Positions 1 to 28,490 of a stretch of DNA of 28,490 bases are shown here, in pieces. Each line of letters starts with the position of its first letter. Position 1 is the first letter of the stretch. The stretch is from a virus: positions 1 through 28,490 of IMG/VR virus record IMGVR_UViG_3300037487_001241; one strand, given 5' to 3'. Below the pieces are notes generated by a model. It saw only the letters and a program-made list of their open reading frames with translations. It ran no database searches and was not told the DNA's origin. Both the position numbers and the translations under genes were made by a program.

Positions 1-168
1 TCCACACCTACCACCACCAAGCCAGCCGAGGGCACGCAATCGGCGAAGTTGACGCACGCGCAGAAAATGAAACTTACCACGCTTTCGATCAAACTTCTCG
101 ATGCGGGATTTTACGGCGAAGAGCTAAAAGAAATCATGGCCCGCGCAGTCTCGAAAGTGGCCCGCTAA
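1..168 (+). CDS. C-terminal end of an unidentified protein (cut by window edge)
   Basis: An open frame with no start runs in from the left edge and stops at TAA 166-168, giving the last 55 residues of a protein. It starts with a Thr/Pro/Lys-rich linker (PTTTKPAEG). A short, probably helical basic segment follows, including KLTTLSIKLLDAGFYGEEL. The frame has no stop and the next gene begins 25 bases later in the same direction, so it is probably the tail of a real early gene. The family is not recognised and no function can be assigned. Confidence 0.6.
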   Translation, partial: STPTTTKPAEGTQSAKLTHAQKMKLTTLSIKLLDAGFYGEELKEIMARAVSKVAR

Positions 169-193
169 CTCACAAACCACACACAAAAACCAA

Positions 194-610
194 ATGAAAA
201 CACTAAACACAACAACAGACGACCAGATCACCGATGCCGGACATGATGCCGAAATGATTCCACAAGTGCGCGCCCTTTGCGCTCATCTCGATTGCCAGCC
301 GGACGAATTGAGCCGGGAACGCTACGATCACTATGGCATGCCCGTTTTCAGCTACGGACGCGCAGAATACGCCATTGCGAGGGATAGCGAGGCGGACAGC
401 GCGTGGGATCAGTCGCTCGACTCGTATGTTGAGGAATGTATCACTCCAGAAATCGAAAAGCTAGAGCTTGGCAATTTGTCCGCCTATATCAAATTCGACA
501 CGGAAATGTGGAAACGCGATGCTCGCATGGACGGGCGGGGCCACTCGCTTTCATATTATGACGGCAAAGAGAACCAAGAGGGCGAATTTTTCATCTATCG
601 CACGCACTAA
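194..610 (+). CDS. Conserved phage protein of unknown function, 138 aa
   Basis: A 138-residue soluble acidic protein with no signal peptide. The C-terminal half carries EYAIARDSEADSAWDQSL, an acidic stretch, and near residues 106-122 the block WKRDARMDGRGHSLSYYDG. From memory, this WKRDARMDGRGHSLS-YDG block recurs in small proteins of many unrelated phages, but no biochemical function is known to me. The start is ATG 194 inside the leader AAAACCAAATG, which has no Shine-Dalgarno sequence. It is the first complete gene of the early block, 25 bases after the preceding stop. Confidence 0.8.
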   Translation: MKTLNTTTDDQITDAGHDAEMIPQVRALCAHLDCQPDELSRERYDHYGMPVFSYGRAEYAIARDSEADSAWDQSLDSYVEECITPEIEKLELGNLSAYIKFDTEMWKRDARMDGRGHSLSYYDGKENQEGEFFIYRTH

Positions 611-640
611 CATCCACCCTCTAACCACTGAAAAAACACC

Positions 641-928
641 ATGAAAACCCTACTTTACACACTCATCATCACCGCCAGTATTTCCAACTGGTATTTCGGC
701 TACACCGTGGGCCTATCTTGCGGTCAATCCGCGAACGCTACGCCGTCGCCAGCGCGTTTAATCGAGAAACCCAAAACGAAGCCCGCAAAACCCCAATGGC
801 GGGAACTAGACGGCGACAGCCTATTGCCCGTGCGCGATGAATACGCGGACGCGAGCCGCGAGGAACTTGAATCGCTCCTGCTTTTTGGCAACGAAAGGGT
901 GAAGTTGAACCTTTCCCGCCGTAGGTAA
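641..928 (+). CDS. Small membrane-anchored protein, 95 aa, unknown function
   Basis: Residues 1-28 form a hydrophobic N-terminal segment (LLYTLIITASISNWYFGYTV) that should act as a membrane anchor or uncleaved signal. A proline- and lysine-rich linker follows, then a charged helical C-terminus rich in Glu and Arg. Two antisense frames overlap it, but only this frame has an A-rich leader (GAAAAAACACCATG) and fits the gene spacing. It could be an inner-membrane accessory or superinfection-type protein, but nothing identifies it. The family is not recognised. Confidence 0.65.
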   Translation: MKTLLYTLIITASISNWYFGYTVGLSCGQSANATPSPARLIEKPKTKPAKPQWRELDGDSLLPVRDEYADASREELESLLLFGNERVKLNLSRRR

Positions 929-951
929 AAGCAGATTCTTTCACTTTTTCC

Positions 952-979
952 TTGCAACCTTTTACTAACTAGCTACAAC
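952..979 (+). promoter_or_regulatory. Possible sigma70-type promoter for the 992 gene
   Basis: TTGCAA at 952-957 and TACAAC at 974-979 are separated by 16 bases. Each matches four of six consensus positions. Transcription would begin about base 986, only some six bases before ATG 992. The same short-leader geometry is seen at the stronger candidates at 5384 and 12652. The match to consensus alone is modest. Confidence 0.35.
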
Positions 980-991
980 TCCAAATCGCAA

Positions 992-1168
992 ATGAAAACA
1001 AGCCAACTCGATAGCAAAATCAACTCACTAAAAAACGGCCAATTCTTCCGCATCGGCGGCAATTCGCAAGTATGGACAACGTGCGAAAAGAGCGGCGACG
1101 GAAAAACAATCCGCTTCGTTCGCCACACGCCGAACTCGTCCGAAGTCTTCAAATCAGTCCGCGCTTAA
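992..1168 (+). CDS. Small hypothetical protein, 58 aa
   Basis: A 58-codon frame starts at ATG 992 in the leader ATCGCAAATG and ends at TAA 1166-1168, two bases before the next start at 1171. The product has a compact beta-like core: FFRIGGNSQVWTTCEKSGDG followed by TIRFVR. It fills the gap between two plausible genes, and the overlapping longer frame that begins at 1072 looks like a read-through extension of the next gene. The family is not recognised; size and composition resemble the small SH3-like or beta-barrel proteins common in early phage regions. Confidence 0.6.
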   Translation: MKTSQLDSKINSLKNGQFFRIGGNSQVWTTCEKSGDGKTIRFVRHTPNSSEVFKSVRA

Positions 1169-1170
1169 TT

Positions 1171-1416
1171 ATGAAACCCGACAACATCAAATGCTCAAAA
1201 TGCTTAGGCTCCGGCCTAGTGCCGAACCCTGCCACGATTGGCAAGCGGCTTAAGAAACTCCGCAAAGACGCCGGACTATCGCTGACCGCCGTAAAGACAG
1301 CCCTTCGCGTCTCGCACGGCTACGTCTCGCTGATGGAATCCGGCAAGGCAACAATCACAACGGCGAGGGTGCGCCAGTATCGGGACGCGGTTGCAAAGCT
1401 ATCAAAATCCAAATGA
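1171..1416 (+). CDS. Small HTH (XRE-type) protein with a CxxCxGxG motif, 81 aa
   Basis: The N-terminus carries a single CxxCxGxG knuckle at residues 8-15 (CSKCLGSG), the same repeat unit used in DnaJ zinc fingers. Residues 22-78 form a helix-turn-helix of the Cro/CI-XRE type: IGKRLKKLRKDAGLSLTAV followed by the recognition helix HGYVSLMESG. The frame is open back to 1072, but ATG 1171 is preferred because it directly follows the stop at 1168 and leaves the 58-aa gene intact. It overlaps the next start by four bases (ATGA). It is probably a DNA-binding regulator of early transcription. Its target is unknown, and one CxxC pair alone would need a partner or dimer to bind zinc. Confidence 0.7.
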   Translation: MKPDNIKCSKCLGSGLVPNPATIGKRLKKLRKDAGLSLTAVKTALRVSHGYVSLMESGKATITTARVRQYRDAVAKLSKSK

Positions 1417-1550
1417 AAACCATCGAAGAACTACACGAAGAAGCCGCCGACAACTTAGCCGCATGGCGGGCAACTCAATTTCACCGCTCGGCGCTTTGCT
1501 TTGTCATTGTTCTTATCGTCACGGCACTAGCTTTTGCCAGCTTGATTTAA
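1413..1550 (+). CDS. Small membrane protein, 45 aa
   Basis: This 45-residue frame begins at ATG 1413, overlapping the stop of the HTH gene (ATGA), and ends at TAA 1548-1550. The first half is charged and helical (EELHEEAADNLAAWRATQF). The second half is one hydrophobic transmembrane helix (ALCFVIVLIVTALAFASLI). Translational coupling and the clean membrane helix argue that it is real. No function is recognised. Confidence 0.55.
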   Translation: MKTIEELHEEAADNLAAWRATQFHRSALCFVIVLIVTALAFASLI

Positions 1551-1556
1551 TAATAT

Positions 1557-1658
1557 GAGCGCGTGGAAACAATACGCCGTTACAGCAAAGCCAAATGGTA
1601 TGGCTTCGGGACGGATAATTACACCGACTTCTTTGCGAGTTCGATTCTCGCCGCGCTC
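1557..1658 (+). ncRNA. tRNA-like structured RNA, element 1 (no assignable anticodon)
   Basis: GAGCGCG (1557-1563) pairs perfectly with CGCGCTC (1652-1658) as a 7-bp acceptor-like stem. TG follows at the position of tRNA bases 8-9. A textbook T-arm abuts the 3' strand: GCGAG, loop TTCGATT, CTCGC (1635-1651). Inside is a 6-bp hairpin AAGCCA/TGGCTT with the 7-base loop AATGGTA, then a TCGG/CCGA arm. The length is 102 bases, too long for a standard tRNA. No loop has the U33-anticodon-R37 pattern and no CCA is encoded. It may be a degenerate class II tRNA or a tRNA mimic. A 37-codon frame (1555-1668) also spans it. Confidence 0.5.
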
Positions 1659-1685
1659 CTTGCTTTAACAAATGAACCATAGTTT

Positions 1686-1803
1686 TCAATTCAGCGCGTG
1701 GCGGAAACAGACGACAGTTCCTACGCGAGCTAGTGGCAATCAATACACGGGCAACCGTGCAAATGCGTCCAATGCAGGTAAAAACCCTGCCGCGCTGAAT
1801 TGA
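1686..1803 (+). ncRNA. tRNA-like structured RNA, element 2, related to element 1
   Basis: TCAATTCAGCGCG (1686-1698) is a perfect 13-bp complement of 1791-1803. As in element 1, the inner 7 bp end in AGCGCG and are followed by TG. A T-arm-like hairpin abuts the 3' strand: GCAGG, loop TAAAAAC, CCTGC (1774-1790). Internal pairing includes GGAA/TTCC and a CACGG-GCAA-CCGTG hairpin with a GNRA loop. The T-loop lacks the U-C-G bases that dock with a D-loop. Elements 1 and 2 share GCGCGTG..GAAACA and the same layout, so they look homologous. A 43-codon frame (1672-1803) runs through it. No anticodon can be assigned. Confidence 0.5.
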
Positions 1804-1830
1804 GAACTAACAAAACAACAAACCAAACCA

Positions 1831-2547
1831 ATGAGCGAAAATAACCAACTAACAATTAAAGAACAGCCGCAGCCAAGCGTTGCGCTAATGCTGCAAACAA
1901 TCTGCGAACGCGGAATCACCGCAGAGAATACAGAGGCGATGACGCAACTGATGAAGTTGCACGAACGCATGGAGGACAGGCAAGCCGAGCGCGACTTCAA
2001 CGCCGCATTTTCCGCGCTACAAGCGGAGACGCCGGACATTGTGGCAACGTCCGCTATTCCTAATCGCGGAAAATACGAGCGTTTTGAGGACGTGATGCAC
2101 GTCATGCGCCCGCTGCTATCAAAGCACGGTTTCAGCGTTTCGTTTTCTCAGGAGACGGGCGACAGAATCACCGTGACTTGCCACTTGCGGCACGCGAGCG
2201 GGCATAGTCAGCAAACGAAGTTTGGCGTGCGCCTTGGGGGGAAAGCCGACAGCGAGACACAAGCCGACTGCAAGGCGAGCACCACGGCGAAGCGTAATAG
2301 CCTACTACAGGCGCTGAACATCGTTATCCGGCAAGACTGCATGCAAGACGAGGACGACGCGAGAATCACGGGCGAGGTTGTCAGCGCGGAGCAAGCGGCA
2401 TCACTATTTGAGCGGGTCGAATCCGTTGGAGCGGACAAGTCAGCGTTCCTTTCTTACGCTGGCGCAAAAACCTTCTCAGAAATCAGCGCAAGCCGATATG
2501 ACGCGCTAGACGCCATGCTCGCACGCAAGGAAAAAGCCAAAGCCTAG
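1831..2547 (+). CDS. erf: ERF-family single-strand annealing recombinase
   Basis: 238 aa. The region from about residue 45 to 175 fits the ERF superfamily of phage annealing proteins: EDRQAERDFNAAFSALQAE, then GKYERFEDV, MRPLLSKHGFSVSFS, a strand pair around RITVTCHLRHASGHSQ, and the Ala/Thr-rich block ASTTAKRNSLLQALNI. Such proteins coat ssDNA left by a 5'-3' exonuclease and anneal complementary strands during replication and end repair. The exonuclease gene follows after two bases, making a classic Red-like pair. The acidic, variable C-terminus (from about 180) matches the usual tail. The start is ATG 1831 after an A/C-rich leader with no SD sequence. Confidence 0.85.
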   Translation: MSENNQLTIKEQPQPSVALMLQTICERGITAENTEAMTQLMKLHERMEDRQAERDFNAAFSALQAETPDIVATSAIPNRGKYERFEDVMHVMRPLLSKHGFSVSFSQETGDRITVTCHLRHASGHSQQTKFGVRLGGKADSETQADCKASTTAKRNSLLQALNIVIRQDCMQDEDDARITGEVVSAEQAASLFERVESVGADKSAFLSYAGAKTFSEISASRYDALDAMLARKEKAKA

Positions 2548-2549
2548 CC

Positions 2550-3170
2550 ATGCCAAAGATTCACGAAATAACACAAGGCGATCTCGATTGGCTAACGCTG
2601 CGCGTGGGGCGCGTTACCGCCAGCGACTTTGACCGCATCGTTACGCCGGAATTTAAGGCGCGAGACGGAGCAACTCCTTACACCTACCTTTGCGAGAAAA
2701 TCGCGGAGGCATACAAGGGAAAGCCGATGGCCGGAATATCCACTTGGGAAACCGAGCAGGGGCAACTCCTAGAGGACGAGGCACGCGGCTGGTATGCGAT
2801 GGAGCACGATGATGTGAAGATTCGCAACGTCGGCTTTGTTGAGCACGATAACGGGCGGTGCGGATGCTCGCCGGATGCCTTGCTTGGCGAGGACGGCGGG
2901 CTGGAAATAAAATGCCCTCAGCCCACAAACCATGTGCGCTATTTACTAGACGGGATTTTGCCCAAGGACTACGCGCCCCAAGTGCATTTCAGCATCTACG
3001 TAACGGGCGCGAAATGGTGGCGTTTCGTCTCCTACCATCGCGGCTATCCCGCGTTCGTTCTGCGCGTTGAACGCGATGAATCAATCATGGCAAAAATAGA
3101 CGCCGCGCTTGCCGCCTTTTATGTCCGCTACGATGCGGCAATGGAGTCTCTCAGAAACAAAACCAACTAA
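2550..3170 (+). CDS. YqaJ/lambda-exonuclease family recombination nuclease
   Basis: 206 aa with the PD-(D/E)XK core of the YqaJ viral recombinase family. W14..R18 and RVTASDFDRI (21-30) form the N-terminal signature, GQLLEDEAR (71-79) supplies the helix glutamate, D109 lies in CGCSPDALLG, and E119-x-K121 lies in LEIKCP. These are the metal-binding and catalytic positions of lambda Exo. The expected role is processive 5'-3' resection of dsDNA ends, feeding the annealing protein encoded immediately upstream. Length is normal for the family and no catalytic residue is missing. The start is ATG 2550, two bases after the recombinase stop. Confidence 0.88.
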   Translation: MPKIHEITQGDLDWLTLRVGRVTASDFDRIVTPEFKARDGATPYTYLCEKIAEAYKGKPMAGISTWETEQGQLLEDEARGWYAMEHDDVKIRNVGFVEHDNGRCGCSPDALLGEDGGLEIKCPQPTNHVRYLLDGILPKDYAPQVHFSIYVTGAKWWRFVSYHRGYPAFVLRVERDESIMAKIDAALAAFYVRYDAAMESLRNKTN

Positions 3171-3179
3171 ACAAACATC

Positions 3180-3767
3180 ATGTCACTAAAATCAGGAAAA
3201 CACACTTGCCGCGTTGCGGCTCCAATAAACGGCTGGTTCTGCGAAAGCAAAACAGGCACAGCGGGATTGCGATTGCCGCTAGAAATCACGGGCGGAGAAT
3301 GCAACGGCACGCACGTTGAATACATCGCATGGCTATCGCACGCCGCGCTAGATCGTTCAGTGAAGACGCTTGCCGACGTTTTCGGATGGGATGGCAATCT
3401 TGCCGCGCTCGCCTCGTTAGTTGACTCCGGCCCGTTCGTGGGGCGAGAGTGCGAAATCACCGTTGAAGATGAGGAATACAACGGCAAGATGTATCCAAAA
3501 ATCAAATGGCTAAATAAGGCTGGCGGCGGAAGTAGCGCGAAACCGCTGGCGAAAGATGCCGTTGCCGAAATGGTGGCAAAGCTGAACGCGACTGCGATGA
3601 AGCTTGCCTCTGAACCGAAAGAGGACGCGCCGAAAGCCGCGCCAAAGTCTGCGCCGAAACCGCCGAAAGATGCCGACCTTGACGTTGCGCCCGATGACAT
3701 TCCGTTTGCTATTCCATTTGCCCCGTTCATCGCCGGACTAGGCGCGGCTGCTTCACTCTTTGCGTAA
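3180..3767 (+). CDS. Probable ssDNA-binding protein with an SSB-like acidic tail
   Basis: 195 aa. The N-terminal ~115 residues look like a compact beta-rich domain (GKHTCRVAAPINGWFCES, GLRLPLEITGGECNGT, YNGKMYPKIKWLNKAGGG). An Ala/Lys/Pro-rich linker follows, then the motif PDDIPF near residue 177, which resembles the C-terminal tip of bacterial SSB used to recruit partners. It directly follows the annealing protein and exonuclease, a usual place for a phage SSB. Unlike SSB, the DDIPF motif is not terminal: about 19 hydrophobic residues (AIPFAPFIAGLGAAASLFA) follow. The function rests on context and the tail motif, since the OB fold cannot be proved by eye. Confidence 0.6.
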   Translation: MSLKSGKHTCRVAAPINGWFCESKTGTAGLRLPLEITGGECNGTHVEYIAWLSHAALDRSVKTLADVFGWDGNLAALASLVDSGPFVGRECEITVEDEEYNGKMYPKIKWLNKAGGGSSAKPLAKDAVAEMVAKLNATAMKLASEPKEDAPKAAPKSAPKPPKDADLDVAPDDIPFAIPFAPFIAGLGAAASLFA

Positions 3768-3777
3768 CTGAACCACT

Positions 3778-3873
3778 TTCCCGCCGTGCATCCACTTGCC
3801 GAGACCAAAAAGATGTTGAAGTGATGCGTAGTGTAACGTCTGTGAACACGGGCGAGCGCATCGGCGGCGGGAA
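3778..3873 (+). ncRNA. Predicted structured RNA, three-way junction
   Basis: A perfect 9-bp stem TTCCCGCCG (3778-3786) / CGGCGGGAA (3865-3873) closes a 96-base region with no gene. Inside are two strong hairpins. The first is 3788-3827: GCAT, bulged C, CACTT paired with AAGTGATGC, 20-base loop. The second is 3837-3854: CGTCTGT, tetraloop GAAC, ACGGGCG. As in the two tRNA-like elements, TG follows the 5' closing strand, but no T-arm is present. It lies between the ssDNA-binding gene and a 55-aa gene on the same strand. It could be a small RNA, an mRNA cis-element or a processed spacer. Confidence 0.4.
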
Positions 3874-3891
3874 TCTTTCAAATAAAACACC

Positions 3892-4059
3892 ATGAGCATC
3901 TTAAAACCAGCCAAACCACGCCAAGAGCGAACCACGGGAAGCGCGGCGGCTCACCGCACGGCGGGACGCAAGCGCAAAGAGACTGACAACTATTTCCTCG
4001 ATGCTATTTTTGGAAACAAAGGCGCGAGGAAAGACAGATTGGAAAGGAGAATCAAATGA
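3892..4059 (+). CDS. Small basic protein, 55 aa
   Basis: ATG 3892 (leader AATAAAACACCATG) to TGA 4057-4059. The product is strongly basic, with clusters AHRTAGRKRKE and GARKDRLERRIK around a short hydrophobic patch NYFLDAIFG. It overlaps the next start by four bases (ATGA), consistent with coupled translation. The charge suggests nucleic-acid binding, but the family is not recognised. Confidence 0.55.
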   Translation: MSILKPAKPRQERTTGSAAAHRTAGRKRKETDNYFLDAIFGNKGARKDRLERRIK

Positions 4060-4229
4060 AACGCAACGGCACTGAATACATCGAAAGCGGACTAGGCGGG
4101 CATCCTCGATTTGACCGCAAGTGTGGGACGGTTGCGGTGAACATCGCACTAGACAACTTCCTCGAAAAACGCGGAATGGCGAAAGTAGATTTTAGCACGA
4201 TTCAACAGCCGACTAAGAAAACCAAATGA
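4056..4229 (+). CDS. Small hypothetical protein, 57 aa
   Basis: ATG 4056 overlaps the previous stop and TGA 4227-4229 overlaps the next start, so the gene sits in an unbroken chain of coupled genes. The sequence has YIESGLGGHPRFDRKCG, then VAVNIALDNFLEKRGMAK, then a short polar tail ending KKTK. No domain or membrane segment is visible. Its reality rests on the two coupling overlaps and on the lack of any competing frame. Confidence 0.55.
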   Translation: MKRNGTEYIESGLGGHPRFDRKCGTVAVNIALDNFLEKRGMAKVDFSTIQQPTKKTK

Positions 4230-4528
4230 ACCATCCCGAACTAGACTTTGCGCGATACCCTAGCGCGCCCGGATACAAGCGCGGCGGCACATCCAAGGCG
4301 GCGGCTGATTCAATGCGCGAGAAAGCGCCCACGCTGCGGCAAAAAGTGCTAGACGTTCTGTTTCATCAAGACCTAACCGCTGACGAGTGCGCGGCGGAAG
4401 TTGGCAAGTCGCTTTTGTCAATCCGCCCCCGCCTCACTGAATTGCTAAGACTTGGCAAGATAGCCGACACGGGCACCACGCGTCGCAACGCCAGCGGAAA
4501 GCAGGCAACTGTTTGGCGCGCAGTATGA
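4226..4528 (+). CDS. Winged-helix DNA-binding protein, 100 aa
   Basis: Residues 34-98 form a winged helix-turn-helix: LRQKVLDVLFHQDLTADECA (helix 1 and turn), EVGKSLLSIRPRLTELLRLG (recognition helix) and the wing IADTGTTRRNASGKQATVWRA. Similar small wHTH proteins, with NASG-x-x-xVW in the wing, are common next to phage replication genes. It probably binds DNA as a regulator or accessory replication factor. It overlaps both neighbours by four bases and lies directly before the RusA-like gene. The assignment to wHTH is firm, the role is not. Confidence 0.75.
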   Translation: MNHPELDFARYPSAPGYKRGGTSKAAADSMREKAPTLRQKVLDVLFHQDLTADECAAEVGKSLLSIRPRLTELLRLGKIADTGTTRRNASGKQATVWRAV

Positions 4529-4902
4529 ACCCGCACACAATTCGCCGCCTTTTTCCTCACGCATCTCAATCACTAATCGCCGCAAATGAACAAGACTACG
4601 GGAAACCTTACATTGAAAGTGATGGGCAGATTGCCAAGCTGGAACGCGCTGCTGGCGATGAACCATTGGCAGCGAGCAAAGGAAAAAAAGAAGCATCTGG
4701 AAGAGTTCATTTCAAGTTTGTCTCTGTCCGAAAACGCCTCATTGATCCCGATAATGTTAGCGTTAAATGGCTGCTCGACTGTTGCCGACGCATCGGCCTT
4801 GTTGCGGGAGATGAGCACGACAAAATCACGCTCGAAACCACGCAACGCAAAGCCGCGAAAGGCGAGGAAGAGCATACTTTAATAGAAATTATTTACCCTT
4901 AA
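4525..4902 (+). CDS. RusA-like Holliday junction resolvase (frame 1 product)
   Basis: 125 aa from ATG 4525, which overlaps the previous stop. The C-terminal half has the RusA signature: strand RVHFKFVSVRKR, then D74-P-D76-N77, helix VKWLLDCCRRIGLVAGDE with D85 and D96, and strand HTLIEIIYP. In RusA these aspartates bind metal for Holliday-junction cleavage. The N-terminal half (residues 1-55) does not look like RusA. A RusA-like N-terminus is found instead in the overlapping frame at 4586. The protein may act as it stands, or its C-terminal half may be joined by frameshifting. The context with recombination and replication genes fits a resolvase. Confidence 0.7.
   Translation: MNPHTIRRLFPHASQSLIAANEQDYGKPYIESDGQIAKLERAAGDEPLAASKGKKEASGRVHFKFVSVRKRLIDPDNVSVKWLLDCCRRIGLVAGDEHDKITLETTQRKAAKGEEEHTLIEIIYP
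4586..4882 (+). CDS. Overlapping frame encoding a RusA-like N-terminal half
   Basis: A 98-codon frame lies wholly inside the RusA-like gene in the +1 frame. Its ATG has the same context as many genes here (CGCCGCAAATGAAC). Residues 8-40 read like a RusA N-terminus: LTLKVMGRLPSWN, then ALLAMNHWQRAKEKKKHLEE. After that the product becomes Ser/Lys/Arg-rich (MSTTKSRSKPRNAKPRKARK), as expected when the real reading frame is elsewhere. The likely use is to start here and shift -1 at 4684-4690 into the other frame. The alternatives are a genuine overprinted gene or a chance frame. Confidence 0.45.
   Translation: MNKTTGNLTLKVMGRLPSWNALLAMNHWQRAKEKKKHLEEFISSLSLSENASLIPIMLALNGCSTVADASALLREMSTTKSRSKPRNAKPRKARKSIL
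4684..4690 (+). promoter_or_regulatory. Candidate -1 ribosomal frameshift site A AAA AAG
   Basis: Seven A residues (4683-4689) and G4690 make the dnaX-type heptamer A AAA AAG. In the frame starting at 4586 it is phased exactly as required (GAA AAA AAG AAG), and a -1 slip moves into the RusA-like frame at GAA 4690. The fused product would be 35 + 70 = 105 residues, near RusA size. No strong downstream stem or upstream SD-like stimulator is evident. Confidence 0.45.
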
Positions 4903-5006
4903 CAAAACGCCATTGGGCAAACGCCCGTTCCCGCATCCGCTTAACTGGTGATATGCTTGGGGATTAGTTGAACCTAACGGTTGCTAGTGGCACTTTTTAC
5001 AAACCA

Positions 5007-5183
5007 ATGAAAAAACCAACACCAAGAAACCACGGGCTTGACGCTAGAAACAGGCAAAAGGAAAAATACGACATGAGGAAAAACGGCTGGAAGTGGAGCG
5101 AAATCGCCGCACACTTTGGCGTTTCGATTACGACCGTTTTTACGGCAGCGATGAGATACGAAGAAAACTACCTACGGAAATGA
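5007..5183 (+). CDS. Small helix-turn-helix protein, 58 aa
   Basis: ATG 5007 lies in the leader TACAAACCAATG. An in-frame TTG at 4968 would add 13 poorly conserved-looking residues and is not preferred. The N-terminus is basic. Residues 22-52 form a homeodomain-like HTH of the transposase/sigma type: MRKNGWKWSEIAAHFGVSIT followed by TVFTAAMRYEEN. It probably binds DNA. It overlaps the following gene by four bases (ATGA). Confidence 0.6.
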   Translation: MKKPTPRNHGLDARNRQKEKYDMRKNGWKWSEIAAHFGVSITTVFTAAMRYEENYLRK

Positions 5184-5380
5184 AAAAACAACCACGCAGA
5201 GAAAGCCACGCCAAGATGATGATAGGGCTAGCAATGACGAAGCTTGCCCGCCTAAACGCTGGCACGGCGCAACTCCACGAAATCACGATTGCCGCGAAGG
5301 AAGTCGAGCGGTGGAAGCAAACCTTAATAGACGAATCTTTGCCGCTGATTGGCAAGCCTGTTAATGTTTCTGTTAAATAA
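5180..5380 (+). CDS. Small hypothetical protein, 66 aa
   Basis: ATG 5180 overlaps the stop of the HTH gene. The frame is open further upstream (5093), but that extension is only the shadow of the HTH gene. The product is basic and helical at the N-terminus (KKQPRRESHAKMMIGLAMTK) and amphipathic in the middle (EITIAAKEVERWKQTLIDE). It is unrecognised. It is the last gene before a promoter-like sequence, so it may end the preceding transcription unit. Confidence 0.55.
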   Translation: MKKQPRRESHAKMMIGLAMTKLARLNAGTAQLHEITIAAKEVERWKQTLIDESLPLIGKPVNVSVK

Positions 5381-5383
5381 ACC

Positions 5384-5412
5384 TTTACAGTTAATTTTAC
5401 ACAAGGTATTAT
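5384..5412 (+). promoter_or_regulatory. Strong sigma70-type promoter before the replication genes
   Basis: TTTACA (5384-5389), a 17-base spacer and TATTAT (5407-5412) each match five of six consensus positions with ideal spacing. The -10 box overlaps the ATG at 5411. Transcription would start near 5419-5420, which coincides with a second in-frame ATG at 5420. The replication operon would then be transcribed as a leaderless mRNA. Confidence 0.6.
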
Positions 5413-6193
5413 GCAATCCATGTATGCCAAACTATTCAGTCGAATCGCGCAATCCTCACTTATGGAGCAAGATGTAGCAACGCGCTATTGCTTTATGATG
5501 CTTCTCGCTATTTCAGACCCTTACGGCGACGTTATCGGCACAGACGTTGCCATTGCTCGCACGGTCAATCTTCCGCTCGATACTTTCAAGCGTTGCCTTG
5601 CCGATTTAATGTCACCCGATCCAGACTCCAACAGCCAAGCAAAAGACGGGCGGAGAATTGTCGAAAGCGAGGCGGGCAGAGGCTACACGATTGTAAATTA
5701 CCTGACCTATCGGGCCATAAAAAGCGAGGAAGAGAAGAAAGCCTATATGCGGGAATACATGGCAAGGCGTCGTAAAGCGCAGAAAGACAGCGATGTAACC
5801 GATGTAAAGATTTGTAAAACTGTGTTAAGCGAGGTAACACAGTCAGAGGTAGAGTTAGAGAAAGAGAGAGATAGAGAGATAGAGAAAGAGGAAGTAAAGA
5901 AGTCGGCGTTGCCTCCTGTTATTTCTAAAAAGCCTGTTGTTCGTCCTTCGCAGGAGGAAGTTGAGGCCTATGCAGTCGAACTAGGGCTTACCAAGAATGA
6001 CGGCGCGTTCAAGTTTGACGGCTGGCTTTCAAACGGATTTACGGCAAACGGGAAGCCAGTGAAGGATTGGAAAGCAGCGATGCGGACTTGGCAACGTGGC
6101 GGATTCTTCCCAAGTCAAAAGGCCGCAAGCCCGCAGAACCGTAGAGCGGGCGAATATCCCGAAACCATTGTGGGGAAAATCATCACAATATGA
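5411..6193 (+). CDS. Replisome-organizer type replication initiation protein
   Basis: 260 aa. Residues 5-100 are the winged-helix N-terminal domain typical of phage replisome organizers and DnaD-like initiators: YAKLFSRIAQSSLMEQDVAT, FMMLLAISDPYGDVIGT, then RTVNLPLDTFKRCLADLMSP. A highly charged linker follows (KKAYMREYMARRRKAQKD, then an E/K/R-rich run). The C-terminal segment near residues 200-235 (FDGWLSNGFTANGKPVKDWK) is common in such proteins. It should bind the origin and recruit the helicase loader encoded next (overlap ATGA). ATG 5411 is the longest start; ATG 5420 is favoured if the overlapping promoter is used. Confidence 0.75.
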   Translation: MQSMYAKLFSRIAQSSLMEQDVATRYCFMMLLAISDPYGDVIGTDVAIARTVNLPLDTFKRCLADLMSPDPDSNSQAKDGRRIVESEAGRGYTIVNYLTYRAIKSEEEKKAYMREYMARRRKAQKDSDVTDVKICKTVLSEVTQSEVELEKERDREIEKEEVKKSALPPVISKKPVVRPSQEEVEAYAVELGLTKNDGAFKFDGWLSNGFTANGKPVKDWKAAMRTWQRGGFFPSQKAASPQNRRAGEYPETIVGKIITI

Positions 6194-6909
6194 CCGACAC
6201 ACCGAAACATACGGGCGAGCTTGGAATCGTCGAGGCGGTTGAAAAGCTGTTGGCCGAAATAGAGCCAGCAACCGAAGCCGAGTGCCACGCCCACGATTTC
6301 AAAGCATACATCGCCCCGCAGCTTAAAAGATTCGGCTTTGAGTGCCGCTATCGCACGGACGGGCTAATGGACGGCGCAGACGGGCGCTGTGTGCTTCAAA
6401 AGCGCACGCTGGCGGCATTGACCAATATGCTTTGCGGAAAGGGCGCAATCGCCGCCATGATAGGGCAAAGGGGCATCGGTAAAACTCAGATTGCCTCGCA
6501 ATACGTCATTGATCGGCTTTGGGCAGAGCATGGCACGGCGAGGTGCTCGTGGTTTCACTACACGAAGCTGACAACCATAGTCGCAAAGCTCAAGGCGTTC
6601 TACGGTGATTTTGGCACAACCGACATGGAGCGTCTGGAAATGTATCGCGCCTTTCTAACGCACTCACTTGACCTGCTAATCATAGACGAACTCCACGAAG
6701 TAGCCGACGATAGCAGACATAAAGACCGCATACTGTCTGACATATTGGACGCGCGCTATGCAGCGAAAAAGGACACGCTTTTGATTTCCAACCAATCCGC
6801 AAGCGAGTTTTCCAAGGCCACAAGTCCATCTATTATCTCCCGGCTGAACGAACACGGCGGAATCATTCCTTGCGAATGGGCGTCATTTAGAGAAAAACCA
6901 GCGCAATGA
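6190..6909 (+). CDS. DnaC-like AAA+ helicase loader ATPase
   Basis: 239 aa. The Walker A motif GQRGIGKT lies at residues 92-99 and the Walker B motif LLIIDELHE at 162-170. A sensor-1-like LLISNQS is near 197 and an arginine-containing SIISRLNEHGG near 217. This order and spacing match DnaC/IstB-type ATPases that load the replicative helicase. The N-terminal 80 residues would contact the initiator or helicase; they include ECRYRTDGL but no clear zinc site. The gene overlaps the initiator by four bases. IstB of transposons has a similar ATPase, but no transposase is nearby, so the replication role is preferred. Confidence 0.82.
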   Translation: MTDTPKHTGELGIVEAVEKLLAEIEPATEAECHAHDFKAYIAPQLKRFGFECRYRTDGLMDGADGRCVLQKRTLAALTNMLCGKGAIAAMIGQRGIGKTQIASQYVIDRLWAEHGTARCSWFHYTKLTTIVAKLKAFYGDFGTTDMERLEMYRAFLTHSLDLLIIDELHEVADDSRHKDRILSDILDARYAAKKDTLLISNQSASEFSKATSPSIISRLNEHGGIIPCEWASFREKPAQ

Positions 6910-7088
6910 CAAAAACCTCAGTATCAATGCCAGCCGATTTGCTCGCGTGGACGCAAGCCGAGGCGAAGAAACGCGACTCGTCGGCATCGCGCCTGATTTG
7001 CGACCTCATCGAACTTGAACGGCGAGCATCGGTCTTTGTGAGGCTTGAAGCACTAGAAAAAAAAGTCAAAGAACTAGAAACCAAATGA
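6906..7088 (+). CDS. Ribbon-helix-helix protein, 60 aa
   Basis: The N-terminal strand KTSVSMPADLLAW, followed by two helices (AEAKKRDSSASRLICDLIE), is a ribbon-helix-helix (CopG/Arc-like) fold. A short coiled coil follows (FVRLEALEKKVKELE). Such proteins bind DNA as dimers and often repress their own operon. ATG 6906 overlaps the loader stop, and TGA overlaps the next start at 7085 within the recurrent junction ACCAAATGA. Confidence 0.65.
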   Translation: MTKTSVSMPADLLAWTQAEAKKRDSSASRLICDLIELERRASVFVRLEALEKKVKELETK

Positions 7089-7243
7089 CCGCACAACGCC
7101 GCTACGAATACCACGCCGACCGCGCACTTGACGCCGACCTTGCCGAGACAATCGCCGCCGCTTGCTGCGAGAATTGCGGGCGCGAGCTTGTGAATGACAA
7201 GTGCGAGAAGTGCGAGGACAAAGGCGATGAGCAAGGAAGCTGA
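7085..7243 (+). CDS. Small zinc-ribbon protein, 52 aa
   Basis: ATG 7085 overlaps the previous stop. The C-terminal half has two CxxC pairs spaced as a zinc ribbon: CCENCGRELVNDKCEKCED. The N-terminal half is acidic and helical (YHADRALDADLAETIAAA). Such mini-ribbons bind nucleic acid or protein. No specific family is recognised. Confidence 0.6.
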   Translation: MTAQRRYEYHADRALDADLAETIAAACCENCGRELVNDKCEKCEDKGDEQGS

Positions 7244-7277
7244 AAAACTCTTAGAGAACAAACAAACCAAAAATACA

Positions 7278-7505
7278 ATGACCACAGATACACTATTCAA
7301 CATCGAACCAACGAAACCGACGAAGCTACAAGCCGCGAGGCGTGCGCTTGCTGATGCCGTCGCTGAATACGATGCCGCACTAGAACGATGCAGCGGAGAC
7401 GATGCCGACTTGGTATCATACGAGCGCGCCGTCCAAAGATTCACCGAACTCGTCAAAGCAGAAGAACTGGCCGAGTTGAACAATTCAAAACAAAACATTG
7501 TATGA
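7278..7505 (+). CDS. Small helical protein, 75 aa
   Basis: The favoured start is ATG 7278 (leader CAAAAATACAATG), giving MTTDTLFNIEP at the N-terminus. An upstream in-frame ATG at 7227 would add 17 residues and overlap the zinc-ribbon gene. The rest is two long helices: KLQAARRALADAVAEYDAAL, then VSYERAVQRFTELVKAEELA. The function is unknown. The TGA overlaps the following ATG. Confidence 0.55.
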   Translation: MTTDTLFNIEPTKPTKLQAARRALADAVAEYDAALERCSGDDADLVSYERAVQRFTELVKAEELAELNNSKQNIV

Positions 7506-7630
7506 ACATCATCAAAATAATCACCATCCCCATATGCTTTATCGCGTGGGCAATACTGACAATCGCGTGGGCAATAGACCGTGCCGAAGGGGAAACTCTC
7601 AAGGAATACATCACGAAACAAATACTATGA
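7502..7630 (+). CDS. Small membrane protein, 42 aa
   Basis: The gene is coupled to both neighbours by four-base overlaps. Residues 1-26 form one transmembrane helix (IIKIITIPICFIAWAILTIA), followed by a short charged tail (AEGETLKEYITKQ). It is too small for a recognisable family. Several one-helix proteins occur in this early region. Confidence 0.5.
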   Translation: MNIIKIITIPICFIAWAILTIAWAIDRAEGETLKEYITKQIL

Positions 7631-7698
7631 TACCAAACGAACGACCAACTCCGCTCACTGATGAGGCAACAATCAACAATGTGCTAATCCAGCTATGA
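7627..7698 (+). CDS. 23-codon frame, probable truncated copy of the 7925 gene start
   Basis: ATG 7627 and TGA 7698 overlap both neighbouring genes. The product, of 23 residues, contains NERPTPLTDEA, close to the N-terminus of the protein at 7925 (NKRPTMLTDCA). The DNA is also alike: ACGACCAACT is shared, followed by GCTxACTGAT. It looks like the remnant of a partial duplication that kept a coupled start and stop. It may be translated only to pass ribosomes on. Confidence 0.4.
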   Translation: MIPNERPTPLTDEATINNVLIQL

Positions 7699-7928
7699 CC
7701 CTCCACACCTACGACTTCGCGATCTACAACGGCAGGGTCAAGGTCTATGTGGACGGCTACGTGATGTTCACCTTCAACCAGCTAGATTTTAAAGGCTACT
7801 ACGCCTATAAAGACGACACGTTGCTGTTTGGAATAGACATATACCTCGTTGATACGACGATGGAAATCTACTTCAAAACCAAGGAAAACTGGTTCGCAAT
7901 TCTCGCGCTACTCGACAAAAATTTATGA
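7695..7928 (+). CDS. Hypothetical protein, 77 aa
   Basis: The gene is coupled on both sides by ATGA overlaps. The product is rich in aromatic residues and beta-like: TYDFAIYNGRVKVYVDGYVM, then YYAYKDDTLLFGIDIYLV. It has no membrane helix and no known motif. The protein lies between the truncated and full copies of the RPTxLTD-type gene, so it may have been inserted with the duplication. Confidence 0.55.
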   Translation: MTLHTYDFAIYNGRVKVYVDGYVMFTFNQLDFKGYYAYKDDTLLFGIDIYLVDTTMEIYFKTKENWFAILALLDKNL

Positions 7929-8329
7929 ACAAACGACCAACTATGCTGACTGATTGTGCATCATTCGGGACAGACGATGAATCATTGAACAGACTATACG
8001 GGATTCGTGAATTACCTAAATACGTGGTTCCGGCTGACTTCGCCCGCACCCTCGAACGCTCTCTTGCAGAGCGGACAGAGGAAAGGGATAAGCTGTTAGA
8101 GAAACAGTCGTGGCTCATTGCGCATCCGACAGCCATCGAAGCCGCACACCAAGTTGTCGAATGGACAAAGTGCGAGCAAGACCGCGACACCGCCCTCGCC
8201 AAGCTCGTCAAGTGCAGGGAGGCGTTGGCGAGACTAGAAGAAGTCGGAATCCTATGCCAACGAGCAGAGGAAGCGCGATATTCAGACGCCCGCATTTTCG
8301 CACGCCAAACCCTAGAAGAAACCAAATGA
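7925..8329 (+). CDS. Coiled-coil early phage protein, 134 aa
   Basis: The N-terminus NKRPTMLTDCASFG and the block PKYVVPADFARTLERSLAER resemble a common phage family (RPTPRTD..., then VPADFARxLERE) of unknown function. The rest is a long charged coiled coil (RTEERDKLLEKQ, then CEQDRDTALAKLVKCREALA). It overlaps the next gene by four bases at a copy of the junction ACCAAATGA. A structural or regulatory scaffold role is possible but unproven. Confidence 0.65.
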   Translation: MNKRPTMLTDCASFGTDDESLNRLYGIRELPKYVVPADFARTLERSLAERTEERDKLLEKQSWLIAHPTAIEAAHQVVEWTKCEQDRDTALAKLVKCREALARLEEVGILCQRAEEARYSDARIFARQTLEETK

Positions 8330-8514
8330 TCGAAACGCCCGAACAACTCCGACGTGAGATCGCCTATCGAGTGGACGAGCGCATCGGCATTATGACGCTT
8401 GGCGCGCTGCCGTCTAAGTCGGTTGTCGAGTTTGCGGAGAATGAGGCGCGTGAGTGGGCGCGGCGGTGTTATCCTGAGCTTTTAGACAAGTCGGATGAAA
8501 GCCTTAACAAGTGA
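8326..8514 (+). CDS. Hypothetical protein, 62 aa, last gene of the rightward arm
   Basis: ATG 8326 overlaps the previous stop. The frame extends upstream to 8110, but that part is a shadow of the coiled-coil gene. The product is helical and charged (IETPEQLRREIAYRVDERIG, then FAENEAREWARRCYPELL). Its last 33 bases overlap the end of the endolysin gene on the other strand, so the two arms meet tail to tail with no spacer. Confidence 0.55.
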   Translation: MIETPEQLRREIAYRVDERIGIMTLGALPSKSVVEFAENEAREWARRCYPELLDKSDESLNK

Positions 8515-9006
8515 GCGGGCGCGATACTTGCGCCACACTCCATCGCCACTCTCTGAGTCGCGCTCGCCTTTGCCGTTAGTGTTGCCCTCGATTGCGGTTA
8601 TTTCTCCGCGCTCGCTATCCTCTGCGACAATTCCGATGTGCGAGAAGTCGAAAACCACTATATCCCCACGGCGGCACGGCTCATTTTCTCCTAGAACTTG
8701 CAAGCCTTCATCCTTTGCCCATCGGATGAAATCGAACGCGCCCGTTGTCTTTGGGCGCTGGAAATGCACGATTGCCTGCACGCTTGGCGATTTCATCCAC
8801 TCGCGGATAATCCAGCAGACGAACGCAGCACACCACGGCCAAACGCCCGGCTCCGTCCAAGTCGCTGACTGATACTCGCGCACCCTTGGCCCGCGATTGT
8901 TCCCGCCGATTTCTCGCGTGCCGATTTCCTTTTCAGCGATGCGGGCAAGTGCGTCTCGCGCGTGTTCCGGCGACAAGATTGCTAGGCGAATCTCCTCACT
9001 TGGCAT
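8482..9006 (-). CDS. CHAP-domain endolysin (peptidoglycan hydrolase)
   Basis: 174 aa from ATG 9006; an in-frame TTG at 9042 would add 12 residues. Residues 45-145 fit a CHAP-type cysteine amidase/peptidase: C59 in WPWCAAFVCWI, H123 in VFDFSHIGIVAE and a polar residue in AIEGNTN (E140/N142) form the expected catalytic set. The N-terminal helix (RDALARIAEKEIGTREIG) is usual for these enzymes. There is no signal peptide, so release would depend on a holin. The gene is the last of the late operon, next to small membrane and lipoprotein genes, as expected for a lysis cassette. Confidence 0.82.
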   Translation of the reverse strand: MPSEEIRLAILSPEHARDALARIAEKEIGTREIGGNNRGPRVREYQSATWTEPGVWPWCAAFVCWIIREWMKSPSVQAIVHFQRPKTTGAFDFIRWAKDEGLQVLGENEPCRRGDIVVFDFSHIGIVAEDSERGEITAIEGNTNGKGERDSESGDGVWRKYRARSLVKAFIRLV

Positions 9007-9214
9007 ATCCGCGAATGTCGTTTTCGAGCCTATCGCCGTCAACGCCGAGAACTATCGCCTTTCCGTCATAGGAAAGCGTAGCACCGTGATACGTGACGCC
9101 TGCGCGGTATTTAATAGCTGAGCAGCTTGTGAGATACAAACACGCGAGGATTGCGAAAACGGCATAGACGAAAGCCAGGACGATACGGCGAGGGTCGTTA
9201 AGAAATGGATTCAT
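8996..9214 (-). CDS. Small lipoprotein, 72 aa, lysis region (spanin-like?)
   Basis: A basic N-terminus (MNPFLNDPRRI) precedes a hydrophobic segment and the lipobox LTSC, so signal peptidase II should cleave before Cys 31. About 41 mature residues remain (SAIKYRAGVTYHGATLSYDG). The position directly before the endolysin fits an outer-membrane spanin subunit. However, the mature part is beta-like and lacks the proline-rich tail of typical o-spanins. It overlaps the endolysin start and the preceding gene. Confidence 0.65.
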   Translation of the reverse strand: MNPFLNDPRRIVLAFVYAVFAILACLYLTSCSAIKYRAGVTYHGATLSYDGKAIVLGVDGDRLENDIRGYAK

Positions 9215-9384
9215 GGTTTTGGTTGTTTGATTGCGTCACGGGCGACAACAAAGCCTCCGCCGATTGCTGCTGTTTCGAGAACTTGTCCGACAAGATAAAT
9301 CCAAGCTGGCCCGCCTTGATATGTTTGAAGAAACTTGCCTAGTGCGTAGGCGATGGCCGCGATGGTTGTTTTGTAGTTGTTCAT
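9211..9384 (-). CDS. Small membrane-associated protein, 57 aa, lysis region
   Basis: ATG 9384 overlaps the stop of the preceding gene. The longer frame to 9426 is a shadow. The product has two mildly hydrophobic stretches (KTTIAAIAYALGKFL and AWIYLVGQVLETAAIGGGFVVA) and a charged C-terminal end. It could be a small holin or a holin partner given its place before the lipoprotein and endolysin. The second stretch has many Gly and Ala residues, as holin helices do. No family is recognised. Confidence 0.55.
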   Translation of the reverse strand: MNNYKTTIAAIAYALGKFLQTYQGGPAWIYLVGQVLETAAIGGGFVVARDAIKQPKP

Positions 9385-9611
9385 AGTTTTAGTGTTTCTT
9401 TGAAGGGGCAGGGTTTTCCTGGGCACATACGATACGCCATTAGCATACCGTGGTTCTCGCCAGCTTGCTCTCTAACAGCCTCTATCGCACTTCGCAGCTC
9501 CTTGCGATCAGCCTCGCATTGTTCGCTGCGATGCCAAAGGATTTTTGCAAGAAAACATAACGCGCCAGTCACGGAACTTACGGCTATGAGCAAAGCGTTT
9601 TCAAGCGTCAT
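9381..9611 (-). CDS. Membrane-anchored helical protein, 76 aa (holin or i-spanin candidate)
   Basis: Residues 3-24 form a single N-terminal transmembrane helix (LENALLIAVSSVTGALCFLA). A charged helix (RSEQCEADRKELRSAIEAVR) and a Cys-containing tail (MCPGKPCPF) follow. One anchor plus a coiled coil resembles an inner-membrane spanin (Rz-like), and the same layout is seen in some one-helix holins. Together with the lipoprotein two genes on, it could form a two-component spanin. The gene overlaps its downstream neighbour by four bases. Confidence 0.6.
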   Translation of the reverse strand: MTLENALLIAVSSVTGALCFLAKILWHRSEQCEADRKELRSAIEAVREQAGENHGMLMAYRMCPGKPCPFKETLKL

Positions 9612-9614
9612 GGC

Positions 9615-9896
9615 TTATTCTGTAAGTGCGGCAATTTCTGCTTCTGCTTCCGCTTTTTTGGCGAGTGCGGCGGCGAGCTTCTTTTCGTTCTCAGTTTGCA
9701 GCGCGGCCTCGCGCATCGCTGTCAGCTTGGCAATGTCGCCCTCGTCGAAGGCGGCGGAAGCATCGGCAAGCAGCGCGGCGAGTCTGTCTCGGTCGGCGGT
9801 GATTGCGTCGTTAGCGGCATCCTTTGCGTCGAGATGAGCTTTGATGTCGAGCCATAGCTGGCCGGATTCGGTTTGGATTTGAAACAGTGATTTCAT
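9615..9896 (-). CDS. Coiled-coil protein following the tail fibre, 93 aa
   Basis: Apart from the first ten residues (MKSLFQIQTE) it is one long Ala/Glu/Lys-rich helix (RDRLAALLADASAAFDEGD, then ALAKKAEAEAEIAALTE), probably a coiled coil. It lies between the tail fibre and the lysis genes, a usual place for fibre assembly or chaperone proteins, but no specific family is recognised. The leader AACCCACAAACCCATG again lacks an SD sequence. Confidence 0.6.
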   Translation of the reverse strand: MKSLFQIQTESGQLWLDIKAHLDAKDAANDAITADRDRLAALLADASAAFDEGDIAKLTAMREAALQTENEKKLAAALAKKAEAEAEIAALTE

Positions 9897-9914
9897 GGGT
9901 TTGTGGGTTGTGGG

Positions 9915-12614
9915 TTAGGCTAAGAGTCCGGCGTTCCGTAGTGCTTTGACTACTTGTGCAAGCGTGTAGCCGTCAAACGTGTCGTCCGTTTTGAGATTTG
10001 TCCCCCCGCCGAGGTGTACAACGGTTGCGCTGGCAACTGCCGTTGTCGGCTGAACGATTGGCGTCGCATTCCAGAAGCTGAGTTTCTGCGTTGTTGCCGC
10101 GCCTATCTTCGTTCCGGTCGTCGTGTTGAAAGCGATGTTCTGCGCATCGCCTAAAGTGATTCCGCCGTTAGCTGTGAGAAGCCCCGTCAGCGTGGTTGCG
10201 CCTGTGACGGCGAGGGCGTTAGCAAGGGTGACGCCAGTTGTGCTGACCGTGACTCGCAATGTGCCGCCAGCCGTGAAGCCGAGTTGATCCTCGCCGACGC
10301 GATAGATGCCCGTGTTCGTGTCGGCTGAACTTCCGAACGAAAACGTGGGCGCCGATGCGCTTCCGCTGCTTCCCAGAACTAAAGAAGCTCCGATATTGTA
10401 ATCATAGTTGCCCGATCCAGAAAACAAGTTACCCCCTGATGAAACGTGCCAACGAAGTGTGCCATTTGTTGCAATTCCGATGTTGTTTGTGCCAATGCGA
10501 TAAATACCTGTATCGGTATCTGAACCAAACTGGATGGAAGGCGTGCTTACTGAACCATCCGGGAACAGTGAGCTTCCAGCAGTAATGTTCAGCGCATTGT
10601 TAGTTGTCCCCCCGGATGCGGTCAGCGTGAGGGCTACATTGGTTGATGAAGTGCCCGTGCGCGTATTTGAGATCGCCGCGCCTGTGGTTGTGACAACTGA
10701 GGTAAAGTTAGAGCCTGACAGTCCAATGTTTAGTCCAACGATTGAACCGCTTACATTTAAGCTAGTGGTTGAAATATCAAGCAGCTTGCCTGTCGATAAA
10801 GAGGTTGAAGCTAGGTAAATCCCTGTGCCGGATGTTAGAGAATTGAGCGGCACATATACTTGTGAGAGTGTTGTTGTCCCAATGGCATTCGCCCCGCCCA
10901 TCACAATATTTGTCGCCGCGCCAAAAGCGTTCACGGTCGTTGCCGTGGTGTTCAGCAAAGCCATTGTCGCGCTGCCTGCGACGATCCCCGTGGTGATTGT
11001 TGGGGAAGTGCCAAACACTAACGCGCCCGTGCCTGTTTCGTCTGTGAGCACGCCCGCCAACTGCGCGCTTGTGGTAGCGGCAAACTGCGAGAGATTTCCC
11101 GTGGTAAGAGCGGTGTTTGCTACGTCGCCTGTGTTCGTTCCGCTAAGATTACTGCCACTTACGGCACCAGATGCGGCAACGCTAGTCGGCGTGATTGCTC
11201 CAAGCGTTAAGCTAATCGCGGGCGTAGTTGTCGCTGTCGCCACCGTGCCGCTGACGCCGTTTGCCGTTGTCACGGAAACGCTAGTCACTGTGCCCGTAGC
11301 TGAATCCACCGCGTTCAGCGTCGTGCCGCTCATACTTAGGTTTGTGCCTAGAGTGATTGCAACGGGCAATCCGGTTCCGCCGCTGCTCGCCTGTCCAAGT
11401 AGCTTTGAGGCGGTTAGGTTAAGACCTTGATTTGTGACGGCCTGTAGTTTTTCCGATGCGCTCAGGCTTTGGGATATGTCATACCTAACCGCCCCCGAAA
11501 CGGAAAGCGGAGTGAGCGAACCAGCGTTTATGATGTCGGCTGGAACTGTAACGGGAATCGAGAGGATTGTTTTTACCTCGCCACTTGCGCGCGTGCGGAC
11601 AACGGACAATGTAAGCGCGAGCGAATCCACGCCCGCCGCCCAAAACATTTTCGCCATGTTCACCGTGTTTAGTGAAATCGTGCCGGATGCGCCGAAGGGC
11701 GCGAGCAATGAAACATTCGTTGCCGACAAGCTAGGGTCAACTGGCCCCGCGAGGTTGCCGATAAACTCCACAAGATACGCCGCGCCGTCTGTCGAAACTG
11801 TGAAGTTGTCCGCTGCGTTGGCGTTATTGTAGCGCAACTGTGGATGCCGCCCTAGCACCGTAGAAAGCTCGCCAATGCTCGCCACGGGCGAAACTGAGCC
11901 GCACACCGCCGTCACGCCGTTGACCGTCGCGCTAAGGCTATAAAGCCCGCCATAAGTGCCAGCGGCGAAAGCGATGCGAATTATTTTATTCAGCGATGAA
12001 CTTGCGGCTTGTTCAGTAGATACCGTGACGCTTGCCGTTGGTAGTGCAGTCGAGGGCGTAGCGTAGGCGGCGGGCTGTTGAACTAGCGCGATAATCTGCT
12101 GTCCCTTTGTGGAGACCGTCCCTTGCGCGATAACCGTGACAACCGCCGAGCAAACGGGAATCAGATTCGTTGCCGTCGCTGCGATTGTAGGAAGCACTCC
12201 ATTCGTCGCGCCGTCCACCTGATAGACGCCCTCGCTCAAAAGCGTGACCGTCACTGCGGGATTTCCGCCAGCTACGCTCGCCGCCGATAGCGGGTCTTCC
12301 AAGTCTTCCGCGCTAACGTCGAAATCGAGCGAAGTCAAATCCGTTGTCACGCCGTCAATCTCTAGCGCAAATGTGCCCGCCGTTGGCGCTTCATCCGCGC
12401 TTCCGATGCTGACTTGATACGTGTCGCCTGCGGTGTAATCCACGTCAAAGCTGCGCGTGTCGGTTGCTGATGGAACTACGGGCTGAATCGAGATCGCTAC
12501 GCTTTGATCGTTGCGCGTGAAGTTAGGAAAAGGAGCGATGCCACCGTCTAAGATGCTGTTGATTAAACCGCGCTGCTGCGGGTCTGAGGTGTTAATTAGT
12601 AGGTTCAGTGGCAT
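9915..12614 (-). CDS. Tail fibre / receptor-binding protein, 899 aa
   Basis: The largest gene here. The N-terminal third is Ser/Thr/Val-rich and probably beta-sandwich like (FALEIDGVTTDLTSLDFDV, YQVDGATNG). The middle carries low-complexity fibre sequence, including LSGTNTGDV and FGTSPTITT. The C-terminal third has two copies of a fibre motif: FGSDTDTGIYRIG and FGSSADTNTGIYRVG, each followed by a G[FI]xxxGTLR strand. The end (KIGAATTQKLSFW, then TLAQVVKALRNAGLLA) matches C-terminal trimerisation segments found in many phage fibres. It should bind the host surface. It has its own promoter at 12625-12652, and it follows the tape measure and tip-region genes. Confidence 0.85.
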   Translation of the reverse strand: MPLNLLINTSDPQQRGLINSILDGGIAPFPNFTRNDQSVAISIQPVVPSATDTRSFDVDYTAGDTYQVSIGSADEAPTAGTFALEIDGVTTDLTSLDFDVSAEDLEDPLSAASVAGGNPAVTVTLLSEGVYQVDGATNGVLPTIAATATNLIPVCSAVVTVIAQGTVSTKGQQIIALVQQPAAYATPSTALPTASVTVSTEQAASSSLNKIIRIAFAAGTYGGLYSLSATVNGVTAVCGSVSPVASIGELSTVLGRHPQLRYNNANAADNFTVSTDGAAYLVEFIGNLAGPVDPSLSATNVSLLAPFGASGTISLNTVNMAKMFWAAGVDSLALTLSVVRTRASGEVKTILSIPVTVPADIINAGSLTPLSVSGAVRYDISQSLSASEKLQAVTNQGLNLTASKLLGQASSGGTGLPVAITLGTNLSMSGTTLNAVDSATGTVTSVSVTTANGVSGTVATATTTPAISLTLGAITPTSVAASGAVSGSNLSGTNTGDVANTALTTGNLSQFAATTSAQLAGVLTDETGTGALVFGTSPTITTGIVAGSATMALLNTTATTVNAFGAATNIVMGGANAIGTTTLSQVYVPLNSLTSGTGIYLASTSLSTGKLLDISTTSLNVSGSIVGLNIGLSGSNFTSVVTTTGAAISNTRTGTSSTNVALTLTASGGTTNNALNITAGSSLFPDGSVSTPSIQFGSDTDTGIYRIGTNNIGIATNGTLRWHVSSGGNLFSGSGNYDYNIGASLVLGSSGSASAPTFSFGSSADTNTGIYRVGEDQLGFTAGGTLRVTVSTTGVTLANALAVTGATTLTGLLTANGGITLGDAQNIAFNTTTGTKIGAATTQKLSFWNATPIVQPTTAVASATVVHLGGGTNLKTDDTFDGYTLAQVVKALRNAGLLA

Positions 12615-12624
12615 CGCTTAAAGA

Positions 12625-12652
12625 CTTATAGTTAGGTTGAAAAATATGTCAA
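12625..12652 (-). promoter_or_regulatory. Consensus sigma70 promoter for the tail fibre gene
   Basis: On the minus strand TTGACA (12652-12647), a 16-base spacer and TATAAG (12630-12625) make an almost perfect promoter between two late genes. The start of transcription would fall near 12618-12619, only about four or five bases before ATG 12614. The fibre would then have a nearly leaderless mRNA and could be made independently of the late operon. Confidence 0.65.
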
Positions 12653-12653
12653 G

Positions 12654-13667
12654 TTAGGAACCTTCCCAGACGCAGCCAAACCACGGGACGAGACCGACGC
12701 ATATCTCCGGAGCTGTTCCATATACCGTAACGGCAGGGAAATACCCTTGCATGAGATGGGTGGTTGTGGGGCACATCAGTTTATACCAGGCTCCGCTGAG
12801 TCTGATGTCTTTTTCAGATCCTCCGGGGTCGCTGGATAGTTTTAGATACGTGAGGAGTTGATACCATGTAAATGCAGCACCCGTCAGGCTTGCGTTGTCG
12901 CTGTTCACATAATACATCGACGCAGACCAGCGTGCTCCACTTTTAATGGCGGCGGTTCCCATCACATGGTTACTATCAAACTCGACCTCCATCCATATTG
13001 CGTGATCGGAGTTCGTGAGGATGAATGTGTTATCGAAGTTCGTGACCGTTTTTCTGTCCTTCCACGTTGCGTCTTTCCAGTATGCTCGGTAGTTATACGT
13101 TTTCATCAACGTCGAAATCGGGTTAATTTTCAACGCCAATCCAGCATAAACCAGCGTCATTCCGCTTCCGTTTGTGCCGCCCGTGATCGCCGCGCCTCCT
13201 GCTGATGCAGATAGCTTTAGTGTGCTCGCCGTGATGTCGCGTGCGTAGTAGGTTGTCGCCGTCGCAAACGCGCTGCTCATCGTGCCCGTGCCCGCCGTAG
13301 TCAGCGCAATCGTGACGGGTGAATTAAGCTCTAGCCCGTGGTTAATGTTCGTGCAAGTCCAAGTGCCCGTGCCGCTGTCGTAGCTGAAAGGAATTGCTAG
13401 CGTGCCGCGCATCGTGGGGTAAAGATTCCACGGCGGCAAATACGGCGGCGGTGACGGCTGATTCCATGTGCCGTCCCATCCCATCTTGGCCTTTGTCAAA
13501 TCGAGCACCACGTTCTGATCGCTCTCGATTACTCGCCCGCTTCCACCGCTGGGAGGCAATACAACCTGCCAATCGCGGTTCATGCGGTCAATAATGCGGT
13601 TGCCGAACTTCTTAGAAAGAAACCCTTCCTTGAACGCATCCTCTCCCATTTGTGGAATTTTATCCAT
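12654..13667 (-). CDS. Tail tip-region or distal structural protein, 337 aa
   Basis: The protein begins with a charged helix (MGEDAFKEGFLSKKFGNRII). Near residues 110-175 is a beta module (INHGLELNSPVTIALTTAG, ending TLKLSASAGG) of the kind often found in phage tail and baseplate proteins. The C-terminal half is aromatic-rich (YRAYWKDATWKDRKTVTNF, SGARWSASMYYVNSD). Its position between tape-measure-distal genes and the fibre suggests a tail-tip or fibre-attachment protein. No enzymatic motif is seen. The ATG at 13667 overlaps the stop of the preceding gene by one base. Confidence 0.6.
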   Translation of the reverse strand: MDKIPQMGEDAFKEGFLSKKFGNRIIDRMNRDWQVVLPPSGGSGRVIESDQNVVLDLTKAKMGWDGTWNQPSPPPYLPPWNLYPTMRGTLAIPFSYDSGTGTWTCTNINHGLELNSPVTIALTTAGTGTMSSAFATATTYYARDITASTLKLSASAGGAAITGGTNGSGMTLVYAGLALKINPISTLMKTYNYRAYWKDATWKDRKTVTNFDNTFILTNSDHAIWMEVEFDSNHVMGTAAIKSGARWSASMYYVNSDNASLTGAAFTWYQLLTYLKLSSDPGGSEKDIRLSGAWYKLMCPTTTHLMQGYFPAVTVYGTAPEICVGLVPWFGCVWEGS

Positions 13668-14335
13668 TAGGGAGAGGTGAATTGTGACCAGCTAACATAA
13701 ACCGCCTTGCGCTGGTAAAAGAATCCGCGATAAAGCTCAATCGCGGAATCCTCCGCGACGAAATAGCCCGCACCTAGCGGAGTAGGCGAGCCGATATAAA
13801 CCAGCCGCCCAAACACGGAAAACACTTTCGGCGCGTAGATAATCGAGGGCTTCGTGAGACTGTATTCATAAACCACATCAGCGTTCACCGTGATAGGAAG
13901 CTCCGCAACCTCCGGCGCAACTGGCGGGCTTGTCCAATCGTAAGAAAGCGTCGTGCTAACAAACTGGAAAGGATAGGTGATCGTGCTTTGCTCCGTGCGC
14001 GTGCTAGGCAAGCTGGCATAAGTGCGCGTAAAAGAAAGGATGCCGCACCCTTCATCTGTCGTGTCGCTTTCGTCAATGAGGTATGCGGTAACTGGAGCGC
14101 CTCCGCGTGTCACGGTAATCGTTGAAAGCTGCTCGTGATTCGTCGTCGGTGGAGTGTTGAACGGCGCAAGCGAGTTTTTCAACGGCGTGTAATTCGCCGC
14201 GTATTGCATGAACTTCGCCTTGTATTCAAAGCTCTGCGTGTCGCCTTTCGACTGAAACGGAAGCGACCACGTAGCTGGCCCGTCTTGCGTTGCAACCGTC
14301 CAATCTCCGTCTCTGATTTGATTTGGAACACTCAT
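13667..14335 (-). CDS. Distal-tail-like structural protein, 222 aa
   Basis: The N-terminus MSVPNQIRDGDW resembles that of the tail tube protein (MPVPNQILDG). The remainder is beta-rich (LSTITVTRGGAPVTAYLIDE, TITYPFQFVSTTLSYDW, VVYEYSLTKPSIIYAPKV). It directly follows the tape measure, where lambda has gpM/gpL and other phages have the distal tail protein. A tube-related adaptor is therefore a reasonable guess, but homology beyond the N-terminus cannot be judged by eye. The start overlaps the tape measure end by four bases. Confidence 0.55.
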   Translation of the reverse strand: MSVPNQIRDGDWTVATQDGPATWSLPFQSKGDTQSFEYKAKFMQYAANYTPLKNSLAPFNTPPTTNHEQLSTITVTRGGAPVTAYLIDESDTTDEGCGILSFTRTYASLPSTRTEQSTITYPFQFVSTTLSYDWTSPPVAPEVAELPITVNADVVYEYSLTKPSIIYAPKVFSVFGRLVYIGSPTPLGAGYFVAEDSAIELYRGFFYQRKAVYVSWSQFTSP

Positions 14336-16128
14336 GGCGCGTTGTTAAGTTCTCCTACTGTTAATTTTTCTGCTTGAAAATTCCCGGCCTGATTTAGTGC
14401 GGCATTTCCTGCGGCGATGTTAGCCTTAGCTGCCCTGTCTTGAAATTCCATACGTGCTTTTTCTGCCGACGGGCTTGTGAAGTCGTTGCTGTCTGTTTGA
14501 TCGTATGCTCCACCCATGACACCGCGCCTGTTGCGCCTCTCGGCTTTGTCCTTTTCGCGGGCGTTGACTAGCCTTTCGAGTCTGTTGTTTTCAGCCTGCT
14601 CTTTTCTCTCCGCTTGCCGTTCTTGCGGAGTCTTTCGTAAGTCTGCCACCTTCGCGCCAAGCTCCGCCGCCGCCTGTTGCTTCGCAAGCTCCTTAGCTTT
14701 TGGCGCGTTGTCTTGGCGAATAGCGTCCGCAATCTGTAATTCAAACTGGGCGCGAATCTGCGCGAGTGCCGCTAGCTTTTTATTGCCCGCCGCCTGTGCG
14801 TTAATTTGCGCTGTGATTAGCTTTTGCTGCTCTAGGTCTTTTCCGTTTAGATAGTAGAACTCCTGCTTTTGCAATAAGGCGGATTGAACCGCCGCCTTTT
14901 GTCTTGCTACGGCGTATTTATCAACTTGAGCCTGATTTTCAAGAGTCGCTAGTTTTTTGCCTTCCGCGCTTATTTGTGAATCTATTATTTCAAGCTGCGA
15001 CGTTAGCGTTACGTTCCTTTTCGCAAGCGCATCGTTTGTAATTAAGTCCGCATCGGAAAGGCTTTTGGTTTTTTCAATCTCTCGCGTCGTCAAAAGATTT
15101 TGCTGCAATAGTTTTTTTATCCCAGTAACTTGCGTGCTGTTTTTGGAGTAACCCGACTCTGCCACCCTTAGCTGCTTGTAAAGCTCTATATTTTCGGTTT
15201 GCTGCTTTTCAATTTGGTCGTCAATTAAGATTCCACGCTTGCTGGCAGCTTCATTTAGCGTGGCCTCCGATCTTTCTTGTTGCTGAGAAAGCGCAATGAT
15301 TCGCAGTTTTCCCTGCGCCTCTAGGTTTATTTTTTTTGTTTCAGATGCAACTATCCGCTTTGCGGCATCGCCCATTTCTCCCTGCGTCCCCTCTGGCGTG
15401 TTTGCTGCCTTAAGGTCTGCTATTTTCTGTTTGCTCTCTTTGTCAACATCCATTGCCGCAAGCCTAAGTTCTGCGCCTGCGCTTAAATTATCCGCCGCCT
15501 TAAGTTCTTTGTTTGTTTGCCGCTCAAATTCCTTGGAATTTACATCACGGGCCTTGGATACCGCCGCTATAAACTTATTGTCTTGTTCGTTGTTGGCGGT
15601 TCTTACTTTTTGAAACTCTTCTGTAAGTGCTTGATATTTTTGCTCCTTTGCAATTACTGCATCAATCGTGAATGCCTTCTTTTGAAATTCCGCATTTGCG
15701 CTTCGTGCCGCGATAGTTTGATCTACAAATGACTTAACAACAGACTGCCCAGCGGTCGCAATCACGCCGACATATCCCGGCACCCTAGATGCAAAATCTA
15801 AAAACATTCCGCCGACTTGATTGAACCTTGCCATGTTCGCCGCGCCTTCGGAAAGATTTCCGAGAGCTGCCCGCGTGTCTAATTGCGCTAACGCTCTAGT
15901 CGCCTCGCTCCCCCCGCTGCTGATTAGCTGCAATCCCTGAACGAATTTATCGGCAACGGCAATGTTGGCCAAGCGAGCCGCCGACTTATCTACCTTGTCA
16001 ATTCCATCCGCCGCCTTACTCCCGCTTTTCTCCACGGCATCCAGACGCGATGTCAGCTTGGCAATGCCAGCTTCAAACGCTGACAAGTCCACTCCCGCCG
16101 TCGCTAGTATGTCGTTTTTTCCGGCCAT
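14332..16128 (-). CDS. Tail tape measure protein, 598 aa
   Basis: A long Ala/Lys/Glu/Gln-rich, mostly helical protein. The N-terminus (ILATAGVDLSAFEAGIAKL, RLDAVEKSGSKAADGI) is typical of tape measures. A weakly hydrophobic patch lies near residues 108-135 (GGMFLDFASRVPGYVGVIAT, VVKSFVDQTI). Coiled coil covers most of 160-540. It is the longest gene of the tail module apart from the fibre and sits just after the assembly-chaperone position. Its length would set a fairly short siphovirus tail. There is no lysozyme or peptidase domain. The leader CCTAACAACTAAGATG lacks an SD sequence. Confidence 0.75.
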   Translation of the reverse strand: MAGKNDILATAGVDLSAFEAGIAKLTSRLDAVEKSGSKAADGIDKVDKSAARLANIAVADKFVQGLQLISSGGSEATRALAQLDTRAALGNLSEGAANMARFNQVGGMFLDFASRVPGYVGVIATAGQSVVKSFVDQTIAARSANAEFQKKAFTIDAVIAKEQKYQALTEEFQKVRTANNEQDNKFIAAVSKARDVNSKEFERQTNKELKAADNLSAGAELRLAAMDVDKESKQKIADLKAANTPEGTQGEMGDAAKRIVASETKKINLEAQGKLRIIALSQQQERSEATLNEAASKRGILIDDQIEKQQTENIELYKQLRVAESGYSKNSTQVTGIKKLLQQNLLTTREIEKTKSLSDADLITNDALAKRNVTLTSQLEIIDSQISAEGKKLATLENQAQVDKYAVARQKAAVQSALLQKQEFYYLNGKDLEQQKLITAQINAQAAGNKKLAALAQIRAQFELQIADAIRQDNAPKAKELAKQQAAAELGAKVADLRKTPQERQAERKEQAENNRLERLVNAREKDKAERRNRRGVMGGAYDQTDSNDFTSPSAEKARMEFQDRAAKANIAAGNAALNQAGNFQAEKLTVGELNNAP

Positions 16129-16129
16129 C

Positions 16130-16879
16130 TTAGTTGTTAGGTTTCTGCATTGAAAAAGAGTAAGTGCCGTCTCGATTGCGCGACGGCTGGCTGACTAGGA
16201 GATAGCCTTGCTTTCGCTTGCGGTTAATCTCGCGCACAACGGTTTTCTCCGGCTTCGTGATTGTTTCGAGCGCATCGCCCCATTTGCTAGCAATCTCGTC
16301 ACTTCTGCGATTGACTACTACGCAACCGCGAGAACGATCCGCCGCTTTTATTAGCTGATAAATGACGTTCAGCGGCGAATCTAGCACGCGCTCCAATGTC
16401 CATTCGCCGGACGGATAGCTTTCGTTTAAGCTGTGATACAAGCCCGCAGTTGGCGAGTAATACGGCTTGCACGTTGAACCAGTAGGAGCATCGAGAAACG
16501 CCGCGTCAAGAAATGCGTCAATGCCCTCCAATGTTGCTACAACGTCCAAGGTCGCGTTTGTTTCGATAAAGGCGTCTCGCCCCTCCTGCACGGCATCAAA
16601 CGGAAATAAAGGCGAAACAAACCAAAGGAATTGCAGCACCGCCGCGTCTGTAATCTTTCCGCCGCAAACGAACGGCGAATCATACGCACGCAACCACTCG
16701 AAGCGGCGAAGCGTCAAAGGCATACACACGATGCCGCCGATTAACTCAGGGAGTCCAAGCAACGCCTTGGAGCGGTCGCGCCTTTCGCTCGCTATCGCGT
16801 CATCAAAGCCGTGGATGCAAGATTGACCTGCCACATTATTAGGCCGTGGTAATAGTTGTTCCGCTTTCCGCCGAGACAT
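16130..16879 (-). CDS. Protein in the tail-assembly chaperone position, 249 aa
   Basis: It lies between the tail tube and tape measure genes, where lambda encodes gpG/gpGT. The middle has hydrophobic helical blocks (DAAVLQFLWFVSPLFPFDA, LEGIDAFLDAAFLDAPTG) of the type seen in phage tail-assembly proteins. The C-terminus is basic (VVREINRKRKQGYLLVSQ). It is longer than gpG alone and no slippery frameshift site is evident before its stop, so a one-frame chaperone is inferred. ATG 16879 would overlap the tube gene by 41 bases. A GTG at 16834 is a possible alternative start. The function is from position. Confidence 0.55.
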   Translation of the reverse strand: MSRRKAEQLLPRPNNVAGQSCIHGFDDAIASERRDRSKALLGLPELIGGIVCMPLTLRRFEWLRAYDSPFVCGGKITDAAVLQFLWFVSPLFPFDAVQEGRDAFIETNATLDVVATLEGIDAFLDAAFLDAPTGSTCKPYYSPTAGLYHSLNESYPSGEWTLERVLDSPLNVIYQLIKAADRSRGCVVVNRRSDEIASKWGDALETITKPEKTVVREINRKRKQGYLLVSQPSRNRDGTYSFSMQKPNN

Positions 16880-17219
16880 TCACAACGCGGATAGCTCCGG
16901 GAGTGTTTTCTTCCTCGTAGGGAACGGTCGTGACAACGAAAGTAAGCGCGGAGGTTTCATTCGGAGGCGTGTCGGTGAATGTCGCGCCCGGAGCCGGAAA
17001 CGCTGTCGCGCCAGACGCAAGTTGCAATTCAGCCTGCCAAGTATAACGTCCTTTTGTCCAATGCTTGCGGTTAGGCAATCCCGCCGCCGTGAAGTCCTCA
17101 GTGGATGCCCAGTTGCACGTAATCGTCTTTTTGTTTACGATATATGTAACAGCGTTGATTGTGATAGTGGTCGTCCCGAAAGCGGGAGTTCCATCGAGAA
17201 TTTGATTAGGGACTGGCAT
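16839..17219 (-). CDS. Major tail tube protein, 126 aa
   Basis: A small beta-rich protein: TTTITINAVTYIVNKKTITC, KGRYTWQAELQLASGATAF, SALTFVVTTVPYEEE, with no long helix except a short central one. It falls in the gpV position, after the tail terminator and before the assembly chaperone and tape measure. The length is typical of short tube subunits, and the predicted strands suit a hexameric tube. Its N-terminus (MPVPNQILDG) is echoed by the 222-aa protein after the tape measure. The leader CCTAACCACTCAAAATCATG lacks an SD sequence. Confidence 0.65.
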   Translation of the reverse strand: MPVPNQILDGTPAFGTTTITINAVTYIVNKKTITCNWASTEDFTAAGLPNRKHWTKGRYTWQAELQLASGATAFPAPGATFTDTPPNETSALTFVVTTVPYEEENTPGAIRVVNVSAESGTTITTA

Positions 17220-17237
17220 GATTTTGAGTGGTTAGGT

Positions 17238-17717
17238 TTAGAGATTCGTCGGCCAAGCGTTAGGGTTAATAGAGAAATATATGGCGAATGTCAACGTAGA
17301 AGTGTCGAGGTTCATTTCATCGTCAAAGCTAGTGTCAGAGCTAGCCTCGCGCACATCCATAACTAGCAATGGCGAGTTCTGCTTAGTCCACTCCTGCGTG
17401 ATGTAGTAAAGCTGCATACGCGCCCGCGCCTGCCCGACTAGCTTTGCGTGTGCATCGCTCTTTGCCTCGCTTGTTCGATTCGTGACAACCTTCACTTCAA
17501 TCGTGCCGTCGTAGGCGTCATAAATCCAGCGCACGCGGTCAACGGCTAGCTTGGCGTGATTCTGTGTCTGCCCCGTTGTCGCTTTGATTTCTAGGCGCGG
17601 AGATTGCGCCGAGTCCACCATGCGCGAAAGATAAACGTGGGGCGTGGCCGTTTTTAGAATCCCGCAAAAGGCGGACTCTAGGTTGTTTTCAAACTGAAAG
17701 ATTTCATCGGTGCTCAT
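17238..17717 (-). CDS. Tail terminator-like protein (gpU position), 159 aa
   Basis: A mixed alpha/beta protein of the size of tail terminators. An N-terminal helix (FQFENNLESAFCGILKT) is followed by strands around RLEIKATTGQTQNH, YDGTIEVKVVTNRTSE, the helix AKLVGQARARMQLYY and a final strand TLTFAIYFSIN. It lies after the gp10/Z-like protein and before the tail tube, the lambda gpU position. It should cap the tail tube and join it to the neck. The start overlaps the previous stop by four bases. Confidence 0.6.
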   Translation of the reverse strand: MSTDEIFQFENNLESAFCGILKTATPHVYLSRMVDSAQSPRLEIKATTGQTQNHAKLAVDRVRWIYDAYDGTIEVKVVTNRTSEAKSDAHAKLVGQARARMQLYYITQEWTKQNSPLLVMDVREASSDTSFDDEMNLDTSTLTFAIYFSINPNAWPTNL

Positions 17718-18301
17718 TTGTTCATTATGGCAAAAAGCGTGACCTTTAATCTTTTGTTCACTGAGCGACGGAATTGCCGCTCATGCTTTTTCTGCGCGTC
17801 GGCAATTATTTGTTCGCCAGTGAATTTCTTATAGCGCGAAGGCATGGCTAAAAATGGATTGAACATCGCCACAGAGAACGTGCGCTTTCCTCCGCGTATT
17901 TGTCCATAGGCACGAGGCGGTGCTTTTATCGGGTCTCGTCGTGACGTAGCGTTTTTGACCTGCTGGCTTTCTGGAATCTGCAAGCCGAGCGAACGCGCAA
18001 GCTGCCCCCACGAAGCGCGGTAAAGGAATCGAGCAGGAGCACGGCCCGCCAGAAATTGCGCCTTTGTCTTTCCTCTCCCTCCTTGCTCTTTCCATCGCTG
18101 AAACTGGTTTCCTTTTTTCTGGATTTGATTTGAACGAATAAGAGAGAAGTCACGAACGGGAGTAATCCGCGAAGCCGTCGCCAGCGTCTTTTTTGTGTAG
18201 TCCATCACGTCCGGCTTAAACTGGATTGCCGCAACTTGCTTCATCGCTTCCAGCTTTTTCCGAAGCGTTGAAACATCTACGCGGAATCCAGTCTTTTTCA
18301 T
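17714..18301 (-). CDS. Neck / tail-completion protein (lambda Z or HK97 gp10 position), 195 aa
   Basis: A strongly basic protein (KKLEAMKQVAAIQF, then many Lys/Arg) with the run ATASRITPVRDFSLIRSN, which suggests the HK97 gp10/lambda gpZ type of neck protein (residues ending in TPV near the first third). The C-terminal part is also basic (FRRSVNKRLKVTLFAIMNK). It lies between the connector-like 106-aa protein and the tail terminator. It probably helps to join head and tail. Overlaps of four bases couple it on both sides. Confidence 0.6.
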   Translation of the reverse strand: MKKTGFRVDVSTLRKKLEAMKQVAAIQFKPDVMDYTKKTLATASRITPVRDFSLIRSNQIQKKGNQFQRWKEQGGRGKTKAQFLAGRAPARFLYRASWGQLARSLGLQIPESQQVKNATSRRDPIKAPPRAYGQIRGGKRTFSVAMFNPFLAMPSRYKKFTGEQIIADAQKKHERQFRRSVNKRLKVTLFAIMNK

Positions 18302-18618
18302 TGTTTAAGGTTGGCTCGGAGTTCAACGCTGCCGTCTCGATTGTCTCGCGTGATTGCGATAACTTGAAACGCGCTGTCGTTATGGGCGAACACGGATTTA
18401 AGCTCAATCTCGCTAGCCGTGAAATCAGTCGCCAGCATTTGAAAGGTTGCTGGCATCTGCTCTTCATAATTCGCGGTCGCCATGCGCTTCGTGTATTCAA
18501 TCGGCGGAGCAATGCACGCATAGCTTTTGCCGTTGAATGTAAGCGTGTCGCCATACATAGACGAACTGAGCATGGCGTTAAACGCCCGCAACGATGATGC
18601 CTTGAAATCCAAGGCCAT
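18298..18618 (-). CDS. Head-tail connector-like protein (gpFII position), 106 aa
   Basis: A small protein with an N-terminal helix (LRAFNAMLSSSMYGDTLTF) and beta strands (FQMLATDFTASEIELKSVF, SAFQVIAITRDNRDGSVELR). This is the composition of lambda gpFII-like head-tail joining proteins, and it is in the same place. The start at ATG 18618 lies just after a short AGCC-GTAA-GGCT hairpin whose loop holds the stop codon of the previous gene, so its translation may depend on ribosomes ending there. The function is from position and fold guess. Confidence 0.55.
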   Translation of the reverse strand: MALDFKASSLRAFNAMLSSSMYGDTLTFNGKSYACIAPPIEYTKRMATANYEEQMPATFQMLATDFTASEIELKSVFAHNDSAFQVIAITRDNRDGSVELRANLKQ

Positions 18619-18622
18619 AGCC

Positions 18623-19039
18623 TTACGGCTTCACGCCGCCTACAAGTGGCGAGAATTTCATCGTGGTAGTGGTCAGCATACTGCCGAGAACAATCACCGT
18701 AGAGCCGGAATCCAGGTCGGCGTAAGTCTCGGTCGCCGCGCCTGCCGTGTCGCTGCTGAGATAGATGACAACGCCAGCCGCGCTAGCGGTGAAGCCCGTA
18801 GTCAGCGCCGTGTCTGTCGGCACGTATGGCACGGGCTGCCCCGTCGCAACGTCAGCGAGCGCAATGCCCGTTACGCTATTGGCTGGAGTCGTGCCGTTGC
18901 TATCCGCAAGTCCCGCCGTTCCTGCGGCTAGAGTGTAGATATATTGCCCGCGAGTGATTGCGGTTGATGCTGTCAAAACGGCGATAGTGCCGTTTGAAGA
19001 TTTAAGGACGTTAGCTGCTGTTACTGCGAGGTCTGCCAT
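18623..19039 (-). CDS. Ala/Thr-rich virion protein, 138 aa (decoration-like)
   Basis: The composition is Ala, Thr, Gly and Val-rich with few charged residues, similar to capsid decoration proteins: NVLKSSNGTIAVLTASTAIT, GQYIYTLAAGTAGLADSNG, GFTASAAGVVIYLSSDTAG. The style resembles the protein at 21098-21475, which stands in the gpD position, so this could be a second decoration or neck protein. It lies between the glycosyltransferase-like gene and the connector. The leader contains repeated CTAAC and no SD sequence. Confidence 0.55.
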   Translation of the reverse strand: MADLAVTAANVLKSSNGTIAVLTASTAITRGQYIYTLAAGTAGLADSNGTTPANSVTGIALADVATGQPVPYVPTDTALTTGFTASAAGVVIYLSSDTAGAATETYADLDSGSTVIVLGSMLTTTTMKFSPLVGGVKP

Positions 19040-19051
19040 GTTAGTATGTGG

Positions 19052-19681
19052 TTAGGAGTTGTTAGGAATAGTCGCACCATAAGAGTAATCGCCTATATGT
19101 TGCAAGCATATAGTTTGATCCACCAATACTTTTCCGCCTAACTTTCGCCAGTTGTCGCAAAACCACCAGTCCTCGCTTCGCCATTCTCCGTCATTGTCGC
19201 ACCCTTCATGCCAGAATTGCCACTCTGCACGCCCGTGGTTGTGATACTCCGGCACTAGCGGTTTCATCTTCTCGAAAACGCTACGATGCACGCGCATAAA
19301 GCCTCGCCCTGCGCGTTTGACCTCCACAAGCGGCTCGTCGCCGCCGAACGGGTTTTCATCGGTCAACGTGGCAACGCACCATTGCAGCGGAAGTGCTTTC
19401 TTTGGATAGAGGCCATACACAAGCGGAACGTCATGCGAAAGCAACTTGTCCACATCTTCGCGGGTGAAGTTGATGTCGCAATCTATAATCAGCATTTCAT
19501 CGCAATCGCTGGAAAGAAACGTGGCCGTTGCCATGTTCATAATCCTAGTTGGGTAGGGCTGAGAAAAGCGAGCAAGCGCGATGCCGCGCCCCGTCAATGC
19601 CGTTAAAGCGGAATAGACATATTGCGCCTTTATGATGCCAGTTCCGTTATCGAGAATCGGCACGAATAGCTTCGATGCCAT
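19052..19681 (-). CDS. Glycosyltransferase-like protein, 209 aa
   Basis: The fold signs are those of a GT-A (GT2-like) glycosyltransferase: an N-terminal strand KLFVPILDNGTG, then DEMLIIDCDINFTREDVDKL with a DxD motif at D67-C-D69, then LVYGLYPKKALPLQWC. The C-terminal acceptor-side block is SEDWWFCDNWRKLGGKVLVD, with a final QHIGDYSYG. The DxD would bind a metal and a nucleotide sugar. It is read in the same direction as the head genes and sits between the capsid and neck genes, so it is expressed late. It may glycosylate a virion protein such as the capsid, tail tube or fibre. It could alternatively alter host surface sugars. Acceptor and sugar are unknown. Confidence 0.7.
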   Translation of the reverse strand: MASKLFVPILDNGTGIIKAQYVYSALTALTGRGIALARFSQPYPTRIMNMATATFLSSDCDEMLIIDCDINFTREDVDKLLSHDVPLVYGLYPKKALPLQWCVATLTDENPFGGDEPLVEVKRAGRGFMRVHRSVFEKMKPLVPEYHNHGRAEWQFWHEGCDNDGEWRSEDWWFCDNWRKLGGKVLVDQTICLQHIGDYSYGATIPNNS

Positions 19682-19685
19682 ATTC

Positions 19686-19985
19686 CTAGAGCTTGTCGAA
19701 AAGTCTGCGGAAATCCGCCGCCGTGTAGTCGCCGCTTGTGTTCTCGCCTTTGACTAAGTGCGTGCGAAGAAAGCGAACCTGATGCGCGTCTAGAACCTTT
19801 AGCGCAACGATTTCGCCCGTGCGAATGTCTTTGTATTTGCCGCTGTATCCAGAAAACGAATCGTCGGTCTTTGCGACCTTCGTTAGCGCCTTGCCTTTGA
19901 GCGCGTCTAGTTCTGATTCCTGTTTAGCAATCTGCCGTTTAAGGGCGTCAACTTGCCTGTCGTTTGATGGTGTTTCTTTTGCCAT
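19686..19985 (-). CDS. Small protein in the lambda gpFI position, 99 aa
   Basis: A charged N-terminal coiled coil (DRQVDALKRQIAKQESELDA) precedes a compact C-terminal part (SGKYKDIRTGEIVALKVLDA, then YTAADFRRLFDKL). It follows the capsid gene and its terminator. By position it matches gpFI, which assists DNA packaging in lambda, but no sequence homology can be claimed. It overlaps nothing and has a weak possible promoter in the gap before it. Confidence 0.6.
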   Translation of the reverse strand: MAKETPSNDRQVDALKRQIAKQESELDALKGKALTKVAKTDDSFSGYSGKYKDIRTGEIVALKVLDAHQVRFLRTHLVKGENTSGDYTAADFRRLFDKL

Positions 19986-20026
19986 AGGTGCAGACTAGCT
20001 ATTACAGGATGCGGTTATTGGCAAGC

Positions 20027-20057
20027 AAAAACCCGCGCCTGTTTCCAAGCGCGGGCT
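20027..20057 (-). terminator. Rho-independent terminator after the major capsid gene
   Basis: On the minus strand CCCGCGC, a 10-base loop and GCGCGGG are followed by TTTTTGCTT. The 7-bp GC-rich stem with a U-tract lies about 30 bases past the capsid stop. It probably lowers transcription of neck and tail genes relative to capsid, or ends a capsid-only transcript. Confidence 0.75.
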
Positions 20058-20082
20058 TTGTGAATCTAGTTCAAACTAGAGA

Positions 20083-21078
20083 CTAGCTGTATTGTGTGGC
20101 GATAAGGTCTCCCGCATTGCCGTTCGCAATGTAGGGCGCTTTCGAGGTTTTCGTGCGAACAATGTTCGACTCCGTTTTCTCTTCGCGGTAGGTATCCACG
20201 CCGTATCCATCTGCGGGAGTGTAGGAATCCCAATAGGCATTTACGCCAGCGCCTTGCAGCGTTGCAATTCCGTCTTCCTGCGCGCTTGCGCTGTCGCCGG
20301 ATGCGCCGACCCACACGTAGGTATTGCCCCAGATGCGGGACATAACTGGCGTTGCGCCGTCGCTTGCGCTGTTATAGACGCTGTTTCCAATGAGCACCTT
20401 TTTGATGCCAGCGTCGGCAAACGCGAGTTGCAGATTGCTCTGGTTGACTTCGTAACCTTTGCCGAGTTGGGAAACAACGAAGTTAGTCAGCAAGGTAGAG
20501 CGGCGGATGCGCTTATATACCTGCGAGCTAAGAACGATAGTGTCGGCAACTTCGCCCTTATCGAGCACGCGCTCAATCGAGTCATACACATCGCGCACGA
20601 AGTTGACCGTGGCGAGGTTGGCTTCCGTGTAAGCAACGGCGCTGTTGGTTGCGCTGCCGAAGTTGGTCGTGTTCATGATCGCGGCGGCTGTCAGATACTC
20701 CGTGGTGATTTCCACGGCTTCTGCGGCTTGCGCTGCCATGAGGGACTCCACGCTGAGATAATCGGCGTAGTCCATTTCAACTTCGTCGGGCACTTGAATC
20801 TCGCGCTTGCGGATCGTAACGGTGAACGAGTCATCGTTAAGAGTTGCCGTCATGCGTTCGACGTTTGCGCCGGGAGCAGTGATGAAGTAATCATCCAAGA
20901 TTCGTGCAAGCTGCGCGTTTGCAATCTTGGCTTTCACCAAATGCACCGTGCGCTTGTTCACCGGGAGGGCCGGAAGAATCTGCGAATGAATGTTGAGCTT
21001 GTTAATCCCGCGTCCCTCACGAATGACGGATGCGAGTTCCTGCCGAGGGCGGGCTGTTGAGTTAGTATATGCTGGCAT
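20083..21078 (-). CDS. Major capsid protein, 331 aa
   Basis: The length, context and layout fit an HK97-fold major capsid protein of the lambda gpE size class. An extended N-arm (RPRQELASVIREGRGINKLN) is followed by a strand-rich stretch with the long E-loop-like segment (TATLNDDSFTVTIRKREIQV), a spine helix region (SLMAAQAAEAVEITTEYLT), and the A-domain-like core (ADTIVLSSQVYKRIRRSTLL, GIKKVLIGNSVYNS). The C-terminus (EKTESNIVRTKTSKAPYIA) is a common capsid ending. It follows a decoration gene, as in lambda D-E, and is followed by a terminator, as expected for a very highly expressed gene. The leader TTAGTAATTAAGC on the plus strand reads as an A/T-rich non-SD leader. Confidence 0.8.
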   Translation of the reverse strand: MPAYTNSTARPRQELASVIREGRGINKLNIHSQILPALPVNKRTVHLVKAKIANAQLARILDDYFITAPGANVERMTATLNDDSFTVTIRKREIQVPDEVEMDYADYLSVESLMAAQAAEAVEITTEYLTAAAIMNTTNFGSATNSAVAYTEANLATVNFVRDVYDSIERVLDKGEVADTIVLSSQVYKRIRRSTLLTNFVVSQLGKGYEVNQSNLQLAFADAGIKKVLIGNSVYNSASDGATPVMSRIWGNTYVWVGASGDSASAQEDGIATLQGAGVNAYWDSYTPADGYGVDTYREEKTESNIVRTKTSKAPYIANGNAGDLIATQYS

Positions 21079-21097
21079 TGTATTATTTAGTTAGTAA

Positions 21098-21475
21098 TTA
21101 AGCAACGTAGCCGAGTTCCACCACGCCGAGAGTATCGGTCGAAGGAGCTTGCAGCCATTTGCCGATTAGCACGGCGTTAGTTGATGTTGCGGACGCTTTG
21201 CCGGATGCTGCGGAGTAAGCCGCTGCGCCGACGGTGCAGTTTGCGGAAGCGAGCACTGGCACGCTGCCGCCGCTGCCGATAGGAGCCGCGAGGCCCGTGC
21301 CGGAAGCCGGAATGTCTTGAAGTGCGACGTAATCGCCTGCAATAGTGATTCCCGCAACGCTGACGAGTCCGTTAGTGTTAAGCAGGAGACGAGCACCACG
21401 AGAAATCGCAACGGCGGTTGCCGTGACGGTTTTTTGGATGCCAATGTTAGTTGTAGCTGTGTTTGTAGTAGCCAT
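21098..21475 (-). CDS. Capsid decoration protein (gpD position), 125 aa
   Basis: A small, Ala/Thr/Gly-rich, almost uncharged protein: TTNIGIQKTVTATAVAISRG, ITIAGDYVALQDIPASGTG, NCTVGAAAYSAASGKASATS. It has the composition and beta strands of phage decoration or cement proteins, and it sits immediately before the capsid gene, as D does before E in lambda. It should bind the expanded capsid and stabilise it. The leader ACCTAACTCATCATG lacks an SD sequence. Confidence 0.7.
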   Translation of the reverse strand: MATTNTATTNIGIQKTVTATAVAISRGARLLLNTNGLVSVAGITIAGDYVALQDIPASGTGLAAPIGSGGSVPVLASANCTVGAAAYSAASGKASATSTNAVLIGKWLQAPSTDTLGVVELGYVA

Positions 21476-21488
21476 GATGAGTTAGGTA

Positions 21489-21929
21489 TTAGAGCTTTCC
21501 TGCTTTGCGAGCAGAGTTGTAGATTTCGGGTTTATCTTTGGCCAAGCGGAAGATTGCCGTGGAGCGATCTTTAGCGCCTGCTGAGATTTGAGCGGCGATA
21601 GCCTCTTCGACTTCATCCTTCGCGGCTGGCGCGGCTGGAAGCGTGAACTTGCCAGCGCCGAGAGCGGCGGTGAACTTAGCCTCTGCGAGCACTACGGCTT
21701 CGCCTTTGGCGGTTTCGAGTTGGCGCTTGATTGCGCGATTGCAACGGGCGAACGCGGCCATGAGCGCGGGCGCTTTTTCGTCCTCCGGCTTTTTGTCGGC
21801 ATCGGTGACGCCTGCGGTTGCTTCCATTTCGGCGGTGTCGGGCACGACGGGCGCGTCCGCTGGTTTGTTCGCTGCGGCGATTGCGTCTGCAATCATCTTA
21901 GCGACTTCGATTTTATCTTCGTCTGTCAT
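21489..21929 (-). CDS. Possible separate scaffold protein from an internal start, 146 aa
   Basis: ATG 21929 lies in frame inside the protease gene, right after the Q-T linker. It is preceded by CACAAACCAAAATGACAG on the coding strand, the same A/C-rich leader type used by most genes here. The product is only the helical domain (DEDKIEVAKMIADAIAAANK...), so an internally started scaffold would supply scaffold in excess over the protease fusion, as in lambda C/Nu3. The sequence supports this start, but its use is not proven. Confidence 0.45.
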   Translation of the reverse strand: MTDEDKIEVAKMIADAIAAANKPADAPVVPDTAEMEATAGVTDADKKPEDEKAPALMAAFARCNRAIKRQLETAKGEAVVLAEAKFTAALGAGKFTLPAAPAAKDEVEEAIAAQISAGAKDRSTAIFRLAKDKPEIYNSARKAGKL

Positions 21930-22451
21930 TTTGGTTTGTGTTTGTGTTTGTGTTTGTGCTGCGGAAAAAAGAGCCGTAGTCGCTGCGCCACATTCGACTA
22001 AATCGGCGGCTTGAAAATCGAGAGGCGTGCTGTCCTTATCGGATGGGTCGTAGGAAAACACGGGCGACAGCATCATATTCTCGGGGTCGTGCTCTGCGTT
22101 CCATAGAGCGGTCTCCTTATACTGGCCCGGCGCTAGGTGAAGGTCAGCAATGGGATTGCCCTCACTGTCTTTGCGAATGTCTTTCAACTTGCCGACTTTG
22201 GCGTGCAGCGCATCGCCGTTGCCCTGCTTGTAATCGTGCGTCCAATGAACTGGAATAGAGCGACCGCCAGCATGAGAAAGTAGCGCATCCACAAATGCGG
22301 GCGTGATTGTCGCATAGCGCGGCTTTCCATCCGGCCCGCTGAAGCACGCGACCTTGCCTAGCTCTGCAATCTTTACGCCCAAAAGCACATCGCCGTTGAT
22401 GCTATCTTGCGAAAACGATGCGTGCCTAAGTGATGCTAAAGCTGTTGCCAT
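21489..22451 (-). CDS. Prohead protease fused to scaffold, 320 aa
   Basis: Residues 20-165 fit the Mu gpI-type phage protease. ITPAFVDALLSHAGGRSIPV precedes the likely catalytic HWTHDY block (His69 or His72), then HAKVGKLKDI and MMLSPVFSYDPSDK close the domain. A Gln-Thr linker (QTQTQTQT) leads into a charged, helical C-terminal half (DEDKIEVAKMIADAIAAANK, LETAKGEAVVLAEAKFTAA), which looks like a scaffold. An internal ATG at 21929 could produce the scaffold alone, as for lambda C/Nu3. The gene precedes decoration and capsid genes. A perfect palindrome lies 14 bases before ATG 22451. Confidence 0.78.
   Translation of the reverse strand: MATALASLRHASFSQDSINGDVLLGVKIAELGKVACFSGPDGKPRYATITPAFVDALLSHAGGRSIPVHWTHDYKQGNGDALHAKVGKLKDIRKDSEGNPIADLHLAPGQYKETALWNAEHDPENMMLSPVFSYDPSDKDSTPLDFQAADLVECGAATTALFSAAQTQTQTQTKMTDEDKIEVAKMIADAIAAANKPADAPVVPDTAEMEATAGVTDADKKPEDEKAPALMAAFARCNRAIKRQLETAKGEAVVLAEAKFTAALGAGKFTLPAAPAAKDEVEEAIAAQISAGAKDRSTAIFRLAKDKPEIYNSARKAGKL
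21935..21958 (-). repeat. Four tandem TTTGTG/CACAAA hexamers in the protease-scaffold linker
   Basis: Four exact copies of CACAAA (minus strand) encode the linker QTQTQTQT between protease and scaffold. Copy-number change would keep the frame and only alter linker length. The repeat also makes the region before ATG 21929 an A/C-rich, unstructured leader, so it may have a role in internal initiation. Confidence 0.85.
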
Positions 22452-22464
22452 TTCCGCGCTTATA

Positions 22465-22479
22465 CCTAATCAGATTAGG
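22465..22479 (-). promoter_or_regulatory. Perfect 15-bp palindrome, candidate operator
   Basis: CCTAATC-A-GATTAGG is a perfect 7+1+7 inverted repeat, 14 bases before the protease-scaffold start and 15 bases after the small XRE-type gene. The length suits a dimeric HTH repressor. On the minus strand it is followed by TATAAG, a possible -10 box, but no good -35 is seen. The neighbouring HTH protein is the natural candidate to bind it. Confidence 0.45.
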
Positions 22480-22493
22480 CAAAGCGAGGGAAG

Positions 22494-22688
22494 CTAAACG
22501 CATTGCGCTTTAACGCGGGAAAGCGCCTTTGCTATCTCCTGCAAACGAAGGCTAGGCTTTAAGACTCCAAGCTCTACTTTTTGCAGATAGCTTTGAGAAA
22601 CGCCAATCTTCGCGGCCATTTCCTTTTGCTGTAATCCAGCGGAAAGTCGGGCGCGTGCTATCGGCGTGCGGCGTGGTGATACTCTCAT
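22494..22688 (-). CDS. XRE-family HTH protein inside the head operon, 64 aa
   Basis: Almost the whole protein is a Cro/CI-type HTH: ARARLSAGLQQKEMAAKIGV with the recognition helix SQSYLQKVELGVLKPSLRLQ, then EIAKALSRV. The N-terminus is basic (MRVSPRRTP). It is coupled to the portal gene (ATG 22686-22688 overlaps the portal stop) and precedes the protease-scaffold gene. The palindrome at 22465-22479 is a plausible binding site. A repressor within the structural operon could limit expression of the head genes downstream, or regulate another promoter. Confidence 0.72.
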   Translation of the reverse strand: MRVSPRRTPIARARLSAGLQQKEMAAKIGVSQSYLQKVELGVLKPSLRLQEIAKALSRVKAQCV

Positions 22689-24967
22689 TTTGAGACGTAT
22701 TCTGTTCGCTTGCGCGCCGCCTCATGTTCTGGAGAATCTTGCCCGCTCTCATCTGCGGCTATGTCCTCGGTTTTTAGTGCGTGCTGAATAGTCGCCGTAT
22801 GGGTTTCCGTTTCGGCAATCTTAGCGCCAAGTTCATTGACGGTCTTTTTCAAGTCGTCATTTGCCGTTCCTGTTCCGGCCTTTAGTTGCTCCACAAGCTG
22901 CCCGTGTAATTCTTTAACGCGCGCATTTGCATCGGCAAGATTCTTTGCGTTGCTCGCGTTCTTTGCTTTTAGTGCCTCATGCTTGGCTTTTAATTGTTCT
23001 AGCTTGCTTTGCTTAGGCGCTGGCGCGCCCTCTTTCTTTGCCCCGCCTCCGCCGCCTTCGCCAAACTTCCCATCATCGGCGCGAGGATGCTTTGATTCCT
23101 CAAACGCGAGTTTTGCTAATGATTTTGGCCCGCGACAATTCCATTTTTTGCGAGATAGATTATTTGGAGAGTTTGGGTCTGACCTCCAGTCGCCTTTTAT
23201 TTTCTCGCTGCGGGCGCAATAGGAATCACCCTTGGCAGTTCCCGGCCTGATTCGGTCGCCGCCATCTGCCGCCTTTCCTGCTTGGCCATATCTCACCGTC
23301 CGTTCTCTTCCTGTCTCTGGATCAGTCACGACTTTTTCAAATCGTTTCTCAGAATCATCTTCCATTCTCGCGATTGAGTCATCGCAATACTCGCAGCCTT
23401 CACATTCTTCAGAAAGCATTTCCGACAAGCGTGCTTTTTCTGAATTATCTGGAAGCGGCACTGAGGCTTCTTGCGAAAGGGTCATTCCTTCCGCCGCTGC
23501 CGACTGTTGTGGGTTGTCGCTCACTTGTGCAATGTCGGCAATGGTAACGCTTGGCTTATATCCAGCTTTTACGAGTGCGCGGTTTGCATCTTCGACTGCC
23601 ATCGCCGTTGCAACCGCTTCCTGCATGGACTCGCGCAAAACGACGGGAAAGCTGCGCCCGCTGTTGGCCATGATGACGGCGCTTTTCGTCGTGATGCCGC
23701 TGCGAATCGCCTTGATGTCCGAAGCATCGTCGCGGAAGGCGTCTGCCGTGGGCAGTGTAGTAAAGCCCCAGCAACCACGCGCAATGTTTGGCATCGGCGG
23801 GAGTTTCCTTCGCTCTACGCCGTCCATGATTGTCACGTAGCTGATAACGTCCAATCGAGGGCGGTGAACGTCATTGCGGAGCCGCATAATCTCGCGCCCT
23901 GCCGCCTCAAATGCTCCACGGAAAGGAGCACCGCCGCTTTGTGCTCCGCTGAATAAAAACTCGTAAGGAAAGCCGACCGCAAGCGATGCCGATGCGTCCA
24001 AATAACGCATCCCGTTAATAAACGAATCGCTTGGATGCTCGCCTTTCAACACTTGATAATTGTCGCCGTTGAACTGGTATTTCACGATAGCGCCGTCTGC
24101 CATCGTCTCCACGTATTCAACCGCGCCCTCGCTGCTCACTTGCGTCTCGTAGTCGAGTTCGTTTGGTTGCCCGCTATTATTTGACGCGATAGCCGCAATC
24201 TTCGACTGCTGTTGCATCGTGTCTTTAGTGCTCTTCAAAATCTGATAGCGCGAGTTCACATCTTCCAGCGCCGAGGCGAAGATTGAAACGCCGCGAACGC
24301 CGCCCGTGATGTCGTCTTTGAAAAATATAACGTCGCACGCTTCCACGCGCTGCGGATTTGTGTAAATCGCGTCAAAGCCGCGCTCGTAAATTCGATAAGC
24401 GGTGGTATTTGGCCCCTGCAAATACAAGCCGGAAAAATAGACTTCGCCGCTGCGAACATCGCGCACGGGTCGAGTGAACTGATAAAGCTCGCCAATGCGA
24501 TCCGCCGTGACTTCCAGCAAGCGCAAGCGCCCCTCGTCACGATACCATTGCAGCGCCGAGTCTCCGCGCTCCGGTAAGTTCACATCGCTCGCACGGGCAA
24601 ACGCCTGTTGCATGGAGCATCCAACGCCCATGTGCTTCCATTGTTCCATGCAATACGCGCTCACGGCTTCATCTAGCGCGTGGTCTCCCGTGTCGGGCGC
24701 GTAGGTGATTCCGCTGCTGCAATACATCCGGCGCTTATTGATGTAATTGCGAGCGAACGACGTGTTTTTAATCGCGTTCTCGCCCTCAAAAGAAAGCCGC
24801 ACGCGCTGCTGTTGCGCGTAGCTGGAGTTCGGATTAGTGCCCGTGCGCGTTGCTGGCGCTTGCACCTTATTCGGCATCGCTGCATTGTAGCCTGCAAACT
24901 TAGCAACGCCGAGCGCGATGCCTTGGATGCCTGCTTTGATTCGTTCAGAGAGTGCGGGCTTAGTCAT
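22685..24967 (-). CDS. Lambda-type portal protein with a long C-terminal extension, 760 aa
   Basis: Residues 1-480 or so match the lambda gpB-type portal family: ARNYINKRRMYCSSGITYA near residue 70, CDVIFFKDDITGGVRGVSIF, and ALEDVNSRYQILKSTKDTM. It lies after terminase and before protease, as in lambda. ATG 24967 is used; the frame extends upstream only through the preceding gene. Beyond the portal core comes a Cys cluster (EECEGCEYC), then residues 546-612 (VVTDPETGRERTVRYGQAGK, GDRIRPGTAKGDSYCA, SDPNSPNNLSRKKW), which recall the DUF6321-type domain. A Gly-rich linker and a coiled coil (about 650-740) end the protein. Lambda gpB is 533 aa, so about 230 residues are extra. Confidence 0.83.
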   Translation of the reverse strand: MTKPALSERIKAGIQGIALGVAKFAGYNAAMPNKVQAPATRTGTNPNSSYAQQQRVRLSFEGENAIKNTSFARNYINKRRMYCSSGITYAPDTGDHALDEAVSAYCMEQWKHMGVGCSMQQAFARASDVNLPERGDSALQWYRDEGRLRLLEVTADRIGELYQFTRPVRDVRSGEVYFSGLYLQGPNTTAYRIYERGFDAIYTNPQRVEACDVIFFKDDITGGVRGVSIFASALEDVNSRYQILKSTKDTMQQQSKIAAIASNNSGQPNELDYETQVSSEGAVEYVETMADGAIVKYQFNGDNYQVLKGEHPSDSFINGMRYLDASASLAVGFPYEFLFSGAQSGGAPFRGAFEAAGREIMRLRNDVHRPRLDVISYVTIMDGVERRKLPPMPNIARGCWGFTTLPTADAFRDDASDIKAIRSGITTKSAVIMANSGRSFPVVLRESMQEAVATAMAVEDANRALVKAGYKPSVTIADIAQVSDNPQQSAAAEGMTLSQEASVPLPDNSEKARLSEMLSEECEGCEYCDDSIARMEDDSEKRFEKVVTDPETGRERTVRYGQAGKAADGGDRIRPGTAKGDSYCARSEKIKGDWRSDPNSPNNLSRKKWNCRGPKSLAKLAFEESKHPRADDGKFGEGGGGGAKKEGAPAPKQSKLEQLKAKHEALKAKNASNAKNLADANARVKELHGQLVEQLKAGTGTANDDLKKTVNELGAKIAETETHTATIQHALKTEDIAADESGQDSPEHEAARKRTEYVSK

Positions 24968-25223
24968 TGACGGTAATTGGCGGGCGATTACCCGTGAAGT
25001 CTTGATATGTTTTAGACGGCCCAAGTGTGCCGCCACGGATGCCTAGCTCATAGTTTGCTTCCATGAGTAATTCACTCAAGTCCATGTTTTGAATCCCGCT
25101 GGATTTTGCGCCTCCGCTAAGGCTTGTGAATGTGCCGTAAAGGGCGCGATCAAACCCGCTGGCGAGCAACTGCTGGATTTGGGCGGTAGTAAAGTTGCGA
25201 AAAAGTCTGCGCGGGCTAGGCAT
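24960..25223 (-). CDS. Small protein in the gpW position, 87 aa
   Basis: ATG 25223 is chosen; a GTG at 25247 would add eight residues. The product has RRLFRNFTTAQIQQLLASGF, then DLSELLMEANYELGIRG. It lies between terminase and portal, where lambda encodes the head-tail joining protein gpW (68 aa), and ends eight bases inside the portal start. The sequence is not close enough to gpW to claim homology. Its reality is well supported by spacing. Confidence 0.6.
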   Translation of the reverse strand: MPSPRRLFRNFTTAQIQQLLASGFDRALYGTFTSLSGGAKSSGIQNMDLSELLMEANYELGIRGGTLGPSKTYQDFTGNRPPITVND

Positions 25224-25246
25224 TTCGCGGACATATAGCAGAGACA

Positions 25247-25274
25247 CCTAACAACTAGCAAGCGCAAAGTTAGG
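25247..25274. repeat. Imperfect operator-like inverted repeat CCTAAC...GTTAGG
   Basis: CCTAAC (25247-25252) and GTTAGG (25269-25274) are perfect 6-bp inverted arms with a 16-base spacer, just before the gpW-position gene. The arms resemble half of the palindrome at 22465-22479 (CCTAATC). The wider spacing makes a shared binding site uncertain. Confidence 0.25.
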
Positions 25275-25291
25275 CGACGGCGGGCGTGCTT

Positions 25292-25420
25292 TTATGGATT
25301 TACCGCCCCAGCGTATGAGATAACCAGCCCACACCAATAGGCCGAAACAATACTGTTGTCCGTCACTGAGTTGGCTTTTACACCGACTGCCGCGAAATGG
25401 CTAGCGGAAAGTGAAAACAG
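25292..25420 (-). CDS. Possible small protein, 42 aa, CTG start
   Basis: A frame after the 92-aa gene encodes FSLSASHFAAVGVKANSV and then SIVSAYWCGLVISYAGAVNP, and ends at TAA 25292-25294. The sequence is coherent and partly hydrophobic, and it accounts for an otherwise empty 180-base gap. There is no ATG, GTG or TTG; the first codon after an in-frame TGA is CTG 25420, which overlaps the end of the 92-aa gene. A frame-0 continuation of the 92-aa gene after its TAG is also open. Support is moderate at best. Confidence 0.35.
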   Translation of the reverse strand: MFSLSASHFAAVGVKANSVTDNSIVSAYWCGLVISYAGAVNP

Positions 25421-25679
25421 TCAGCTTCACTCTAATCATGTTTGCGCGCGTAGCTTCGCATCTCCAAGTCTCTACTTCAACAAATCCCGGCCCGTGCTGC
25501 AATCCTAACTTGAAGGCCATAGTTTTCGTTACAATTTCAGAGCGTTTTTGAAAATCCGCGTAGTCTAAACGATTATCGTCATAAATCGGGCTTTCATCTG
25601 TAAATACTTCGCTCTTAAAAACCTCATTCGCCGAGGTGGATAACCAGTCGTCTTTTTGTGTTGATTTATATGTGTTCAT
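25401..25679 (-). CDS. Hypothetical protein after terminase, 92 aa
   Basis: ATG 25679 overlaps the terminase stop by four bases. A longer frame to 25790 only repeats the terminase shadow. The product is soluble with no clear domain: STQKDDWLSTSANEVFKSEV, then AMAFKLGLQHGPGFVEVE-like mixed sequence (actual: TKTMAFKLGLQHGPG) and WRCEATRANMIRVKLTVFTF at the end. The family is not recognised. Placement in the packaging block suggests a packaging or head role, but this is only context. Confidence 0.6.
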   Translation of the reverse strand: MNTYKSTQKDDWLSTSANEVFKSEVFTDESPIYDDNRLDYADFQKRSEIVTKTMAFKLGLQHGPGFVEVETWRCEATRANMIRVKLTVFTFR

Positions 25680-27463
25680 TTTGTCTCCTGTGTTTTGGTT
25701 ATAGCTAGCGGAAAATGTCCGTGCTTCATTGCGAGAGTCAACGCCATTACCTCGCAATCCCAAAAATGGTCTTTTCGCACGCGCTTCCATACCGTTGCTT
25801 TTACCTTGTTCGTCTTTTTGTCGGTCTCCACAAGCGGAATGAACGCTGGCATATTGGCGACGTAAATCTCCGGCATATCGGACGCAATGCCGAAGTAGCG
25901 CCCGCTAGAACCACCGACAAGCGCGGATAAATAGCCGTAGAGCGTGTTATTGTCTCCAACGATACAATACGCCCATCCTGCGGGCAACGCGCCCTTGCTG
26001 ACACCGCGCAGCTTGTCCGGCTGTTTCTCGCCTACAACGCCGCTTTCCGGCTTTGGCACAGAATACGGCATAGGATGCGAGACTTGCTTGCCGTCAATCG
26101 TGGCAACGTGGAATTGCTCTAGGTCACTTCCGCGATAGGCATACCATCCGTATTTTGAGCACTCACGAAACACTAGCCTGTTCTCATGGCCTGAGTCCAC
26201 AATGACGCACGTTCCTTTTCCCGTTAGATTTCCGTCAACTTTGGCTTCGCGCACGCCAAGAGTGATCGCCATTTGATGAAGCTGCTCGAAAGTATCTAAG
26301 CGCCTGTATTCAATGCGGCGGGAATTTCCAAGGCGGTCGTATTCGACGCACAGCGCGTGAAGATGCGCGCCTTCATCTCCGCTGCCAGCTTGAAAGTCCG
26401 CGCTGAGTATCCTTATTTTTTCCTCCGCGCTTTCCCAAACGTCGCCTAGTTTGTAATCATTGACGCCTTTGCCGCCGCCAAAGTCAGGCAAGAATGGTTT
26501 CCAGCTTTTACAAAGGCGTTTCTTATGGAAATCTTCTAGCGGCTTCAAGTTGCCGAGCTTCGCCGCTTCCATTGCCGCGACTGACTCAATCAGCATTTCG
26601 CGCCATGAAATCCAATGAGCGGCGAAAACACTCCACCGAAACGAACGAGTTTCCGGCGATGCTGCTGGATTCTGTGAAACGTAGTCGCCATCTTTCACAA
26701 GCGCGTAGCGTTCGCGGGCGGTGTCTTGAAATGATTCGTGACAATGCGGGCAAACGCAAGAAATCGAGCCGCCGTTAATTACGAACACCTCCGCGCCGTA
26801 TTTCTCTTTTGCATCTTCCGCCCAAAGCGGCCAAAATAGTTCCGTGCATTTCGGGCATCGGAAATGCCACTCGTCTTGTTGGCCCGCGAGAAAGAATGTG
26901 TCAACTTCGCGGCCTTCATCCGGCGCGGTAGTAATGTGCGTTCCTTGTCTGTCCCATCTTCCGCCCATGCGCTTTTCAAACTCGATTAGTCGCCCGTCTG
27001 GAAACGCCTCCAAGTGCGATTCGTCCGTTTGCAGATAGCGCACTTGCACCGACTGCGCCGAGGTAATCCCCGGCCCTGAGATTTCGAGAAATTTGTGGCG
27101 AAAAATCATCAAGTCGTTGGTGATTGCGTATTTGTCGCGAGACACAAGCCGCATCGCGTCTTTATTCGCCCGCACCCATTCTTTGCCGCGTGTCTTTGCC
27201 CAAAGCGCGGCATCGTCATCGCTCTGACATACCATCTTTTGATCGCCTACGTCGCACACGATGCGCTTCGTGTTGATAATCTGTCCCGTTACCGTTCCCA
27301 TGCACGAAGATGCCTTGTAAATCACAAGACGCTTGCAAGTGATGTCATCTGCCGCCATGAGGGGATTTCTAAGAAACGGGTAGAACTCATCACGAAACGG
27401 CCCCGTGATAGGTGACGATTTATTAAAGACGATGTGCTTGCGGGCGAAGTCGAGCGTGGTCAT
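25676..27463 (-). CDS. Terminase large subunit, GpA family, 595 aa
   Basis: The size and layout fit the GpA-type large terminase. The N-terminal ATPase has GPFRDEFYPFLRNP (21-34), an atypical Walker A region near residues 46-61 (LVIYKASSCMGTVTGQ), and Walker B with D147-E148 in YLQTDESHLEAF. A zinc-ribbon insert follows (C203, C206 in CPKC; C238, C241 in CPHC). The nuclease domain starts at IRILSADFQAG (D356, the usual first catalytic Asp), with VDSGH near 427 and DHFWDCEVMAL near the end. It packages DNA into the prohead through the portal. A probable small subunit lies upstream, with the 53-aa gene between. Confidence 0.85.
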   Translation of the reverse strand: MTTLDFARKHIVFNKSSPITGPFRDEFYPFLRNPLMAADDITCKRLVIYKASSCMGTVTGQIINTKRIVCDVGDQKMVCQSDDDAALWAKTRGKEWVRANKDAMRLVSRDKYAITNDLMIFRHKFLEISGPGITSAQSVQVRYLQTDESHLEAFPDGRLIEFEKRMGGRWDRQGTHITTAPDEGREVDTFFLAGQQDEWHFRCPKCTELFWPLWAEDAKEKYGAEVFVINGGSISCVCPHCHESFQDTARERYALVKDGDYVSQNPAASPETRSFRWSVFAAHWISWREMLIESVAAMEAAKLGNLKPLEDFHKKRLCKSWKPFLPDFGGGKGVNDYKLGDVWESAEEKIRILSADFQAGSGDEGAHLHALCVEYDRLGNSRRIEYRRLDTFEQLHQMAITLGVREAKVDGNLTGKGTCVIVDSGHENRLVFRECSKYGWYAYRGSDLEQFHVATIDGKQVSHPMPYSVPKPESGVVGEKQPDKLRGVSKGALPAGWAYCIVGDNNTLYGYLSALVGGSSGRYFGIASDMPEIYVANMPAFIPLVETDKKTNKVKATVWKRVRKDHFWDCEVMALTLAMKHGHFPLAITKTQETK

Positions 27464-27621
27464 GGCTTAATCCCGCACTTAACGACGTGCTTTTTGATTC
27501 CGCCTTCAGTTTGCACGCCGTAAATCACAACTTCGTTCCCGCTTGGAATGTCTTTGTAAAAACACAGCTTGCCTTCATGGATATAAGCGGTGTCTCCTGT
27601 TGTAAATTGAGGCGCGTTCAT
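27460..27621 (-). CDS. Small hypothetical protein between terminase subunits, 53 aa
   Basis: ATG 27621 to TGA 27460-27462, overlapping both neighbours by four bases or fewer. The product looks beta-rich: FTTGDTAYIHEGKLCFYKD, then GNEVVIYGVQTEGGI. The tight coupling on both sides (ATGA at each junction) supports it as a real gene. It resembles a small barrel-like accessory protein, but the family is not recognised. Confidence 0.55.
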   Translation of the reverse strand: MNAPQFTTGDTAYIHEGKLCFYKDIPSGNEVVIYGVQTEGGIKKHVVKCGIKP

Positions 27622-28136
27622 ATCGTCAACCATGCGGGAAGCACGCCGTCATTTTTCGCCGCCGTAATCGCGCCTTCCTTAGCTGCGCGGTAGTTTCCAG
27701 CATGGGCGATGTGAAAAGCCTCTGGCGAGTCGCACAGCGCGGCGGATTGCGCGTCTGCGATGATTGTTTGTTCTATGGCGAGGTCAATGCTGAGTTGGTA
27801 TTGCGCGAAAATCTCCTTTGCTTCGCTCACAAGTAGTTTTTCGCCTTCACGCTCACTTGGTTTGATCTTTTCGTGGTATTCGCGCAGACTCTTGACCGCC
27901 ACATCCCAACGTTTGAAAGCAAAAAGCAGGTCGCTTTCCAGCCGTGTTTTCTGAGTGGCCCAAAGCTCATGTTGCTCCGTTGTTGCGTTAAGTGAAGGCT
28001 CAGGAAGGTTGTCGAGTTGATGCTCTAGCTCCTGTTTGCGCTGATAACATTTCAACTCTTCCGTTTCCAGCCGCGCAAGTGCGGCGGGCGCGCCCTTTTC
28101 CTCCGCGCCGACTGCTTTGGTTTGTATCTTTGCCAT
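27618..28136 (-). CDS. Probable terminase small subunit, 172 aa
   Basis: A helical protein with a charged coiled coil: RLETEELKCYQRKQELEHQL, then ESDLLFAFKRWDVAVKSLRE, and QYQLSIDLAIEQTIIADAQS. It lies two genes before GpA-type TerL, where the small subunit normally is. Such subunits bind the packaging site and activate TerL. No clear HTH is visible at the N-terminus, so the call is from position and fold. The ATG at 28136 follows ATAT; no SD sequence is visible. Confidence 0.55.
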   Translation of the reverse strand: MAKIQTKAVGAEEKGAPAALARLETEELKCYQRKQELEHQLDNLPEPSLNATTEQHELWATQKTRLESDLLFAFKRWDVAVKSLREYHEKIKPSEREGEKLLVSEAKEIFAQYQLSIDLAIEQTIIADAQSAALCDSPEAFHIAHAGNYRAAKEGAITAAKNDGVLPAWLTI

Positions 28137-28137
28137 A

Positions 28138-28326
28138 TCAGCCCGTGATTATCTCCCAATATGCGAGACGATGAAAGCAATTACTGCCGTCCGATTCGTC
28201 GCGGGCTTCGTGCGCGCCTTGTTCGTTTTGCATTACATAGCAGTTGATGCGCTTGTCGTCCTTTGTGATGCCGATGAAACGGAATCCTGCGACGTTAGGG
28301 ATTGAGGAAAGAGGAAAGCGTTTCAT
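28138..28326 (-). CDS. Small hypothetical protein, 62 aa
   Basis: ATG 28326 overlaps the previous stop (ATGA) and the stop is one base from the small-terminase start. The product: FPLSSIPNVAGFRFIGITKD, CYVMQNEQGAHEARDESDGS, then HRLAYWEIITG. It looks compact and soluble. It is unrecognised; it may be an early late-operon accessory protein. Confidence 0.55.
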   Translation of the reverse strand: MKRFPLSSIPNVAGFRFIGITKDDKRINCYVMQNEQGAHEARDESDGSNCFHRLAYWEIITG

Positions 28327-28490
28327 TTACTAAGTCTTTCAATCGCTGTGGCAATGGCGGATTGCGCGTCGGCAATCGCTTCGTGCATGGCGAGGTGATT
28401 CGCTGCGAGCTTGGCGTTGTTCTCCGCGATTAGGCGGTTTAGCTCGGCTAGTTTCGCGTCGTATTCGGCTTGGAGTTGAAGATAGGATGA
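28323..28490 (-). CDS. Coiled-coil protein, C-terminal end (cut by window edge)
   Basis: The last 55 codons of a frame enter from the right edge and end at TGA 28323-28325. They are a continuous charged helix (YLQLQAEYDAKLAELNRLIA, then NNAKLAANHLAMHEAIADAQ) and end ATAIERLSK. It is probably a coiled coil or a tail-fibre-like or scaffold-type helix. It is coupled to the following gene by ATGA. It cannot be identified from the fragment. Confidence 0.55.
   Translation of the reverse strand, partial: SSYLQLQAEYDAKLAELNRLIAENNAKLAANHLAMHEAIADAQSAIATAIERLSK

Follow-up and report, generated by a model that had tools for sequence, protein, structure and literature searches.

Overlapping genes usually encode unrelated proteins. 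The Rz/Rz1 genes of phage lambda form a nested overlapping pair whose products work together; these are two different proteins. Programmed -1 frameshifting, by which two overlapping frames are read, is known from IS3 OrfAB, the phage tail assembly chaperones and dnaX. For programmed -1 frameshift genes see also PRFect (PMC10885494). RusA-like resolvases, in the annotated members that we examined, are made as one chain from one frame. Here we describe a phage locus in which the N- and C-terminal halves of a RusA-like domain lie in different overlapping frames.

Layout of the locus

The locus comes from a 28,490-base virus record with no host genome; this whole stretch is called the window below. 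The features are collected in Table 1. With ERF, YqaJ and DnaC-like neighbours the setting is one of recombination and replication, where one would expect to find a RusA-like nuclease.

A sequence-only reading of the region had described a RusA-like resolvase split over two frames. Its layout was confirmed: the first frame (A) is open over 4525-4902 and carries DPDN and the Asp residues, the second (B) is open over 4586-4882, and an A AAA AAG heptamer, read in B as GAA AAA AAG, lies in the phase that fits a -1 shift into A. Frame B opens with MNKTTGNLTLKVMGRLPSWNALLAMNHWQRAKEKKK and codes for GRLPSWNALLAMNHWQRAKEKKKHLEEFISSLSLSEN, after which it turns Ser/Lys/Arg-rich, as had also been noticed. 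Frame A consists of a leader, a linker and then RVHFKFVSVRKRLIDPDN...K...D, with RKRLIDPDN followed by a later Asp.

Table 1. Coordinates of the features of the locus and of neighbouring genes in the window
Feature	Position	Strand	Description
Frame A ORF	4525..4902	+	125 aa: short leader, low-confidence linker (aa 21-60), RusA-like C-terminal half (beta-alpha-beta-beta)
Frame B ORF	4586..4882	+	98 aa, +1 relative to A: RusA-like N-terminal half (strand, PSWN...HW motif, helix 1) and basic, weakly conserved tail
Frame A leader, MNPHTIRRLFPHASQSLIAANEQDYGK	4525..4606	+	Exchangeable; unrelated leaders in relatives
Zone under mainly B constraint	4613..4701	+	Most variation at B third codon positions
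A AAA AAG heptamer, B phase	4684..4690	+	By-product of Lys-Lys codons; slip site not conserved
Dual-coding zone	4702..4722	+	B: F-x-S-(A)-L, end of helix 1; A: RVHFKFV, start of first strand; both constrained
Zone under A-only constraint	4729..4899	+	RxRLxDxDN...K...D
B tail	4743..4879	+	Stays open, few residues conserved; truncated in relative L147
Catalytic-type residues of A	D74 4744-4746, D76 4750-4752, K81 4765-4767, D96 4810-4812	+	
ERF-type annealing protein	1831-2547	+	Neighbouring recombination gene
YqaJ-type exonuclease	2550-3170	+	Neighbouring recombination gene
DnaC-like helicase loader	6190..6909	+	Neighbour; replication/recombination module context

Conservation of both frames

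Searches with either frame as query retrieved IMG/VR relatives with identities from 94% down to about 45%. Both frames were present in every relative examined, in agreement with the earlier remark that the two recur and with the suggestion that their overlap is conserved. When the query was the C-terminal half of A alone, which lies mostly beyond the conserved part of B, a B frame was found in the +1 frame at 80 of 80 retrieved loci. Seventy-nine of these were recognised by motif; in the other, L096, the B His is replaced by Phe. A further scan yielded 80 IMG/VR loci and three Verrucomicrobia genome contigs. The motif search was passed by 73 of these 83; among the ten failures nine had a B-type frame on inspection, and L269 ends at a contig edge. 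The scans overlap in contigs, so that their counts of loci are not additive; 81 unique sequences were analysed in detail, with 34 representatives that are under 88% identical.

The three Verrucomicrobia contigs were found in a scan of bacterial genomes with an A profile; a scan with the B profile gave no match. The relatives on Verrucomicrobium contigs (L193 and L194) suggest a Verrucomicrobiota host for the window phage.

The HW codon of B and RxRLxDxDN of A are separated by 65 nt in all of the 81 loci but one, L015, where the distance is 68 nt; L176, an archaeal virus record outside this set, has 62 nt. The spacing varies by whole codons only and hence both frames are always kept. In the representatives, the P, N, H and R residues of B are present in 34/34 and W in 33/34.

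This regularity bears on the possibility that a single RusA gene has decayed or was mis-sequenced and is broken by an indel. Sequencing errors often break frames at runs of A. However, the same 62, 65 or 68 nt arrangement occurs in every relative, across independent assemblies and bacterial genome contigs, and both halves are conserved. The explanation is refuted by this conservation, and we give it hardly any credence.

Constraint on the shared bases

Base variation among the 34 representatives is greatest at the third codon position of B as far as about +35, counted from the His codon, and at the third codon position of A beyond +60. From +38 to +58 (window 4702-4722) both frames are held. 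The requirement of B for Phe, Ser, Ala and Leu leaves the third base of A fourfold codons nearly frozen at several sites in this stretch, and the fourfold B codon at +36 has C as its third base in 16 of 17 cases because A needs Arg.

Codon resampling was used to obtain the numbers expected under constraint on one frame only. The F, S, A and L residues of B (+42 to +54) were observed in 30, 30, 29 and 33 of 34 sequences, against about 11, 18, 13 and 11 expected under A-only constraint; all these counts lie above the maximum of 1000 A-only resamplings, although the procedure takes related sequences as independent and so overstates significance. With the same qualification, R/K (+38), a hydrophobic residue (+47), R (+50), a hydrophobic residue (+53) and S/A (+59) of A were observed 33, 34, 27, 33 and 32 times against a B-only expectation of about 16, 17, 18, 7 and 13, and the A positions exceeded the maximum of the B-only resampling at five of six sites.

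The parsimony count takes relationship into account, since it uses a tree, which was built without the dual zone. On this tree, A third positions changed in 6.3 steps within the zone, compared with about 12 downstream of it (p 0.0045); over +27 to +58 their changes were depressed (p 0.003). Third-position changes of B were fewer than upstream (p 0.0027). About 20 nt are dual coding: here the same bases are under amino-acid constraint in A and in B.

In 33 of the 34 representatives frame B stays open beyond RxR for 45 codons or more, against 17.4 expected from synonymous resampling, in which relatives are not independent and significance is overstated. The third frame was open in 0 against 0.6 expected and so agreed with the same resampling. 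The conservation of B, together with its openness beyond synonymous-codon expectation, is not chance.

In the tail of B openness alone is unusual, and the residues vary. A selected basic composition of the tail was considered and rejected, as the net charge was 6.18 against 6.44 expected from the A codons. In one relative (L147) B ends shortly past its helix. The long Ser/Lys/Arg-rich tail is thus not always needed, though it is open elsewhere.

Proposed frameshifting at the A AAA AAG heptamer

The sequence-only reading had proposed that a -1 slip at A AAA AAG joins B to A in a full-domain protein of 105 residues. More broadly, one protein of 105-107 aa would result if the ribosome were programmed to shift by -1, or if the polymerase slipped at the A run during transcription. 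The heptamer of the window is in the correct phase, a canonical heptamer occurs at 36 of the 81 loci, and the fusion has some RusA similarity. Yet the heptamer is absent from 45 of the 81 loci, and its position relative to the His codon differs among the others (+11, +20 or +41, mostly +20 or +11, and in one case -13). Its presence is accounted for by adjacent Lys codons. Alignment of homologues, which had been proposed as a check, bore out the joint conservation of the two frames but not that of the heptamer.

Pseudoknot-free downstream structure beyond that of shuffled sequences was not found at five loci (80 nt each): z was 0.02 in the window and 0.08, -0.57, 1.58 and 0.44 elsewhere. The B-frame constraint extends about 30 nt past the heptamer. 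As the end of the B helix and the first strand of A occupy the same bases, a ribosome shifting once cannot use both. The openness of B far past RxR also counts against a shift site, which would not need it. Furthermore, helix 1 is mostly missing from the fusion, whose match to the RusA profile is confined to the C-terminal half, and A has kept its own start in 34/34 representatives. On these grounds we regard joining of the two frames by slippage as quite improbable.

RusA identity of the two halves

The C-terminal half of A was compared with phrog_34, and 13 of 17 members gave a match (best 3.9e-10). Comparison of A with annotated actinophage RusA proteins by hhalign gave an E of 3e-9. Residues D74, D76, K81 and D96 are invariant in 40 aligned A proteins, and the Asp pair of D-x-D is present in 34/34 of the DNA representatives.

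AlphaFold prediction for A alone (40 sequences) gave a strand at 61-69, a helix at 81-89 and strands at 101-109 and 117-123. Residues 21-60 were mostly low-confidence coil, and neither a first strand nor helix 1 was seen. The predicted beta-alpha-beta-beta agrees with the earlier claim that the N-terminus of this frame is not RusA-like; a full RusA fold from A alone, which had been named as an outcome that would speak against the split, was not obtained. A second-look structural alignment placed residues 53-117 of E. coli RusA (2h8c) at the top for A, with a Z of 5.2 and an rmsd of 2.7 over 63. This match is modest, and a Z under 8 can reflect a common arrangement, but it is consistent with the sequence result. 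This RusA match came from the second aligner; Foldseek gave no significant match of A in the PDB, and against predicted viral proteins it listed several RusA-named proteins.

For B alone a helix was predicted at 27-52, confident in its first half and reaching past the proposed slip site. According to the predicted structures, neither A alone nor B alone has the complete RusA fold in one polypeptide. B alone had no significant family match, and the B profile was not significant against actinophage RusA. The link of B to RusA comes from its motif and from composites, in which B up to the end of its helix was joined to A from its first strand. These composites use the overlap bases twice and are search probes, not claimed as one chain. 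The window composite matched phrog_1682 contiguously over 29-143 (E 8.5e-7), whereas the slip fusion matched it over 70-143 (E 4.5e-4). Composites of other loci matched likewise (L095, E 4.1e-10), and one showed weak similarity across the join (E 9e-3 to 4e-2) to annotated single-frame RusA genes of phages of mycobacteria and Gordonia. The halves thus separately cover the RusA profile, and the idea of a RusA-like domain split over two frames was upheld.

Other searches gave no further matches. Pfam RusA (PF05866) had none at E <= 1 for A, B, the fusion or the composites, which are divergent phage sequences; the phage database had none for the window proteins, the L043 composite or L147 A; and a sequence search of solved structures with the A and B profiles gave chance matches only.

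A single-frame RusA-like frame without RusA annotation was found in MW202801.1 (L177 2261-2695), its C-terminal half lying in an unannotated gap. In this member HW and RxR are 42 codons apart, as judged from the translation, against 65 nt here. The shorter distance in the split loci would be as expected if the two halves had been folded over each other.

Overprinting offers another explanation: A could be a self-sufficient nuclease or subunit, and B a distinct small protein (a regulator or DNA-binding partner) that only resembles the N-terminal half of RusA. This would suit a frame A that is open and conserved from its own leader and a frame B that has a basic tail and no significant RusA match by itself. 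It is harder to reconcile with the lack of a first strand and of helix 1 in the prediction for A alone, where low-confidence coil precedes the conserved part, and with the contiguous fit of B plus A to one RusA profile. Moreover, the stretch of A that overlaps the N-half of B is little constrained in frame A. We consider overprinting unlikely.

Starts and leaders

Each frame has a start in 34/34 representatives. Most window genes have no recognisable Shine-Dalgarno sites at their starts, many being preceded by A/C-rich stretches. Among the relatives, in L066 TAAGGAGG precedes the B ATG and the A GTG follows 11 nt later, in L093 GGAGGA precedes the A ATG inside B, and in L138 AAGGAG precedes B and the A ATG lies 29 nt inside B. 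We conclude that the locus most likely gives rise to two separate chains.

The leaders of A are unrelated across lineages, whereas the two halves stay together. L015 combines the leader and B start of the window with a very different pair of halves, and L017 and L018 have L010-like halves behind other leaders. The leaders look as if they were exchangeable N-terminal tags on one split unit. Leader types found upstream of B in L017, L018, L043, L045, L104 and L116 include FPNAS...N, a zinc-ribbon-like CHRCGEHYIGRACPKC, IPAGYVEVRKGVYERI and TDAMRRCMHREP. L016 is like L015 in its window-type leader and B start, its very different RusA halves and its 68 nt spacing; in both, the two halves look to have been exchanged together. 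In L141 a TDAMRRCMHREPTLK leader, around 73-135 nt before the His codon, runs into frame B and not A, and frame A has no ATG, GTG or TTG start.

A proposed two-chain nuclease

Both frames are conserved and constrained, about 20 nt of them are dual coding, and the two halves jointly cover the RusA profile. We think it likely that the locus encodes two polypeptides, each half a RusA domain, which would assemble into one nuclease. One mRNA with overlapping frames would give rise to a RusA-like junction or branched-DNA nuclease in the form of two separate polypeptides, A and B each being started independently. B would provide the first strand and helix 1; the other strands, the catalytic D-x-D...K...D residues and helix 2 would come from A. 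Together the two chains would re-form a single RusA domain, which presumably dimerises as RusA does. We infer that A and B are both produced and bind to one another, and that their complex cuts branched intermediates of recombination. With a little more reserve, we also hold it probable that a nuclease domain cut into half-domains in overlapping frames, with chains assembling in trans, has been kept across diverse bacterial viruses and one archaeal virus.

In such an overlap two parts of one enzyme appear to be encoded, with the result that the same bases are under constraint from each half of a small domain, and the locus offers a natural split enzyme that is directly testable. It also becomes clear from the split why the N-terminal half keeps turning up as an orphan ORF, labelled hypothetical, whose tail looks meaningless. 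Where two ORFs overlap, annotation pipelines tend to retain a single one and could thereby miss or mislabel a recombination nuclease. An example is Caudoviricetes sp. vir555 (BK063671, a Methanomicrobiales virus), which has the same overlapping pair with 62 nt spacing. In the deposited record (BK063671.1) the B half alone is annotated, at 12539-12826 (L176 2391-2678), as a hypothetical protein, and the overlapping catalytic half A is unannotated.

Comparison with known systems

In the open-licence PMC literature we found no published report of RusA with a frameshift or with overlapping genes; frameshifting of RusA/RuvC is mentioned once, with references that include a RuvC paper. The working parts of the locus are RusA-like, and their encoding is a new arrangement as far as that literature goes.

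The locus shares with the RusA-like resolvases (E. coli RusA 2h8c; phrog_34 and phrog_1682; Mycobacterium phage LilSpotty gp67) the D-x-D...K...D residues, a profile match and a similar setting among recombination genes (ERF, YqaJ). It differs from the annotated members examined in that its N-half is read in one frame and its C-half in another that overlaps it. Programmed -1 frameshift genes likewise have two overlapping frames in -1 relation, and A AAA AAG is present in some members here; the differences are that the site is not conserved, that no stimulatory structure was found and that dual coding continues past the site. In lambda Rz/Rz1, as here, the second gene starts inside the first in the +1 frame and both products are constrained. 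However, Rz and Rz1 are different proteins, whereas the two frames of the present locus appear to encode halves of one enzyme domain.
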